From positions 62,001 to 126,000 of the forward strand of contig DUCM01000014.1 of the NCBI GenBank assembly GCA_012959785.1: a stretch of 64,000 bases of DNA. The letters are read 5' to 3'. The DNA is from Planctomycetota bacterium. Lineage in GTDB: Bacteria; Planctomycetota; UBA1135; GCA-002686595. Shown here piece by piece: positions 1-64,000 of the stretch. The notes under the pieces are model-generated. The model searched no databases and was not told where the DNA came from. It was given only the letters and a program-made list of their open reading frames with translations. How positions within the stretch are numbered: position 1 is the stretch's first letter; the number at the start of each line of letters is the position of its first letter. A program made the translations under genes and the position numbers.

Positions 1-627
1 CAACTCCAAAAACCAGGCACGGGCATGCACTCGGTTCTCAGAAAACCCAAACCGCTCCAGGAGAAAGCCGCGCACGCTGTTGGCGCGGGCAATGCTGAGG
101 GCGTGGTTGTTGCCGTTGTGGTTGGGGCCAGCATCATTGGCGTGGCCCTCAATCACGAGGAGTTGGTTGTGTTTGGGTAGCAGCGATGGGGCCAGGCGTT
201 CCAGGTAGGACTTGCCGGCCAGGCTGAGCTCGCTCGAATCGGTGGCGAAGCTAGCAACCTGGGGGTAGGTCAACTCGTCGTGGGGGGCGAGCGAATTCAG
301 TTGCTTGGCCTTGATTAGCTCGAGAGTGCTGGCTTCGGTGTGATCCTCAGCGCGTCGCTCTGGGTCTTCTTCTGGCGGCAGGTTGAACTTGCGGCGCGTG
401 TGGTCGAAGACTTCCTGCTTCTCAACGCCCGAAAGGATGCCGTTCAAGCCATGGGATTTGACGGCCACAATGAAAGACCCCACGCCTTCCGCGAGCAAAC
501 CGGCCTGCTGCTCCTTGGACATGGAGACAAGCAGGATGAAGAAAGTCAGAATCAGCGTCATCATGTCGCAAAAGGACACCATGTACGCCGGAGGCGCCTG
601 CTTGGGAGCGGGTTTGAACTTACCCAT
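1..627 (-). CDS. motB: second MotB-like stator protein (3' end cut by window edge)
   Basis: This is a flagellar stator subunit that anchors MotA to peptidoglycan. Reading the minus strand from ATG at 627 gives an N-terminus MGKFKPAPKQAPPAYMVSFC followed by DMMTLILTFFILLVSMS, the MotB transmembrane helix with its proton-binding Asp near residue 21. The C-terminal part carries an OmpA-type peptidoglycan-binding fold (VIEGHAND, then NNHALSIARANSVRGFL). The gene overlaps the stop of the upstream motB by 8 bases, so the pair is translationally coupled. About 209 codons are visible and the C-terminal end lies beyond base 1. Whether this copy forms a heteromer with the first MotB or a separate stator cannot be decided from sequence. 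Confidence 0.9.
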   Translation of the reverse strand, partial: MGKFKPAPKQAPPAYMVSFCDMMTLILTFFILLVSMSKEQQAGLLAEGVGSFIVAVKSHGLNGILSGVEKQEVFDHTRRKFNLPPEEDPERRAEDHTEASTLELIKAKQLNSLAPHDELTYPQVASFATDSSELSLAGKSYLERLAPSLLPKHNQLLVIEGHANDAGPNHNGNNHALSIARANSVRGFLLERFGFSENRVHARAWFLEL

Positions 628-1405
628 TGGTGTTCTCCGATGCCTGGGCGGGCGCGTTTTTGAGGGCGGCGGCGCGCACCAGGCTCAAGGACACGATGCG
701 GATCTCGACGCGGCGGTTCTTGCGGCGATTCAGAGGCGTGTTGTTGTCCACCAAGGGGCGCATCGAGCCCACGGCGCCGAGTTGAACCTGAAGAGGACTC
801 AGTCCGCTGGCTTCGAGCATGGTCTGCGCCACACTTGCCGCGCGATCGGCAGAGAGGGCGAACTCGTCAGCGTAGGCTTCCGTGGCCAGAAAGTGATCAT
901 CGGTGTGGCCTTCGATGACCAGCGTGTACGGATAGTTCTCGAGCGTGCGTGCGAGTTCGATCACGGCGCCGCGCAGGTACTCCGACAGTTTGGCGGAACC
1001 CGGCATAAAAGCCGCGCGCTTGTCGTAGACGATGCTGATGCCATCCTTGAGGGCCCCGAGTGAAATCTCCACATGCTCGTCATCGTCCTTCTGGCCCATC
1101 GCTTCCATGTTCTCGAGCAACTCTTCGGCCGGACGGCTATGGGGCACGGCCGCGCCACGGACAGCATCCATGGCGTTGATGCGATCCTGAGCGGGTGGTT
1201 TGACAGCGGTGGGACCCTTTGAAGAAGTCAAGGTGCCAGCTGTCCCCAAGAGGTTCGCGTCGGCCTGAAAGGCCTCCAGGGCATCCATGCTGGAGAAGGT
1301 CATCAGCAGGATGAAGAAGGTCACCAGTAGCGAAATCATGTCCGCAAAGGTGACTATCCAGTCGGGTGCGCCGGGCGGCTGGTCGGGTTCGTTCTTGGAG
1401 CTCAC
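620..1405 (-). CDS. motB: MotB stator protein
   Basis: MotB forms the ion channel of the flagellar motor with MotA and binds peptidoglycan. The 261-residue product has a short cytoplasmic N-terminus, then the segment DWIVTFADMISLLVTFFILL with the conserved Asp of the channel near residue 22. A periplasmic linker follows, then an OmpA/MotB domain (VIEGHTDD about residue 164, later LSADRAASVAQTML and NRRKNRRVEIRI). It starts 18 bases after motA and ends inside the start of a second motB-like gene. Length and domain order are normal for the family. Confidence 0.95.
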   Translation of the reverse strand: MSSKNEPDQPPGAPDWIVTFADMISLLVTFFILLMTFSSMDALEAFQADANLLGTAGTLTSSKGPTAVKPPAQDRINAMDAVRGAAVPHSRPAEELLENMEAMGQKDDDEHVEISLGALKDGISIVYDKRAAFMPGSAKLSEYLRGAVIELARTLENYPYTLVIEGHTDDHFLATEAYADEFALSADRAASVAQTMLEASGLSPLQVQLGAVGSMRPLVDNNTPLNRRKNRRVEIRIVSLSLVRAAALKNAPAQASENTNG

Positions 1406-1423
1406 AGGGACACTCGCGGAAAC

Positions 1424-2191
1424 TCAGAGTTCCACGGCCTCCCGCAGGGTCGGAGCCAGGAAGCCCTTGAGCTTCTCCTTGATCAGGGCGGGCTTTTCGC
1501 CGGACTGGATCGCGACGATGCCTTCGATCATCAGGTCGCGCAATAGACTCTCGTTGCCAGCCAGGATTTCCAACTTACCACTGAGGGGCAAGAAGACCAT
1601 GTTTGACAACATGGCGCCGTAGAGCGTGGTCAACAGCGCGGTCGCCATACCGACACCAATCATCGATGGGTCGGAGAGGTTTTGGAGCATCTGCACCAGA
1701 CCGACAAGGGTTCCAATCATTCCGAAAGCCGGAGCGAAGGCACCCATTTGGTCCATGATTTTTTTGCCAACGCCGTGTCGTTGGCGTTGCCAGTCCGCTT
1801 CGAGCTCCATGATGTCGCGCACAGTGTCGGCACCAAAGCCGTCGATGACGAGTTGGATGCCTTTGGCGAAGAAGGAGTCGTCGACTTCTTGTAGCTTGCT
1901 CTCTAAAGCCAAGAGACCTTCCTTGCGAGCGAGGTTTGCGTACTCGACGATGCGCTCGATTTCTTCAGAAGGAGTGCCGGTCTTGTTGAAGGCCGTGATC
2001 ATCATGACCCTTGCGATCGACTTCACCTCAGACAAGGGGAAGTTGACCATGGTCACTGCAAATGTGCCGCCGAAAACGATCACGAGCGAGGGCACATTGA
2101 TGAAGATTGCAACCCCACCAGGGCCGGTGGCCATGGCGAAGATCACCAGGCCGAAGGCCATGATGGTGCCGAGGATTGTCGCGAGGTCCAT
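1424..2191 (-). CDS. motA: MotA stator protein
   Basis: MotA is the proton-channel partner of MotB in the flagellar stator. The 255-residue protein starts MDLATILGTIMAFGLVIFAM and shows four hydrophobic segments, a cytoplasmic domain with the conserved charged stretch around residues 85-100 (SEEIERIVEYANLARKEG), and the typical AFGMIGTLVGLVQML helix followed by MATALLTTLYGAMLSN. It is first in a motA-motB-motB set at the end of the flagellar operon. It is separated from the MotE-like gene by 138 bases that contain a candidate sigma-28 promoter, so it may be transcribed independently as a late gene. Confidence 0.96.
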   Translation of the reverse strand: MDLATILGTIMAFGLVIFAMATGPGGVAIFINVPSLVIVFGGTFAVTMVNFPLSEVKSIARVMMITAFNKTGTPSEEIERIVEYANLARKEGLLALESKLQEVDDSFFAKGIQLVIDGFGADTVRDIMELEADWQRQRHGVGKKIMDQMGAFAPAFGMIGTLVGLVQMLQNLSDPSMIGVGMATALLTTLYGAMLSNMVFLPLSGKLEILAGNESLLRDLMIEGIVAIQSGEKPALIKEKLKGFLAPTLREAVEL

Positions 2192-2233
2192 GAGGGTGCT
2201 TGTGGGCGCTTGTGGTGCTGCCGCCAGATCTTT

Positions 2234-2260
2234 CTATCGGCAGTCTGGGGTCTGGGCTTG
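2234..2260 (-). promoter_or_regulatory. candidate sigma-28 promoter of motA
   Basis: On the minus strand the bases read CAAG, 15 spacer bases, then GCCGATAG, against the flagellar sigma-28 consensus TAAA-N15-GCCGATAA. The predicted start is about 35 bases before the motA ATG. The same spacing occurs before flgM in this window. The -10 element matches 7 of 8 bases; the -35 element is weaker. Confidence 0.5.
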
Positions 2261-2329
2261 ATCCCCCAATTTTGGGTGAGCCAAGCGTAAGCCGTGCTTT
2301 ATCAGATAGTTACAGCGACGGGGTAGCTC

Positions 2330-3049
2330 TCAGAGTGTCTCGCTCACCCTGCGGTAGGCATCCATGAAGGCCTTGCGTAATTCCGGGGGCTCCAGCAGGC
2401 GCAGGATCTCACCTGCTGCAGTGGGGCCCAGGGCCCGCATCAAGAGCGCAGCATCCTCGGGCGTCTCGTTGGCCAGCATGCTGGCGTTGATCTCGGGCTC
2501 GCCGCCCTTGTAGAGTTCGGCTTGGGCTTCCCAGCCGGCCAATTCGCGGCTCCTTTCGGCGGCTTCGTCACGCTCCAATTCGGCGTAGCGCAACTCCAGG
2601 TCGCCTTCCATGTCTTCGAGTTTGGTTCGGATGTCGGCCAACTCGTTGTATTTCTCCTGCAAGGTCTTCTCCCACTCATCGAGCTCTAGCTCGCGGGCGC
2701 GCAGGGTGCCGAGAAGCTCGCGGTTTTCCTGGAACTTCGCCTTCAGTTCATCCTGCAGAGAGCGCAGCTCGGTGCCCGTAAATGGTGAAGGCACCATCCA
2801 AGCTCCGAGTAGCCCAGCTTGGCGCTCGAGGGCGTCTTGGCCACTGATGGCGGGCTCTTCGTTGGCAACTCGAGGCTCTTCAGAAGTTCTTGTTGTTCCA
2901 GGAGCCACGGCGGGCGCGTCAAAGAAGGCGCCGATTCCGGCTACCTGGTGCATGGGTGTTCCAGAAAGAGCAGCAATTCCCGTGAAGGAGCCAAGGAACA
3001 GTGAAAAGCCACCGAGGCCAAAGAGGCCGTACTTGAGGATCTTGTGCAT
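2330..3049 (-). CDS. MotE-like coiled-coil flagellar protein (MgtE N-domain type)
   Basis: The 239-residue protein has one N-terminal membrane segment (KYGLFGLGGFSLFLGSFTGI), a proline/alanine linker, a long charged coiled coil at about residues 85-175 (LQDELKAKFQENRELLGTLR onward), and a C-terminal helical domain. That last domain (NETPEDAALLMRALGPTAAG, then ILRLLEPPELRKAF) resembles the MgtE intracellular N-domain found in MotE, a chaperone for the stator. Position between fliJ and motA matches MotE genes in other bacteria. Assignment rests on architecture and place rather than strong similarity. Confidence 0.7.
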   Translation of the reverse strand: MHKILKYGLFGLGGFSLFLGSFTGIAALSGTPMHQVAGIGAFFDAPAVAPGTTRTSEEPRVANEEPAISGQDALERQAGLLGAWMVPSPFTGTELRSLQDELKAKFQENRELLGTLRARELELDEWEKTLQEKYNELADIRTKLEDMEGDLELRYAELERDEAAERSRELAGWEAQAELYKGGEPEINASMLANETPEDAALLMRALGPTAAGEILRLLEPPELRKAFMDAYRRVSETL

Positions 3050-3061
3050 GAGAAATCCGTG

Positions 3062-3550
3062 TTAGTCGGGAGTCGTGCGAGAAAAACCAACCCGCAAAAA
3101 GTCTTGTCCTCCGCGCGCTGCGCGCTCGGAGGCGATCTGATCCATTTGTTGTGCTTCGGAGCGTTCAAGGTTGAGTCGGTGGCGCTGGCGCGCCTTGGTC
3201 TCCAGGCGCCCAAGCCCCTCCAATTCGACGCGCAGAGCCTGCCAGGGCTCTCGCTTGGCTTCTGCTTCGTTGCGCCGCTCCGCAACCCGCAAGCAGACAG
3301 CTTTCAGGTATTCAGCCAGGCTCGCGATCGTGTCACAGATGCTCAAGATCTTGAGCGGCTCCAGGCGCGTTTCGGATTGCGCGCGCCCCAAGAGCAAATA
3401 GGCCTGGTCAATGTCTTGTTCCGCCATGAGGCGTTGCTGTTCCGCCAGGCGAACTTCGTGTTCGGCTGCTGCCCACTCAGCTTGAGCTGCTCGTTCTTCA
3501 ACGCGCCGCACCCGGGCGAGACGCTCGAGATTGAATTCAAAGCGTTTCAA
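3062..3550 (-). CDS. fliJ: FliJ flagellar export chaperone
   Basis: FliJ is the coiled-coil stalk of the export ATPase FliI and recycles export chaperones. The 162-residue product is almost wholly charged heptad helix, beginning with the family signature MKRFEFNLERLARVRRVEER and ending before a short disordered tail. It overlaps the end of fliI by 4 bases (ATGA-type coupling) and precedes the MotE-like gene, as in many fli operons. Confidence 0.85.
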   Translation of the reverse strand: MKRFEFNLERLARVRRVEERAAQAEWAAAEHEVRLAEQQRLMAEQDIDQAYLLLGRAQSETRLEPLKILSICDTIASLAEYLKAVCLRVAERRNEAEAKREPWQALRVELEGLGRLETKARQRHRLNLERSEAQQMDQIASERAARGGQDFLRVGFSRTTPD

Positions 3551-4869
3551 CCGACTGCCCCCGGACCACGGGCCACGAGGTCAAGCATGGCCAGGGTCTC
3601 ATCGAGAGTCGATAGCTCGTCGGCGTGCTGACGCAGGAAGAGCTCGATGGCGGGCATGCGCTGGATGGCAGCATCCAGTTTTTGGTTGGTTCCCGGCTTG
3701 TAGGCGCCGATCTCGACGAGGTCGCGTCCGTCCTTCCAAGCCGCCAACAATTGGCGCAGCTCTTGAGCCGAGTGCCGGTGCTCTTCCGAGGTCAACACAG
3801 CCATCAAGCGCGAGAGGCTGCCGAGCACATCGACCGCTGGAAAGTGGCCGGCTTGCGCAAGTTCGCGGGATAGGAAAATGTGCCCGTCGAGTAGGCCTCG
3901 CAGGGTGTCGGCCACGGGCTCGTTGGGGTCGTCACCATCTAGCAAAATGGTGAGCATGCCGGTGATGCTGCCTTTTTCCGTGCGTCCCATGCGCTCGACG
4001 AGTTTTGGGACCGTGGCGAAGAAGCTGGGCGGATAGCCACGCACCGTGGGCGGTTCACCAGCAGCCAGGCCGATCTCGCGACAGGCGGCGGCAAAACGAG
4101 TGACCGAATCCATCACCATCAGCACGCTCTTTCCCTGATCACGGAAGTGTTCAGCGACAGTCATGGCAACAAAAGGAGCCAAGAAGCGCTCGATGGGAGC
4201 CCGGTCCGAGGTGGCCACGACCAAGACGGACTTTGAGCGGCCGTTTTCGCCGAGAACATCTTCCACGAAGGAGCGAACCTCACGGCCGCGCTCACCCACG
4301 AGCGCAACCACAACCACGTCGGCGTCGGTGCCGCGGGTGATTTGACCGAGGAGCGAGGACTTGCCCACGCCGGAGCCCGAGAAGATTCCCATTCTCTGGC
4401 CGCGACCCACGGTGTTCAGGGCGTCGATGACTCGCACACCGGTTTGTAATGGTTCACAAATGCTGGGCCGTTGCAACGGATCGGGGGCTGCCTGACGAAC
4501 AGGGCGGGTTTCTTCGGCGCGGATTTTGGGACCACCGTCGATAGGCAGGCCGAAACCGTCGATCACGCGGCCGAGAAGTTCGTTACTGACCGAAATTGAG
4601 AAAGGGCGGCCCAGGGCCGTGACAACATTCATGGGCGCGATGCCTTCGAGGTCGCCATGGGGCATGAGCAGGGTGCTGCTGCCGCGGAAGCCGACGACTT
4701 CAGCATCGATGGCGCCGTGCTTATCGCGCTCGATGCGGCACATTTCGCCCAGGGCAGCGGGCACGCCCGCAGCCTCGACCAGGACGCCAGAGACGATGTC
4801 TACCAAGCCACGGTAGACGGGCAGCGATCCCTTGCGAAAGTGGTCGCGACAACGGTCGAGGCTCAACAA
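3547..4869 (-). CDS. fliI: FliI flagellum-specific export ATPase
   Basis: FliI is the hexameric ATPase that powers unfolding and delivery of flagellar substrates to the export gate. The 440-residue protein has the F1-beta-like fold with Walker A GSGVGKSS ending about residue 172 and Walker B VLMVMDSVTRFA. It also has the T3SS ATPase stretch GEPPTVRGYPPSFFATVP and a C-terminal helical domain. The start codon is TTG (two TTG codons lie in tandem) overlapping the fliH stop, with GAGG seven bases upstream. Its neighbours are fliH upstream and fliJ downstream. Confidence 0.97.
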   Translation of the reverse strand: MLSLDRCRDHFRKGSLPVYRGLVDIVSGVLVEAAGVPAALGEMCRIERDKHGAIDAEVVGFRGSSTLLMPHGDLEGIAPMNVVTALGRPFSISVSNELLGRVIDGFGLPIDGGPKIRAEETRPVRQAAPDPLQRPSICEPLQTGVRVIDALNTVGRGQRMGIFSGSGVGKSSLLGQITRGTDADVVVVALVGERGREVRSFVEDVLGENGRSKSVLVVATSDRAPIERFLAPFVAMTVAEHFRDQGKSVLMVMDSVTRFAAACREIGLAAGEPPTVRGYPPSFFATVPKLVERMGRTEKGSITGMLTILLDGDDPNEPVADTLRGLLDGHIFLSRELAQAGHFPAVDVLGSLSRLMAVLTSEEHRHSAQELRQLLAAWKDGRDLVEIGAYKPGTNQKLDAAIQRMPAIELFLRQHADELSTLDETLAMLDLVARGPGAVG

Positions 4870-5420
4870 GAGGAAACCTCGGCGAGTATGCGTTCGCGAA
4901 TAGCTGCGGCGCAGGCGTCCATGTCACGAACGAGGAGCCCTCCGCTTGTGTGCAGTTGAACGTCACCGCGACGCACTGTGGGGTCAGCCTCAATGGTGGT
5001 TCCCGTGCGAAAGGGGACGCTCTCGAGTTGGATGGCGTCATCGGGGTGCACATGCAAGGCCATGGCGCCTGGAGCGTGACCAGCTTCAGCGATGGTGGTG
5101 CGCACGATGGCGGTGATGTCGTAGTTTTTCGCCACGAGCTCGACTCGCAACAACTCTTGCAGCACTTCAACGGAAAGTAGCGCGGCCGTTTCAGCTAACC
5201 GCTCGCTCATCTCGGCACGCATCTCCTCGAGCGCCGCCGTGGCCTGGTCCAGGGCCTTGGCTGAGAATTGACCGGCGTCGAAGAGGCCCTTGGCATAGGC
5301 CGCTTCTTTGAGGGCGGTCTCACGATTGCTTTCGAGGAGGACCCCAAACTCCTCAAGGGAGCCTTCCACAGCACGCACCCGAGTGGGCTGCTGGGCGAGC
5401 TTGACGGCTGCTTTCCTCAA
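4863..5420 (-). CDS. fliH: FliH regulator of the export ATPase
   Basis: FliH binds FliI and FliN and positions the ATPase at the export gate. The 185-residue product has an N-terminal coiled coil (KALDQATAALEEMRAEMSER) and a C-terminal V-ATPase-E-like domain with HVHPDDAIQL and a terminal strand containing GGLLVRDMDACAAAIRERIL. It starts at TTG, overlapping the fliG stop as TTGA, and ends within the tandem TTG start of fliI. Coupled translation with both neighbours is therefore likely. Confidence 0.88.
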   Translation of the reverse strand: MRKAAVKLAQQPTRVRAVEGSLEEFGVLLESNRETALKEAAYAKGLFDAGQFSAKALDQATAALEEMRAEMSERLAETAALLSVEVLQELLRVELVAKNYDITAIVRTTIAEAGHAPGAMALHVHPDDAIQLESVPFRTGTTIEADPTVRRGDVQLHTSGGLLVRDMDACAAAIRERILAEVSSC

Positions 5421-6439
5421 GAAACCAACTCCTCCCCACCGCGCGAGGGTGAGAATTCTCCGGAGTCAATCAGGGCATGAACCGCTCTGAGCAGTTCTCC
5501 TCGGGCGGCCATAACTTCGGACATGGGCACTGCGCCAGCGAGCTCACGCTCTTCTTCCACCATGGCCTTGACCCGAGTGGAGAGGTTGTTCTTGATGCTG
5601 TCTTCCACCTCGGAAGAACAGGCCTTGAGCGAAACAGCCAGGGTGCGCGTGTCGATCGAAGCCAGAATCTTCTGCATCGAACGGTTATCAACATCGGCGA
5701 GATCGGTCCAGGTGAACATGAACTCCCGAATCTCGGTGACCATGTCCTCATTCTCCTTTTCCAAGCTCTCGAGAACACTGCGCTCGAGATCAGAGGCGGT
5801 GAAGTTCAGCATCTCGGCGATGCTCTTCAGGCGCGCCGACGGATCTGGCGCGACAGGACCCAGGGCAATCTGTGAGATTCTCTCTTCGAGGTTCTTGGCG
5901 ATACTCTTCAGGGTGCCGATGGGCGGGGCGTTCAAGGTGGCCATCTTGGTTACCGCAGCGAGGGCGAAATCGGTATCGAGAACGGCCACGATGCTGGCCG
6001 AAACGCCGGGATCGAGGTGGCTCAAGACGATGGCTGCCGTTGAGGGTGTTTCCTCGGAGAGTGCGCGGGCGATGGACTCGGGTAGATGGTCTTCAACGCC
6101 TGCGAATGGCTGTTCTTGGGCTCGCCGCTCACGAATGCCAGCGATCAGCTCGTTGGCTCGTTCGGCCCCGAAGGCTCCGTCGAGCAAGACATACAACTGG
6201 GAAGGGTCGGGGGCCGTGACCTTGGGAGGTGTGTTGACGGCAACGGCCAGGTCCGAGTAGAGGCGGTCCACGGCCTCGGAGTCCGCGAAGTCCTCGCCGA
6301 TCTCGGTCATTGCGGCAGCAACATCGGAGACGATGTCCTCATCGAGATGGCGCATCACTTCCAGAGCAGCTTCGCGCTCCAAGCTGAGCAAGAATGCAGC
6401 AACGCGGTGTGCGCCTCCTGTGGCCCTTGAATCGGTCAC
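5417..6439 (-). CDS. fliG: FliG motor switch protein
   Basis: FliG is the rotor torque protein that contacts the MS ring (N-domain), FliM (middle) and MotA (C-domain). The C-terminal part (NRSMQKILASIDTRTLAVSL, then MSTRVKAMVEEE-like NLSTRVKAMVEEERELAGAV) carries the usual charged torque helix. I choose GTG at 6439, which overlaps the fliF stop as GTGA and has GGAG seven bases upstream. This gives about 340 residues beginning VTDSRATGGAHRVAAFLLSL. A longer reading from 6478 would run 42 bases into fliF and adds a sequence without family features. Confidence 0.95.
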   Translation of the reverse strand: MTDSRATGGAHRVAAFLLSLEREAALEVMRHLDEDIVSDVAAAMTEIGEDFADSEAVDRLYSDLAVAVNTPPKVTAPDPSQLYVLLDGAFGAERANELIAGIRERRAQEQPFAGVEDHLPESIARALSEETPSTAAIVLSHLDPGVSASIVAVLDTDFALAAVTKMATLNAPPIGTLKSIAKNLEERISQIALGPVAPDPSARLKSIAEMLNFTASDLERSVLESLEKENEDMVTEIREFMFTWTDLADVDNRSMQKILASIDTRTLAVSLKACSSEVEDSIKNNLSTRVKAMVEEERELAGAVPMSEVMAARGELLRAVHALIDSGEFSPSRGGEELVS

Positions 6440-8019
6440 TTGTTGGCTCCAGTGGTTGCAGTTTCTTCGGCGGCCCACTGGGCCAGAATCTCGCTCACGC
6501 GCTCGGGTTTGGTGCGCACCAGTTCTTCGATCTGAACACGAGCGAGGAGTTCGAGCTCTGTCTCGCTCAGGTGTTCGCTCTCGCCATCAGGCCCAAATCC
6601 TCCGAGGTTTCCTTCTTGGGCGGCGCCGCCATCCTGCTTGTTTGAAGTGCTACGCAGGGTCTTGAGTAGCACGAACACGAAAGCCAGGCCAGCGAAGAGC
6701 TCGACTCCGTGGGTCAAGAGCAGCTCCACATACTCGTTGGGCGCCGCGACTGGTTCGAGCACCACAAGTGGAACTGGGTTGCCCTCGGTGTCGCGTTCCA
6801 CAGAAGCCAGGGCAATTTGCAACGAATGGTATACGTCTCGATCGGAGACAAAGCCAACAGCCGCCTTGACCATCTTGTTGAGGTCTTCAAGTTTGTCAGC
6901 AGGCACACTCTGGTCGACAACCAGGGCCACGCTCAAGCGTTGGATCTTGGGTGCTCGACTGATGCGGTGTTCTGTTTCGCGGCCGACCTCGGAGCGCGTG
7001 ACCGTGCTGGACGATTTCTTGGCTGTCGGGCTGGAGTTGGCTCCACCTCCCACACCAGCGTTCTTGACGCCAAAGTCTTGGGTTACATTGGAGGAAACGC
7101 CCGCCGCACCGCCGACGCCTGCTCCGTTGGGCAATTTGGTTTCCTCGGTGGTCTTGCTGTTGTAGGTCGGCTGGCCAGACAGAGCACCTTCCTTGATTGA
7201 TTCGGTTTCGTCAAAGATCCAATCAGAACTGACCGTCACCGAGGCCAGTCCCGGGCCGAGAGCCAAGCGCAGTTGTTGATTGGCCTTGCGCTCGGCTTCG
7301 TTTTCAAACCTGCGCTTCTGCTCGAAGAGATCACCGGTATTGGGGCCGTTGGTCATGCTGTCGCCATCGTGAAGAAGAACCCCACTTTCATCGAGAATGG
7401 TGATGTTCTCGATGGGTACATTGAAGCGACTGCGGACGAGGGTAGCGACATTGCGTGCTTCAGAGGAATTGAGCGTGGTGCCGTAGCGCAAACCCAGAGT
7501 CACCGAAATTGTGGGCGGCGTGTCCCGCCGAAAGGGCGAGCGCTGTCGTTTGGATCCAACCACCGTGGCGCGTTCCACCGAGTCGAGGGTTTCGAGCAGC
7601 TTTTCGCATTCCTGCCACTCGCGCTTGCTCATCATCAACTCGCGCTCGCCAGCCGAGAGGAAAGCGCTCTGGGCGCCACCCGAGGAAGTTTGAATGCCCT
7701 TGTTTTCAAGTTGGTAGCCGCCGCGGGCGACCTGCGCCTCAGCCGCGATAGCGTCGGATGAGTCCACCCAGATGCTGTACGGCGCAGGGGGCGGGGATGA
7801 CTTGAAAGGGATGCCTGCTTCGGCGAGTGCGGTCTTGTAAGAGGCTGACTGGGCAGCCGAGAGTCCCGAGAAATGCTCGACAAAGTCGGGTCGATTGGCA
7901 TACCAGCCGGAGACGCCAACGACCGCGAGGATCATGGTCATTGACAGCACGAGGGTGATCTTCGTCGAAGCGGTGGCCGCCAGGAATTGATCCAGGAGTT
8001 GTGTGAATCGTTCTTTCAT
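6436..8019 (-). CDS. fliF: FliF MS-ring protein
   Basis: FliF builds the inner-membrane MS ring and houses the export gate. The 527-residue product has a first membrane helix at about 19-40 and two YscJ/FliF ring-building domains. A Gly/Ser-rich low-complexity insertion follows at about 300-345, then a second membrane helix at about 436-454 and a cytoplasmic tail ending in an acidic helix (ELLARVQIEELVRTKPERVS) of the type that binds FliG. The gene follows fliE by 9 bases and is coupled to fliG. Confidence 0.96.
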   Translation of the reverse strand: MKERFTQLLDQFLAATASTKITLVLSMTMILAVVGVSGWYANRPDFVEHFSGLSAAQSASYKTALAEAGIPFKSSPPPAPYSIWVDSSDAIAAEAQVARGGYQLENKGIQTSSGGAQSAFLSAGERELMMSKREWQECEKLLETLDSVERATVVGSKRQRSPFRRDTPPTISVTLGLRYGTTLNSSEARNVATLVRSRFNVPIENITILDESGVLLHDGDSMTNGPNTGDLFEQKRRFENEAERKANQQLRLALGPGLASVTVSSDWIFDETESIKEGALSGQPTYNSKTTEETKLPNGAGVGGAAGVSSNVTQDFGVKNAGVGGGANSSPTAKKSSSTVTRSEVGRETEHRISRAPKIQRLSVALVVDQSVPADKLEDLNKMVKAAVGFVSDRDVYHSLQIALASVERDTEGNPVPLVVLEPVAAPNEYVELLLTHGVELFAGLAFVFVLLKTLRSTSNKQDGGAAQEGNLGGFGPDGESEHLSETELELLARVQIEELVRTKPERVSEILAQWAAEETATTGANK

Positions 8020-8028
8020 CAGCTTGAA

Positions 8029-8391
8029 TCAGACGCTCATCCGCATGATTTCGCGGTAGGCGTCGACGAACTTGTTACGGACAGCGAGGGAAAACTTAAA
8101 GCTGAGATCGGCTTGCTTGATTTGTGCCGCAACCTCATGGAATTCGGTGATTTTTCCAGATGTGATTCCATCAACGAGCTTGTCGCTGAGTTGAACCTGG
8201 TGGTTGATCTGCTCAAGGCCTTGATTGAGCTTGGAACCAAAACCGGTCCCGTCGACAGCAGCCTCTTCGGCACCTGAGTTGATGCGAGACTGTGCTTCGC
8301 TAAGGCGCTGGGCAGCCTCGGCTTGGCGCTGAAGGGCGGCCTTGATGCCGTCCATCGCGCTGCCGCCTCCTGATCCAATTCCGCCAACCAT
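8029..8391 (-). CDS. fliE: FliE hook-basal body adaptor
   Basis: FliE joins the MS ring to the rod. The 120-residue protein has a glycine/serine-rich N-terminus and the conserved C-terminal half (SFKFSLAVRNKFVDAYREIM RMSV-type ending), typical of FliE. It lies in the standard order flgB-flgC-fliE-fliF. The start at 8391 gives a normal family length. Confidence 0.92.
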   Translation of the reverse strand: MVGGIGSGGGSAMDGIKAALQRQAEAAQRLSEAQSRINSGAEEAAVDGTGFGSKLNQGLEQINHQVQLSDKLVDGITSGKITEFHEVAAQIKQADLSFKFSLAVRNKFVDAYREIMRMSV

Positions 8392-8418
8392 GATGAAACC
8401 TCTGGAAAGGAGTGTGGG

Positions 8419-8859
8419 TTACTGAGCCAGGCGCAGGGCACGCTCGGCCATTTGAACGAAGATGTCTTGCGCCTTGAGGTTGGCCTCATAGGCGCGCACG
8501 GCTGTCATCAGGTCGGCCATCTCTTTCATCGTGTTGACATTTGGCAGGCGCACGATTCCGTCAGCGTTGGCATCGGGATGAGTTGGATCGGAAATCTCCT
8601 CAAAGGGAGTTTTGAAGTCTCCTTCGATCTTGGAGACGCGAACACCCTCGGACACCGAAGCGCCGTTGGACAACTCGCGCAGAATCGGCTCGAAGTGAAC
8701 TACCTGGCGTCGGTAGGGCTGGGGCTCCACCGAGCCCGGCATGCGCGTGGTGTTGGCGTTGGCGATGTTCTTCGAAATTGTATCGATGCGTGCGCGCTCG
8801 GCCGAGAGACCCGATGCCGTGGCACGAAAACCAGAGAACAAGTTGCGGATAGAACTCAT
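8419..8859 (-). CDS. flgC: FlgC proximal rod protein
   Basis: FlgC is a proximal rod subunit exported by the flagellar system. The 146-residue protein begins with the rod/hook N-terminal motif (RNLFSGFRATASGLSAERAR then ISKNIANANTTR) and ends in the matching C-terminal helix (VRAYEANLKAQDIFVQMAER ALRL). It is 3 bases after flgB. Length and both terminal motifs are normal. Confidence 0.95.
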   Translation of the reverse strand: MSSIRNLFSGFRATASGLSAERARIDTISKNIANANTTRMPGSVEPQPYRRQVVHFEPILRELSNGASVSEGVRVSKIEGDFKTPFEEISDPTHPDANADGIVRLPNVNTMKEMADLMTAVRAYEANLKAQDIFVQMAERALRLAQ

Positions 8860-8862
8860 GGT

Positions 8863-9222
8863 CTATCGACCTCCTTGAATGGCGCTGCGCATAAGTTCCA
8901 TGCGGCCGGCGAGGATTGTGGAGTAGAGCTCGTACTGCAGACGGTTTTGCATGAGGCCGGTCATCTCGAGCTCCATGTTCACATTGTTCCCGTCGGCGCT
9001 CTTGGGCGTTAGAATGTCATCGAGCACTACGGGCTCGACTGACAGGAGGTCCGGTGTCTCGGAGCGGAATTCAGCGGCCAGAATGTCTTCAAATTCCACC
9101 GTCTGGCGTGTGTAGCCCGGCGTGTTCTGGTTGACCAGGTTTCCAGTCAGGACCTGATTGCGCCGCACAGCAGCGGACATCAGGTTGACCAAAAGTTGGT
9201 CTCTTGAGTTGTTGATGTTCAT
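8863..9222 (-). CDS. flgB: FlgB proximal rod protein
   Basis: FlgB is the most proximal rod subunit. The 119-residue product contains the N-terminal flagellar rod signature (RNQVLTGNLVNQNTPGYTRQ) and the C-terminal helix region QYELYSTILAGRMELMRSAI. It follows the NtrC-like regulator gene by 10 bases, so the regulator and the first structural genes are on one transcript. Confidence 0.94.
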   Translation of the reverse strand: MNINNSRDQLLVNLMSAAVRRNQVLTGNLVNQNTPGYTRQTVEFEDILAAEFRSETPDLLSVEPVVLDDILTPKSADGNNVNMELEMTGLMQNRLQYELYSTILAGRMELMRSAIQGGR

Positions 9223-9232
9223 TGGTGACTCC

Positions 9233-10639
9233 TCAGGCGACGAGGCCAGCGCTCTTCCAGATTTTCAGTTTGTTGCTCAGCGTGCGGGCCGTTAGCCCAA
9301 GCCGGCGGGCGGCCTCGGTCTTGTTCCCGCCCGTACAGGCGAGGGTGGCCAAGATCGCCATGCGTTCAATGTCTGCCATCTGCAAGTTGGCCAGCCGGTC
9401 GCCAAGCTCCTGCTCTTCGTCGAAATCTCCATCGAGTTCGCCCTCAGGAGTCGTGGTGGTTGCGGTGAAAGACTTGGGTCCAAACGAGAGGTCCGAGCAT
9501 TTGACCGTGTCGCCCTGCAATAGAATCACAGCTCGTTGAATGACATTTTCGAGCTCGCGCACATTGCCGGGCCAGCGCCAACTCATCAGTTGTTGCTGTG
9601 CGGAAGCGTCGAGCTTGGGTGTTGCTAGACCATTGCGTTGGGCGTAAAGTGCGAGGAAGTGCTCGGCCAGAGGCATGACGTCCTCGGTTCGGTCGCGCAG
9701 GGGCGGCATGTGGATCGGCAGAACATGCAGGCGGTAGTAGAGGTCCTCGCGAAAACTGCCCTTGGCGATTTCTTCGGGCAGGTCTCGGTTTGTCGTGGCG
9801 ATCACACGCACATCGACGCGAAGCGTGGAGTTGCCGCCCACTCGTTCAAACTCCTCTTCTTCGAGTACGCGCAAGAGCTTGGCCTGCAGGGCGGGTGAGA
9901 TCTCACCCAACTCGTCGAGCAGGAGCGAACCGCCGTCTGCCAGTTCAAAACGACCAGGACGAGTGCGGTGAGCGCCGGTGAAGGCCCCCCGCTCATGGCC
10001 AAAGAGTTCGGACTCCAGAAGGTTTTCTGAGAGCGCAGCGCAGTTGACCCGAATAAAGGGCCCGCCAGCTCGCGGCGAATTTTGGTGAATGTACTGAGCC
10101 ACGCGCTCCTTGCCGGTTCCGCTTTCACCTGTGATGAGCACGGTGCCATTGGAGTTTGCGATGCGCCCAGACGAACGCAAGAGCTCTAGTGTTAGGGGAC
10201 TCTTGGCGATGAACATGGGTGCTTCCCGGCCCACCAGTTCCGAGCGCAGGTATTCGTTTTCCAGCTCGAGGCGTTGAGTGTGACCGATGCGCCGAAAGAC
10301 GAGTTCGATGGTGTCGGGCGAGACGGGCTTGAGCAGAAAATCCTCGGCGCCGAGGCGTAGTGCTTCCACTGCGGCTTCGACGGAGCCGTGTGCGGTCACT
10401 ATCACCGTCGGCAAACCAGGGAACTCTTGCTGCAAGGCCTCAATCAACTGCACGCCATCCATGTCGGGCATGCGCAGGTCGGTGAGCACCAGGTCCGGTT
10501 GGATCTTGCGCACACATTCGAGAGCTTCGGAAGCGCTGGAAACACCTTGCGGCTGGTAGCCGAGAGAAGAAACGGCTTCGATCAAGAACTCCCGCGAAAG
10601 CGGGTCATCATCGACAATTAGGATGCGTTGAATCGACAT
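9233..10639 (-). CDS. NtrC-type sigma-54 flagellar response regulator (FlbD/FleR-like)
   Basis: This is a sigma-54 enhancer-binding protein, probably controlling flagellar promoters. From ATG at 10639 it has 468 residues: a receiver domain with acidic pair in ILIVDDD and phosphoacceptor Asp54; an AAA+ domain with Walker A GESGTGKE, the sigma-54 loop GAFTGA and Walker B LLLDELGE; and a Fis-type helix-turn-helix (NKTEAARRLGLTARTLSNKL). An upstream in-frame extension to 11008 overlaps the kinase gene by several hundred bases and is not credible. It follows its probable cognate kinase (22-base overlap) and leads into flgB. Confidence 0.93.
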   Translation of the reverse strand: MSIQRILIVDDDPLSREFLIEAVSSLGYQPQGVSSASEALECVRKIQPDLVLTDLRMPDMDGVQLIEALQQEFPGLPTVIVTAHGSVEAAVEALRLGAEDFLLKPVSPDTIELVFRRIGHTQRLELENEYLRSELVGREAPMFIAKSPLTLELLRSSGRIANSNGTVLITGESGTGKERVAQYIHQNSPRAGGPFIRVNCAALSENLLESELFGHERGAFTGAHRTRPGRFELADGGSLLLDELGEISPALQAKLLRVLEEEEFERVGGNSTLRVDVRVIATTNRDLPEEIAKGSFREDLYYRLHVLPIHMPPLRDRTEDVMPLAEHFLALYAQRNGLATPKLDASAQQQLMSWRWPGNVRELENVIQRAVILLQGDTVKCSDLSFGPKSFTATTTTPEGELDGDFDEEQELGDRLANLQMADIERMAILATLACTGGNKTEAARRLGLTARTLSNKLKIWKSAGLVA

Positions 10640-11832
10640 GATCGTGTGGTCAGCGGACTTCTGGTAGAGGGGATCGAGAACTGGAACGAGGCTCCGCCGA
10701 GGGGCGATGCATCGCACGAAATGTGAAGGGCTCCGCCGTGCAGTGCAGCGATAGAGTGCACCAGGGAGAGGCCCAAACCCGTGCCTGAGGCGCGAGTCGT
10801 GAAGAACGGGTCGGCCAGGCGCGAAGCGAGGCTTACGGGCACGCCAGGGCCTGCGTCTTGCACTTCGAAGGTGTGTGATCCGTCGGATTGGGCGGCTACG
10901 ATGTGGAGCGCACCGCCTTGCGGCTGAACCTCCATGGCATTCGAAATCAGGTTGCGCAGAGCTTGGCGTAGCTTTATGTGGTCGCAGCGCAGAGCTCCAG
11001 CTGAACAATCCTGCGTGAATTGCCAGTCTCTTGGGTCGCGCTGTCCGGGTGTGCGTTGCAACGCGGCGGCCAAGGCCCCGTCCACAATGTCCTGGGCTTC
11101 AATGGTCTCGAGCCTCAGTTTTTCCGGTTGCGAGAACGAGAGCAGGCTAGAGATGATCGCTTCGATTTCCACCACTCCGCTCAAGATCAGCGAGGACCAG
11201 CGATGATCGCGAGTGTCGGGCTGCATGGATTTCTTGAAGAGTTCCGCGAAACCCTTGACGGCGTTCAGGGGGTTTCTAATCTCGTGGGCGATGCCGGCGG
11301 CCATATTTCCCAGGGCGGCCATCTTGTCCATTTGGCGCACGCGCTCCTCAAGCTGCACCATCTCGGTCTGGTCATCGAAAATCTCGACACGACCAGCCTG
11401 GTCGTCATCCGTGTTGACGATTTTGGCGCTACGGCGCGTCAGAATCCGGGTTTGCCCGTCGGCCGAGGAGAGGCTGAAGGGCTCTCCGGGCTCTTCGGGG
11501 CCGGGCAGACAATCCTGAGCAGCCATTCCCACGAGCTCACCTTTCCCGGTCGCTAAAATGTGGGCCAGGGTTTCATTAACCCGCAGCACCGTTCCCTCCG
11601 CGTCTAGAACGGCAACACCTACCGGCAGGGCCTGCAAGATTGCTTCGACCTCGGCAACCTGGTTTTCCAGGTCGGTATTGGCGCGGCAGAGCTCTTGCTC
11701 CATGCGCGTGGCGTGGCCACGCAACTTTTCATAGCTCTCAAGCAAGTCGCCAGAGATGTTGGCCAGGGAACCCATCATCTGCTCGAGATCCGAGTTCGAA
11801 GGAGCCTGGGAGGAGGGCTGGTCAACGCTCAC
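10618..11832 (-). CDS. NtrB/FleS-like soluble histidine kinase
   Basis: This kinase probably phosphorylates the adjacent NtrC-type regulator. The 404-residue protein has no membrane segment, a coiled coil at about 30-65, a PAS domain at about 65-170 (LQALPVGVAVLDAEGTVLRV), an intact H-box GIAHEIRNPLNAVKGFAELF and a HATPase with N-box NLISNAMEVQP, G1 DAGPGVP and G2 TGLGLSLV. The cytosolic PAS organisation matches FleS/NtrB kinases that sense flagellar assembly state rather than external ligands. Confidence 0.92.
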   Translation of the reverse strand: MSVDQPSSQAPSNSDLEQMMGSLANISGDLLESYEKLRGHATRMEQELCRANTDLENQVAEVEAILQALPVGVAVLDAEGTVLRVNETLAHILATGKGELVGMAAQDCLPGPEEPGEPFSLSSADGQTRILTRRSAKIVNTDDDQAGRVEIFDDQTEMVQLEERVRQMDKMAALGNMAAGIAHEIRNPLNAVKGFAELFKKSMQPDTRDHRWSSLILSGVVEIEAIISSLLSFSQPEKLRLETIEAQDIVDGALAAALQRTPGQRDPRDWQFTQDCSAGALRCDHIKLRQALRNLISNAMEVQPQGGALHIVAAQSDGSHTFEVQDAGPGVPVSLASRLADPFFTTRASGTGLGLSLVHSIAALHGGALHISCDASPLGGASFQFSIPSTRSPLTTRSCRFNAS

Positions 11833-12629
11833 TCCGCGCCTCCCTGGGTCGTACGCACATCCTTGATCTTGCGATCAAAGTCCACTAGCCACTGCAAAAA
11901 TTCGGCGTCGCGCCGGGCGCGGTCTACTTGAGTTGCCGAGGATTGGGCGTTGTTCAAGACCGCGTTGTAAGCGGTCAGAGCTTCGCGGGTGTTTCCTTGG
12001 CGCTCAAAGCAACGGCCCATCCAGTAATCCGCAGCCGGACTACCAACGCGCGTGCGCAGGAGGGTCAATGCCTCTCCGTATCGGCCGGCCCGATAGTAGG
12101 CGCGGCCCTGAAGTACGGCATCGACGGTAAAGCCAGGCTCTTCGAAGACCAGGCGGTCATCGGTGCTGCGCTTTACCTGAGTCGCAGTGCCGGGCACGGG
12201 AGGCCAGATAGCCCCCAAATCGTTGCGAGCTTCTTCGCTGAGCCCCGTTGTTGGCGCTTTGATGGCGTCTGCGTTGATGCTGGAGAGGTTGGCTGTGGGG
12301 TCTTCGCGCAGGTGGGGCAAAAGGGGTGATGCGTCGATGCGTTCGACCTGTGCTCCAAGTTTGCCAATCTCATGACGCAACTGGTCGAGCAGCTCATCGC
12401 GCTCGCGCTCGGCACCCAAAGGTGCCTCGGTGGCGGCCATGGCTAGCCGGACAGCCGCGTAGTCCCTGACCGCAAGTTTTTCCTCAATGGCCGAGAGCTG
12501 CTCGAGGCCTTGCTCGGTGGCCAGTATCGATTTCTCGATAGCGCGGACACCCGTCAACTCTTGTTTGATTGAGGGAAGAATCAGCGCTCCGGCGAGGCCG
12601 AAGTTGATCAAGTTGGTGAATTTGAGCAT
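11829..12629 (-). CDS. membrane-anchored coiled-coil/TPR protein of unknown function
   Basis: I do not recognise a named family. The 266-residue product has a hydrophobic N-terminus (about residues 8-22, INFGLAGALILPSI), a charged coiled coil at about 35-100, a Pro-rich linker, and a C-terminal TPR-like unit at about 165-250 (GRAYYRAGRYGEALTLLRTR, then YWMGRCFERQGNTREALTAY). Its start overlaps the stop of the preceding gene by one base and its stop overlaps the kinase start by 4, so it is tightly co-expressed with the flagellar regulators. The TPR suggests a protein-protein scaffold. Confidence 0.8.
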   Translation of the reverse strand: MLKFTNLINFGLAGALILPSIKQELTGVRAIEKSILATEQGLEQLSAIEEKLAVRDYAAVRLAMAATEAPLGAERERDELLDQLRHEIGKLGAQVERIDASPLLPHLREDPTANLSSINADAIKAPTTGLSEEARNDLGAIWPPVPGTATQVKRSTDDRLVFEEPGFTVDAVLQGRAYYRAGRYGEALTLLRTRVGSPAADYWMGRCFERQGNTREALTAYNAVLNNAQSSATQVDRARRDAEFLQWLVDFDRKIKDVRTTQGGAE

Positions 12630-14098
12630 CAGAGTTTTCCTCCATAGGCTTCTGCGGCTTCTTCAAAGCGCGCGTGTCGTTCGAGGATTTCTGCTGCCAG
12701 CAAGTAGACTCTTGAGCGGTTTTCGACGGACTCCAGAGAGAGTGCGAGATTGCGCAGAAATTCGATGCTGGCGTCCGCGCTCTCTTGTTGTTCCAGGAGC
12801 GGCGCATAGGCCATGCCGTAGCGCATGCGCTCGGCTGTGCTGAGGGTCCAAATCTCTTGCTGGAGGGCGCGGAAGACCCTCAGGGCTTGGTCGCTTGATC
12901 CTGATGCAAGCAATTGTTCGCCCCGGTCTAGGCGGATCGAAGGTGTGCTGTTTTCGAAGGATTTGGCGTCGAGGCCCAAGCGCGAGCGCGCCTCGGCGCT
13001 GTAGGGTTCGATCACATCCCCAAGGCCCTCTTTATCTGCGTGCTTCTGCAGGAACAGAACGGCCAACTCTTCACCTTCCACCGAGAGCGCGAGCTGAGCC
13101 GCGCGGGCCAGCGCCTTGCGCTTGGTTGTGATGGGCTGTGTTCGGCTAAAGTGCAGCCATGCGAGAGAGCCTTCGATGGGCTCTCCGGCCAACACCAGGC
13201 CTCGCGCTCGCAGGTCCATACCTTCGAATTCGCTGATGATGCCCTGGCCCAAATTCAAGGCTCTGTCCAAGAAGCGCAAGCCCCGTTCGTGTTGACCCAA
13301 GTCGAGCAGGGCACGGGCCATCAAGAGCCAGCGCTGGGCGCGGTCGTTGTCGTCAACAGGGGGAATGACCTGTTCCAGCCCTTGCAACATGAAACGCGCG
13401 CGGCGAGGCTCGCCGCGCATCAAGATGCAGCGCGCCAACTCTCGTCGCGCCTCGGCCAGAATCGGCACGAACCTCTGCGCCGTGCTTTCGTCGAGCTCGA
13501 CATTGGCGACCACAGCAAAGTGTGGCAATGCCTGGGTCCAGAGCTCCAGTTCAACAAGCAGTCTGCCCACTGCCATGTGTGACTCCTGCGCGGAATCGTC
13601 ATCGGGAAAGTCCTCGATCAAGAGCTCGTAGTGACGCACAGCCTTCTGCAACTGGCCGCCGTCGAGGGCCAACTCCGCCAGGTCCTGGCGGGCACGGACG
13701 GCTCCCGGTCCGGTGGGGAAGCGGCGTAGGGCCGCCAGGTAGCGCACCTCGGCAGCGTTGCGAGCGGCCTCTCCATCAGGGAAGGGGGGCAACTCGCCGC
13801 GCACATCAATGCTTTGGAGGGAAACCGTCGCAGTCAATCCAGCCGACCCCAGGATGTATTGCACTGCTTGGTTCAGGGGTCGGCCATTGAGGTGGATATC
13901 CACCCGCGGTGATTGGTCGACATCCTCGAAGCCAGTGACTTGGCGGTCGGCCTTGCGTCCCAACTGGGCCATCAAGAGGTGGGCTTGGACATCCCTGGCC
14001 TGAACATTGCAAAGGGCCTCACCATCCTCTTGCCAAACGGAGATCGTGATGGAGGATTGAGCTAGAGGGAAGAGGGCTAATAGGCTGAGGGCAATCAT
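12629..14098 (-). CDS. secreted STN-like plus TPR-repeat protein
   Basis: No named flagellar family fits. The 489-residue protein begins with a signal peptide (MIALSLLALFPLAQSS). An about 80-residue domain follows that resembles the short N-terminal domain of secretins and TonB receptors (QARDVQAHLLMAQLGRKAD, then VDIHLNGRPLNQAVQYILGS). The remainder, from about residue 108, is TPR-like helices (ARQDLAELALDGGQLQKAVR onward). This layout implies a periplasmic scaffold that could dock on an outer-membrane ring. It is embedded between two other unnamed genes with 1- and 4-base overlaps. Confidence 0.78.
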   Translation of the reverse strand: MIALSLLALFPLAQSSITISVWQEDGEALCNVQARDVQAHLLMAQLGRKADRQVTGFEDVDQSPRVDIHLNGRPLNQAVQYILGSAGLTATVSLQSIDVRGELPPFPDGEAARNAAEVRYLAALRRFPTGPGAVRARQDLAELALDGGQLQKAVRHYELLIEDFPDDDSAQESHMAVGRLLVELELWTQALPHFAVVANVELDESTAQRFVPILAEARRELARCILMRGEPRRARFMLQGLEQVIPPVDDNDRAQRWLLMARALLDLGQHERGLRFLDRALNLGQGIISEFEGMDLRARGLVLAGEPIEGSLAWLHFSRTQPITTKRKALARAAQLALSVEGEELAVLFLQKHADKEGLGDVIEPYSAEARSRLGLDAKSFENSTPSIRLDRGEQLLASGSSDQALRVFRALQQEIWTLSTAERMRYGMAYAPLLEQQESADASIEFLRNLALSLESVENRSRVYLLAAEILERHARFEEAAEAYGGKL

Positions 14099-15072
14099 CG
14101 TGCTTTTTCCTCCAGGTGTCGGGCTTCCAGGAGGAAGCTGCGGGCGACGAGTAGTTCCATGCTCTGCAAGGCGACCTCGCGTTCGCTTTGGGGGATGGAC
14201 CCGGCCAGAGCCAGATCGCGAAATAGCATGCGCCGCGCACCAACAAAGTCGGCAGCATCGAGCAGGGACTGTGCCGCCATCAAGGTCACTTCGGAGCGCG
14301 TCTTGGGTTGCGCCGGAGAAACCACTCGCGCCATTCCGCTGCCCGGGAAGGCGCCCGTGCCTGCCGCGCCAGCGAGGCTCATCTCCTTGATTCGGGCTTC
14401 GAGTTGATCGATGCGTTGCTGTTGTGCGTTGCTTTGGCTGCGACCAGCCTGTGAGTTTGCAGCGACATCGCTGCGCAGGCCATCAACGGAGTTGCTGAAG
14501 CTCGAAGTGAAGTTCCCGAAAAGGGCCAGGGAGCCGAGCATGAACACGATCAGCACGCCCACCAGAGCCCATTGGACTGCAGGTGTGGCGCCAAGGCCGA
14601 GGCGCGCGGCGGCTCGGGATCCATCAGGTGCCTGCGCGAAGGGCGTTTGGGCTGGGTGGGCTTGGGGCGCCTGGGGGGATCGACGGGCTGCTTGTTCTTG
14701 TTGCTCGCGGCGCAGTTGATCTTGATGGTGATCTTGGACCATCTCGCCCAGGTCATCATCCAGGAGATCGTTGACCGCTTGCGTGGCGTTCTCGATGTCG
14801 CCTTCCAGGCCGGCGGCATGCGGGTCTTGTTCCGGAGCGTTACCTTCCAGGGCTGGAAAACCAAAGAGGTCAAGATCGAGATCGGGATCGATGCCGGTGT
14901 AACCACCGCGGGTCACTGGCAGCGGCTCTGGCTCTGGCTCTGGCGCGGCAGTCGGCTGTGCTTTTGCAGGCGAGGCCGCTTCCAGGGCGGGGAAGTCGAA
15001 GAGGTCCTCGTCCAGCCCCGGAGCATCAGTGGCGGCCTTTAGATCGCCGGAGGAAAAATCATCCATGGACAT
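14095..15072 (-). CDS. single-pass membrane protein with duplicated DLFxFPALE motif
   Basis: No family is recognised. The 325-residue product has an acidic, proline-rich, probably cytosolic N-terminal half that carries the same short motif twice: DEDLFDFPALE at residues 21-31 and DLDLFGFPALE at 66-76. A third acidic helix (NDLLDDDLGEMVQ) follows. One membrane helix lies at about 166-187 (AVQWALVGVLIVFMLGSLAL). Beyond it are a coiled coil (about 205-235) and a TPR-like helical end (LLDAADFVGARRMLFRDLAL). The duplicated motif in disordered sequence looks like a docking peptide for an unknown cytosolic partner. Confidence 0.8.
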   Translation of the reverse strand: MSMDDFSSGDLKAATDAPGLDEDLFDFPALEAASPAKAQPTAAPEPEPEPLPVTRGGYTGIDPDLDLDLFGFPALEGNAPEQDPHAAGLEGDIENATQAVNDLLDDDLGEMVQDHHQDQLRREQQEQAARRSPQAPQAHPAQTPFAQAPDGSRAAARLGLGATPAVQWALVGVLIVFMLGSLALFGNFTSSFSNSVDGLRSDVAANSQAGRSQSNAQQQRIDQLEARIKEMSLAGAAGTGAFPGSGMARVVSPAQPKTRSEVTLMAAQSLLDAADFVGARRMLFRDLALAGSIPQSEREVALQSMELLVARSFLLEARHLEEKAR

Positions 15073-15078
15073 TTAGCG

Positions 15079-16026
15079 TCAACTCCGCAAGGCCTGGGCT
15101 GCGATTCGGGAGGGATCAGGGCCACACAACAGGCGTCCGATGACGACTGCCTGGGCGGGCGAGACCTGGAAGATGCTCTCGACTCCATCGACTTCCAGGG
15201 TCCGCAGCAGTTGCTCGGACGTGTCCGGTGTAAAGAAGTCCAGCTCGGAGAGATCGATGTTGTCGTCCGTGTCGTAGTCGACGAGGCAGGCGCCAAAACG
15301 CAGGATGATGGTGGCTCCTTGCCCCACGCAACTCTCGAGCTCAATGCGCTCCGCCAGAGCAGCGGCGCGGGCTAGGCCGTTGTGGCGCGTGCTGGCGAGG
15401 TGCTCACCGGCGACTTTCGCGCTGTCGAAACCGATTCCGTCATCGTGTACGCGCACCACCATTTCTCGTTCGTCCACGGTGGCGTCGATCCATATTTCGC
15501 CCATGCGGCAGGGGTAGGCGTGCTCCACAGAATTTTGAATGAGTTCGGCCACAGCGGTAGCCATGCGTGCGCGGCAGGTTGGCCCTACGCGCTGACGCAA
15601 GGCGAAGGCCAAGAGGTCCCGGGGCGCGATCTGTTGGCTCTCGCGGTTTGCGGTGTAGCTCGCATGGAAGTGTGCTTCTCTCACTGCGCCGGCCTGTTCC
15701 ACAGCTTGAACAAGTTCCTTCAAGCGGAACGGTTTGGCGAGGAACTCTGCGGCTCCCTTGTGAAAGGCCTCGCGGCAGCCTTCCAGGGTCGGATCCGAGG
15801 CGATGAACACGGTGTGGGGTTGGCCGCCTTGCAGTCGGTACTCGCTCAGGAGATCCAGGCCGTCAGGGCCGCACAGTTGCCATTCGGCGACCAACACCTC
15901 GGGCAAGGGGTGGACCAGGGCTTGTTCTGCCGAGTTCACGATCACCACCGCATGGCCCCTCGTTTGGAGGGCGCTGGCCATGGCTTCGGCGATCACGAGT
16001 TCGCTTTCGACAATCAGGATGTCCAT
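15079..16026 (-). CDS. pseudo-receiver fused to an RsbW-type HATPase
   Basis: From ATG at 16026 the protein has 315 residues. Residues 1-115 are a receiver fold, but the phosphoacceptor Asp is replaced by Glu48 (EVLVAEWQLCGPDGLDLL) and the acidic pair is ESE, while Lys98 (FLAKPF) is kept. Residues about 130-245 are an anti-sigma-kinase/HATPase domain with N-box AELIQNSVEHAY and G1 box HDDGIGF. About 70 residues of unknown fold follow. Glu at the acceptor site suggests a permanently on-like or non-phosphorylated state. An ATG at 16050 is also in frame but overlaps the upstream gene by 23 bases. Confidence 0.8.
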   Translation of the reverse strand: MDILIVESELVIAEAMASALQTRGHAVVIVNSAEQALVHPLPEVLVAEWQLCGPDGLDLLSEYRLQGGQPHTVFIASDPTLEGCREAFHKGAAEFLAKPFRLKELVQAVEQAGAVREAHFHASYTANRESQQIAPRDLLAFALRQRVGPTCRARMATAVAELIQNSVEHAYPCRMGEIWIDATVDEREMVVRVHDDGIGFDSAKVAGEHLASTRHNGLARAAALAERIELESCVGQGATIILRFGACLVDYDTDDNIDLSELDFFTPDTSEQLLRTLEVDGVESIFQVSPAQAVVIGRLLCGPDPSRIAAQALRS

Positions 16027-16027
16027 G

Positions 16028-16720
16028 CTAGCAGCCCCCTTCGGTGTCACGAGGGAGGCGCACTACGATGCGCGTGGATGCCGAGGGCAGGAGGGTCGTT
16101 TCGAGACTGCCGCCCATGCGCGTGATTTCGCGCTCCACAAGGGCCAGGATCAGGTGTTCGTCGTCTGGCGCGAGGGTGCGTTTGGCCTCATCTTCGAAAG
16201 TGTCCAGATTTCCGCGTGGCTGCACGAGCAGGGTGATCTTGAGCCACTCGGCCTGGGCGGAGGCGTGCAGCACGGCTTCGTCGCCCACATCCACTGCGAC
16301 GGACAAGAGTTGAGCCAAGCTGCGCGTAAAGAGAGGGCCATCAACCCGGGTCTGCGCCTGGCCGTCTTCGCAGGCGACGCGAATGACTGCGGCGACGGGG
16401 GCGTCGAGCAATCCATGGGAGCAGCGCGTGAGTTCCTCGAGAGTGCAGGTCAGGTTGTGCAGCGGAAGCGGCACGGCGTAGTCCACCAGGGCTTGGATGC
16501 TGCGGCCGAGGCGTACGATTTGATCCACAGCACCGTTCAGCACTGTCTCGCGAGGGTCCTGGTTCTCGAAGTCTTTGGCGAGGGATTCCATCGAGGCGCG
16601 TAAGACGGCCAGGGGCGTGGCGACGTCGCGACGAATCGTCGCGCGCATGTCGATCGGAGATGCAGAGCCGGTGCCACTTCCCTGGGGGACAGCTTCCGTA
16701 TTGTGGATGTAGGGGTGCAT
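16028..16720 (-). CDS. degenerate histidine kinase-like protein
   Basis: The protein of about 230 residues looks like a histidine kinase core that has lost its catalytic residues. The H-box equivalent reads IRRDVATPLAVLRASMESL, so the phosphoacceptor His is Arg. The HATPase-like second half lacks a recognisable N-box and G boxes but keeps a terminal G2-like strand region (REITRMGGSLETTLLPSAST). I prefer ATG at 16720; a TTG at 16786 extends the frame through a hairpin. It is first in the long minus-strand operon. A role as an inactive scaffold or inhibitor of the neighbouring kinase is inference. Confidence 0.7.
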   Translation of the reverse strand: MHPYIHNTEAVPQGSGTGSASPIDMRATIRRDVATPLAVLRASMESLAKDFENQDPRETVLNGAVDQIVRLGRSIQALVDYAVPLPLHNLTCTLEELTRCSHGLLDAPVAAVIRVACEDGQAQTRVDGPLFTRSLAQLLSVAVDVGDEAVLHASAQAEWLKITLLVQPRGNLDTFEDEAKRTLAPDDEHLILALVEREITRMGGSLETTLLPSASTRIVVRLPRDTEGGC

Positions 16721-16745
16721 GGCGAGGTTTGGCTTCTCCTTCTGG

Positions 16746-16767
16746 GCCACCGACAAAACCCGGTGGC
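16746..16767 (-). promoter_or_regulatory. leader hairpin before the long flagellar operon
   Basis: GCCACCG at 16746-16752 pairs with CGGTGGC at 16761-16767, leaving an 8-base loop. It sits 26 bases before the preferred ATG of the first operon gene and could affect translation or act as an attenuator. Only the symmetry is seen; the role is a guess. Confidence 0.3.
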
Positions 16768-16896
16768 AGCCAAGCCTTTCGGCCAACTCGTTCGATTCCC
16801 CTTAGCTCGCGCTGCCCAGATAGGGCACTTTTTTCCGACTCCCGGGTTCGGGGCATCGTGAGGGCGCGATTTTTTCCAATTCGGGACGCCCGGGGG

Positions 16897-16915
16897 GTGT
16901 CGATATTTTCAACAC
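16897..16915. promoter_or_regulatory. imperfect palindrome, candidate activator or repressor site
   Basis: The minus strand reads GTGTTGAAAATATCGACAC, an imperfect palindrome that matches the perfect palindrome before the fliO sigma-54 promoter at 14 of 18 positions (shared core GTGTTGAA....TC.ACA). It lies in the 270-base gap before the long minus-strand flagellar operon. This suggests one of the two NtrC-type regulators binds both sites. Confidence 0.4.
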
Positions 16916-16991
16916 CAGACACCGTCTGGCCAGAATAGTGGAAGGAAAGGTCGCCCATTTCTTGGGACGGCCTGGCCTCCACCCATACGGT

Positions 16992-18347
16992 CTAGCTCTC
17001 GATACCGTAGGTGCGCAGCTTGTTGTAGAGGGTCGTGCGATTGACCCCCAACATGCGGGCCGTTTCGCTGCGGTTGCCCTCGGCGGCCTTGAGGGCTCGG
17101 CGAATCAGCCCTTCTTCCATGGTCTTCAGGCGATAGTCGTCGCTGGACTGTGGTGCCGTGCTGCCAGAGATCGGGGCGGGGGCATCAAAACCCAGCTGCG
17201 ACGCCCGAATGGGCCCATCGGGCGCGAGCAGGGCAGCTCGCTCCACAACATTGCGCAACTCGCGAATGTTGCCACGCCATTCCCGGGAGCGCAGGGCAGC
17301 CAGGGCGTCTGGCGCGAATCCGGCGTATTCACGGCCAAATTCGCTAGCGAAGCCCTTCAGGAAATGGGCGCTGAGTGCGGCGATGTCCTCCTTGCGCTCG
17401 CGCAGAGGCGGTACCTCGATGGAGAGCACATTGAGCCGGTAGAACAGGTCTTCGCGGAATCTACCCGTTTCCACCATGGCGGCGAGATCGCGGTTGGTGG
17501 AGGCAACGATACGAACATCGGAGCTGCTGTCCTCCGAGGCCCCCACCCGGCGGAAGACCCGTTCTTGCAGGACTCGCAAGAGCTTGGCCTGTAGTTCGGG
17601 GATCAACTCGCCGATTTCGTCGAGGAACAAGGTGCCGCCCTCGGCCGCGGCGAAGAGGCCTTCGTGGCCTTTGGGGCTCGCGCCGCTGAACGCTCCACCG
17701 ACATAGCCGAAGAGCTCCGCTTCGAGCAGATTCTCAGCCAGTGCGGCGCAGTTGAGAGCCACGAAAGGGCCCTGGGCTCGAGCGGAAGCCTCGTGAATGG
17801 CGCGGGCCACCAATTCCTTGCCCGTACCCGATTCACCGGTGACGAGCACCGTGGTGCGCGGCGTCGAGGCGACCTTGCCTAGCTGGTCGTGTACCCGTTC
17901 GATGGCGCGTGATTGCCCCACGATGGGGCCAGAACGCAGACGGGCCACCTCATTGCGCAGTTGGTCGCGTTCGCGGGTCAGGGCCCGCTTGCGCAGAACG
18001 CGCTCAAAGAGATTCTCGATCAAATCACGGTTGATGGGCTTTTCGAGAAAGTCCACGGCGCCGGCTTTCATGGCTTCCACGGCGACATGGATGTCGCCTA
18101 CTCCGGTGACCATCACAACCTGGGGCGAGGAATCCTGGGCCACGAGTTGGGGCAGGATCTCGAGGCCCGTGCCGTCAGGCATCTCGATGTCGAGCAAGAC
18201 CACATCGGGGTGTACGCGCCGCGCGACCTCGAGGGTCTCGCGGCCCGAGCCGGCCTCAAAGGTGCGGTGGCCGAGGGTTTCACAGAGCACCACCAGGCTC
18301 TCGCGAACTCGGCGGTCGTCGTCGGCAACCAGGATGCGGGTGGACAT
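16992..18347 (-). CDS. second NtrC-type sigma-54 response regulator
   Basis: This is another enhancer-binding protein for sigma-54 promoters. From ATG at 18347 it has 451 residues: a receiver with ILVADDD and phosphoacceptor Asp53, an AAA+ domain with GESGTGKE and Walker B LFLDEIGE, and a Fis-type helix-turn-helix near the end (RSETARMLGVNRTTLYNKLR). The sigma-54 contact loop reads GAFSGA instead of GAFTGA, a variant seen in some family members. The longer frame to 18443 adds a Pro/Arg-rich stretch without family features. It stands alone, divergent from the flagellin genes. Confidence 0.92.
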   Translation of the reverse strand: MSTRILVADDDRRVRESLVVLCETLGHRTFEAGSGRETLEVARRVHPDVVLLDIEMPDGTGLEILPQLVAQDSSPQVVMVTGVGDIHVAVEAMKAGAVDFLEKPINRDLIENLFERVLRKRALTRERDQLRNEVARLRSGPIVGQSRAIERVHDQLGKVASTPRTTVLVTGESGTGKELVARAIHEASARAQGPFVALNCAALAENLLEAELFGYVGGAFSGASPKGHEGLFAAAEGGTLFLDEIGELIPELQAKLLRVLQERVFRRVGASEDSSSDVRIVASTNRDLAAMVETGRFREDLFYRLNVLSIEVPPLRERKEDIAALSAHFLKGFASEFGREYAGFAPDALAALRSREWRGNIRELRNVVERAALLAPDGPIRASQLGFDAPAPISGSTAPQSSDDYRLKTMEEGLIRRALKAAEGNRSETARMLGVNRTTLYNKLRTYGIES

Positions 18348-18732
18348 GAAACTCAGATTCGTTGGTTGGTTTGGCGGAAGGCTGCGCGCCGATTCTGCAC
18401 TTCGACAGGGGCCGGGTCGAACCCCAAGGGGGCCCTGCCCCAAGACCTCAAGAATCCCCGGAAACGGGATCGCTGTGGGAAATACAGCCCCGATGGCCTG
18501 TCCTGAGTCCCTTGTGCCCTGGGCAGACAGAAGCAGACATAAGAATAGGTCAACCCGGGGCTCGAAGGCCCCCTCGCCCTGACCGGAGAGGGCGAAAGTC
18601 GGGGAACTGACTCAGGCGGGCGAGGCTCCCTCCGAGAACCCAATCGTCACCCAAGGTGGAACCCCACCGATGGAGACAACCTCAACAAGCGACTTTTACC
18701 TAGAGACCAACCCCCAATTAGGAGCCATAACC
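18348..18732. other. intergenic leader between regulator 2 and flagellin 1
   Basis: This divergent 385-base gap must hold the flagellin promoter. I see an AGGAG ribosome site nine bases before the flagellin ATG. I see no convincing sigma-28 element and only poor sigma-54-like matches (for example GG-GC spaced correctly at 18520-18535 but with a weak -12 box). A hairpin of CGCCCT with AGGGCG occurs near 18573-18594. No other gene is visible. Confidence 0.5.
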
Positions 18733-19557
18733 ATGGGCCTCAGAGTCAATACCAATATTGCGTCCTTGACGGCGCAACGCAATCTCTCGCGGGTCACCAC
18801 CCGCTTGCAAGGCAACTTTTCCCGCCTGTCTTCAGGCCTGCGAATTGCCACGGCGGCTGACGATGCTGCGGGTCTTGCCATCTCCGAACGCATGCGTTCG
18901 CAGATTCGTTCCCTCGGAGCTGCGACCCGCAACGCCCAGGACGGCATCTCGCTGGTCCAGACAGCGGAGGGCGCCCTGAATGAAGTCAGCAACATCCTAT
19001 CCAGGATGCGCGAGCTGGCCGTGCAGGCGTCCAACGGCACCCTGAGCACCGCCGACCACACCACGATCAACACCGAGGTCGTTGCCCTGCAGTCGGAAAT
19101 CGACCGCATCGCTGTCACGGCAGAATTCAACGGCATTCCGCTGCTCAACTCTGCGACCACCGTGAACATCCAAGTCGGCATCAACACCGGTGAGGTCATC
19201 GGTGTCAACACGGCTGATATTCAGACAGTGGCTCTGGGTATCGACGCAGCCAATGTGAACACTACGGATGTTACCGCTGCCTCCGCGTCTCTCGCCGCAC
19301 TCGACACAGCCATCGGTTCGATCAACTCGATTCGAGGCAACATGGGTGCTTCTCAGAACCGCTTGCAAAGTGCTGTCTCTTCAATCATGAACAGCAAGGA
19401 GAACCTCTCCGCTGCGGAAAGCCGCATCCGGGATGTCGATGTCGCCTTCGAGACGGCCGACCTCACGAGAAACTCGATTCTTCAGCAGGCTGCTACCTCG
19501 GTCCTCCAGCAGGCCAACACGCAACCTCAAATCGCACTGTCCTTGCTCCAAGGATAA
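18733..19557 (+). CDS. fliC: flagellin 1
   Basis: Flagellin is the filament subunit exported by the flagellar system. From ATG at 18733 (AGGAG nine bases upstream) the product has 274 residues. It has the D0/D1 N-terminal signature (MGLRVNTNIASLTAQRNLSR, then LSSGLRIATAADDAAGLAIS) and the C-terminal helix (ESRIRDVDVAFETADLTRNS, ending in LQG). There is no large variable D2/D3 insert, so the filament subunit is minimal. An in-frame upstream ATG at 18670 adds 21 residues that spoil the conserved start and is rejected. It is similar along its length to the next gene. Confidence 0.95.
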   Translation: MGLRVNTNIASLTAQRNLSRVTTRLQGNFSRLSSGLRIATAADDAAGLAISERMRSQIRSLGAATRNAQDGISLVQTAEGALNEVSNILSRMRELAVQASNGTLSTADHTTINTEVVALQSEIDRIAVTAEFNGIPLLNSATTVNIQVGINTGEVIGVNTADIQTVALGIDAANVNTTDVTAASASLAALDTAIGSINSIRGNMGASQNRLQSAVSSIMNSKENLSAAESRIRDVDVAFETADLTRNSILQQAATSVLQQANTQPQIALSLLQG

Positions 19558-19949
19558 GTGGAGTCGGCCTCTAGCGCCGAATCGCTGAGGGGGAGGGTCG
19601 TCGCAAGGCGGCTCTCCCATTCCAGTGCTCGCCAGAGGCCAGGAAAAACAGACAGGCGACACGCCTGACCCTTGAGGGACCACCCGTTTCGCCGTGCCAG
19701 CGAAGGGTTGGGTCCAAAGCTCTTTCAAACAAACCATACAGTCGCTCAAGGCGCTCCTTCCATGGATCCGCATGAGCGGCAGCAGCTTACCTGCCCGGCC
19801 TGCGCTGGGAGGGCCTCCTGCACCAACGCAAATCCTGCGTGCCAATCCAGGACTGCGAGGGAGGCTTCTTTCAGAGCGATGGAGCGAGACCGACCGGCGG
19901 GGAACGGTGACACTATTCTACCTAAACCATTTCCAAGGAACCAATACTA
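19558..19949. other. intergenic region between the two flagellin genes
   Basis: This 392-base gap has no supportable gene. No clear terminator or T-run follows flagellin 1. No TATAAT-, sigma-28- or sigma-54-like element is convincing. An AAGGA sequence 11 bases before the second flagellin ATG is the likely ribosome site. The length suggests separate control of the second flagellin. Confidence 0.5.
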
Positions 19950-20768
19950 ATGGGACTAAGAGTCAATACCAATATTGCGTCGCTGACATCGCAGCGCAAT
20001 CTGTCTGCGATTACATCGCGCTTGCAAGGCAACTTTGCCCGCCTGTCTTCTGGTCTTCGCATTGCGACTGCCGCTGACGACGCTGCTGGCCTCGGCATTT
20101 CCGAGAAGATGCGATCACAGATTCGCAGTTTCGGAGCCGCGGGTCGCAACGCTCAAGACGGCATTTCGCTCGTTCAAACCGCCGAGGGCGCGATGAACGA
20201 AGTCAGCAACATCCTGGGCCGCATGCGTGAGCTGTCGGTTCAGGCCGCCAACGGCACGCTGAGCACCGCTGATCGTTCCACGATCAACACGGAGTTCACT
20301 GCCCTGACCTCGGAAGTCGATCGTATCGCCGCCGAGACGGCCTTCAACGGCATCAACCTGTTGGACGGATCGGCTGCCACGGCAACGATTCAGGTCGGCA
20401 TCAACACTGGTGAGACGATCGGCGTGACCTTGACCGACTCCGACGCGACGGCCCTGGCCATCAATGGCCTGGACACGCTGACCGCTGCCAACTCCAGCAC
20501 GGCCATGGCTGCCCTCGACACCGCGATCGGTACAATCAATACCGCGCGTGGATCCTTGGGTGCTGACCAGAACCGCCTCCAGAGTGCCTACGCCTCGATC
20601 CAAAATGTTTCGGAGAACCTCTCGGCCGCCGAGAGTCGTATCCGCGATGTGGATGTGGCCTTCGAAACCGCTGACCTGGCCAGGAACTCGATCCTGCAGC
20701 AGGCCGCCACTTCGGTGCTCGCCCAGGCGAACCAGCAGCCGCAGCTCGCCCTGAGCTTGCTCGGCTAA
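19950..20768 (+). CDS. fliC: flagellin 2
   Basis: This is a second filament subunit of 272 residues with the same minimal D0/D1 design: MGLRVNTNIASLTSQRNLSA at the start, and RIRDVDVAFETADLARNSIL near the end, finishing LSLLG. Most differences from flagellin 1 are in the central part (residues about 150-210), which would face the solvent side of the filament. A strong terminator follows. The duplication probably reflects recent gene duplication with retained function at both ends of the protein. Confidence 0.95.
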   Translation: MGLRVNTNIASLTSQRNLSAITSRLQGNFARLSSGLRIATAADDAAGLGISEKMRSQIRSFGAAGRNAQDGISLVQTAEGAMNEVSNILGRMRELSVQAANGTLSTADRSTINTEFTALTSEVDRIAAETAFNGINLLDGSAATATIQVGINTGETIGVTLTDSDATALAINGLDTLTAANSSTAMAALDTAIGTINTARGSLGADQNRLQSAYASIQNVSENLSAAESRIRDVDVAFETADLARNSILQQAATSVLAQANQQPQLALSLLG

Positions 20769-20822
20769 TCCCATGGGCCGTAGGGCGTGCAATATCACGC
20801 GTTGCGGCTCCCGGAACAAACG

Positions 20823-20856
20823 AAAGGGGGCTGTGCTTCGGCGCAGCCCCCTTTCC
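20823..20856 (+). terminator. rho-independent terminator after flagellin 2
   Basis: A 14-bp stem of AAAGGGGGCTGTGC with its complement (one G-T pair) closes a TTCG tetraloop and ends in a T-rich run. It starts 55 bases after the flagellin 2 stop, as expected for a strongly expressed gene. Confidence 0.9.
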
Positions 20857-21147
20857 CCTTTGTTAGGAGCGGGGAACGTGGCCACCCCCAGGCCGTCGCT
20901 GCCCCGAGGCGAGGTGGAAAATAGTTCCAGATTCGATGGAGGTCGTCCCAGCCCCGACCCTTCCCCGAGCAGTGCGCGGTGATTGATTGCCCTCGGGGCT
21001 AACGCGGTAGCACCACGAACCCGATAACCGGAGTACTCGCTGGTCTTGAGCCGAGGATGTTGCCCCTGAGGCGACACCACATCAGCGCCTATCGCCGACC
21101 ACGCAGAGACAACCCCCGGAACACCAGAGACACGTCAGGACAGGACC
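20857..21147. other. intergenic region before fliD
   Basis: After the terminator this stretch, part of a 379-base gap, contains no gene. It holds a sigma-28-like element at 21000-21027 and the fliD ribosome site (AGGACAGGA just before the ATG). Confidence 0.5.
21000..21027 (+). promoter_or_regulatory. candidate sigma-28 promoter of fliD-fliS
   Basis: TAAC, a 16-base spacer and CCCGATAA match the flagellar sigma-28 consensus at 3 of 4 and 7 of 8 positions. The predicted leader to the fliD ATG is about 110 bases. fliD and fliS are commonly late, FliA-dependent genes, which supports the call. Confidence 0.42.
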
Positions 21148-22635
21148 ATGATCAGCTTCGGAGGACTCGCCAGCGGTTTGGACACTTCAGCCATCATCAA
21201 CGCACTCTTGGGCGTTGAGCGGCTACCGCTTTTGCATCTAGAAAAGCAAAAGGAGACCGAGAACGACAAGCTGGACTTGATCAGTACCCTCAAGGACCAC
21301 CTCAAGGGTCTACAGACCCTCGCTGATGATCTCAAGACGGTGGGCAACTTTCTCGACTTCAGCATCTCGGCCAGCGTCGAGAATGTTGCGGCCTTCACCG
21401 CCACCGGAGAGGCGCAGACGGGAGCCCATACCCTGGAGGTCCTCTCCCTGGCGCAAGCCGACCGGTGGGCCTTCGACGGCGTGGCCGACCCCAGTCTGGA
21501 TCTCGCCGGAGCCGATGGCGAGCAGATCGACTTCACGGTCAACGGCACGAGCTACTCGGTTGCTCTCCTTCAGGCCGGCTCGAGCCTGAATGAGATCGCC
21601 GGCGCCATCAATGACCTCGCGGGAGACGATGTCACCGCCTCGGTGGTCAATGTGGGTACCGCATCCAATCCCAGCTATCAACTCGTTCTGGGAGCGGACG
21701 AAACAGGGGAAGACTACCGCATCACAGGCGTCTCCAGCACGGTCGCTGGCCTTGCTATCGACGGAACGGTGCCCGATGGCTCGGGCAATGCCCTGAGCTC
21801 CAACAACATCACCGTGGGCAGCAACGCCCTTGCGGTCATCGACGGGCTGCAAGTCGAGCGCTCGGGCAACGAGTTCAACGGCGTCGTGGCTGGCGTCGAC
21901 CTCACGGTGCTCTCCGCGAATGTTGGAACTGAAATCACCTTCTCAATCGAAGCCGACAAGGACTCAATCAAGGAGAAGATGCAGGAATTCGTTGACGCGT
22001 ACAACAATGTAATCGAGTTCGCGAACAAGCAGAACACCTACAGCGAAGAAGATGGTGCCGGAGGCGAGCTGTTCGGCGATTCGATCTTGCGCAGTGTGCG
22101 TTCATCGATCGGCGCCGCGCTCTTCAATGTGGACATTGCCACCGTCACCAATGACACCGAGGGCTATTCGACCTTGAGCCTGGTAGGCATCAAGACTGCG
22201 AGCGATGGAACCCTGTCCATTGACGACACGGTGTTTGACGCAAAGCTCTCCGCCAACCTCGACGCTCTCGCCGACCTCTTCGCCGATTCTGACGGCTTTG
22301 ACAACGCTGGTGCTGTGGCTGGAACGGCCGAGTTCTATGTTGACACCACCGCGGATTCTGGACTGGCAGATAAGCTCTCGCGAGCCATCGACATGATGTT
22401 CGGCTCGATCAGCGGGCCCAGCGGAAGCGTCAAGGCGCTCTTTGACGCCCGCGAGGAGGCCATTGATTCCAGAATCAAGTCGCTCTCCAATTCGATCGAA
22501 CAGAAGGAGCGCTACCTCGAAATCTTCGAGCAGAACCTGATCACTCGCTTTGCCGCCCTTGAAGACCTGATGGGGGGCTTGAACGCTCAGGGCGAGGCCC
22601 TGAACAGCGCTTTGGCGAGTTTGAACAAATCCTAA
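21148..22635 (+). CDS. fliD: FliD filament cap protein
   Basis: FliD caps the growing filament and promotes flagellin folding. The 495-residue protein has the FliD N-domain (ISFGGLASGLDTSAIINALL at the start, then a helical HLEKQKETENDKLDLISTLK stretch), a beta-rich middle and a C-terminal coiled coil (RIKSLSNSIEQKERYLEIFE) as in the FliD_C family. It is followed nine bases later by fliS, its usual operon partner. Confidence 0.94.
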   Translation: MISFGGLASGLDTSAIINALLGVERLPLLHLEKQKETENDKLDLISTLKDHLKGLQTLADDLKTVGNFLDFSISASVENVAAFTATGEAQTGAHTLEVLSLAQADRWAFDGVADPSLDLAGADGEQIDFTVNGTSYSVALLQAGSSLNEIAGAINDLAGDDVTASVVNVGTASNPSYQLVLGADETGEDYRITGVSSTVAGLAIDGTVPDGSGNALSSNNITVGSNALAVIDGLQVERSGNEFNGVVAGVDLTVLSANVGTEITFSIEADKDSIKEKMQEFVDAYNNVIEFANKQNTYSEEDGAGGELFGDSILRSVRSSIGAALFNVDIATVTNDTEGYSTLSLVGIKTASDGTLSIDDTVFDAKLSANLDALADLFADSDGFDNAGAVAGTAEFYVDTTADSGLADKLSRAIDMMFGSISGPSGSVKALFDAREEAIDSRIKSLSNSIEQKERYLEIFEQNLITRFAALEDLMGGLNAQGEALNSALASLNKS

Positions 22636-22644
22636 CCCGACCCC

Positions 22645-23037
22645 ATGATGAAGAGCACCAACGCTGCAGCGGCCTACCGTACTGCCACCTTCGACAACGC
22701 CCCCCCGATCAAGATTTTGCGCATGCTCTTCGAGGGCGCGATCCGGTTCTTGAAGTATGCCGAGGACCTGGAACCGGGGACCGACGACTATCGCAACCAG
22801 ATTCGCAAGACCGACAAGATTCTCGGCGAATTGCGCGCGACCCTCGATCACCAACCGTCCCCGGAGATCGCGGCCAACCTCGAGAACCTCTATCTCTTCG
22901 CTCAAGAGGAGCTCGCCTCCGCTTTCTTGAACGGCGAGCGGGAGCGCATCGGGCCGGTGCGTGAAGTGCTGGAAACCCTGCTCGACGGTTGGAACCAAGC
23001 TCAGGTCCAGTTGAGCCGCCAGAATGGTGCAGCCTGA
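22645..23037 (+). CDS. fliS: FliS flagellin chaperone
   Basis: FliS binds the flagellin C-terminus in the cytosol and prevents premature polymerisation. The 130-residue product starts MMKSTNAAAAYRTATFDNAP and contains the FliS helices (LRMLFEGAIRFLKYAEDL and ELRATLDHQPSPEIAANLEN LY). Two adjacent ATG codons at 22645 and 22648 are equivalent starts. Placement after fliD is canonical. Confidence 0.9.
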   Translation: MMKSTNAAAAYRTATFDNAPPIKILRMLFEGAIRFLKYAEDLEPGTDDYRNQIRKTDKILGELRATLDHQPSPEIAANLENLYLFAQEELASAFLNGERERIGPVREVLETLLDGWNQAQVQLSRQNGAA

Positions 23038-23380
23038 ACTCAAGGCGCTGGAGCTCACCATGGGTGAGCTTCTATCGGTCCTGCAGAGCGGCGAGGCCAC
23101 ATCCGAAGACATCGCGGCTTCGTGGATCCGCTGCCAAACCACGGGGGAGGCAGTCACCACTGCCCTCGAACGCTCCCGGTCAAGCGCTGCCGCCGACAAG
23201 ACTCTGGTGGAAGCTCTGGAGCGGTTGGTGCAACTCAACGCTATCGCCCGTCAAGCTGTAGCTAAGGAGCAAGCTGCTCTCACGGGACGCTTGCGCCATT
23301 CCCGCAGGTCCGTGGCTCAGGTGCGCGGCTACACCCCCGGCGCCCCCGCCTCGGGCCGCAAGTGCGATCTGGCGGGCTAG
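23024..23380 (+). CDS. small helical protein in the FliT position
   Basis: The 118-residue protein overlaps the end of fliS by 14 bases and is almost all alpha helix up to residue 85 (LELTMGELLSVLQSGEATSE, then LVEALERLVQLNAIARQAVA), with a basic, proline-rich tail. Length, helical makeup and position match FliT/FlgN-type export chaperones that bind FliD, but no signature residue proves it. Its stop codon overlaps the stop of the convergent gene within one CTAG. Confidence 0.6.
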   Translation: MVQPELKALELTMGELLSVLQSGEATSEDIAASWIRCQTTGEAVTTALERSRSSAAADKTLVEALERLVQLNAIARQAVAKEQAALTGRLRHSRRSVAQVRGYTPGAPASGRKCDLAG

Positions 23381-23691
23381 CTTCGGCTCGCCAACTCCGC
23401 TCGCGAGGCGCGCACCAGAGCTGTCAGGTCGTCGGCACCAGCGAGGATGGATTCCAGAGCGCGTTCGGGTTCGAGCGGACTCGATTCGTCAAGGGCCACC
23501 TCACCGGCGCAGACCACCAGGCTGAGGAAGTTGTTCACCGCGTGAATCAGCTCGCGGGGGGATGAGGCGGTGGTTTGTAGGGAGGGCATGGAGGCGTTCT
23601 CTTCTGTGTTCTCTTCTGGGGACTTGGAAAGGTTGGCAGGAACTTCTTTCGAGCCTTGCTCGCCATTGCTGGAGGGGCTGTACAGAATCAC
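23377..23691 (-). CDS. isolated DHp-like (histidine phosphotransfer) hairpin protein
   Basis: The 104-residue product has a disordered Ser/Glu-rich start and then a helical hairpin containing RELIHAVNNFLSLVVCAGEV. This matches the H-box of bacterial kinases of the HxxNN type. No ATPase domain follows; the protein ends at residue 104 after a second helix (ALESILAGADDLTALVRAS). It could be a phosphotransfer partner for the receiver proteins nearby. The start is uncertain: GTG at 23691, or ATG at 23589 giving 70 residues and still including the hairpin. Confidence 0.55.
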   Translation of the reverse strand: MILYSPSSNGEQGSKEVPANLSKSPEENTEENASMPSLQTTASSPRELIHAVNNFLSLVVCAGEVALDESSPLEPERALESILAGADDLTALVRASRAELASRS

Positions 23692-23698
23692 AACAGGG

Positions 23699-23715
23699 TG
23701 TTGAATAATTCAACA
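23699..23715. promoter_or_regulatory. perfect palindrome upstream of the sigma-54 promoter
   Basis: TGTTGAATAATTCAACA is a perfect 8-base palindrome around a central A. Its centre is about 98 bases before the predicted fliO start site, the usual place for an enhancer (upstream activating sequence) of a sigma-54 activator. Confidence 0.55.
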
Positions 23716-23778
23716 GTTCCGGCGCGGCGGCGGGGGACTGGGCAGGCCGGAAAGGGGAAGGAAGGGGGTTTTTGGGCT

Positions 23779-23794
23779 TGGCACAGGCCTTGCG
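23779..23794 (+). promoter_or_regulatory. sigma-54 promoter of the fliO-fliA operon
   Basis: TGGCACA-GGCC-TTGCG matches the sigma-54 consensus TGGCACG-N4-TTGCW at 10 of 12 positions, with the invariant GG and GC correctly spaced. Transcription should begin near 23805, 13 bases before the ATG at 23818. Two sigma-54 activator genes are in the window. Confidence 0.8.
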
Positions 23795-23817
23795 ATAGGG
23801 GCGTCGCCACAGGACCC

Positions 23818-24552
23818 ATGCGGTCCCGGCCCTGCCCCTTCATGCTGTACCCCCTCTGCACCTTATCCCTCGCTCTGGCTGAAGCCGATACCGCGAGCCG
23901 CTTCGGCGGCACCGCGGGCCCCGACCTCACCCGCTATTTCGTCGTCTGCGCCATCTTGATCGTGGTCACAGGCCTCGTTGCCTGGGGCTTCAAGCGGCTG
24001 CTCTCGGGCAACCTCTCCTCGCGAGCCGCCAAGCGCTCGTTGCAGACCTTGGATGTCCTGCCCCTGGGTGGCAAACGCAAGCTCGCCGTGGTGCGCTGCT
24101 ACGACCGCACCTTCGTGCTCGGCCTGGGTGATCACGAGATCACGCCCATCGCAGAGCTCGATGCCGCCGATACTGCCGATTCCTTGGTTCCTGTTCCGAG
24201 CAAGGCCAGCGGCGCTGCCTTTGCCACGGCCCTCGAGGTGGTGCGCAACGCTGCCGCGGGCGGGCCTGGTCCGCGGGCCCAAGAGGCGATGGTGGACGCG
24301 CAAGAGGCTGGGCACGACAACTCCCAACCTGCAAAGCGAATTGTGCGGCGCAAGGTCAAGAAGAACGGCGCGCCGAAGGTTGCCAAGCAGGTTCAGGCCG
24401 CAAGTGTCGCCGCCGCCGCGCAGCAGATCGTTCTGGAAAAACAGCGCGAGAGAAAGAGCCGCGAGCATCAGCAGACGATACCCGCCCAGCCCCCGCGAAC
24501 AGAGGCCGCTGAGCCTCGCGAGTTCCCGCGCCTTGATGGAGTGCTTGGATGA
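23818..24552 (+). CDS. fliO: FliO flagellar export gate assembly protein
   Basis: FliO helps assemble the FliPQR export gate. I choose ATG at 23818, giving an N-terminal signal-like segment (MRSRPCPFMLYPLCTLSLAL), then a membrane helix (YFVVCAILIVVTGLVAWGF) and the FliO cytoplasmic beta domain (LQTLDVLPLGGKRKLAVVRC, then DRTFVLGLGDHEITPIAEL). A long basic, Gln/Ala-rich tail (about residues 150-244) is disordered and longer than usual. An ATG at 23842 is the alternative start. It is the first gene after the sigma-54 promoter and its stop overlaps the fliP ATG (ATGA). Confidence 0.85.
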   Translation: MRSRPCPFMLYPLCTLSLALAEADTASRFGGTAGPDLTRYFVVCAILIVVTGLVAWGFKRLLSGNLSSRAAKRSLQTLDVLPLGGKRKLAVVRCYDRTFVLGLGDHEITPIAELDAADTADSLVPVPSKASGAAFATALEVVRNAAAGGPGPRAQEAMVDAQEAGHDNSQPAKRIVRRKVKKNGAPKVAKQVQAASVAAAAQQIVLEKQRERKSREHQQTIPAQPPRTEAAEPREFPRLDGVLG

Positions 24553-25364
24553 ATTTCAGCCGCTACTTACAGCTTGTGGTTCTGGCCCTCGTCTCTGGCG
24601 CATTTCTTGCCCCGGAGGCTGTTGCCTTTCAATTTGCCGAAGCCTTGGAGGGTGTGGGCGAGAGCGCCCGCGGTCTGGTGGGCCCCGAACAAGCTCAGGA
24701 GGTTTCCAAGGAGCGCATGACCTCGGCGGTCGAGATTGCGGTCTTGCTGACCGCGCTTTCGCTTCTACCGGCGATTTTGATCACGATCACCAGCTTCACA
24801 CGCATCGTGATTGTGCTCTCCTTCGTGCGTCGAGCACTCTCGGTCAACGAACTGCCGCCAAACCCGGTTCTGATCGGTCTGGCGCTGTTCTTGACTTCAT
24901 TCGTCATGGCGCCGGTTGCCGAGCGCATGTACGAAAAGGCCTGGCTGCCCTACGACGCGGGCGAGGTCGAGGCCGCGCAGGCCACTGAGTTGGCCTGGAC
25001 GGAGCTACGAGGATTCCTCGTGGCCAACACCCGCGAAGCCGAGATCGAACTCTTCGTCGAGATGAGCGGCTATGACGATGAGGTCGGAGAAGAGGGGTTC
25101 TCCGGCGCCGATGATCTGCCCCTGACCGTGATCATCCCGTCGTTCATTCTCAGCGAACTCAAGACGGCCTTCCAAATGGGCTTCCTCCTGTTCCTGCCAT
25201 TCCTCGTCATCGACCTCGTGGTGTCCAGCATCTTGCTCTCCATGGGCATGTTCATGTTGCCGCCAGTGATGATTTCAACCCCGTTCAAGATCCTCATCTT
25301 TGTGCTTGTCGATGGCTGGCACATCGTCTGCGAGTCGGTCGTGACCTCATTCATCACCAGCTAG
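24549..25364 (+). CDS. fliP: FliP export gate protein
   Basis: FliP forms the core of the flagellar export gate. The 271-residue protein has a signal peptide, then the typical LTALSLLPAILITITSFTRI and VIVLSFVRRALSVNELPPNP segment, and late helices LLFLPFLVIDLVVSSILLSM and MFMLPPVMISTPFKILIFVL. All are FliP family signatures. It is coupled to fliO and followed seven bases later by fliQ. Confidence 0.96.
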   Translation: MNFSRYLQLVVLALVSGAFLAPEAVAFQFAEALEGVGESARGLVGPEQAQEVSKERMTSAVEIAVLLTALSLLPAILITITSFTRIVIVLSFVRRALSVNELPPNPVLIGLALFLTSFVMAPVAERMYEKAWLPYDAGEVEAAQATELAWTELRGFLVANTREAEIELFVEMSGYDDEVGEEGFSGADDLPLTVIIPSFILSELKTAFQMGFLLFLPFLVIDLVVSSILLSMGMFMLPPVMISTPFKILIFVLVDGWHIVCESVVTSFITS

Positions 25365-25371
25365 CGAAGCC

Positions 25372-25650
25372 ATGCCCGAACTCGACCTGCAAATCACCGA
25401 CCTGGCGCGCGAACTGCTGCTGACCGCGCTGATGTTGGCTGCACCGGTGCTCTTGATCGGCCTGATCGTGGGCCTCGCCGTCAGCCTGTTCCAAGCGCTG
25501 ACCAGCGTGCAGGAACAGACCATGAGCCTGATCCCAAAGATGTTCGCAGTGATGCTTGTGACTCTGCTGCTGCTCGCTCCAGCTCTGCAAATCATGCGTG
25601 ACTACACCTTTCGCGTTCTCGAACAACTGCAGTCCTTCGGCCTCTCCTGA
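25372..25650 (+). CDS. fliQ: FliQ export gate protein
   Basis: FliQ is a small export-gate subunit. The 92-residue protein shows two membrane helices (LLLTALMLAAPVLLIGLIVG and MFAVMLVTLLLLAPALQIM), joined by the conserved LFQALTSVQEQTMSLIPK loop. Size and motif are typical. It lies between fliP and fliR. Confidence 0.95.
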   Translation: MPELDLQITDLARELLLTALMLAAPVLLIGLIVGLAVSLFQALTSVQEQTMSLIPKMFAVMLVTLLLLAPALQIMRDYTFRVLEQLQSFGLS

Positions 25651-25661
25651 GGAACGCATCA

Positions 25662-26438
25662 GTGCCCATCACGATTACTATGTTGGAAGCCTTCGGGCTC
25701 TACCTGGTGCGCACCAGCGTTCTGGTTCTGGGTACGCCCATCCTGGGTTCGGGTACAGGCTTTGCCGGCTACAAGATCGCGTTGATCATGGCTGTGACCA
25801 CTGTGCTCTTTATCAGTGGCGGTATGGACGCTGCCGAGCCCTTGGGCGTAGGCGGATTCGGCTACGGACTTTTGTGCTTTCGCGAAGTTCTGATCGGGCT
25901 CTTCCTGGCCTTTGTCTTGCAAGTTGTCGTACTTGCCGTGCGCGTGGGAGGTGAGTTGATAGGCACCGAGATGGCGTTCAACATGGCCAGCTTGGTGGAC
26001 CCGGGAACGGGCGTGCGCACGCCCCTGATCACCCAATTCTACGAAGCCTTGTTCTTCCTTGGGCTGCTCTCCGTCAACGGACACCACTGGGTTTTGGGCG
26101 CCCTAGCCAATTCCTTTGAGCGCGCCCCGATTGGCAACTTGCACATCGGCGACGGCGCTCCGGCCCTGATGCGCGATCTCTTTGGACACATGTTCGCAGC
26201 GGGCTTTGTCTTTGCGGCGCCGGTGCTCGTGCTCTTGATGCTGGTCTCCGTCTTGATCGGCTTGATGGCACGAGTTGTACCTCAGGTCAATGTGCTCGAA
26301 ATGGGTTTCACCCTGCGCGTCGGTATTGGGCTCGTGGGCATGTTTGTTTTTTCACCCCTGATTGCGCCGGCGATGGATGTGCTCTTCAAAAACCTCATGG
26401 GTGGCCTTGATGGCTGCCTGGACGCCATCGGCGGCTAA
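25662..26438 (+). CDS. fliR: FliR export gate protein
   Basis: FliR completes the FliPQR export gate. The 258-residue product starts at GTG (25662; an ATG at 25680 is a possible alternative) and has several membrane helices with the family stretch GGELIGTEMAFNMASLVDPG. A C-terminal region (ARVVPQVNVLEMGFTLRVGI GL) is typical. It is followed by flhB after 18 bases. Confidence 0.93.
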   Translation: MPITITMLEAFGLYLVRTSVLVLGTPILGSGTGFAGYKIALIMAVTTVLFISGGMDAAEPLGVGGFGYGLLCFREVLIGLFLAFVLQVVVLAVRVGGELIGTEMAFNMASLVDPGTGVRTPLITQFYEALFFLGLLSVNGHHWVLGALANSFERAPIGNLHIGDGAPALMRDLFGHMFAAGFVFAAPVLVLLMLVSVLIGLMARVVPQVNVLEMGFTLRVGIGLVGMFVFSPLIAPAMDVLFKNLMGGLDGCLDAIGG

Positions 26439-26456
26439 CCCGATACCCCTCCATAG

Positions 26457-27548
26457 ATGGCAAAGGAAGGCGAAAGCGGCGAACGCACGGAAGACGCAAC
26501 CCCACGGAGGCGTGAGGAAGCGCGTGAGAAGGGCCAGGTGGCCCTCTCGAGTGAACTCGTGTCCGCACTGAGCCTGGGCGCCGCATTGGGCATCTTCCTC
26601 TTTCTCGGTGGGCCCATGTTAGGAGCCCTGGGCGGATTGCTGCGTAAGTCACTTGTGGAATTGGGCGCCCTGGGCGTGCTTGAGATGGACCTCGTCTCTG
26701 CCAAGAACATCCTGCGTGGTGCTGGCAATGAAGGCGCGCAGGTCCTGCTGCTTTTTGCGACTCCACTGTTCATCGTGGCTGCCCTCGTGGGGTTTGGCCA
26801 GGTTGGATTCCACATCAGCCCCAAGGCGATCGAGGTGGACCTGAACAAACTCAATCCGGTCAAGGGCCTGACCCGCATGTTCTCGATCAAGTCGGTGGTG
26901 CGCACCCTGATGGCTTCCGCGAAACTGGCCGTGATAGGCGGAACGATTGCCTATGCCGTTGTGAACGAGATCGGGCGGGTCTCCAGCATGGATTCCGAGA
27001 ACCTTGGCCCTGTCCTGGTGGTGGTGGGCCAGATCGTCTTGAAAGCCGTGATAGGTGGACTCCTGGCCATCCTGGCGATCGGCCTGATCGACCTCATCTA
27101 TCAGCGCTGGCAGCACGATCAGGAACTCTTGATGACCAAACAAGAGGTCAAAGAGGAGTTCAAAAACATCGACGGAGACCCACACATCAAGGCTCGCATT
27201 CGCGCGGTCCAACGCGAGATGGCGAGTAAACGCATGATGAGCGAAGTTCCCGATGCGACCGTGGTTGTGACAAACCCGACGCACTACGCCGTAGCCCTCA
27301 GGTACGACCGTGAGGAGGCTGGCGGACGAGCCCCTTTCGTCGTGGCCAAGGGTGTCGATTTTGTGGCTCAGAAAATCAAGAGCATCGCCGCCAAGAATGG
27401 CGTCCTGCAACTCGAGAATGTTCCCCTGGCCCGCGCCCTGCACGCTCAATGCGAAATTGGCGACCAGGTTCCCGAAGACCTCTTCGAGGCGGTGGCCGGA
27501 GTGCTGGCCTATGTCTACCGCGTGCAAGGAGACGCCGTGCCCGCTTGA
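26457..27548 (+). CDS. flhB: FlhB export specificity switch
   Basis: FlhB switches export from rod-hook to filament substrates. The 363-residue protein has a charged N-terminus (MAKEGESGERTEDATPRRRE), four membrane helices to about residue 210, and a cytoplasmic domain with the self-cleaving NPTH at residues 273-276 in VVVTNPTHYAVALRY. All hallmarks are intact. Confidence 0.97.
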   Translation: MAKEGESGERTEDATPRRREEAREKGQVALSSELVSALSLGAALGIFLFLGGPMLGALGGLLRKSLVELGALGVLEMDLVSAKNILRGAGNEGAQVLLLFATPLFIVAALVGFGQVGFHISPKAIEVDLNKLNPVKGLTRMFSIKSVVRTLMASAKLAVIGGTIAYAVVNEIGRVSSMDSENLGPVLVVVGQIVLKAVIGGLLAILAIGLIDLIYQRWQHDQELLMTKQEVKEEFKNIDGDPHIKARIRAVQREMASKRMMSEVPDATVVVTNPTHYAVALRYDREEAGGRAPFVVAKGVDFVAQKIKSIAAKNGVLQLENVPLARALHAQCEIGDQVPEDLFEAVAGVLAYVYRVQGDAVPA

Positions 27549-27563
27549 GGCAGATGACATTCC

Positions 27564-29678
27564 ATGAGTGAACAACAAACAACTTCGGCCCAGGGCGCCC
27601 AGAGCTTTGGGCGCTTCCTGCGCAACTATGCCGATTGGGTCATGGGCATTGGCGTTTTGGGGTTGATGGTGACCTTGATCACGCCCCTTTCACCGGGCGT
27701 GCTCGACATTTTGCTGGCGACCAACATCACCATCTCGCTCTTGCTCCTGATGGTGACGATGAACGCGGGCGCTTCGACCGAGTTGTCCACCTTCCCGACG
27801 ATACTCCTGTTCGCCACTCTGTTTCGGCTGGGGCTGAATGTGGCTTCCACGCGTTTGATCCTCACCGGCGGCGGGGCCGGCAGCATCATCACGGCCTTTG
27901 GCAACTATGTAGCTGGCGAGAATCTGACAGTGGGGATGGTGGTCTTCTTGATTTTGATCATCATCCAGTTTGTGGTCATCACCAAGGGCTCGGGACGCAT
28001 CAGCGAGGTCTCGGCACGCTTTGTGCTCGACGCCATGCCCGGCAAGCAAATGGCCATCGACGCCGATCTCAATGCCGGCTTGATCGACTCCACTGAGGCC
28101 AAGGAGCGCCGGGCCGAAATCGCCACCGAAGCCGAGTTCTACGGGTCCATGGACGGCGCCTCGAAGTTCGTCCGCGGTGACGCTATCGCCGGTTTGATCA
28201 TCACGGCCTTGAACCTCATTGGCGGGATCACCATCGGTTCCTTGGGCGGCATGGGCCTGGCCGAGGCGGGTGAGCGTTTCTCCAAGTTGACCATCGGCGA
28301 TGGCCTGGTGAGTCAAATCCCGGCCCTCTTCATCTCGACTTCGGCCGCCGTGCTGGTGACCAAGAACAGCGGCAAGGGCAGTCTGAGCCAGAGCCTCTTC
28401 GCCCAGGTGGGCGGCAAGCCAAAGGCTACGATCATCGCGGCTGGCATGATGTTTTTCATGGGCCTTTTGCCCGGTATGCCGCGGTTGCCGTTCTTTGTGT
28501 TGGCCACGGCGCTGGTCCTGCTTTGGCGTTCCACGCGCTCGGTGGTCGCTGTTTCTGACTTACTCGTGGCCGCTGAGGGAGGCGCTGCCGAAATAGACAC
28601 CGAGACAGAAGAGAGTGCCAGCGAACAGCGGGAAGAGCGCGTTGAGGAGTTGTTGCAAGTCGACCGCGTCTCGCTTGAAATCGGCTATCGCCTGATTCCC
28701 TTGGTGCAGGACGAGAACGGCGATGGAATTCTCGATCACATCGCCCAACTGCGTCGGCGCTTTGCCACCAACGACGGCATCGTCCTTCCGCCCGTGCGAA
28801 TCAAGGACAACATCCGCCTGGCGCCCGGCGCTTATCGCGTCCTGGTCGGTGGTGAAGAGGTGGCCTCGGGTGAAATCGAGCCCAGCTATTTCCTGGCCAT
28901 GGACGGTGGCACTGCCAGCGGACCAATTCAGGGCAAGGAAACCCGCGACCCGGCCTTTGGCCTGCCCGCCTGGTGGATTGCCGAAGAGCAGCGCGATGAG
29001 GCTGAGCTCTTGGGATACACCGTGATCGATCCGACCAGTGTGCTCGTGACCCATCTGTCCGAGACCATTCGACGCGATGTCGCCGATGTGCTCACAAGGG
29101 ACGATGTAAAGGAGCTTGTGGAGTCGGTCAAGAGGACTTCTCCCACGGTGGTCGAAGAGTTGATCCCCGAACGCATGGGCTATGGCGAAGTGCAGTGCGT
29201 GCTGCGCAATCTGTTGCGTGAGAGCGTGCCAATTCGCAACATGCCAGCGATTCTCGAAGTCTTGGCTGACAATGTGCGCCGAACCCAGGACCCCGAAGCC
29301 CTGACGGAGCTCGTGCGCCAGCGCCTCGGCCGTTCCTTGTGCGAACAACACACAGGCCCAGATGGGACCTTGCATGCTGTAACCCTCGACCCGGAGGTCG
29401 AGGCCCGCATTGCCAATGCCGTGGGCACGGGAAATCAAATCGATGTCGGCGCCATCAGCCCGGCTTACTTGCAACGCCTCATGGAGCGCATGGGTGAAGC
29501 AATCGCTCAAGCCACACGGGGTGGAAATGATGTCGTGCTGCTCGTTCGTTCGAGCGTGCGGCGCTTCTTGAATGAGCTTGTGCGCTCATCGCTGCCGAAG
29601 GTTTCGGTGCTCTCCTATAACGAAGTCGTCCCCGCGCGTGCGGTTGAGACGGCGGCCGTCATCAAGATGGAGGAATGA
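27564..29678 (+). CDS. flhA: FlhA export apparatus protein
   Basis: FlhA forms the nonameric cytoplasmic ring that receives export substrates. The 704-residue product has about eight membrane helices in the first 320 residues and the FHIPEP signature (RISEVSARFVLDAMPGKQMA). The C-terminal cytoplasmic domain includes SVLVTHLSETIRRDVADVLT and the conserved EVQCVLRNLLRESVPIRNM-type segment. Length is normal. The next gene starts one base after the stop. Confidence 0.97.
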   Translation: MSEQQTTSAQGAQSFGRFLRNYADWVMGIGVLGLMVTLITPLSPGVLDILLATNITISLLLLMVTMNAGASTELSTFPTILLFATLFRLGLNVASTRLILTGGGAGSIITAFGNYVAGENLTVGMVVFLILIIIQFVVITKGSGRISEVSARFVLDAMPGKQMAIDADLNAGLIDSTEAKERRAEIATEAEFYGSMDGASKFVRGDAIAGLIITALNLIGGITIGSLGGMGLAEAGERFSKLTIGDGLVSQIPALFISTSAAVLVTKNSGKGSLSQSLFAQVGGKPKATIIAAGMMFFMGLLPGMPRLPFFVLATALVLLWRSTRSVVAVSDLLVAAEGGAAEIDTETEESASEQREERVEELLQVDRVSLEIGYRLIPLVQDENGDGILDHIAQLRRRFATNDGIVLPPVRIKDNIRLAPGAYRVLVGGEEVASGEIEPSYFLAMDGGTASGPIQGKETRDPAFGLPAWWIAEEQRDEAELLGYTVIDPTSVLVTHLSETIRRDVADVLTRDDVKELVESVKRTSPTVVEELIPERMGYGEVQCVLRNLLRESVPIRNMPAILEVLADNVRRTQDPEALTELVRQRLGRSLCEQHTGPDGTLHAVTLDPEVEARIANAVGTGNQIDVGAISPAYLQRLMERMGEAIAQATRGGNDVVLLVRSSVRRFLNELVRSSLPKVSVLSYNEVVPARAVETAAVIKMEE

Positions 29679-29679
29679 A

Positions 29680-30666
29680 ATGCAGATCCATAGAGTTCGA
29701 GGAAATGACTTGAAAGATGCGCTTCAACGCGCTCGCCGCAACTTTGGAGAAGGAGCTCTCGTGATCAGTCACGAGCGCACAAGCGATGGTGGTGTGACTG
29801 TAGCAGTCGCTCAACGACCGGCGCAAGCTGGCATGCAAGCAAGCACCACCAGCAGCGGCGCCGAGCCAGCCAAGCAAGAAGTTGACATCACGGCTTACGA
29901 CGAAGTTCGCCAGCGCTTGGCGCAGACCGGTTTCGACGCCGAGTGGATCGAGTCCAATTTGAGGCGCGCGGCTCATGCCGCCCGGCATGGTGAACATCCC
30001 ATGGATCGCTTCGGCGTCTTCATCGGAAGCGAATTCCGAATTGCTCACCTGCCCAATACTCCCGGCGTAACGCGTTTGGTGGCCTTCATTGGAAACACCG
30101 GCGTGGGCAAGACCACCGGACTCGTCAAGCTCGGCGCCCGATTTGTGCAGGCCAAGCGCAAGGTGGGTATGGCTACCCTTGATTCCCAGCGGGTAGGTGC
30201 AGTGGATCAGTACCGCGGCTACGCCGAGATGCTCGGAGCGCCCATGCGGGCCCTGCATGCCGACGAAACGCTCACCACCCAGACCCTCGGAGCCCACGGC
30301 AAGGATGTGGTGCTGCTCGATACAAAGGGTTGCGCAGAAAGCGATGCGCCCCAGCTGAAAGCCCTGCACCGGACGCTCTACGATCAAACCGCTGGCGCAG
30401 AATTGGACACCTTCCTGGTCTTCTCCGCCAGTGCGAGCCGCTCGGCTCTACGCGAAGTGACCGAGGCCTTCAGCGACTTGCGCCTGGCGGGTTGTGTGAT
30501 CACAAAAATCGATGAGACGCGTCAACCGGCGGCGGTTCTCGAGCACATATTGGAACTAGGCTTACCCGTTGCCTTTGTCAGCGATGGCCAGGACTTGGGG
30601 CTCAACTTCAGGCGCGCCACGCCGGAATTGCTGGCTGACCTCGTGCTGCTTGGGAGAGTCGAATGA
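29680..30666 (+). CDS. flhF: FlhF SRP-type GTPase for flagellar placement
   Basis: FlhF is a signal-recognition-particle GTPase that sets the place and number of flagella. From ATG at 29680 the protein has 328 residues: a basic N-terminal domain, then the N/G domain with P-loop GNTGVGKTT (138-146) and LDSQRVGAVDQYRGYAEML. The G3 motif reads DTKG (214-217), where SRP GTPases normally have DTAG. ALREVTEAF and CVITKIDETRQPAAVLEHIL near the end are typical. An in-frame extension upstream overlaps flhA by 108 bases and is rejected. Confidence 0.93.
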   Translation: MQIHRVRGNDLKDALQRARRNFGEGALVISHERTSDGGVTVAVAQRPAQAGMQASTTSSGAEPAKQEVDITAYDEVRQRLAQTGFDAEWIESNLRRAAHAARHGEHPMDRFGVFIGSEFRIAHLPNTPGVTRLVAFIGNTGVGKTTGLVKLGARFVQAKRKVGMATLDSQRVGAVDQYRGYAEMLGAPMRALHADETLTTQTLGAHGKDVVLLDTKGCAESDAPQLKALHRTLYDQTAGAELDTFLVFSASASRSALREVTEAFSDLRLAGCVITKIDETRQPAAVLEHILELGLPVAFVSDGQDLGLNFRRATPELLADLVLLGRVE

Positions 30667-31490
30667 ACTCCAGCTCGTTGCAAATGCAGGCGGCTCTGGA
30701 CGCGCGGGCCGGCCAAACAACGGCTCCCTTCCTGTTGTTCACAGGAGGCAAGGGGGGCGTGGGTAAGACCACCGTCACCGCCGATTTGGGTGTGGCTCTT
30801 TCCAGGGCGGGAAAGCGAGTGCTCATGGTCGATCTCGACCTGGGCCTCGCCAACCTTGACATCGTGCTCGGTGTGCAGGCTGGCCTTACGATCGAGGATG
30901 CCCTGGCGGGCCGCTGCGACTTTGAGGACTGCCTCGTGCGTGGACCGTCTGGCGTTTTCCTCTTGCCTGCTGGATCTGGCAGCGCCGAGATGGGCTTGCC
31001 CGATCATGAGCGGCGCCAGCTCCTGCTTGCGTCGGTCAAGCGTCTTTCTCTCGACTTCGATGTGGTTCTCGGCGACAGCGCGGCGGGCATCGGTCACGAT
31101 GTGCTGGCCTTCGCCGCTGCGGCCGACCATGTCTTCGTCATCACAACGCCGGCGGCCACTGCGCTCACAGATGCCTATGGCCTGATCAAGGCCTTGGACA
31201 CCTGGGGGCGTGAGAACGGTTCCGAAGTGCCTACCCCGGAACTGGTGCTCAACCAGGTGGATGGCCTCGATGACGCCGAATCCACGGCCAAGAAACTGCG
31301 CCGCGTGTGCGAGCGGTTTCTCTGCCGGCGCCCCCACAGCGCCGGTTGGTTGCCCCAGACAGGGACACTACGGGGCTCCAACCGAACGCCCATGACAGAA
31401 CATAACACGCTGTATAGCAACTGCTTACAGAGATTGTCTAGCCGTGTCTCGCGGCTTCTAAAGGGGTCCGAGGAGTGCCCCGGAACCTAA
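30663..31490 (+). CDS. flhG: FlhG/FleN MinD-like ATPase
   Basis: FlhG antagonises FlhF and limits flagellar number; in several bacteria it also acts on a flagellar sigma-54 activator. The 275-residue product has the deviant Walker A GGKGGVGKT at 28-36 and MinD motifs (VLMVDLDLGLANLDIVLG, then VVLGDSAAGIGHDVLAFAAA). It overlaps flhF by 4 bases (ATGA). The presence of sigma-54 activators in the same window makes the regulatory role plausible. Confidence 0.93.
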   Translation: MNSSSLQMQAALDARAGQTTAPFLLFTGGKGGVGKTTVTADLGVALSRAGKRVLMVDLDLGLANLDIVLGVQAGLTIEDALAGRCDFEDCLVRGPSGVFLLPAGSGSAEMGLPDHERRQLLLASVKRLSLDFDVVLGDSAAGIGHDVLAFAAAADHVFVITTPAATALTDAYGLIKALDTWGRENGSEVPTPELVLNQVDGLDDAESTAKKLRRVCERFLCRRPHSAGWLPQTGTLRGSNRTPMTEHNTLYSNCLQRLSSRVSRLLKGSEECPGT

Positions 31491-31515
31491 GGCTTCTCTT
31501 CAATATGGCCGATAT
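31488..31515 (+). promoter_or_regulatory. candidate sigma-28 promoter before fliA
   Basis: TAAG, a 16-base spacer and GCCGATAT match the sigma-28 consensus at 3 of 4 and 7 of 8 positions. It lies at the end of flhG, 330 bases before fliA, and would let FliA amplify its own expression. It overlaps the small gene at 31505, so chance is not excluded. Confidence 0.3.
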
Positions 31516-31765
31516 CAGCCCTAACACCACTCTTCTCGAGTCGACCTGGCGGTCGCTGGCGCGAGCCCTGGCTGCGGGAGGTGGCGCCTTGACGGCGCTG
31601 ATCTCCCTCTTCGCCGGGGTACCCCTTGCCACGGCCTGTGCCCGCGGAGCTCTGGCGCTCTTCGGTGTGCTCCTCGTGGCACGCCTGGGCGCCCTGGCCC
31701 TGGAGCGAACCTGCCGCCAGACGACTCCATTTGGAGCCGATGCCAACCCAGTCGACGATCTGTGA
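31505..31765 (+). CDS. small two-helix membrane protein between flhG and fliA
   Basis: The product has 86 residues from ATG 31505 (or 96 from GTG 31475) and two hydrophobic helices (ALAAGGGALTALISLFAGVP and ARGALALFGVLLVARLGALA), then a short polar tail. It overlaps or abuts flhG and precedes fliA. No family is recognised. Size and place are consistent with a small flagellar accessory membrane protein. Confidence 0.6.
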   Translation: MADISPNTTLLESTWRSLARALAAGGGALTALISLFAGVPLATACARGALALFGVLLVARLGALALERTCRQTTPFGADANPVDDL

Positions 31766-31843
31766 AGCAACCCATGAACCAGCGCAAGAGACAGCCTTTG
31801 TTCCAGGAAAGCGCCGCACCGAGCGGTGCCCGGGGAGGTGCGT

Positions 31844-32572
31844 GTGGCTGAGTTCGTCGACTACGCAGCGGGTGCGGAGAACGACCGCGACAAGTTGATT
31901 CTGGAGCACATCCCGCTCCTGCGTCACATCGTAGGACGCATGTGCTTCGATGTTCCCGGCGGCATGGACCGTGACGACCTCTATGGCTTCGGCATGTTGG
32001 GTCTGATCGCGGCCGCGGATTCGTGGGAAGCAGCCCGCGGTCTGAAATTCTCGACCTACGCTTACACCAAAATCCGGGGCGCCATTCTCGATGAATTGCG
32101 GCGCATGGACTTCTTGCCCCGTGGACGCAGAGAAAATGTGCGCGATCTGGACAAGACCGTGCGTGCTATGGAGCAGAAGAACGGTACACCGCCCGCGCCC
32201 GAGGACATCGCAACAGAGATGGGCATCAGCGTGGATGAGGTGGACCAGATCTTCCTGCAAGCTAAATCCAGCTCCGAAGCCTCCCTCGATGAGGGCACCA
32301 TCGGTCCCCTGGCGGATCTGCTTTCCGACCCGCATTGCGAAGAGCCGATCGGCAGCCTTGAGCGCGAGGAAATGACCGAGTTGCTCGCTCGTGTCGTCGG
32401 CAATCTTCCCGAACAAGAGCAATCCGTCATCAACCTGTACTACGCCGAGGAACTCCTGCTGAAGGAGATTGGCGAGGTGCTCGGCGTGACCGAGTCCCGA
32501 GTAAGTCAAATCCACAGCCGGGCCTTGTATCGCCTGAACAAAGCTCTGGCACCGCTGATCGGACAGTCCTGA
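31844..32572 (+). CDS. fliA: FliA flagellar sigma-28 factor
   Basis: FliA directs RNA polymerase to late flagellar promoters. The 242-residue protein has region 2 (LEHIPLLRHIVGRMCFDVPG, then RDDLYGFGMLGLIAAADSWE and FSTYAYTKIRGAILDELRR), region 3 and region 4 (ELLLKEIGEVLGVTESRVSQ IHSRAL). I choose GTG at 31844 because GGGGAGG ends six bases upstream; an in-frame GTG at 31826 is possible. It is the last recognisable flagellar gene of the operon; flgM lies downstream on the opposite strand. Confidence 0.95.
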   Translation: MAEFVDYAAGAENDRDKLILEHIPLLRHIVGRMCFDVPGGMDRDDLYGFGMLGLIAAADSWEAARGLKFSTYAYTKIRGAILDELRRMDFLPRGRRENVRDLDKTVRAMEQKNGTPPAPEDIATEMGISVDEVDQIFLQAKSSSEASLDEGTIGPLADLLSDPHCEEPIGSLEREEMTELLARVVGNLPEQEQSVINLYYAEELLLKEIGEVLGVTESRVSQIHSRALYRLNKALAPLIGQS

Positions 32573-32626
32573 ACCACCCAGTACTCGCAGAACCCACCCG
32601 CGTCCTGAAAAAACAGGAGGTCTCCC

Positions 32627-32866
32627 TTGGACTCGAACACACGGATTGCAAGAGCACAGCTGATTCCCCGCAGCCCTTCGGTGCGCAAGCGTCGTGGCAA
32701 AGGGCAAGGACAACCTCAAGAGCCCTTCAACCTCGGCGACGAGAGTGTCAAGACGCTTCCAGATGCCAACTATCAAGACGCGACATCCGAGCAAAAAAAC
32801 TTCGATCGCAGCGTAACCCCTATCGAACCCGACGAAGCCGGCAGCCAAATCGACATCACCGCCTGA
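32627..32866 (+). CDS. small acidic/basic protein of unknown function
   Basis: The 79-residue product begins at TTG with an unusually strong ribosome site (CAGGAGG) seven bases upstream. The first half is basic (RSPSVRKRRGKGQ); the second half is acidic and polar. No fold or family is recognised and it appears disordered. Position directly after fliA suggests a flagellar-associated role. Confidence 0.6.
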   Translation: MDSNTRIARAQLIPRSPSVRKRRGKGQGQPQEPFNLGDESVKTLPDANYQDATSEQKNFDRSVTPIEPDEAGSQIDITA

Positions 32867-32875
32867 CCCTCTCTC

Positions 32876-33103
32876 ATGACTCACAGAATCATCAAGCACG
32901 ATTGCGTGCAACTCGCAACGAGTTCCGCTCCAGGTGCAGACCGTTCGCTATCGGCCTCCACGCCGGGCCAGCGCATTCAAGCCAGCCAAAAAGGCGTGCG
33001 CTTGATCCACAAGGATCAGGATGTGCGCGCCATCGAAATCACCTGTGCTTGCGGCGGAGTGACTGTCATTGAACTTCAATACCCTGCGGACCCCGCGCAG
33101 TAA
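32876..33103 (+). CDS. small protein with ITCACGG motif
   Basis: The 75-residue protein has a disordered start and a compact C-terminal half, RAIEITCACGGVTVIELQYP, where Cys-x-Cys-Gly-Gly could bind a metal or form a turn. It starts ten bases after the previous small gene and is followed 15 bases later by a lipoprotein gene. No named family is recognised. Confidence 0.6.
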   Translation: MTHRIIKHDCVQLATSSAPGADRSLSASTPGQRIQASQKGVRLIHKDQDVRAIEITCACGGVTVIELQYPADPAQ

Positions 33104-33118
33104 TCCACACACATAATC

Positions 33119-33769
33119 ATGAAGCTCACCCTACTTACCTGTTGTCTGCTGTTCAGCGCAAGTTGCGCGCTTCCCCGCGTGAAGTCGGTCTATTCGGAAA
33201 CCCGCAAGCCGCCCACTGCGGTAGAAACGCCACTTGCTCAGCCAGAGACCCGGGCCACCGAGAAGATCAGTGAGCCTCGGCTGTATGCCCGTGATGGCAC
33301 GCCGGTCAGCCCTCAAGAGGTGGGCACCATCGAGGTTGCGTCACAGAGTGGACGCGCCTTCGATACCGAGGAGGGCAGCCGCTGGACCCTGCTCGAGAAG
33401 TATCAGGAGGCCGTGGCTGCTCGGGACAACTACGAGATTGAAGTCGAGGCTCTCGGAATGGCCCTCGATCAGGCCGCTCTCGCTGCGACTTCGGCCCGTC
33501 AGGCCAAAGCCGAGCTTCTAAGGCAGGTATCTGACTTGCAACAGCGTGTGGTCGCTTTGGAAGGAGAGAACATCGAGCTCGCCGGTCGTCTCACCACAGC
33601 CCAGGTTCGTCGTCTGCAATCAGAAAAGCTGCTGCTCGAAGCCAAGCTTGACTGGAGCCGCATTCAAGCCACCCTGAACAAGCCAGCGCAGGCCTCGCCA
33701 GAAAGCACAGCAGCCACCCAGGCAGCGGCTTCCCAGAAAGCTGCCAGCACTCCTCAAGGGCCCCAGTAG
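33119..33769 (+). CDS. coiled-coil lipoprotein of unknown function
   Basis: The 216-residue product has a lipoprotein signal (MKLTLLTCCLLFSASC, lipobox FSASC at residue 16), a disordered linker and a long coiled coil at about 90-185 (LLEKYQEAVAARDNYEIEVE onward), ending in a Ser/Ala-rich tail. It is probably a periplasmic spacer or outer-membrane anchored filament. The next gene, also a lipoprotein, starts two bases after its stop. Confidence 0.75.
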   Translation: MKLTLLTCCLLFSASCALPRVKSVYSETRKPPTAVETPLAQPETRATEKISEPRLYARDGTPVSPQEVGTIEVASQSGRAFDTEEGSRWTLLEKYQEAVAARDNYEIEVEALGMALDQAALAATSARQAKAELLRQVSDLQQRVVALEGENIELAGRLTTAQVRRLQSEKLLLEAKLDWSRIQATLNKPAQASPESTAATQAAASQKAASTPQGPQ

Positions 33770-33771
33770 TC

Positions 33772-34392
33772 GTGAAGCAACAACTCTCAATGGGCCTGGC
33801 CCTACTGACGCTTGCGAGCTGCTTTTCTGCTCCCAGAGAAGTGGAGACCTTGGCCCGCGCCCGAGTTGCGCCGGACTTTGCTACTTACAACATCGAGCGT
33901 GTTGGGCTGATGCCCATCGTGGGTTCCACTCTCAACGCCCACCAAAGCAGCGTTCTTGAGGGCGCTCTCTTCACCGAATTCAGCAGCGGCACCGACCTTG
34001 AAGTTGTGCCCCTGGACAGCAAGGACCTTGAGGAACTCAACCTAGGAACCTCCTACCTGCGCGGAACCTATGAGCCCGCGGCCATCATCGGCGCCGCCCG
34101 GCGCTTTCGCCTCGACGCGACTTTGGTCGTGACCGTGACCGAATACCAGTTCTATACGCCCCAGCGGTTGTCCCTACAGATCGATCTCGTGGCCTCCGAA
34201 ACCGGCGCAGTCATTTGGTCCTCGTCGCTGCACCTCGATGCGACCACCGAGCGCGTACAGCGTGCGGTAGAAGCCTTCTATTCCAACAGCGGCTCGATGG
34301 ACAATGTCAGCGGCAATGGTTGGGAGATCGCCCTGCTCTCTCCGCGCCTTTTCGCTCAGTTTGCCGCCTGGCAACTGGCGCGGCTGCTCTAG
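33772..34392 (+). CDS. lipoprotein with TolB/GNA1162-like fold
   Basis: The 206-residue protein (GTG start) carries a lipobox at about residue 17 (LALLTLASC). Its later strand pattern (VGLMPIVGSTLNAHQSSVLE, then VVTVTEYQFYTPQRLSLQID LVASETGAVIWSSSL) is typical of outer-membrane lipoproteins that assemble secretion or flagellar outer-membrane structures. This is a fold-level resemblance, not a proven family. It is coupled to the previous lipoprotein gene and ends in a dispersed palindrome. Confidence 0.7.
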   Translation: MKQQLSMGLALLTLASCFSAPREVETLARARVAPDFATYNIERVGLMPIVGSTLNAHQSSVLEGALFTEFSSGTDLEVVPLDSKDLEELNLGTSYLRGTYEPAAIIGAARRFRLDATLVVTVTEYQFYTPQRLSLQIDLVASETGAVIWSSSLHLDATTERVQRAVEAFYSNSGSMDNVSGNGWEIALLSPRLFAQFAAWQLARLL

Positions 34393-34490
34393 CCCGAATT
34401 ATTCATGCAAACGGGCTCCAAACACAGCAACTCGTTTCCTGGCGACGCTTTGCGAAGCTTGGTACGCGCTTGATTGAATAATCCGGGCTA
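34390..34490. repeat. dispersed TAGCCCG palindrome, copy A
   Basis: TAGCCCGAATTATTCA at 34390-34405, which includes the stop codon, pairs with TGAATAATCCGGGCTA at 34475-34490 (15 of 16 bases). Related copies follow the stop codons at 41117 and 52610, sharing a 3' arm GGCTAGAA or AGCTAGAG. Confidence 0.5.
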
Positions 34491-34529
34491 GAAGTCCGCG
34501 CAACGACGATCATCTCGCACCCCAAGAAG

Positions 34530-34570
34530 AAGGCGCCGTCAGATCCGTGATCGGGATCTGACGGCGCCTT
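34530..34570. terminator. bidirectional terminator between the lipoprotein gene and flgM
   Basis: A perfect 17-bp stem, AAGGCGCCGTCAGATCC with its complement, closes a seven-base loop. It lies between convergent genes, so it can stop transcription from both sides. Confidence 0.85.
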
Positions 34571-34602
34571 GTTGTATCCGGAGAGGTCTTCTTCTGGTTC
34601 GG

Positions 34603-34989
34603 CTACTCGCCGCCGAGCAAGCTGGCCGCGCTGGCTTGGGCGCGCAGAGGTGTATTCAGTGTGCCACTCTTGTGGGCTCGGGTGAGCTCCTCGATGCGCG
34701 CCTCGCGGGCTTCGGCGGACTCGGAAGCTCCACGGGGGCCGGGCAACTCGCCTGCCGCCAGACGGCGGCTCTCGGAGGAGAGCTCGACGCTCTCGCGAGA
34801 GAGGTTGCCGCGCTGGGCTTCTGTCTGGCGCTGGGCTGTTTGGGTCCGGGTCTCGCGCACGCGCTCCTGGCTGGCGCTGGAGGTCTTCTCAATCCCCTCG
34901 CGGTTGGCGCGCGTCAGATCGAGATCTAGGCTCTTGTCTTTGGGGTCGTTCGGCTTGGGGCCGGACGGGTGGTTGTTTCCGATTTGCAT
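34603..34989 (-). CDS. flgM: FlgM-like anti-sigma-28 factor
   Basis: FlgM binds and holds FliA until the hook is complete, then is exported. The 128-residue product begins MQIGNNHPSG, is largely disordered and basic, and ends in the FlgM C-terminal signature: SVELSSESRRLA, then REARIEELTRAHKSGTLNTP and LRAQASAASLLGG, as in the LS..Ar and V..Lk..I..G.Y motifs of the family. The middle is longer than usual. It is convergent with the fliA operon and preceded by a sigma-28-like promoter, the classic feedback arrangement. Confidence 0.82.
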   Translation of the reverse strand: MQIGNNHPSGPKPNDPKDKSLDLDLTRANREGIEKTSSASQERVRETRTQTAQRQTEAQRGNLSRESVELSSESRRLAAGELPGPRGASESAEAREARIEELTRAHKSGTLNTPLRAQASAASLLGGE

Positions 34990-35370
34990 CTTTCGTCTAT
35001 CTCCGCTTGTGGCAGTCTAGGTCTGCATCGAGGTTATCGGCGGCCCCTGGGTGGGGCTTAGTGGTTTTCGGCGACGATTGCAGCATTCGGGACAGGGGCT
35101 CTACCGAGGCTGGGCAGCGAGGGGCATACGGTCCCAAACTGTGCAATATCAAGGGGTTACAAAAAGATCAGTGTCTGAGGGATCAGGGCCCTTCGAAGGC
35201 CCCCCCACCCAGTACCCAGCCAGGGGCTCCTGACCAGAGCAAATCATTCGTCACAAACCCCTTACAGGCAACACTTTACGAGCATGGGCCTTGCCCCGGA
35301 CGGGCTCGCAGCGCATCATGGTCGCGATCCTCGTAATTGCCCACGGAGCCTTCCTTTCTAGCGACCCCCC
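34990..35370. other. intergenic region between flgM and the M1-like peptidase
   Basis: This 381-base divergent gap contains the candidate flgM promoter near its left end and no supportable gene. A hairpin-forming run of GGGCCCTTCGAAGGCCCC lies at about 35187-35204, and a weak ribosome site precedes the peptidase ATG. Confidence 0.5.
35034..35060 (-). promoter_or_regulatory. sigma-28 promoter of flgM
   Basis: The minus strand reads TAAG, 15 spacer bases and a perfect GCCGATAA, against TAAA-N15-GCCGATAA. The predicted start site is about 36 bases before the flgM ATG. The identical spacing before motA strengthens both calls. Confidence 0.65.
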
Positions 35371-37905
35371 ATGACACCGAGACAAGCGAGTTTGCTGCTC
35401 CTCCTGGGGCTGACTGTGGCCGGGCCGGTCCTGGCTCAGGCGCCCGCCGCAGCACCGTCCCACCAGGGCAATCGCGTCGATTACCGCATCGGGGCGCGCT
35501 ACAACGGCGAGACCCACCGACTCGAGGGCCAGGAGACAATCACCTGGACCAACGGCAGAGGTGTGGCCACTTCCGAATTGTGGTTCCACCTGTACCTGAA
35601 TGCCTTCTCCAACAACCGCTCGACCTTCGCCATCGAGGGCAGCGCGGCCCATGAGGACGACGAGTGGGGCTGGTCCCGCATCAAGGCCATCAAAGTCAAC
35701 GGCCAGGATGTTTTTGGGACATTCGAATACACACAACCCGACACCCACGGCGCTGCGGGCTATGAGCTCCTGGGCAAAGGCTCCAAGGCCTTTCTCGCCG
35801 AGGATGACCGCACAGTGTTCAAGGTCAGCCTTGAGAGTCCTATCGAGCCTGGCCAAACCGCTGAAGTGCGCTTGAGTTGGACCTCGGCGATTCCCCGCGT
35901 GCGGCGGCGCACGGGCTACAAGGACGAGTTTCTCTTGATGGCCCAGTGGTTCCCGAAGCTCGGCGTGTTCGAGGGCGAAGCCGGCTGGAACTGCCACCAG
36001 TTCCATCCCAGCACCGAATTTTTCTCGGACTACGGCAGCTACCATGTGACCCTGAACTTGCCCGAGGAGTACAGCGGCAAGGTGGGTGGCTCGGGCGTCA
36101 TGGTGACGAGCCGCACCAAGAATGACGACCGCATCGAGGTCGAGTTCGAAGCACCTTCGCCTAATGACCAAAAGCGGGTGGACATGTTTGGCAAGCTGCC
36201 CGTGGTGCATGACTTCACATGGACCGCCGACCCCAAGTACCGCGTCGAGGAATTCCAGTTCACCTGGGACGATTGGAAGGCAAAGAGTCCCGCCCACGAA
36301 GACGAGGTCAAGCGCGTGCGCAAGGCCCTGGGTCCCGACGCGCGCATCGCCCTGCGCGATGTCAAGGTCACGGTGATGATCCATCCCGAGCGCCTCGGCC
36401 AGGCTCGCCGACATTTCGAAGCCACAGCCAACGCACTGTTCTTCTACGGGCTCTGGTTCGGCGAATACCCCTACGAACACATCACTGTGGTCGATCCTGT
36501 GTGGGGCGACAATCGTGCCGGGGGTATGGAATACCCCACACTCTTCACAGCCGGGACGGGGCTCTTCACTTCCCCCGATGAGTATCGCCCCGAGAGCGTC
36601 ACGGTGCACGAGTGCGGCCACCAGTTCTGGTATGGGCTGGTGGGCAACAACGAGTTCGAGTCGGCCTGGCTCGACGAGGGTTTCAATTCCTTCGCCGATT
36701 CCGAGGCTCTGCTGCGCGCTTACGGGCCGCGGCGCAGCACAACGCGCTACTCGCGACTGCCCTTTGATGGCGTGCGTTCCGCAAGCCTTCCCTCGGGCGG
36801 GCGCTTGGGCGACGTTCTCAACGCTCGCGAGTGGAAGTGGGATTTCGATTTGCTCGATGGCTTGCCCGTGATTGAAAAAATTGCCCACGGCGTCGTCCGC
36901 CCCCTGCCCTCGAGCGGCATGGTGGACTGGTGGCGCGATCAGCCCTTCTCCACCCTTTCAAGCCAATGGAGCGATCCGCGCTGGGGTGATCGCTCGGGCT
37001 ACTTGTCGAGCGCCGACGAAGACCCCATCGACATGGACGCCTGGACCTATGTCAGTCGCCGCAGCTACCGCGCCAACAGCTATCCGCGGCCGGCGGTGGC
37101 CTTGCGATCCATGATCGGGCTCGTGGGCTATGACGCCTTCTTGCGCGGTATGCGGCACTACTCACGGATGGCCCGCTACGGGCACCCCGTGCCCGAAGAC
37201 TTCTTCGATGCTTTCAACGAAGGCGCTGGCGTGGACCTCTCCTGGTACTTCAAGGACGCTTTCCAGAGCACCAAAACCATCGACTGGAGTGTGACGGTCC
37301 ACCAAGAGCGGGCCGAGAAGCGCGAGGGCTGGTTCCAAACAGACGGCGGTCGCTTCCGCGAAATCGAGGACATCGAAAAGCAGGCAGCCGAGGAGGCCGC
37401 CGAAGCTGAAGCCGAGGCCGTGCTTCCCGGTACAGAAGGAACCGGCGAAGGCCAGGATGTGCTTGCAGATTCAATCTCCGACGATCTGGCCGCCGCGGCG
37501 GCTGCCGAGCCTGCAGAACCTGAGGCAGCGGGCGACTCCGACGAAGACACAGATGAAAACGACGAACCCAAGACACCCTGGCTGATCCAGGTAACCTTGC
37601 AGCGCCGCGGCGAACTTTGCCTGCCGCTTCCTTGGCGTATCGAGTTCGAAAACGGGGACCCCGAAGAGGGCGTCTGGACCCGGGACCAGCAACTCAAAAA
37701 ACCCTGGGTGCGTCTACGGCTTGAAGATGATCGCAAGCTGAAAAGCGTCGTGCTCGATCCCAAGCGCCGCTACTACTTCGACGGCGACATGTCGGACAAC
37801 CAGTGGTATGCGGACGGGGACGAGGTGGCCCCCCTGCGCTGGGCGGAACGCGTCCTCAACCAATACGGCCACCTGCTTCACTGGTACGGCGGCATCGGAG
37901 GCTGA
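35371..37905 (+). CDS. secreted M1-like zinc metallopeptidase
   Basis: The 844-residue product has a signal peptide (LLLLGLTVAGPVLAQA), an N-terminal beta domain and a gluzincin catalytic domain with H413-E-C-G-H417 and Glu436 (HECGH, then NNEFESAWLDEGFNSFADSE), the HExxH-x18-E arrangement of M1 aminopeptidases. A C-terminal helical region carries an acidic Ala/Glu low-complexity insert at about 670-735, followed by a beta segment. Substrate is not predictable. It stands at the start of a plus-strand pair with a membrane protein two bases downstream. Confidence 0.9.
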   Translation: MTPRQASLLLLLGLTVAGPVLAQAPAAAPSHQGNRVDYRIGARYNGETHRLEGQETITWTNGRGVATSELWFHLYLNAFSNNRSTFAIEGSAAHEDDEWGWSRIKAIKVNGQDVFGTFEYTQPDTHGAAGYELLGKGSKAFLAEDDRTVFKVSLESPIEPGQTAEVRLSWTSAIPRVRRRTGYKDEFLLMAQWFPKLGVFEGEAGWNCHQFHPSTEFFSDYGSYHVTLNLPEEYSGKVGGSGVMVTSRTKNDDRIEVEFEAPSPNDQKRVDMFGKLPVVHDFTWTADPKYRVEEFQFTWDDWKAKSPAHEDEVKRVRKALGPDARIALRDVKVTVMIHPERLGQARRHFEATANALFFYGLWFGEYPYEHITVVDPVWGDNRAGGMEYPTLFTAGTGLFTSPDEYRPESVTVHECGHQFWYGLVGNNEFESAWLDEGFNSFADSEALLRAYGPRRSTTRYSRLPFDGVRSASLPSGGRLGDVLNAREWKWDFDLLDGLPVIEKIAHGVVRPLPSSGMVDWWRDQPFSTLSSQWSDPRWGDRSGYLSSADEDPIDMDAWTYVSRRSYRANSYPRPAVALRSMIGLVGYDAFLRGMRHYSRMARYGHPVPEDFFDAFNEGAGVDLSWYFKDAFQSTKTIDWSVTVHQERAEKREGWFQTDGGRFREIEDIEKQAAEEAAEAEAEAVLPGTEGTGEGQDVLADSISDDLAAAAAAEPAEPEAAGDSDEDTDENDEPKTPWLIQVTLQRRGELCLPLPWRIEFENGDPEEGVWTRDQQLKKPWVRLRLEDDRKLKSVVLDPKRRYYFDGDMSDNQWYADGDEVAPLRWAERVLNQYGHLLHWYGGIGG

Positions 37906-37906
37906 T

Positions 37907-38974
37907 TTGGACGCTCCCCTGGAAAACCGCAGACAAGAGATTGAAGAGAGCGGCGTGTTGAGTTTGCGCAGCCTGTATTCGGCCGCGGGCCGGGTTCCCG
38001 TGTGGATCGTGACCTGGGGCTCGCTCTTTGGCTTGTCTCTCATCGTGGCCCTGCCTTGGTATGCCTGGTTCGAGGGCCAGGTGGGCTCGCGCTACGCTCC
38101 GGGCGAAGCCACGGGGTTCTTGAGCGCAGTCTTCCGCTACGACCATGCTTCAAGTCTGGAGGCGCTTAACCTCGGGAGCGCGCAAAGCGGCGCGATCGTC
38201 GCCTTCCTGGCTATCTTGCTGGGCGTCTTCTTCGCCGGCGGCTGGCTACAGGTGATCCTTGAACGCACACGCGGTCATTCGCTGCGGCGATTTTTCTACG
38301 GCGGCTCGCGCTACTTCTGGCGTTTCTTCCGGGTACTGCTCTTGACCCTAGTTGTCCTGGCCTTCTTTGGTTGGCTGATCTACGGCTCGCCTTTTGAGAA
38401 GTGGATCCTCGGCGCTTGGATGGAGGTTCCCGAGAAGGACTGGTCCAAGCTCGAATCGTTGGATTCGGAGAGTTCGCTCTTCAATTTGCGGGCCACTCAG
38501 TCGGGCTTGTTCGCCCTGGTGTTTGGCTTCACCTTGACCTGGGCTGATTACACGCGCACCCGTTTGGCTTTGCAAAACACCCATTCATCAGTTTGGGGTG
38601 GTCTAACGACGCTAATCACAATGTTGCGCCATCCGGTTCTTTGCTTGCGGCCCATGCTGGTCCTGCTTCTCGCGGAAGCCCTGGTGTTGTTCGCCATGGC
38701 TTGGTTGGTGCAGAGAATCGAGGGCGGTCTCGTGCCTGATGGCCAGGGCGAAATCGCGGGAACGGGCACGGTTTGGTTGCTCTTTGTGTTGAGCCAACTG
38801 GCCCTGATCTGGCGCGCAGTCATTCGTGGCGCCCGTTACCACGCGACAGCAGCCGTCTCTCAGTCCATCGTGCGGCCCTTGAGCCGCCCCGATCCCTGGA
38901 AGGAATCCATCGGCGGCCCCGGCGGCCCGCGCTATCCCCTCGAGGAAGGCGACGAGTACGGCGTGGCGTTGTGA
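37907..38974 (+). CDS. six-helix membrane protein of unknown function
   Basis: TTG at 37907 with GGAG six bases upstream gives 355 residues. I count six hydrophobic segments (for example VPVWIVTWGSLFGLSLIVAL, AIVAFLAILLGVFFAGGW, RVLLLTLVVLAFFGWLIYG and MLVLLLAEALVLFAMAWLV) joined by polar loops. It probably forms an operon with the upstream peptidase. No named family is recognised; it may serve as that peptidase's membrane partner. Confidence 0.8.
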   Translation: MDAPLENRRQEIEESGVLSLRSLYSAAGRVPVWIVTWGSLFGLSLIVALPWYAWFEGQVGSRYAPGEATGFLSAVFRYDHASSLEALNLGSAQSGAIVAFLAILLGVFFAGGWLQVILERTRGHSLRRFFYGGSRYFWRFFRVLLLTLVVLAFFGWLIYGSPFEKWILGAWMEVPEKDWSKLESLDSESSLFNLRATQSGLFALVFGFTLTWADYTRTRLALQNTHSSVWGGLTTLITMLRHPVLCLRPMLVLLLAEALVLFAMAWLVQRIEGGLVPDGQGEIAGTGTVWLLFVLSQLALIWRAVIRGARYHATAAVSQSIVRPLSRPDPWKESIGGPGGPRYPLEEGDEYGVAL

Positions 38975-38978
38975 GGAG

Positions 38979-39686
38979 CTAGCCCGGCGGCAGGTGCAGG
39001 TCGAGTTGCGAGTCGAGCTGCATGGAATCGGGCTCCACGCGCACGCTGTAGACCAAGGGTTCGACCCCCAAGGCGACGGCTTCCCGCAGACCTACGCCGT
39101 AGGCCGGGTCGATAGCGTCAGCGGGTTCAAAGCTGCGCGCATCGTCGCGACCCACCAGAAAAAAAATCACGGCCCGTTGCCCTTTCTTGGCAACCTCCGA
39201 GAGTTCACGCAGATGTTTTAGGCCACGGGCCGTGACGGCGTCTGGAAACTTGGCAACGCCGTCCTCCAATAGGGTGGTGGACTTCACTTCGACGAAGCAG
39301 TCCTCCACCCCCGGGCTCTCGAGCAAAATGTCTATGCGGCTGTTTGTGCCGTAGGGCACCTCGCGTCGCAGGCGCTCAAAGCCCAGGAGCTGTTCGATAC
39401 TGCCAGCCTCGATGCATGACTCGACAAAGGGGTTGGCGAGGTGTGTGTCCAGGTTGACCCATGTCTGCTCGACTCGAATCGCTTGTAGGGTCCAGCGCAG
39501 CTTGCGCTTTGGGTTCTGGCTGTCGCGCAGCACGACCTCCGAACCTGCTTCCTGAACACCAATCATGCGCCCCGGGTTGGGGCAATGGACCGTGAGGGTT
39601 TCTCCCGACTCGAGCTCTACATCCGCCAAGAAGCGTTTGTAGCGGCGCAGGAGGCGCGCCTTCTGGAGGGGGGCTTCGATAAGCAA
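38979..39686 (-). CDS. sfsA: SfsA family DNA-binding/sugar fermentation protein
   Basis: SfsA proteins bind DNA and share a nuclease-like fold; the original gene stimulated maltose metabolism. The 235-residue product has an OB-like N-domain (RYKRFLADVELESGETLTVH CPNPGRM) and a restriction-endonuclease-like core (DCFVEVKSTTLLEDGVAKFP DAVTARGLKHLREL). It is convergent with the preceding membrane protein. The start appears to be TTG. Confidence 0.9.
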   Translation of the reverse strand: MLIEAPLQKARLLRRYKRFLADVELESGETLTVHCPNPGRMIGVQEAGSEVVLRDSQNPKRKLRWTLQAIRVEQTWVNLDTHLANPFVESCIEAGSIEQLLGFERLRREVPYGTNSRIDILLESPGVEDCFVEVKSTTLLEDGVAKFPDAVTARGLKHLRELSEVAKKGQRAVIFFLVGRDDARSFEPADAIDPAYGVGLREAVALGVEPLVYSVRVEPDSMQLDSQLDLHLPPG

Positions 39687-39740
39687 GGATTCTGCGGGGC
39701 AGGGGCCGGGACAGGATGGGTGGAGCGGTATTGTAGCTCT

Positions 39741-41117
39741 ATGTACCTACCCCCCTTGACCCCGGTCTTGTTTCTGTCGCTCGTTGCAACGCCTGCCATC
39801 GCAGCCCAAGCGCCCGCTGGTGCGCATTGCGGGTTGGGAGCGGAATTCCACGCTGGCCGCCGAGCGGCACTCTTGGCCTCGGTCGAAGAAGGCGTTTTCG
39901 TTTTTCGTGGCCTGCCCGAGACCCGCGACTACACACCCTTCTATCAGGACAAGGTCTTCTGGTATTTGACGGGAGTGGAGAGCCCCGGAGCTGCCCTGGT
40001 CCTCGACAAGGCCACGGGTCGCGAAGTGCTCTTCCTACCCCAGGTCACACAGAACTTCGAGGCCTGGAACGGTGAGCAGTGGGATGTCGCTGACCCCTGG
40101 GTGGCGGATTTGACCGGGTTCAGCGAGGTGCGGCCGGCTTCAGAGTTGATAGGCGTTCTGAAAGAGTTGACCGACGAGAAAACAGTGCTCTGGACTTCAC
40201 GCCATCCCCATGTGGCCCTGGCGGGTTGTTTTGACCGTGCGCGCTCCTTCAATCGGCGCCAGGAAGGTGATCCCCTCGATGGCCGCACGAGCCGTGAGAA
40301 GGCCCTGACCCTGAAGCTAGAAGAGTTCCTGGGGCTCAAGGCGCGCAACTGCACCCCGCAGCTCTCGGAATTGCGGCGAGTCAAACAGCCGGAGGAGATC
40401 GAGGCCTTGCGGCGTTCGGCCCACGCCGGGGTCGAGGCCATGAAAGAGGCCATGCGTTCGACGCGTCCTGACATCGGCGAGTGGCAGCTTGAGGCTGTGA
40501 TGAGTTTCATCCACCGTCGCCTGGGAGCCACCGGTCCCGCCTACCACGCCATCGTGGGCGGCGGCGCCAATTCCCTTGTGCTGCACTACTCAGCGAGCAA
40601 TCGCCGAGTGCTGGACGGCGAGGTTGTGCTGATCGACTACGCCCCGGAGTTCGACCACTACTTGATGGACATCACCCGCACCTGGCCGGTCTCCGGTCAA
40701 TTCAACCAGCGGCAAGCCGAGATCTACGACGCCGTGCTCGCCGCTCAGAAGGCCGGTATTGCCGCCGCCCGACCCGGCGCCAAGATTTCTGATGTGGAGC
40801 GCGCCTGTTCCCAGGTTCTCAAAGAGCGCGGTTTCGGCGGTCTGATCCGCCATGCGTCTTGCCACTACATCGGCCTTGAGGTCCACGATGTTGGCCGCTC
40901 GAGCAAGGTCCTGACTCCCGGCGTGGCCTTCACTATCGAGCCGGGGCTCTACGAACAGTCAAGTGGCATCGGTGTGCGCATCGAGGACGTGGTCCTGATC
41001 ACGGAGTCGGGTTGTGAGAACCTCTCTGCCGGCGCGCCGCGTGAACGAGCCGCCGTCGAGGCCATGATGGCCGAGCCGGGAATCCTAAGCGCCGAGGTCC
41101 CCGTAGCGCCGCGCTAG
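39741..41117 (+). CDS. secreted Xaa-Pro aminopeptidase (M24)
   Basis: This is a dinuclear metal peptidase that removes an N-terminal residue before proline. From ATG at 39741 the product has 458 residues: a signal peptide ([18 protein letters not shown]), an N-terminal creatinase-like domain ([20 protein letters not shown]) and a pita-bread catalytic domain. Metal ligands are seen in [20 protein letters not shown] (two Asp), [11 protein letters not shown] (His), FTIEPGLY (Glu) and GVRIEDVV (Glu). The signal peptide suggests periplasmic action. An in-frame upstream reading overlaps sfsA by about 100 bases. Confidence 0.92.
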
Positions 41118-41166
41118 CCCGTTTGGACCGATTCGTGTGCTCAATCGGGGAGAGTCCCGGCTAGAA
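41115..41166. repeat. dispersed palindrome, copy C
   Basis: TAGCCCG, starting at the stop codon of the aminopeptidase gene, pairs with CCGGCTA at its 3' end around an inner hairpin (CCGATT with AATCGG). It resembles the copies at 34390 and 52608 and precedes prfB. Confidence 0.4.
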
Positions 41167-41177
41167 TCCCGGCCATC

Positions 41178-42288
41178 ATGGCCAACCTCAAGGAACTGCA
41201 CGACAACGCCCAAGCCCTTCTCCGCCAGCTCGAACAGCTCAAGGAGAGTCTTTGACTACGCTGGTCAACAGCAGCGACTGAGCGAGATAGCGGATGCGGA
41301 GACACGGCCCGATTTCTGGACGGACCAGGAGCGGGCGCAAAAGATGATGGGGGACCGCAGCGCCGCCAAGGGAGTGGTCGACCCCATCGACGAAGTGCAG
41401 GGCGCAATCGAGGAGCTTGACCTGCTCGTGGAGATGGCCACGGACGAAGACGAAGAACTGGTCCTCGACGACGCTCGCCTGGCCATGCAGACCATTCTGA
41501 AGGGCATTGCCGCCCTGGACTTTCGGGTCATGTTGGGCGGCCCCCAGGACAAGACCAATGCCTTCATCGCCATCTCAGCGGGGGCGGGGGGTGTGGACGC
41601 TTGCGACTGGGCCTCGATTCTGATGCGCATGTACATCCGCTGGGCCGAGCGCCAGGGCTTTGATGTGGTCGAGATGGAGCGTACCGACGAACCCGAGGCG
41701 GGCATTCGCTCGGTGCAGCTCAAGATCACGGGCTCCTTCGCTTTTGGGCGCTTGAAGGCTGAAACCGGCGTCCATCGACTGATCCGCATCAGCCCTTTTG
41801 ACAGCCAGGCCCGTCGCCAGACGGCCTTTGCTTCGGTGGATGTGACCCCTGAGGTTGAAGATGATGCGGAACTGGAACTGGCCGAGTCCGACATCAAGAT
41901 CGACACCATGCGCGCAGGCGGCGCCGGTGGCCAGCATGTGAACAAGACCGAATCCGCCGTGCGCATGACGCACATTCCCACCGGCATTGTGGTGCGCTGC
42001 CAGAACGAGCGCAGCCAGCACAAGAACCGCGCCATGGCCCTGCAACTCTTGAAGGCCAAGATCTTGCAGGTTCAAGCCGCCGCCCGGGACAAGGAACTCG
42101 CGGCACTCTACGGAGCCAAGGGCGAGATCGCCTTTGGCAGCCAGATCCGCACCTACTGGATGCACCCCAACCAACTGGTCAAGGACCACCGCACCAAGTT
42201 CGAGCGTGGCAATTTGCAGGCCGTGCTCGATGGGGACATCGACGACTTCATCGAGGAGTACCTGCGCTCCCGCGGGGTTCGGAAGTAG
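41178..42288 (+). CDS. prfB: peptide chain release factor 2 with programmed +1 frameshift
   Basis: RF2 releases the finished peptide at UGA and UAA. Translation starts at ATG 41178, reads 25 codons to CTT TGA at 41250-41255, and must shift +1 to continue at GAC 41254. The shift site (AGGAG, then CTTTGAC) is the conserved autoregulatory signal of prfB. The full product is about 369 residues, with the tripeptide motif SPF ([15 protein letters not shown]) and the catalytic GGQ ([17 protein letters not shown]). A continuous frame upstream of the shift is not the real N-terminus. Confidence 0.96.
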
Positions 42289-42304
42289 CGGTTGACCACA
42301 CAAG

Positions 42305-42347
42305 AAAAAGCGGCGGCGGAGCTGATCGCTCCGCCGCCGCTTTTTTT
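42305..42347 (+). terminator. rho-independent terminator after prfB
   Basis: An 18-bp stem (AAAAAGCGGCGGCGGAGC with its complement) around TGATC is followed by seven T residues. It starts 17 bases after the prfB stop. The A-run at the other end may let it also stop the convergent gene on the minus strand. Confidence 0.93.
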
Positions 42348-42363
42348 GGGACCTCTGCCGGGC

Positions 42364-45300
42364 CTAGAGGTCGCCGTTCAACTGGTCACAGTCGCCGAAG
42401 GGTAGATCGGCAGCATGGCGGCCGCCATCGGTTTGCTCGATCAGAAGGCCGTAGAAAGCGGGGTCGATAATTGCTGGTCCGCCCGGGCTGTTGGCCACAT
42501 TGCCATCCATCCAGAACCAACCCGCCTCCTTGCTGGTATCCCCCAGGATCTCCTCGGGGTCGCTGCTGTTCTGCTGCAGGAAGCCTTGGTCGAAGAAGCC
42601 CGTGATTGACAGGAGGTCCACCTTGTCCCAACAGTTGAAGTCGTATTGGGTGCTGAAGGCTTCCTCGTTGTCGTTGAAGAGCAGGAAGTCGAGGTGGGTC
42701 TCGTGAGCGGGGCCTCCAGAGAGGGCGATCAGGATCAGTTGGCTCGAGAGGTCGGTTGTCTGGCCGAAGAAACGCGGGATCAGGATGCGGTCGGGTACCG
42801 GGCTGTACTCGATGGCGTCGAAGTTGCGTTTGCCGTCGCCATTCACATCGGTGAGCGCCAGGCCGTTGCAGATCGAGCCTGCCCCCTCGCCGATGCCCTC
42901 AAAGCCTATGGCGTTGACCGAGTGCGAGAGCTCGAAGAGGCCGTCGACGACCAAGAGCTGGCCGATCAGGTAGTTGAAGACCACCGGCTGGCCGTTGCAC
43001 TTCGCGTAGACATAGACATAACCCCGGTCCAGGCTCGGGTTGTGGGCATTGGTGACCAGGGTCAGGGTGTCGTTGGCGGTCAGGGATTCGGTGCGATCAA
43101 ACTTGCTGCAGTCCTCACCGTTCACGTACTCAAACTTGACATCAATGTCTTGTGTGTGGGATGTGTTGGTAACGGTCAAGATCGAGACGATGCCTTCGCG
43201 GTTGTCGTACTCAGGGTAGAGCAGGAGGCTCGCGGGCCGCCGCAGGTTGGTGGGTTCGCAGTTGCGGCGCACATTGACGATCACGCGGGCTTCGGAGCAA
43301 CAGACAACTTGACCTGTGGCCGGGTTACGGTCACAGACGGTATAGCGGAACTCGCAGAGCCCCTGGAAGCCGGTCTTGGGAACGAAGAGGAAGTTTCCCA
43401 GGCCGTCCGGCGCGGGCGCCACCTCAGCGCAGGCGGGGTCCCAGGAACCGGGGACGAGCGCCACCGTGGTGCAGTCGAGAGGGAAGCCGCAGCTTCCGCC
43501 AAAGGGGTCGTCCACATCGATATCGTTGTTGCAGACCGGCACCAGAACGGGGATGTCCATGAAGGTTTCTACATGGTCATCGCTAGCCACCGGGCAGTCA
43601 TTGACTCCATCAATAGTGACGGTCACCCGGGCGGTGTTGGACTCGCAGCACCCGGTGCCGCAGGCGTTGGGGCGGGGGTTGGAGTCCGAGACGGTATATT
43701 CGAAGATCGCTACACCGCAGTAGTTCGGCGCCGGGGTGAAAGTGATCGAGCCGTTGGGGTGGACAATAGGCTGTCCGTCTGAAGAGAGAGGATCCCAACT
43801 GGTGACGGTCACCGTGCTCGGGTCGAGGGTGCAGCCGCAGGGCTTGGCGAGCAGGCCATCGTTGTCGAAGTCATTCATGAGGACATCGATGGTGATCGGT
43901 GTGTCCTCACTCGTGGAGGCGGAGTCAGGCACAGCCACGGGGCAGTCGTTCCTGGGTCGTACCTCGACCTCGACCACGCAGTTCACGCAAGCCGGCGGGC
44001 CGTTGGCCTCGCAGGCTTTGTTGGGTCCGAAGTCACAGGCCATGAACGAGACCATGGCGGGCCCGCAGTAGTCGTCGGGCGGGCTAAAGCGATAGCGCCC
44101 CAGCCCCAAGGACTGAAAGGTCCCGCCGATGTCCGAGGTTGGCATGCCGATGGAGTTGCAGTTGATGCCGAGGGACACCCCGCAGCTCGAGGAGCCGTCG
44201 GGGTCGTCCACGAATTCGCAGAGCTGGAGGACCACGCTTTGGTCCTCGCAGACCGGCCGCACAAGCGGATCGACGATGCAGAAGGGTGGGTCGTTGGTGG
44301 GCTGTACCGTGGCATTCACCTGACACTGCACGCTGGCGCTCTGGGTGTCGCTGGCGGAGAAGGTGATCACGCAAGGCCCGCAGTAGTTGGCCGGTGGCAG
44401 GTACCTATAGATGCCCGAGGAGACAAACTGGAAGCTGCCGCCAATGTCCGCCACGGGGGACGGGATCGAGGAGCAGTCGATGCCAAAGCCCGAGTTGCAG
44501 GCGTCGCTATCGTCAATGTCGTTGACCAAGTTGCAGAAGTTGATCGGCGCGCTGAGGACATCCTCACAGAAGTTCGGCGAAAAGCCACCCACAGCGCACT
44601 GAGGCGCGTCGTTCACCGGCAGGACGGTGATACGGACCGGGCAGCCGATTGTCGTGATCAAACCGTCATCGTCGCGAACCTTGAATCCGAAAATGTCGCT
44701 CCCGCAGTAGTTTGGGTCGGGGGTGTAGGTGACAGGGAATGTGCCGCAGTCGTTGGGGGCGCAGGGCGTATAGGAAGAAGTCGGGTTGGGCGTCAGCGTG
44801 CCGTGCATGGGCTGCAGCACGATTTCAAAGGAATCGCAGTCGATGAAGCCATCGAGGTCCTGGACATAGTTCAAGAGGTCGATGGACACACCCGAGGGAT
44901 CGTCTTCGTTCACGATCACATTGGTCACCTGCACGCACTCCGGGGGTGCGTTGGGGATGTACTCGTAGGTGATCTCGACGCGGACTCGGCCTTTGTTGGT
45001 ATGCGACGACAAGCCGGAATCCTGAAACTGAACGCCAAGAGAAGATTGGCCAATCAGGCCAAAGCTCACTTTTTGGCCAGACCCACACTGCGACCAAGCT
45101 GTGAGCCCTGTTGCCTTCATACAGGTCGGGAAATCGCTTACAATAAGCGGGCTTTCGAAGACATGGTCTGGATTGGGCGAGCAACTACCTGTAGGAGGCA
45201 GACCCTGCTCTCCAAAAACACAATCCACTACTGAGTCAAAACCTCCCAGCAGGGGAGAACTTCCTCCTGTTATGGGCAGCTGGAGCGCGCCGCAGTTGGT

Positions 45301-45864
45301 AGCTGGTCCTTGGCCAGTCAGCACAAATACAAAGCTGTAATTGATCACCGCTGTTTGGCATCGGCCAACCAGGAGATTCTCAACGCAGTAGGCGGGGTTT
45401 GCTGTGCCCTCAGCTCGGACCTCTACGCCCACCAGAGTTCCCAGGGACAAGCTGAACTTCTCAACATCGATGGAAATGTTTTGCGCAGGGGTCCACGGCA
45501 AGTTCGCGAGATCGTCGCTATCACCATCGGAGTTCCCGTCGTACCAACCCATCTCGGTAACGAACATATTCCCCGGCCCCAAAGCCAACTGCCCGCCCCC
45601 TTGGTTTGTCACCGTGGTGATGGACTTGGCCGCTTGACCCTGGGGAGCTTGCGGTACCTGCGGCCCTTGCTGGGTCGTGGAGAAAGCCACGGGCACCAGG
45701 GTGGCGAAAAGTAGGGCACTCGCCACAACGGTTCCGCCTCGCGTCACCAGGCTGCGCGGCCACGTGAGGCCTCGGGTGGGGCGGCCGTCTTGGCCAGAGT
45801 CATCACGGGGGCAGGCGGGCGCGGGCAAGGGGGCTCTGCTACTCATGCCAGGTTCTCTCCTCAT
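42364..45864 (-). CDS. giant cysteine-rich tandem-repeat surface protein
   Basis: The 1166-residue product begins with a basic N-terminus and one membrane or signal helix (about residues 43-61, GTVVASALLFATLVPVAFS). After a head domain of about 230 residues come about five cadherin-like or tandem-95 repeats (residues about 300-880), each with a conserved NEDD- or CED-like start, an NYCG-like turn and a terminal V.VN or V.IDGVND strand. Many paired cysteines suggest disulfides. A distinct C-terminal beta domain (about 885-1166, RRPASLLLYPEYDNREGIVS onward) is of unknown family. It is probably a secreted adhesive or envelope protein. An ATG at 45846 is an alternative start. Confidence 0.85.
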   Translation of the reverse strand: MRREPGMSSRAPLPAPACPRDDSGQDGRPTRGLTWPRSLVTRGGTVVASALLFATLVPVAFSTTQQGPQVPQAPQGQAAKSITTVTNQGGGQLALGPGNMFVTEMGWYDGNSDGDSDDLANLPWTPAQNISIDVEKFSLSLGTLVGVEVRAEGTANPAYCVENLLVGRCQTAVINYSFVFVLTGQGPATNCGALQLPITGGSSPLLGGFDSVVDCVFGEQGLPPTGSCSPNPDHVFESPLIVSDFPTCMKATGLTAWSQCGSGQKVSFGLIGQSSLGVQFQDSGLSSHTNKGRVRVEITYEYIPNAPPECVQVTNVIVNEDDPSGVSIDLLNYVQDLDGFIDCDSFEIVLQPMHGTLTPNPTSSYTPCAPNDCGTFPVTYTPDPNYCGSDIFGFKVRDDDGLITTIGCPVRITVLPVNDAPQCAVGGFSPNFCEDVLSAPINFCNLVNDIDDSDACNSGFGIDCSSIPSPVADIGGSFQFVSSGIYRYLPPANYCGPCVITFSASDTQSASVQCQVNATVQPTNDPPFCIVDPLVRPVCEDQSVVLQLCEFVDDPDGSSSCGVSLGINCNSIGMPTSDIGGTFQSLGLGRYRFSPPDDYCGPAMVSFMACDFGPNKACEANGPPACVNCVVEVEVRPRNDCPVAVPDSASTSEDTPITIDVLMNDFDNDGLLAKPCGCTLDPSTVTVTSWDPLSSDGQPIVHPNGSITFTPAPNYCGVAIFEYTVSDSNPRPNACGTGCCESNTARVTVTIDGVNDCPVASDDHVETFMDIPVLVPVCNNDIDVDDPFGGSCGFPLDCTTVALVPGSWDPACAEVAPAPDGLGNFLFVPKTGFQGLCEFRYTVCDRNPATGQVVCCSEARVIVNVRRNCEPTNLRRPASLLLYPEYDNREGIVSILTVTNTSHTQDIDVKFEYVNGEDCSKFDRTESLTANDTLTLVTNAHNPSLDRGYVYVYAKCNGQPVVFNYLIGQLLVVDGLFELSHSVNAIGFEGIGEGAGSICNGLALTDVNGDGKRNFDAIEYSPVPDRILIPRFFGQTTDLSSQLILIALSGGPAHETHLDFLLFNDNEEAFSTQYDFNCWDKVDLLSITGFFDQGFLQQNSSDPEEILGDTSKEAGWFWMDGNVANSPGGPAIIDPAFYGLLIEQTDGGRHAADLPFGDCDQLNGDL

Positions 45865-46266
45865 TTCTCTTCCGGGTTGTTCAAGCTTGGTGTTTTCGCT
45901 CTTGGCAAATCACGCCAAAATGGAGCTCTCGCGGCGTTTTCGACGATTGATTGCGAGTCGACGTCGCACCAGACAAAACTAGCCAATCGCACACCCAACA
46001 GGAAACAGCGATTGGCTATTCCCGCTCATCCAGGATTGTGCAAATGCCCGGGCAAGTCACCGAGCTACCCTTCTTTCATAGGAAGGTTCAATGGCGACTC
46101 AGGGACCCTTCCAAGCCCTCGCTCGTTCCCCAAATCAGGGCTGATTCCTGCGAGAATCCCGCCCCATTGCGAGCCGATACAAATTCGCAGCGACTACCAG
46201 GGCAGCCTCTCCAAGGAACCTGCAAAATCCTTCAAGGCCCTTTCTCGGCGCAGCTCTTTTTTGCCC
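45865..46266. other. intergenic region upstream of the giant repeat protein gene
   Basis: This 402-base gap shows no gene with coding character. It contains an inverted repeat, AGCCAATCGC at 45981-45990 and GCGATTGGCT at 46008-46017, separated by 17 bases, which could be a terminator-less hairpin or operator. It lies between the start of the giant repeat gene and the end of a sulfatase-fold gene, both on the minus strand. Confidence 0.5.
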
Positions 46267-47814
46267 TCAGTATCCCAAGGCCGACAGCTTGGCTTGGGTG
46301 GCGGCAGCCCGCTCGCCGGGCCCCGTGCTGTCCTGCGCGAGCCGGCGCAGGATTTTCTGCCAGTCTTTGCGCAAGTGACCTTGGTGGGCGAAGACATTGT
46401 CCAGTTCCAGGGGGTCCGGTCCCAGGGCATAGAGCTCAAAGCTCTCGGTCAGGGGCGTGAAGATGAGTTTGTAGCTCTCATCCCGAACGCAGAAGAGCGC
46501 CCGCGGTGCTTCGGGCGGATGGGTCTCAGCGAAGAGCAGTCGCGGCGCGGCCTCGAAGAGCGTCCTGCCCGCGGGGTTTGGCAGGCCGGCCAGGTTGAGT
46601 TCGTCGAGGATCGTGGGCACCAGATCTACATGGCGCACCACGCTCTCGCTCATGGCCGACAGTCTGGAATCCCGCCTGCTTTGGGGCAGGCGCATGACCA
46701 GGGGCACTTGCAGGAGCTCGTCGAAGAGCGAAACCACATGGCCGACGGTGTCGTGTTCACCCAGGGCCTCGCCGTGGTCCGAGGTGACTACGATTAGGGT
46801 GTTCTCGTACAAGCCGCGATGCTTGAGCTCTTCCAGGAGCAGCCCGATGGCTCGATCAGCCCGCGAGACTTCAGCCCGATAGCGTCGGCGGATTTCTTGC
46901 AGGGACGGGTGATCGTTTATCCAGGCGCGCAAGCGGACGATCTTGCCGCCATCGCTGCGATTGCCGAGTCGAGCGGTTGCGCGCCGGCCGGCTTGCAGAG
47001 GCGCGCCCTCGATCCATTGCAAGGCGAACGGTTCACCCCCGCAGGTCGCCGTGAGCCTACGCAGCACAAAGGCATCGTCCGACTCAAAACTAACTTCGTG
47101 CTCTCCCGGTGGCAGCTCGAGATCGAACTCCCAGTAGCTCATGGGTGAAGTGGATAGGGTGCACAGAACTCGTCCGTCAACACTCACCCGAGCCTTGCGC
47201 TCTGGGCCGCTGTCTGCGTTGTAGGGCTCGTGGGGGTCGGCGAGGTGGGCGAAGAGGAAGAAGGGCCTTTCGGTGCCGAGGCCGTCGAGGGCCGCAAGAA
47301 GCCGCGGCGTGGTAGAGCTGGCTGGCGAGACATCGAGTCGTCCGCGGTCGTAGTGTTCGAAACCACGTTCGAGGTCGCCGTCGCTCACCTCTGGCCAGAG
47401 GGTTGCGAGGCTCAGGACCGCGCCGGTGGCATAGCCTTCCTCGGCTAGCCGCCCCGCGAGCAGGGGCAGGGAGTCGGGCACGCGCATGCCGTTGTTGAGC
47501 ACGCCGGTCTGGGAGGGGTGGCGGCCCGTGAAGAGCGCCGTGTGGGCCGGCAGGGTCATGGGCGCGTGGGAGAAGGCCCGCGAGAAGCGCTGGCCTTCGG
47601 CGGCCAGGGCGGCCAGGTGGGGCGTCTTGTCGTTTCCGGGGACGAACGAGACCGCATCGGCCCGCAGGGTGTCCACCACGATCAGCACCAGGTTCGGCTG
47701 GGGCCTGGGCCAAAGCCCACCCAGGAGCACCAGGGCCAGTCCCACCGAAACACCCACGAGCCAAGGGGTCTTGCTCCTTGTGAAGGGCGCACCTAGGGGG
47801 CTGAAGAGACTCAT
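46267..47814 (-). CDS. membrane-anchored sulfatase-fold phosphoesterase
   Basis: From ATG at 47814 the product has 515 residues, with an N-terminal membrane helix (WLVGVSVGLALVLLGGLW) and an alkaline-phosphatase/sulfatase fold (PNLVLIVVDTLRADAVSF, later VVTSDHGEALGEHDTVGHVV). The nucleophile position reads MTLPAHTAL, with Thr in place of the Cys or Ser of sulfatases. Maturation to formylglycine is therefore unlikely, and a phosphoesterase or transferase role fits better. It follows a second such gene by about 75 bases. Confidence 0.85.
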   Translation of the reverse strand: MSLFSPLGAPFTRSKTPWLVGVSVGLALVLLGGLWPRPQPNLVLIVVDTLRADAVSFVPGNDKTPHLAALAAEGQRFSRAFSHAPMTLPAHTALFTGRHPSQTGVLNNGMRVPDSLPLLAGRLAEEGYATGAVLSLATLWPEVSDGDLERGFEHYDRGRLDVSPASSTTPRLLAALDGLGTERPFFLFAHLADPHEPYNADSGPERKARVSVDGRVLCTLSTSPMSYWEFDLELPPGEHEVSFESDDAFVLRRLTATCGGEPFALQWIEGAPLQAGRRATARLGNRSDGGKIVRLRAWINDHPSLQEIRRRYRAEVSRADRAIGLLLEELKHRGLYENTLIVVTSDHGEALGEHDTVGHVVSLFDELLQVPLVMRLPQSRRDSRLSAMSESVVRHVDLVPTILDELNLAGLPNPAGRTLFEAAPRLLFAETHPPEAPRALFCVRDESYKLIFTPLTESFELYALGPDPLELDNVFAHQGHLRKDWQKILRRLAQDSTGPGERAAATQAKLSALGY

Positions 47815-47889
47815 GAGAGGCTCTATCGACGCCCGCGAGAGCAAGCCTGAAGGCTGGCTCTCCCTGGGTGGAATCTGCCGTGGTGAGGG

Positions 47890-49353
47890 CTATTTCCCGG
47901 TGTAACCGATCTGTTCCAGCATCCTGGCGAAGTCCCGGGCGGCCTGGCTGTCGCCGCTCTGGCCCTCGGGGCTGTGGGGCCGCTCGGCCAGGAGGTCCTC
48001 GATGATTCGGCGCAGGGTTTCGGTCAGCTCGCTGTGATCCGCCGCCACATCGTTCCACTCCTTTGGATCCCGGCGCAGGTCGTAGAGTTCATCGGGCCCC
48101 TCCGGTCGCAGGTAGAACTTCCAATCACCGGTGGTCAGGGCGAACTTGAGCCCATCGCAGTCCGTCGCCGTTTCCCAGTCGCGTACGCGCACCGAGCGTT
48201 GCGAGAAGGCAAAGTTGCGCAGAAAACCGGGGTCGAGGGCGTCGGCTCCGGAGAGTTGCCTGGCGAAGGGGCTGCCCGCCAGGCTCGGCAGAAACTTCAA
48301 GAGGGTCGGCGCGAGGTCCACGGCCGAGACCACCCGGCCCTTGCGTCCGGCGGCCACATGATTTGCTCCGGGTGGCCGCAGCACGAAGGGCACATGCAGG
48401 TTTTCGCCCTGGATGCGGCCGTGTTCGAGCCAGTCGTGCTGGCCCAGAGCCTGGCCGTGGTCCGCGGTGAAGACGATGAGGGCTTCTTCGTAGAGTCCCT
48501 TGCCGCGCAGGCAGTCGAGTACGCGCCCGAAGGAAGCGTCGGTGGCGAGGACATCTCCGTCGTAGGCGTTGAGCAGCTCGCGGATCTGGGCCCGCCCGAT
48601 GGCGGGTAGGTCGACATCTTCGCCAGCGTGCAGGGCGGGATAGAGTTCGGGTGCGAAGAGCCGCGCGAGTTCCTTCTGTGAAAAGAGCTGCGCGAGTCGT
48701 TCGGGCTTGATGCGCCGTTCGTCGATCAAAGCCTCGAGTTGGGCGTCGCTCTTGAAGGCCGAGGCGTAAGGTTCGGCGGGGATATTTGGTTCGTGGGGAT
48801 CCCAGTAGTGGACCCAGAGGAAGAAGGGCTGGCTTGGCTCGCTCTCCAGCCACTGAATTGCCGCGTCGGTTGTTTCTCTGCTGCGGCGCGAGGTGTCCGC
48901 GAGGGTCTTGGGGTCGGGGTGTGCGTGTTCATCGAAGTGCGCAAAGCCCGTATTCAGCCCCGTGGCCCGCGAAACCGTGGGTCCCGAGACGAAGGCGGCT
49001 GTGTTGTAGCCCGTGGCGCGAAGGGCTTCGGCCAGGGTCTCTCGGCCTTCCGACGACCGAAAACTTCCCTTCATTGCGCCATGGTTGGCCACGAATCCAT
49101 GCTGGTGGGGGTAGAGCCCGGTCATGATCGAGAGGTGCGAGGGCAGGGTGGTGCCCATGACCGCATAGGCTCTTTCAAAAACAACCCCTTCCGCCGCCAA
49201 CTCATCCAGCCTCGGCGAGGTCTCGCGAAAGTGCCCGTAACAGGAGAGGTGATCCGCCCTCAAGGTGTCCACCGTCACCAACACCAAGTTCGGCCGCAAC
49301 ACCTCCCCCGATCCGCACCCCACCAGCAACACCAGTACCCCAAAAGCTCGCAT
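47890..49353 (-). CDS. sulfatase-fold lipoprotein phosphoesterase
   Basis: The 487-residue protein begins MRAFGVLVLLVGCGSG, a lipoprotein signal with lipobox LLVGC. The alkaline-phosphatase fold shows VLVTVDTLRADHLSCYGHF, the nucleophile region TTLPSHLSIMTGLYPHQHGF (Thr again, no CxPxR) and HDWLEHGRIQGE with FTADHGQALGQ. It is 34% or so shorter in signal but similar in plan to the next gene downstream. Its ATG is one end of the long inverted repeat shared with purH. Confidence 0.85.
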   Translation of the reverse strand: MRAFGVLVLLVGCGSGEVLRPNLVLVTVDTLRADHLSCYGHFRETSPRLDELAAEGVVFERAYAVMGTTLPSHLSIMTGLYPHQHGFVANHGAMKGSFRSSEGRETLAEALRATGYNTAAFVSGPTVSRATGLNTGFAHFDEHAHPDPKTLADTSRRSRETTDAAIQWLESEPSQPFFLWVHYWDPHEPNIPAEPYASAFKSDAQLEALIDERRIKPERLAQLFSQKELARLFAPELYPALHAGEDVDLPAIGRAQIRELLNAYDGDVLATDASFGRVLDCLRGKGLYEEALIVFTADHGQALGQHDWLEHGRIQGENLHVPFVLRPPGANHVAAGRKGRVVSAVDLAPTLLKFLPSLAGSPFARQLSGADALDPGFLRNFAFSQRSVRVRDWETATDCDGLKFALTTGDWKFYLRPEGPDELYDLRRDPKEWNDVAADHSELTETLRRIIEDLLAERPHSPEGQSGDSQAARDFARMLEQIGYTGK

Positions 49354-49458
49354 GCCGACACCCTACACTACAACTTGGGTCAAGCGTGCCAGGCTCGATT
49401 GTTTGGGACATCGAGCCTGGCACGCTTGACCCAAGTTGTAGTGTAGGGTGGCGGCATG
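49351..49458. repeat. 49-bp-arm inverted repeat carrying both divergent start codons
   Basis: The left arm (49351-49399) and right arm (49410-49458) are reverse complements at 48 of 49 positions around a 10-base loop. The outermost bases are the ATG of the sulfatase-fold gene (minus strand) and the ATG of purH (plus strand). Both genes thus share the same upstream 46 bases, including TTGACC, TAGTGTAGGG and a GGGTG ribosome-site-like sequence. Confidence 0.9.
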
Positions 49459-51048
49459 AAAGTGAAGATCAGGCGGGCGCTGATTAGCGTTTCGGACAAG
49501 GAAGGGATCGAGAATTTTGCTCGGGCCCTGGTGGAGATGGGGGTGGAGTTGCTCTCAACCGGGGGGACCTTTGCGGCTATCGAGGCGGGGGGTGTGGCGG
49601 TGACGGAGGTCGCTGAGTACACGGGCTTTCCCGAGATGATGGGGGGGCGGGTCAAGACGCTGCATCCAAAGGTCCACGGCGGAATTCTGGCCCTACGCGA
49701 CGAGACGGAACACACGCAAGCCATGGCGGCACACGGGATCGAGGGCATCGATCTGGTCGTGGTAAATCTCTACCCCTTCGAGAAAACCGTGGCGAAGCCC
49801 GGGGTTAAACGGGCGGCGGCGATTGAGGAGATCGATATCGGCGGACCCTCGATGGTGCGCTCGGCGGCCAAGAATCACCGCTTCGTGGGCATCGTCACCG
49901 AACCTACGGACTACGGGCGCGTGCTCGATGAGATGCAACGCAAAGACAGTTCGATTGGCGAAGACCTGCGCCGCGAGTTGGCCTGCAAAGCCTTTGCCCT
50001 GACCGCGCGCTACGACGCTGCGATCAGTCGCTGGATGGCCGAACAGGAAATCAGCGACGGAAAAACTTGCCAGGCCTTTCCAGAGAGCTTTGCGGTAGCG
50101 GGGGTCAAGACCCTCGATTTACGCTACGGAGAAAATCCCCACCAACAAGCCGCCTTCTACAAGACCAGTGCCACCGACGAAGCCAGCGTGGCCTCCGCGG
50201 AGGTTCTGAATGGCAAAGCGCTCTCGTTCAACAACCTCGTGGACCTCGACGCGGCACACGCCCTGGCCAAGGAATTTGTCGAACCCTTCGTTGCCGTCAC
50301 CAAGCACAACAACCCCTGCGGAGCCGCCTCGGCGGCGACCATCGAGGAGGCCCTGGAAGCGGCTTGGGCCGGCGATCCGCTCTCGGCTTTTGGTTCGGTG
50401 CTGGCCTTCACCCGGCCGGTCAATCTGGCCTGCGCCAGCTTCCTCGTCGAGGGCAACCGCTTCGTGGAAGCCATCATCGCGCCCTCTTTTGACACGGACG
50501 CTTTTGCACTTCTGACCGATAAACCACGCTGGGGCAAAAATGTGCGCCTTTTGGCCTGCGGCGAGTACGGACCGGATTCGCGCCGACCCCTCGATATCGA
50601 ACTCAAGAAACTGGTGGGAGGCTTTCTCTTGCAGGGCCGCGACCTCGCAGCCACGGGCCTCGAGAACCTCAACTGCGTGACCCAGACCAGAGCCTCAGAC
50701 CAGGAGATCTCGGCCCTGCTCTTCGCCGAACGCATCGCCAAACATGTAAAGTCCAACGCCATCGTCCTGGCTCGCGGCACCCGCGTCCTGGGTGTGGGCG
50801 CGGGACAGATGAGCCGCGTGGACGCCGTACGCCTCGCGATCCACAAAGCAGGCGACGATGTCGCCGGAGCCGTGCTCGCCTCCGATGCCTTCTTCCCCTT
50901 TCCCGACGGAGTCGAAACCGCCATTGCCGCGGGCGTTGGCGCGATCCTGCAACCAGGCGGGTCCATGCGCGATAACCTCGTCATAGCCGCCTGCGATCAA
51001 CATAAAACAGCGATGGTGTTCACCGGGGAGAGGCATTTCAGGCACTAA
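49456..51048 (+). CDS. purH: bifunctional AICAR transformylase/IMP cyclohydrolase
   Basis: PurH performs the last two steps of IMP synthesis. The 530-residue product has an N-terminal MGS-like cyclohydrolase domain (RRALISVSDKEGIENFARAL, then GGTFAAIEAGGVAVTEVAEY) and a C-terminal formyltransferase domain with FVAVTKHNNPCGAA, in which the Lys-His pair is catalytic. It ends with MVFTGERHFRH, the usual PurH terminus. Start and expression elements lie in the long inverted repeat. Confidence 0.97.
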   Translation: MKVKIRRALISVSDKEGIENFARALVEMGVELLSTGGTFAAIEAGGVAVTEVAEYTGFPEMMGGRVKTLHPKVHGGILALRDETEHTQAMAAHGIEGIDLVVVNLYPFEKTVAKPGVKRAAAIEEIDIGGPSMVRSAAKNHRFVGIVTEPTDYGRVLDEMQRKDSSIGEDLRRELACKAFALTARYDAAISRWMAEQEISDGKTCQAFPESFAVAGVKTLDLRYGENPHQQAAFYKTSATDEASVASAEVLNGKALSFNNLVDLDAAHALAKEFVEPFVAVTKHNNPCGAASAATIEEALEAAWAGDPLSAFGSVLAFTRPVNLACASFLVEGNRFVEAIIAPSFDTDAFALLTDKPRWGKNVRLLACGEYGPDSRRPLDIELKKLVGGFLLQGRDLAATGLENLNCVTQTRASDQEISALLFAERIAKHVKSNAIVLARGTRVLGVGAGQMSRVDAVRLAIHKAGDDVAGAVLASDAFFPFPDGVETAIAAGVGAILQPGGSMRDNLVIAACDQHKTAMVFTGERHFRH

Positions 51049-51311
51049 GCCGCACCAAGCCGCACGACCCAAACCGCCTGATGCCCGGCTGCCGCTGTTT
51101 CGAGTCAACCCCAAGATCTCCAGAGTCAACCCCGTAGAGAACCTGGGCCAAGGATTCTGCAAACCAGCCCAGGCCTCTCTCTTGCGGGTGCTCTTCTACG
51201 CAAAGGTCCCCATGGCTTCCTCGGGGCATAGGTGAGACCCTTCCCGATATACGCCGCACCATCTTCGGCCCGCCGAAGCCACCCCATCCCAATCCCAAGA
51301 GAGCAACCATC

Positions 51312-52610
51312 ATGGACACAGCTTTCAGTCCTCGGCTCCAGTGCGGATCAACACTCGCGTGCAGCCTGCTCCTCGGCAGCTTCGCCCTCGCCTTTCCCAA
51401 CGGTAACGAGGCCCCCGAGATCGATCCCTCCGCCCTTCCCAGCCTGCTTCAAGGCGACGCCCCCGCCAGCGGTAGTCTCGAGGAAGCTCTCAAGGGCGGT
51501 CGCTTTTGGATGAACTTCCGCTATCGCTACGAGGGCGTCGACCAAAAAGGTCTGCCCAGGGATGCCCATGCCTCCACCCTGCGCACTCGCCTGGGCTACG
51601 AGTCAGCCGAGTACAAAAACTGGACCGGTTTAATCGAGTTCTCCGATGTCAGCACCGTCGGCGGCGGCGCCACCGACTACAACGATACGATCAACGGCAA
51701 GACGGATCGCCCGGTGATTGCCGATCCGCGCGGAAGCGTCGTCAACCAGGTCTACCTTACCCATGGCGATATGTTTGGAGGTTCGGCCAAGATCGGCCGC
51801 CAGCGCATCAAACTCGACAACGGCCGCTTCATTGGCAATGTCGGTTGGCGACAAACTGAGCAAACCTACGACGCGCTCTCCTGGTCTAGCTCAAGCCTTG
51901 CAGGGCTTTCGGTTGATTACGCCTACATTGATCACATCAACCTCCCCTTTGGCCCCAGGTCCGCAAACAGCGGCCGGGACTCGAACAGCCATGTGCTTCA
52001 TGCCACCAGAGCCTTTGATGGCTTGGGGAGCTTGAGTGCCTACGGCTACTACCTCGACCTTCCTGAAGCCAAGGCTCTCAACACCTTCACCTACGGCCTG
52101 CGTTTCGTGGGCGATCGTGAGCTTGGCGAGTGGACCTTGCTTTACACGGCAGAACTCGCTCATCAGAACGATGTGGCCAGCAACCCCAATGATGTCAGCG
52201 CGGGCTACATGCACGGAGTGCTCGGCGGCAAGTTAGGCCACACAGCCCTCGATTTTGGCTACCAAGTACTCGACGGCGCGAACAACGCTGGCGGACAGTT
52301 TTCCACTCCTCTCGCTACCGCCCACGCCCACAACGGCTGGGCCGACAAGTTCCTGGCCACACCCCAGGACGGCCTCGAGGACATCTACATGTCTCTCAGC
52401 CACAAGCACGGAGCGACGAAGTTGGCTGCCGTCTACCACGACTTTAGCGCCGAAGGCAACAGTGGCGACTACGGCACGGAGCTCGACTTGCTCGTGACCC
52501 ACAAGCTCGACATGGGCCTCGACTTGGGGGTCAAGTACGCCGACTACGACGCAAAGAATTTTGCCACGAACACCCAGAAGTTCTGGGTTTGGCTGTCCTG
52601 CTCGTTCTAG
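51312..52610 (+). CDS. porin-like outer-membrane beta barrel
   Basis: The 432-residue protein has a signal peptide (CGSTLACSLLLGSFALA) and then alternating beta strands throughout (FWMNFRYRYEGVD, AKIGRQRIKLDNGRFIGN, LGHTALDFGYQVLDGAN). It ends in a terminal aromatic residue (FWVWLSCSF), a BAM recognition feature. The pattern resembles alginate-export/porin families. Substrate is unknown. It shows that the cell has an outer membrane. Confidence 0.85.
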   Translation: MDTAFSPRLQCGSTLACSLLLGSFALAFPNGNEAPEIDPSALPSLLQGDAPASGSLEEALKGGRFWMNFRYRYEGVDQKGLPRDAHASTLRTRLGYESAEYKNWTGLIEFSDVSTVGGGATDYNDTINGKTDRPVIADPRGSVVNQVYLTHGDMFGGSAKIGRQRIKLDNGRFIGNVGWRQTEQTYDALSWSSSSLAGLSVDYAYIDHINLPFGPRSANSGRDSNSHVLHATRAFDGLGSLSAYGYYLDLPEAKALNTFTYGLRFVGDRELGEWTLLYTAELAHQNDVASNPNDVSAGYMHGVLGGKLGHTALDFGYQVLDGANNAGGQFSTPLATAHAHNGWADKFLATPQDGLEDIYMSLSHKHGATKLAAVYHDFSAEGNSGDYGTELDLLVTHKLDMGLDLGVKYADYDAKNFATNTQKFWVWLSCSF

Positions 52611-52651
52611 TCGGGCCTATTCGGGTGCTTGGGCATGAATAGACCGAGCTA
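52608..52651. repeat. dispersed palindrome, copy B
   Basis: TAGTCGGGCCTATTC, beginning at the porin stop codon, pairs with GAATAGACCGAGCTA at 11 of 15 positions. The right arm and following AGAGGTCCGG align with copy A at 19 of 23 bases. Confidence 0.45.
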
Positions 52652-52731
52652 GAGGTCCGGCCGACAGAACGATCTGGAGCGGCAGACGCTGTGCGCCTCA
52701 AGAACCCCGCCCGCCTCAACAGAACCGAAGA

Positions 52732-52773
52732 AAGAGAGACCCGTCGGCGCGTCATGCGTCGGCGGGTCTCTTG
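52732..52773 (+). terminator. terminator after the porin gene
   Basis: AAGAGAGACCCGTCGGCGC pairs with GCGTCGGCGGGTCTCTT, with two G-T pairs, and a T-rich stretch follows. It ends 39 bases before the convergent protease gene and can serve both strands. Confidence 0.8.
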
Positions 52774-52811
52774 TGTTTCCTGAACACCTTCGAGCTTGTG
52801 GCGTGTGGGTC

Positions 52812-53987
52812 TCAGTCAGCAATCAGGTGACCATGACCCACCGACTCCAACCAGTCGTAGATGACCGACAGCGGCGTCACGAGTCCCATGTGCGGAATCA
52901 CCGTGGGGCGCAAGTTGCCGTGGGTATAGATTTTCGAGAAGATCCCCAAGAGTTCATGGCTGTCCGCATCGAAGATGCCTCCGCCTGAGTTGCCGATGTA
53001 GGTCGGCGCACTGATCATCCAGTAGCGCTCTCCATCAACGCGGTGGTGGACATCGGCGATTTCGCCGCGGGTGGGAATTGGATCATTCCCGAGGGGACAC
53101 CCCACGGCGTAGATCTCCTCGAACATATGCACAGCTCCGAGCCGCTTGCGTGCTGCCAGAGCGGCGCCGAAGTCGAAACGCTCCGCCGTGTTCATGACCA
53201 GTAGGGCCGCATCGATCTTGGAATCGTGAACCACCAGGAGAGCCGTCTCTTCGTCATAGCCACCACTCTCGCGATAGATGTGCACCGGCACCGGCTGCTC
53301 GAGATCCATCGGGTTGTCGAGGATGTCGCGCACCACATGCCAAGCGGTAAGAAGGTAGGTGAGCCAGGTGCCGTCGGCTTGGCGCTCCGAGCGCAAAAGC
53401 ACGCCGCTGCCCACGGTGGACTCGTCGGTCAGTTGCACCGTAGGTCCCATTAATTCCCGCCAGCGGTTCTGATCGACCTCGGCTTCAGATGTCCGGTCAT
53501 CGATCGAGCGCGAAAGGTCCTGCAACGAGATTTGGCTGTCTGCCGCAAGACGGGCCGTGGCCTCGAGGGTGCGGTTGACATCTTCCCAACGACGATCGAG
53601 GTTCTTGTTGAGGTCTTCCCAGCGCGCGCCAAGGGCTTCGGCCAGGAGTTGCTCGTACTCATCGTCCCCTCTCTTGAGGTTTTCGATACGGTCTTCGAAG
53701 GTTCCCCGGGCCGAAACGAGTTCAGCCTCCAACTGGTCGAGACGCAGGCCAAAGCGGGCCGCCACGGCGCGGTCAAGCCTGTAGCGCTCCAGGCGCTCCT
53801 CGGAGAGCCGCAATTCCACACGCACCCGGTCCAGCTGGCTCGCGAGGCGCACAACATGGGCCGGTGGCACTTCTGAATCGCTTTCCAGGGCCTGCAGGCG
53901 CCCGCCAAATCGATCGATATCTACAAAGGTCAGACCCACGCTGCCGAAAAGCGCGAGCAGGACCGCAAAGAGGAGCCACTTGCTCAT
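52812..53987 (-). CDS. membrane-tethered trypsin-like serine protease with coiled coil
   Basis: From ATG at 53987 the protein has 391 residues: a membrane helix (KWLLFAVLLALFGSVGLTF), a long coiled coil at about 45-175 (ASQLDRVRVELRLSEERLER onward), and a chymotrypsin-fold domain. The triad is His in LLTAWHVVRDI, Asp in HDSKIDAALLVM and Ser in YIGNSGGGIFDA. No PDZ domain is present, unlike DegP/HtrA. It may be a periplasmic protease held at a distance from the membrane. Confidence 0.85.
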   Translation of the reverse strand: MSKWLLFAVLLALFGSVGLTFVDIDRFGGRLQALESDSEVPPAHVVRLASQLDRVRVELRLSEERLERYRLDRAVAARFGLRLDQLEAELVSARGTFEDRIENLKRGDDEYEQLLAEALGARWEDLNKNLDRRWEDVNRTLEATARLAADSQISLQDLSRSIDDRTSEAEVDQNRWRELMGPTVQLTDESTVGSGVLLRSERQADGTWLTYLLTAWHVVRDILDNPMDLEQPVPVHIYRESGGYDEETALLVVHDSKIDAALLVMNTAERFDFGAALAARKRLGAVHMFEEIYAVGCPLGNDPIPTRGEIADVHHRVDGERYWMISAPTYIGNSGGGIFDADSHELLGIFSKIYTHGNLRPTVIPHMGLVTPLSVIYDWLESVGHGHLIAD

Positions 53988-54093
53988 AGTGCCAACAGGG
54001 TTCAATTGAGGAGACGAATAGGCGCACGGCTGTGGGGGAGCCGGCCGCTTCCCTAGTTATCGGCAGTGGGCCATTTCGAGTGGAGGCGACCGC

Positions 54094-54179
54094 TTGTGCA
54101 CAGCCTGTGCGGGCCTTGTGGATAGTCATAAAGGTGTGCGCCAGAAGAACTTACAGCGATTTCAAGCAACTTATCCACA
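54094..54179. promoter_or_regulatory. cluster of DnaA-box-like sequences
   Basis: TTATCCACA at 54171-54179 matches the DnaA consensus exactly. TGTGGATAG at 54117-54125 is the inverse orientation with one mismatch, and TTGTGCACA at 54094 is weaker. They lie in a gap before a protease gene and could be regulatory or chance. Confidence 0.35.
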
Positions 54180-54252
54180 GCCCTTTCCTGGGCCTCTTGG
54201 CCTTTTCCACGCCCCAAAGGGGGCGCAGGGCAAAATACAATTTCCTGCGGGG

Positions 54253-56364
54253 CTACTTTTTGGCCCGTGGGCCACGGGGCACCACGGCCAGGATCTTGTC
54301 GCCAACCTCGATGGCTGCCAGCACCTCCCGGCCACTCTTCAGTTGTCCGAAGAGCGTGTAGCGCCCATCGAGGTGGGGTGTGGGTCGGTGGGTTACGAAG
54401 AACTGGCTGCCCCCGCTGTCGGGGTCGGCGTTGCGCGGCATACCCAGGGAGCCCAGGACGAATTTCTCCCTGGAAAACTCCGCCCGTAGGGGCTCGCCGC
54501 GCCAGGAGCGCGCTCCGTTGCCATCGCCGCGGTGGTCGCCACCCTGGATCACGAAGTCGCCCACGACGCGGTGGAAGTCGAGGCCATCGTAGGCACCGCG
54601 TGCGGCCAAGGAGAGGAAGTTGTGCACGTGCAGCGGAGCGGCTTCCGGCGCGAGCTCGAAGACTAGGCTGCCGGCGGTGGTGCGAATTTCCACCAAGGGC
54701 GCGATTCGAAGGCCCATGACCTCGGGCAATGCGCCGTGCCGCTCTGGTAGGGGGCTTGCCGCAGGCAAGGTCGAGGCGGGGAAGTGCTCCTCGAAAAGAG
54801 CGCGGGCCACCACCCGCGTATAGGCCTTGCTGGAAGCGAGACCCAGGAACAGCAACTCAAGAGCGCGGTCGTCGTCAATGCTGGCTGCGCAGGTGAGGAT
54901 CTCGTACTCGAGTTCACCCTTCAGGTCGCCCGATGCCTCGCGATAGGCGCCGAGGAGCGGCGCGAGGTCGGAGACATTGGGGCTCTCTTGCAACGCCAGA
55001 ACGGCTCCCAGCCGCAAGCCGTTGTCCTGGTTCTTGAGCAACTCGTGGGCCCGCTCACGGCCTCCGGCAGAGAGCACGGCACCCAGGCCGAGAGCGGCCT
55101 CGAAGGACACGCTGCCCACGGGGTCACGGGTCAAACGAGTCAAAATGGAAAACGCCAGGGGCTGCGAGAGGTGCCGACAGCTCTGGGCCACCGCGCGCCG
55201 CAAGCGCGGGTCGCCGTCGAGGGAACGCAGTTCGAGTTCAGCGGCACCCCCGTCTCCCATGAGCTTGGCAGTCGCCACGGTGGCGGCTGCGCGGACTGCC
55301 GTCGATGTGTCCACCAGAGGCTTTTCGAGCAGTTTACGGGCGTTTTCCCGGTGATCTTCAAATTCGCCCAAGGCGCTGGCCGCGGCCCCTCGCAGGGCGC
55401 TGGAGGAGGCCCGGGTGGCGCGTTTCAGGGCATCGAGAGAAGCCGCATTTGGAAAGCGGCCCAACCCCCGAGCCGCTTCGAGGGCCACTCGAGCATCGCT
55501 GTCAGCGATGCTCTCGCGCAGGATTTCGAGTCCTCGTGGGTCGCTTGTCGCAAGGGCGCCAATGCCGCGCACGGCGAAGATGCGTGCATTCACCGACTCT
55601 GGCGCGCGAGCCCAGAGGTAAAAAACTTCGCGACCGCGCTCAGCCTTGCGCCGGGCGAGGCTGAACAGGGCGCGCCAAACGACTTCGATATCCTCGGGTT
55701 CCGTCTTCAGCTCGGGGTCCAGCTCGATACCCCAGCGCTCGCGCAGGAGTTTGGCGGGTGCCGCCGATGCCATACCTACAAGAGCGCTGTCAACCAAAGC
55801 GGAGTTGGCGTCATCCGAGCTCCAACGGTGGGGCGCGAGGGCGGCTTCGGCGCGCACGAGGGGTGAGGGGTCGGAGCTGGCGTATAGCAACTCCTCCCGC
55901 ATGCCCGGGTTATCAAAACGACTGGCGGCTTCCACGGCGCGGGCGCGAACTTCTGCGCTTGGGTCGGAGAGGGCGGAGAGGAGATTTCCGGCGGTGGCGG
56001 GGTCGGCGCGCAGCCCCAGGCCAAAAGCCGCTATTGCCCTCGCCTTGGTGCGCTTGTCCGAGAGGGCGCGCACGAGGGCCGCGCTCACTCCACCAGTCAA
56101 CTCGGGAAAGGGCATGCGGCCCAGGGCCAGCAGGGCGCGCTCTTGGACTTCGGGCTCGCTGGACGCGGCCAGGATCTCAAGCTCGCCGCCTCCGTCGCTG
56201 CGGCGATCCTCCAGGAAAGCGATGCGCGCAAGGACGCGCAGGTGTGCATCCTCGGCGGCTTCGAGAGGCGCCGGCTCGGGCCGGAGTTCGGGGCGAGAAT
56301 CACAGGCCGCGAGCGCGGCGAGAGTGACTAGGATCCAGGTCGGGCGGGGCATGGAGCGGTGCAT
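54253..56364 (-). CDS. HEAT-repeat/cyclophilin fusion lipoprotein
   Basis: The 703-residue product has a lipoprotein signal (ILVTLAALAAC, lipobox LAAC at residue 21), then many HEAT-like helical repeats (residues about 40-540) and a C-terminal cyclophilin peptidyl-prolyl isomerase domain. The latter shows LDFHRVVGDFVIQGGDHRGD and GGSQFFVTHRPTPHLDGRYT. The domain order suggests a periplasmic foldase presented on a scaffold. An alternative ATG at 56352 gives a slightly shorter signal. Confidence 0.87.
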   Translation of the reverse strand: MHRSMPRPTWILVTLAALAACDSRPELRPEPAPLEAAEDAHLRVLARIAFLEDRRSDGGGELEILAASSEPEVQERALLALGRMPFPELTGGVSAALVRALSDKRTKARAIAAFGLGLRADPATAGNLLSALSDPSAEVRARAVEAASRFDNPGMREELLYASSDPSPLVRAEAALAPHRWSSDDANSALVDSALVGMASAAPAKLLRERWGIELDPELKTEPEDIEVVWRALFSLARRKAERGREVFYLWARAPESVNARIFAVRGIGALATSDPRGLEILRESIADSDARVALEAARGLGRFPNAASLDALKRATRASSSALRGAAASALGEFEDHRENARKLLEKPLVDTSTAVRAAATVATAKLMGDGGAAELELRSLDGDPRLRRAVAQSCRHLSQPLAFSILTRLTRDPVGSVSFEAALGLGAVLSAGGRERAHELLKNQDNGLRLGAVLALQESPNVSDLAPLLGAYREASGDLKGELEYEILTCAASIDDDRALELLFLGLASSKAYTRVVARALFEEHFPASTLPAASPLPERHGALPEVMGLRIAPLVEIRTTAGSLVFELAPEAAPLHVHNFLSLAARGAYDGLDFHRVVGDFVIQGGDHRGDGNGARSWRGEPLRAEFSREKFVLGSLGMPRNADPDSGGSQFFVTHRPTPHLDGRYTLFGQLKSGREVLAAIEVGDKILAVVPRGPRAKK

Positions 56365-56446
56365 CGGGCTTGAGAGAGAAGCGCGCGGGCCTCCGAATGA
56401 GTGCTTTTCAGCGGGGTTCGGCGCTCTTCGCCGCTGCCCTGGGTAT

Positions 56447-56486
56447 CTATAATGGCCGGGCCATAATGGCCGGGCTATAATGGTGG
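56447..56486 (+). promoter_or_regulatory. tandem repeat with three TATAAT-like boxes before ribBA
   Basis: Nearly three copies of a 14-base unit (TATAATGGCCGGGC) carry TATAAT at 56448, CATAAT at 56462 and TATAAT at 56476. Each could serve as a -10 box, giving several spaced transcription starts 110-150 bases before the ribBA ATG. Confidence 0.5.
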
Positions 56487-56596
56487 GCGTGGGCCCCTGG
56501 CCTGAATTATTGCCGGACTCTTTGGCGGAACCCTATCAGATGGGGCCCATAAATCAGCCGGGGCCCGCAAAGCAGACGACCACGAGAAGACCAACG

Positions 56597-57838
56597 ATGC
56601 CGATCGCCGAAATACCCGCCATCCTCGACGAGCTCAAAGCTGGCCGAATGATCATCCTGGTGGACGATCCCGACCGCGAAAACGAGGGAGATCTGGCCTT
56701 ATTGGCCGAATTCGCCACTCCCGAGGCGATCAACTTCATGGCCTCCCTGGGCCGTGGCTTGATCTGCATGCCCATGACCGAGGAGTTGTGCGACCGCCTC
56801 GAACTGCCCCCCCAGGCAGCAGAGAACACCAGCAAGATGGGCACAGGATTCACCGTGTCCATCGAAGCCGCCAAGGGAGTCACCACGGGCATCTCCGCCA
56901 AGGACCGCGCCCACACGATCCTCACCGCCGCAAAACCCGGAGCTCAGGCCGACGACCTCGCCCGCCCCGGACACATCTTCCCCCTGCGCGCGCGCAATGG
57001 GGGTGTTTTGGTGCGCGGCGGCCAGACTGAAGGCATCGTCGATCTCGCGAACCTGTGCGGCGCCCGCCCGGCCGGGGTCATCTGCGAGGTCATGAATGAT
57101 GATGGCAGCATGGCGCGCATGGGCGACCTCGAAGTCTTCGCCGAGAAGCACCAACTCAAGATCTGCACCATCGAGTCAATCATCGCCTGGCGTCGCCAGA
57201 ACGAGCGTCTGGTTGTGCCCCTTCAAACCGCAGTGCCCCTGCCCACCCGTTTCGGCAACTTCAACTCGCACCTGTTCAAGTCCGAGCTCGACGGTAAGGA
57301 GCACCTCGTGCTCTCACGCGGATTGAGCGGACCTGGCCTCGACGGGCCCTGGAAGGCTTGCGATGAACCCGTCATGGTGCGTGTTCACTCGGAGTGCTTG
57401 ACCGGCGATGTTTTTCACTCCCTGCGCTGCGATTGCGGGCCGCAACTCGACCGTGCCCTGGAAATTCTGGGCGGCCAGGAGCGCGCCGTGCTGGTCTACA
57501 TGCGCCAGGAGGGTCGCGGGATCGGTCTCGAGAACAAGCTCAAGGCCTACCAGCTCCAGGACCAAGGCCTCGACACCGTGGAGGCCAACGAGAAGCTGGG
57601 TTTCAAAGCCGACCTGCGCGAGTACGGCCTCGGAGCCCAGATGCTGGTTTACCTTGGCGTGCGCCGCATGCGACTCTTGACCAACAACCCCAAGAAGATC
57701 GCCGGCCTCAAGGGCTATGGCCTCGAGGTGCTCGAGCAGTTGCCCCTTTCCATCGAGCCCTCGCCGGAAAACATCAAGTACCTGCGCACCAAGCGCGACA
57801 AACTCGGCCACAGCCTCGGCGAGGCCCTGGGCGACTGA
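56597..57838 (+). CDS. ribBA: RibBA: DHBP synthase/GTP cyclohydrolase II
   Basis: RibBA makes both riboflavin precursors, 3,4-dihydroxy-2-butanone 4-phosphate and 2,5-diamino-6-ribosylamino-pyrimidinone phosphate. From ATG at 56597 the product has 413 residues. The N-terminal RibB domain contains DDPDRENEGD (about residues 23-32) and GHIFPLRARNGGVLVRGG. The C-terminal RibA domain has zinc cysteines C267, C278 and C280 in VHSECLTGDVFHSLRCDCG, and YMRQEGRGIGLENK. An upstream in-frame reading to 56480 has no family features and is rejected. Confidence 0.96.
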   Translation: MPIAEIPAILDELKAGRMIILVDDPDRENEGDLALLAEFATPEAINFMASLGRGLICMPMTEELCDRLELPPQAAENTSKMGTGFTVSIEAAKGVTTGISAKDRAHTILTAAKPGAQADDLARPGHIFPLRARNGGVLVRGGQTEGIVDLANLCGARPAGVICEVMNDDGSMARMGDLEVFAEKHQLKICTIESIIAWRRQNERLVVPLQTAVPLPTRFGNFNSHLFKSELDGKEHLVLSRGLSGPGLDGPWKACDEPVMVRVHSECLTGDVFHSLRCDCGPQLDRALEILGGQERAVLVYMRQEGRGIGLENKLKAYQLQDQGLDTVEANEKLGFKADLREYGLGAQMLVYLGVRRMRLLTNNPKKIAGLKGYGLEVLEQLPLSIEPSPENIKYLRTKRDKLGHSLGEALGD

Positions 57839-58024
57839 CGAGCGCGGCCTCCAAACTGGTTCCCAAAAAGGACTTAGCGCAATACTTGGTGATTGAAGTC
57901 GGCCTTTACCCTGAATCGGCCGAAGAGCCTTCTAGCCTCCTGTGACCGCCTTGGACGGGTTGGTTCGCAAAGAGGAGCTCGCTCCTGGGAATAGGCCCGG
58001 AGCCTCGGCGTCCCTCTCCCCACG

Positions 58025-58621
58025 ATGGGGATTCTGAAGATGAATACGGCTCGAAAGGAAGACGCCAACCTGGTCAGGAACACCCTGGAGGGTGATTCTG
58101 ATGCTTTTCAGGCCTTGGTGGAGCGCTACGAGGTGAGGCTCTTCGCCATGGTGCGCCATTACACGCGCAACACCATGGAGATCGAGGACATCGTCCAGGA
58201 CACCTTCTTGAAGGCTTACCGGCGCCTCGACAGCTTCGATCACCGCTCGTCCTTCTACACCTGGATCTACCGCATCGCCACGAACACCGTGCTCGATGTG
58301 CTCAAGCGTCGTGGCCGCTCGCCGGTCCAGGCGGCTCCGGACCCCGAGCTCTTGGCCGAGGTTGCACCTTGCGATGTGCCCTCGCCCTCACGGGACATCG
58401 AAGCCTCCGAATTGCGCGAGATCACCCACGAAGTCCTGACCCACCTGCCGGATATCTTTCGCACCACCCTGATCATGCGCGAGTTTGATGAAATGACCTA
58501 TCAGGAGATTGCTGACACCCTTGGCATATCCATCGGTACCGTCGAGTCGCGACTCTTCCGCGCCCGCGCTCGCTTCAAGGACAAGCTCCTTTCGCTCTAC
58601 CCCGAATTCGGGGATCAGTGA
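58025..58621 (+). CDS. ECF (RpoE-like) sigma factor
   Basis: ECF sigma factors drive responses to envelope signals. The 198-residue product has region 2 (LVERYEVRLFAMVRHYTRNT, then IEDIVQDTFLKAYRRLDSF) and region 4 (TYQEIADTLGISIGTVESRL FRAR). An ATG at 58043 is an alternative start. It is followed 18 bases later by a zinc-type anti-sigma factor gene, an expected operon partner. Confidence 0.92.
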   Translation: MGILKMNTARKEDANLVRNTLEGDSDAFQALVERYEVRLFAMVRHYTRNTMEIEDIVQDTFLKAYRRLDSFDHRSSFYTWIYRIATNTVLDVLKRRGRSPVQAAPDPELLAEVAPCDVPSPSRDIEASELREITHEVLTHLPDIFRTTLIMREFDEMTYQEIADTLGISIGTVESRLFRARARFKDKLLSLYPEFGDQ

Positions 58622-58639
58622 GGGGTTGAGGTTGAAACC

Positions 58640-59164
58640 ATGATGAACTGCAAAGAATGCCTACCCCTGGTCGCCGGTTACCTCGACGAGGAACTGAGTG
58701 AGCTCCAAGCTGCGCCCTTGCGCCAGCACTTCCTCGACTGCCGGTCGTGCCGCTGTGCCCTGGCTGCCGAAAAGTCACTTCGGCGTTGGTTCTCCTTCGA
58801 GAACAGTCTCGATGTTGTGGTACCCGAAGGCTTTGCTCGACGGGTTGCCCGGCGCGCTTTTGCCGGGGACACCGGGTCTTCCGATGAGATCCCCTTCCTG
58901 GTTCCCGCCGCCAGCCCTCGAGCCGCCGCAGTCGAGCCGGGAGTGAGAGACTTCCTCCTGCACGCCACAGCGGCGGCCGCCGTGTTGCTCTTGGTCTTCT
59001 CGGCCTGGATGCGCTCGACGCAGCTGCCCGCCAGCGATAACTTGAGCGCCACCGAACAGGGCGCTACCCTGGAACAACTGCTCGAGCGCGCGGACGAACT
59101 CAATGCCGCCGACGCTCGACGGCAAGACGCGCAGGCTGACGAAGACGAGGACAAAGACAACTGA
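58640..59164 (+). CDS. zinc-type (ZAS/zf-HC2) anti-sigma factor
   Basis: This membrane protein probably holds the preceding sigma factor inactive. The 174-residue product has C4-C7 and H30-x3-C34-x2-C37 in its first 40 residues, the Hx3Cx2C motif of zinc-associated anti-sigma domains, then one membrane helix (LLHATAAAAVLLLVFSAWM) and a short acidic periplasmic tail. Its TGA stop overlaps the next ATG by one base. Confidence 0.88.
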   Translation: MMNCKECLPLVAGYLDEELSELQAAPLRQHFLDCRSCRCALAAEKSLRRWFSFENSLDVVVPEGFARRVARRAFAGDTGSSDEIPFLVPAASPRAAAVEPGVRDFLLHATAAAAVLLLVFSAWMRSTQLPASDNLSATEQGATLEQLLERADELNAADARRQDAQADEDEDKDN

Positions 59165-59541
59165 TGGGCACACGCGCCTGGATCCTGATCCTGGCTCTGG
59201 TTTGCTTCCTGGCGGGACTCGCCGCGGGGCTGGCCGGAGCCGAGTTCCATGCAGAGAGGGCTCCCGCCCGCAGCGCCTTCGGCGCCTACGAATTGGGCCT
59301 AGTCGAGCGCTTTGACCTCGACCCCGAGCGCCAGCGGCTCCTGGTGGGGTTGGTCGACCACTACAATCTCGAGATCGAGGAGATAAGGAACCGCCATACG
59401 GCGGAGTTTCAACGCGAGATGGAGCCGGAATTGCGCCGCATCGGCCTCGAATACCGGACCCTGCTCCGCGACCGACTGCTGCCTCCGGCAAAGCGCGCAG
59501 AATTCGACCGCCTGACAGCAGACTTTCAGGACATTTTCTAG
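59164..59541 (+). CDS. CpxP-like periplasmic helical sensor protein
   Basis: The 125-residue protein has an N-terminal membrane or signal helix (LILALVCFLAGLAAGLAG) and then a highly charged helical region (LVGLVDHYNLEIEEIRNRHT onward, ending KRAEFDRLTADFQDIF). It lies after the sigma/anti-sigma pair by overlap, like the small heavy-metal-sensor or CpxP proteins that tune such regulators. The evidence is architectural only. Confidence 0.65.
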   Translation: MGTRAWILILALVCFLAGLAAGLAGAEFHAERAPARSAFGAYELGLVERFDLDPERQRLLVGLVDHYNLEIEEIRNRHTAEFQREMEPELRRIGLEYRTLLRDRLLPPAKRAEFDRLTADFQDIF

Positions 59542-59553
59542 CAGACTCCCCCC

Positions 59554-61359
59554 ATGCCCAACGCTTGTGGATTGAGGATTGGCTCACGCCGCTTCGAGCT
59601 ATTCGTGCTCGAAGGAAGCTCCAAGAACCCGAAGATCGTCACCAGCCTCGCTGGGGAGATCCCCGGGTCCGCGGAAGACCTCTGCGCCCTGGCCGCCAAG
59701 GCCCTGCGCGACGCTATTGAGAGGCACAAGATCCCCATCGAGAATGTCTCGGTGGCCATGGATGCAGGAGTCGCGGCCTTCCGCCACCTGAGCCTACCCA
59801 TCACCGACGACACCACAATCAACACGGTGATCAAGTTCGAGGTGGAGTCGCAGTTGCCGCAGTTCAACATCGACGAGGTGATCGTCGATTTCTACAAGCA
59901 AGAGGTTCAAGGCGATTCGTCGAGCTTGATCGTGACCGCTGTTCTCAAAGAGGACATCCAGGCCACCATCGACATCTGCGCCAAGGCTGGTATCGAGCCT
60001 TTGGAGATAGAAACCGAGGCGACTGCCTTGGTGAACGCCGCCGCGGGCGCTGGATTCTGCACCGTGGATACGGCCCAGGTCCTGGTGCATGTAGGCGAAG
60101 TGTCCACTGCAGTCGCGATCGTGGACGGCGGCCGCGTCCGTGACATGCGTGTCATTCAGGTTGGCGCCCTCAGTCATACCGAGAACACCGCGACCGCGGT
60201 TGCTGATGACGACGCGCAAGAGGCGGGACTCGGCATCCCCGAAGATCATGCCCCCAGAGAGACAGACCTGGAGGACGATGGCTCGCAAGAGCCCGAAGCG
60301 CCCCAATCAGCCGCACCTGCCCCCACAATTGAGCGCTGCGACGAGGTCGTGACCCGTTTACGTCGCGAGCTGTCTCGCACCGTTTCCGCGGCGCGCACGG
60401 CCAATGAGCTCGAGGCCGTCTACTTCTCGGGTTTCGAGCTACCCGGCCTGGTTGGTGAGGACATCTTGGGGATCGAAGCGCTCTCTTTTGGCGGCTTTGA
60501 GGTTGAGGTCCAGGAGGGCAGCCTGCACTCCGAATACCGCTCCTGCGCCGTGGCTTATGGCTCCGCCCTGCGCCAGTTGGGCGGCGGCATCATGCCCGCC
60601 AGCTTGCGCCGCGAGGAACTCAAGTTCACTGGTGCCTTCGAGCGCTTGGAATTGCCCTTGGCCGTGATGTGCTTGCTCTTGGCCACCTTGCTCGGCGTCT
60701 GGAACATCTTTCTGCGCCACGAGCTGTCCTACATCAACAACGACCTGAGCTGGATGTTGAAGTCGACGGTCAACTTCATGATTGGCGACCCCAAGGCGGG
60801 CAAGCAGGGCAACCTGGTTTACCCGCCGGAGATCTTGACCAACTACATCAAGGGCACCGCCAGCGTCGAGCCCGGCAGCAACCCGGAGGTCTATCGAAGC
60901 GACTCCATGCGCAACCGCTACGAGCAGTTGACCCACATTCGCAAGCTTCTCAACGACGAGAAGAAGCGACTCTCCAAGGAACTCGGCCAGGACACCGAGA
61001 TCGCCCAGCCGCAGTCGGCCTTCAAGGGCATGACCCTGGTGCTCGACACCCTCTTCGATGAGGGCAAGGACACCTTTGGCCGCATCTCTCTGCGGAAAGT
61101 TGATGCGACCTATCGCACCAAGGGCAAGGAGGATCGGGTCGTAGTCAACGTCGCCGTCGTCTTCTATTCCGACAACGATTCGACCACCGAGGCCACCAAG
61201 AACTACGAGGCCTTCTACGCCAAGTTGCGAGCACAGCCGTGGTTTATCGAGGACAAGCGCGGCGCGAGTGAAACCGTCAAGGGCGTAGAAACCGGCATCT
61301 ACCTCCCCAGCCTCTCGGTCACCATCGATGTCTCCAAGGCACCCCAGGTGAGATCATGA
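59554..61359 (+). CDS. fused PilM-PilN (GspL-like) inner-membrane protein
   Basis: The 601-residue product joins an actin-like PilM domain (residues 1 to about 345: ACGLRIGSRRFELFVLEG, then INTVIKFEVESQLPQFNIDE and PLEIETEATALVNAAAGAGF) to a single membrane helix (about 367-388, LPLAVMCLLLATLLGVWNIF) and a periplasmic PilN-like domain. This is the architecture of GspL in type II secretion. With the next gene it forms the inner-membrane platform of a type IV pilus or type II system. The ATPase and pilin genes are not in the window. Confidence 0.82.
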   Translation: MPNACGLRIGSRRFELFVLEGSSKNPKIVTSLAGEIPGSAEDLCALAAKALRDAIERHKIPIENVSVAMDAGVAAFRHLSLPITDDTTINTVIKFEVESQLPQFNIDEVIVDFYKQEVQGDSSSLIVTAVLKEDIQATIDICAKAGIEPLEIETEATALVNAAAGAGFCTVDTAQVLVHVGEVSTAVAIVDGGRVRDMRVIQVGALSHTENTATAVADDDAQEAGLGIPEDHAPRETDLEDDGSQEPEAPQSAAPAPTIERCDEVVTRLRRELSRTVSAARTANELEAVYFSGFELPGLVGEDILGIEALSFGGFEVEVQEGSLHSEYRSCAVAYGSALRQLGGGIMPASLRREELKFTGAFERLELPLAVMCLLLATLLGVWNIFLRHELSYINNDLSWMLKSTVNFMIGDPKAGKQGNLVYPPEILTNYIKGTASVEPGSNPEVYRSDSMRNRYEQLTHIRKLLNDEKKRLSKELGQDTEIAQPQSAFKGMTLVLDTLFDEGKDTFGRISLRKVDATYRTKGKEDRVVVNVAVVFYSDNDSTTEATKNYEAFYAKLRAQPWFIEDKRGASETVKGVETGIYLPSLSVTIDVSKAPQVRS

Positions 61360-61925
61360 AGTTCATCAAGAGCCTGAACCTGGCGCGCCTGATCATCATC
61401 GCATCGCTTGTGGCTGCGTGCCTCTTGGGCTGGAGCGGTAGCGCTGCCAAGGGAGAGCGGGACGCCCTCTCAGGCGTCTTTGCCAAGGACGTTCCCAGGG
61501 TTTGCCGCGAAATCCAGGAACTCTCGTTGCTCAACACGAAGCTCATGGGCGAGGTCAAGGGCGACAAGTTGCTCAGCCAAGCAAGCCCCGAGTCCTACAT
61601 CCGTGGCTGCGCTGATCACCCCAGCGTGCAGATAGGCGAGGTGGACATGGGATCCCGCAACAAGCACGGCCAAGCCGGCATCGTGGACAGGATTTCTTCG
61701 ATCCGCCCCTTCGAACAGGGCCGCGGTCGGCGGGAGTTTTCGCACTACAAGATCGCGCAGTTTCTCTATCGCCTCGAAGCCGATTCACGGCAGATCAAGG
61801 TCACGAACATCCGCATGGATCTCGTGGGCAGCTCGCGGGACCTCGACAAGATTCCGGGCGACACCTGGACCTTTGACATCGAGGTCACCAATCGCGTCAA
61901 GGAAAGCAGCGCCGCGGGCCAGTAG
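61356..61925 (+). CDS. PilO/GspM-like inner-membrane protein
   Basis: The 189-residue protein has a single N-terminal membrane helix (LARLIIIASLVAACLLGW), a coiled-coil-like segment and a ferredoxin-like C-terminal domain (FSHYKIAQFLYRLEADSRQI, then DTWTFDIEVTNRV). It overlaps the pilMN-like gene by 4 bases (ATGA). Order and topology match PilO or GspM. The gene ends four bases before the convergent carB. Confidence 0.78.
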   Translation: MKFIKSLNLARLIIIASLVAACLLGWSGSAAKGERDALSGVFAKDVPRVCREIQELSLLNTKLMGEVKGDKLLSQASPESYIRGCADHPSVQIGEVDMGSRNKHGQAGIVDRISSIRPFEQGRGRREFSHYKIAQFLYRLEADSRQIKVTNIRMDLVGSSRDLDKIPGDTWTFDIEVTNRVKESSAAGQ

Positions 61926-61929
61926 ATTC

Positions 61930-64000
<2,071 letters not shown>

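Follow-up and report, generated by a model that had tools for sequence, protein, structure and literature searches.

The window analyzed here, a stretch of 64,000 nucleotides, is part of contig C14 of a 3.67 Mb genome. We focus on the gene at positions 15079 to 16026 on the minus strand, which we call RECHAT (our own label). It is a genuine open reading frame, with an ATG at 16026 and a stop at 15079, and on the basis of Pfam matches and alignments its 315-amino-acid product comprises a pseudo-receiver, an ATPase domain of the RsbW/SpoIIAB type, and a C-terminal extension. The protein has three named relatives, all from MAGs; two carry the label Planctomycetota and the third just 'bacterium'.

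The pseudo-receiver spans residues 3-110 (15697 to 16020, minus strand) and matches Pfam Response_reg with 41 bits (cut-off 30.2). The first 116 residues of an AlphaFold model of RECHAT matched solved receivers in VIA-align with Z ~20, the best row aligning 114 residues with an rmsd of 1.1; the rows cover mainly residues 1-116 of the model. The acceptor position of this fold is Glu48 (codon GAA, 15883 to 15885, minus strand). In the model, Glu48 ends strand beta3 (44-48), and its alignment column holds Asp in every fully canonical relative. An earlier interpretation made from the sequence alone (the sequence-only reading) had placed the acceptor at residue 48 and had named an alignment as the check; the alignment agrees. 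That reading was also correct about the acidic pair, which it gave as ESE (E7-S8, followed by E9), about the conserved Lys98, which the alignment confirms, and about the joining of the receiver to an RsbW-type ATPase with an intact N-box. It did not include the Thr/Ser switch position, which is Ala76 in RECHAT (residue 95 is Phe). Two of the five standard receiver residues, E7 and K98, are present. RECHAT therefore has the properties of a pseudo-receiver, a receiver fold without the phosphoacceptor Asp.

The ATPase domain, residues 136-243 (15298 to 15621, minus strand), matches Pfam HATPase_c_2 with 47.5 bits (cut-off 27.4), and its closest solved domains by profile are those of SpoIIAB and RsbW (1l0o, 1til, 6m36). 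It has the N-box Glu and Asn (E161, N165) and the DxGxG of the G1 box (D195, G197, G199) expected of this type, along with G217 and G237. The C-terminal extension of ~70 residues follows (245-315; 15082 to 15294, minus strand). It has the pattern DLSELDFFTP ... SPAxAVxxGRLL, and a search with an extension profile indicates that it is family-specific. The sequence-only reading covered neither this extension nor the decayed partner kinase and flagellar operon described below.

RECHAT is in a flagellar regulatory gene cluster

RECHAT is located in a run of minus-strand genes that is divergent from the flagellin genes, one of which is at 18670 to 19557 on the plus strand. The first gene of the run, NtrC1 (16992 to 18353), encodes a sigma-54 activator with receiver, AAA+, and Fis domains. 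It is followed by pHK (16028 to 16786), RECHAT, orf14095 (14095 to 15072; a single sub-threshold Pfam match), the TPR protein genes TPRa (12629 to 14098) and TPRb (11829 to 12629), HK2, an ordinary PAS-HisKA-HATPase_c histidine kinase (10618 to 11832), NtrC2, a second receiver-AAA+-Fis sigma-54 activator (9233 to 10645), and then basal-body genes. These assignments are from Pfam, together with NCBIfam for NtrC1, NtrC2, and orf14095; gene labels such as FlgB and FliH are ones we presume from the sequence. Of 27 stretches from the family, 23 have TPRa after RECHAT and 22 contain flagellins. HK2, NtrC2, and FlgB-like matches occur in two outgroup stretches as well. A literature search on receiver, anti-sigma, HATPase, flagellar, sigma-54, and FliA topics in Planctomycetes returned nothing on this locus.

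The gene for FliA (sigma-28), a candidate target of RECHAT, is at 31829 to 32572 on the plus strand (TIGR02479, 225.9 bits, cut-off 189.6; Pfam sigma regions 2, 3, and 4). A small FlgM-like protein is encoded at 34603 to 34989 on the minus strand; its Pfam FlgM match (19.1 bits, E 0.0016) is below the cut-off of 25, and it shares a motif with the FlgM matches of relatives. It lies ~2 kb from FliA, and the relatives' FlgM matches are at a similar distance. Six of 46 genomes gave an FlgM match, two of them without and four with RECHAT, and we rejected the idea that the presence of FlgM is correlated with loss of RECHAT, as these numbers show no pattern.

NtrC1 itself is altered in some relatives. 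Both the Walker A motif and GAFTGA are missing from the NtrC1 adjoining the flagellins in 6 of 19 readable copies (L041, L045, L051, L053, L054, and L123), and the Fis-type helix-turn-helix is kept. The motifs were assessed by pattern only, and a readable NtrC1 beside a flagellin was available in 19 of 39 stretches. It is possible that these copies are pseudo-activators in the same operon.

The ATPase core and the C-terminal extension are highly conserved

We aligned 60 copies of RECHAT, all from one Planctomycetota family; no count includes L113, a fragment of 77 residues located at the end of its contig. The ATPase residues are nearly invariant: D195 and G237 are present in all 60 copies, and E161, N165, G197, and G199 in 59 each. 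Conservation of the extension is similar, with D263 and R298 in all 60 copies and P267 in 57.

The extension of the window protein matched no Pfam family, and those of other members gave scattered single weak matches. An extension profile matched 7 of 294 genomes from across the phylum, and since all seven are in the window's own family, the extension is a lineage-specific addition. Most of the extension is missing from two outgroup proteins (L027 and L029), which belong to a different family of the same order and end in LWS. The same three residues end 21 of the 60 family proteins (e.g., L004, L006, and L014) and could be a short docking motif. The extension formed three helices in the full-length AlphaFold model (4 sequences, mean pLDDT 77) and was modelled poorly alone (mean pLDDT 51). 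A relationship of the extension to FlgM found no support: the hhalign probability was 0.1 against an FlgM profile of 3 sequences only, and FlgM was not among the Pfam matches of 28 RECHAT members.

Conservation of the catalytic N-box Glu in 59 of the 60 copies is what would be expected if RECHAT were a partner-switching serine kinase for a STAS anti-anti-sigma protein, acting as HsbR does on HsbA or RsbW on RsbV. The genome encodes possible components of such a system on other contigs, including STAS genes, one of which (on C17) has a PP2C gene nearby, and, on C15, another RsbW-like gene (L069). However, searches of this genome found STAS matches only on C17 and C10 and none on C14, there was no PP2C match on C14, Pfam detected no PP2C domain in RECHAT, and, as a kinase for the STAS proteins, the separate RsbW (L069) would serve just as well. 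We consider it unlikely that RECHAT is such a kinase. One of the two STAS proteins (L065, encoded on C17, 270 amino acids) has an extra C-terminal half with no Pfam match; its gene is near the SpoIIE-type PP2C gene.

RECHAT is absent from some lineages and constrained where present

Using a profile of the ATPase and extension, we found RECHAT in 61 of the 81 genomes of the window's family and in 35 of its 42 genera. One divergent copy (L118, genome G306) was missed in this family-wide search at 1e-15 and was found with a full-length profile. Neither search detected RECHAT in 19 of the 81 genomes. Among them are genera in which the flagellar run persists (g5, g25, g35, and g19), and so RECHAT is dispensable; for several of the remaining genomes the assembly is incomplete.

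Such losses raise the question of whether NtrC1, pHK, and RECHAT form an obsolete regulator that is simply decaying and has no current role. That several lineages have lost RECHAT or pHK completely, that 4 of the 60 RECHAT copies have no receiver, and that some NtrC1 copies are without Walker A and GAFTGA would all fit. In contrast, dN/dS was well below 1 for the receiver, ATPase, and extension in all 22 pairs with a value (receiver, 0.05-0.28; extension, 0.03-0.18); these are same-genus pairs with an ATPase pN of up to 0.2, the pairs are not independent, and 2 of the 22 have no usable dS for the extension. Together with the near-invariance of residues in the ATPase and extension, these values make plain decay quite unlikely. 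Mean pairwise identity over genus representatives was 0.29 for the receiver and 0.38 for both the ATPase and the extension.

Purifying selection extends to receivers that have lost the acceptor. Receiver dN/dS was 0.06-0.27 in 13 within-genus pairs without Asp48, compared to 0.05-0.28 in 8 pairs with Asp48. Because the values are low also in pairs without Asp48, the receiver fold is still maintained, and not rotting. We infer that the pseudo-receiver has a structural or contact role that does not involve its phosphorylation.

The phosphorylation site of the receiver has been lost repeatedly

The 56 copies with a receiver have ten different residues at the acceptor position: D in 27, E in 13, A and G in three each, R, N, P, and S in two each, and C and T in one each. 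All five key receiver residues are intact in 11 of the 56 copies, which come from 7 genera. In a tree from which the receiver columns and the copies L111 and L112 were excluded, the minimum number of changes is 15 between Asp and non-Asp, 8 between Glu and non-Glu, and 9 between intact and broken sites. The sister genus of the window's (g255) has kept Asp48 and has a broken acidic pair (EN or GE), and one genus (g3) has both a Glu copy and a fully canonical copy.

The sequence-only reading had proposed that Glu48, as a mimic of phospho-Asp, locks the receiver in an on-like state, which would leave the ATPase constitutively in the state set by an active receiver. The presence of Glu at the acceptor together with Lys98 is consistent with this, as is the frequency of Glu among the members without Asp (13 of 29, in 7 of the 18 genera with a non-Asp member) and its retention in 7 of the 9 members of genus g62. 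A D56E substitution is reported to make LvrB constitutively active (PMC13269768). Several findings argue against the proposal. Seven of the 13 Glu copies are from a single genus, and the share of Glu among non-Asp members is not far above the 26% reported for Asp-less receivers, in which Glu is the commonest substitution by chance (PMC4395418). Glu also turns over, with at least eight changes on the tree, and its neighbors there have R, G, A, P, or N. Finally, a Glu that works as a phospho-Asp mimic would be expected to keep its Lys and Thr/Ser partners. Of the 27 Asp copies, 18 have Lys98, compared to 3 of the 13 Glu copies (the other 10 have lost it) and 1 of the 16 others; for Thr/Ser the numbers are 15 of 27, 2 of 13 (11 have another residue, as does the window protein with Ala76), and 7 of 16. 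The data therefore do not support Glu as a working mimic. The repeated turnover of Glu and the loss of Lys and Thr/Ser led us to discard a selected phosphomimic as the main reading, and we regard a receiver locked on by Glu48 as improbable.

The partner kinase has decayed in parallel

The gene immediately upstream of RECHAT, separated from it by 1 base, encodes pHK, a degenerate histidine kinase on the basis of Pfam and alignments (its start may be the ATG at 16720). The position of the phospho-accepting His is occupied by Arg (RDVATPL), and the ATP-binding motifs have been lost. In Pfam, the HisKA match of 21 bits is below the cut-off of 26.9, and there was no HATPase match. Among 43 family copies of pHK, the His position is R in 29, Q in three, H in three, E and G in two each, and L, D, and K in one each; the remaining copy, the partial row L048, has a gap in this column and is included in the 40 of 43 counted as without His. 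Some pHKs (L043, L046, L053-L056, and L112) keep an N-box (e.g., IENALEA) and GLGL although the His is gone, indicating that ATP binding and phospho-acceptance were lost separately.

The three pHKs that have kept the His (L053, L056, and L112) adjoin broken receivers. No pair in the family combines a His with an intact receiver, and both outgroup pairs (L058 and L059) have the His and a fully canonical receiver. Either partner can be lost without the other: pHK is absent while RECHAT stays in, e.g., L034, L038, and L040, and the reverse is found in L114-L116 and L120. Contact between pHK and RECHAT thus cannot be essential everywhere.

That the RECHAT ATPase serves as the catalytic domain of a split histidine kinase, acting on the DHp of pHK, might be suggested by the adjoining genes and by the DHp-like segment and lack of a recognizable ATPase domain in the window's pHK, but it is extremely improbable given that the RECHAT ATPase is of the RsbW/SpoIIAB type, and we rejected it because of the loss of the pHK His.

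RECHAT has lost its acceptor, its second acidic residue, and its Thr/Ser, the neighboring kinase has Arg in place of His, and the ATPase motifs are nearly invariant over 60 relatives. Given this combination, it is very unlikely that RECHAT is controlled by phosphorylation, a view that is well supported. To this extent the proposal in the sequence-only reading that the ATPase, and not phosphorylation, is the regulated part holds; the on-like state locked by Glu that accompanied it does not. Other kinases or small donors could still phosphorylate the fully intact receivers of 7 genera.

A proposed phosphate-independent switch for an anti-sigma-like ATPase

Our preferred interpretation, to which we give an even chance, is that a former two-component pair in a flagellar regulatory operon has become a protein switch that controls an anti-sigma-like ATPase independently of phosphate. 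RECHAT would descend from a response regulator with an RsbW/SpoIIAB-like ATPase as its output, once phosphorylated by the kinase encoded beside it. Within the window's family, the sequences show that the His-Asp relay has been taken apart repeatedly and on both sides, and that the ATPase and the C-terminal extension, a new acquisition, have stayed under strong constraint. Judging from its motifs, the RECHAT ATPase probably binds ATP. In the ATP-bound form, the ATPase and extension may bind and hold a flagellar regulator, most plausibly sigma-28 FliA or its controllers. RsbW and SpoIIAB hold sigma factors, and since FliA is encoded in the cluster, it is our first guess as the target. The pseudo-receiver and the degenerate kinase would gate the ATPase by protein contact. 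Against such a switch, several lineages without RECHAT keep the flagellar run. A more specific version seems possible but doubtful to us: a checkpoint of one Planctomycetota family, in which a pseudokinase and a pseudo-receiver gate, without phosphate, an anti-sigma-like ATPase that carries a new extension for binding a sigma factor or regulator.

RECHAT is of wider interest because a kinase-receiver pair has been dismantled repeatedly and in parallel, while the associated anti-sigma-like ATPase stayed constant. The family includes canonical receivers, receivers with Asp and a broken metal site, receivers with Glu, Arg, or Gly, and proteins with no receiver. With its kinase partners, outgroups, and constant output domain, this series offers a natural test of what a receiver does once phosphate is irrelevant; a 2025 review (PMC12632262) calls the control of pseudo-receivers a mystery. 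If our interpretation is correct, the recurrent losses within one orthologous family would show the stepwise change of a two-component pair into a phosphate-free switch, and RECHAT would indicate that Planctomycetota regulate their flagella at a further, so far unstudied level.

Comparison with known systems

Proteins with a receiver and an RsbW-like domain (REC-RsbW) have been functionally described only from 2025 on, with TciR (PMC12826045) and LvrC (PMC13269768). TciR of Vogesella indigofera is a REC-RsbW response regulator (J Bacteriol 2025, PMC12826045). Of the 100 proteins counted in that report as having this architecture, 13 are from Planctomycetes; the report also states that the organism encoding TciR is without RsbV. 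Like RECHAT, TciR has an N-terminal receiver joined to an RsbW-like domain. The cognate kinase TciK is expected to phosphorylate TciR, whereas the acceptor and Thr/Ser of RECHAT and the His of its kinase are gone, and RECHAT has in addition the C-terminal extension and the flagellar locus.

The closest whole chain to RECHAT is LvrC of Leptospira (PDB 9QIH), also a receiver with an RsbW-like domain (profile, 5.5e-19; Foldseek, 7.8e-14). Its receiver is canonical and is phosphorylated at D53 by LvrB (Nat Commun 2026, PMC13269768), in contrast to the Glu48 receiver of RECHAT, and the accessible part of that report mentions no C-terminal extension. RECHAT thus has the domain order of the TciR/LvrC type, a receiver followed by an RsbW-like domain, without a phosphorylatable receiver (E48, S8, and A76), which 11 of 56 relatives do have, and without an adjacent kinase that has a phospho-accepting His (Arg in pHK).

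HsbR/CrsR has a receiver and an RsbW-like kinase/anti-sigma domain and is linked via HsbA and FlgM to FliA and swimming (PMC6482189). It also has a PP2C domain, located between its receiver and kinase domains, and a STAS partner, and neither was found in the RECHAT protein or on its contig. SpoIIAB and RsbW share with RECHAT an ATPase with the N-box Glu and Asn and the G1 box; that of RECHAT is fused to a pseudo-receiver and a C-terminal extension.

RECHAT resembles the aspartate-less receivers described previously in having the receiver fold with other residues at the acceptor, second acidic, and Thr/Ser positions; they are reported typically to have lost the second acidic residue (PMC4395418, PMC12632262), and a change of Asp to Glu alone is reported often not to activate a receiver (PMC4395418). 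RECHAT differs from other pseudo-receivers in that one orthologous family, at one operon position, contains all stages from a canonical receiver to none, plus its kinase. The REC-RsbW architecture itself is already known from TciR and LvrC, and RECHAT is a variant of it.
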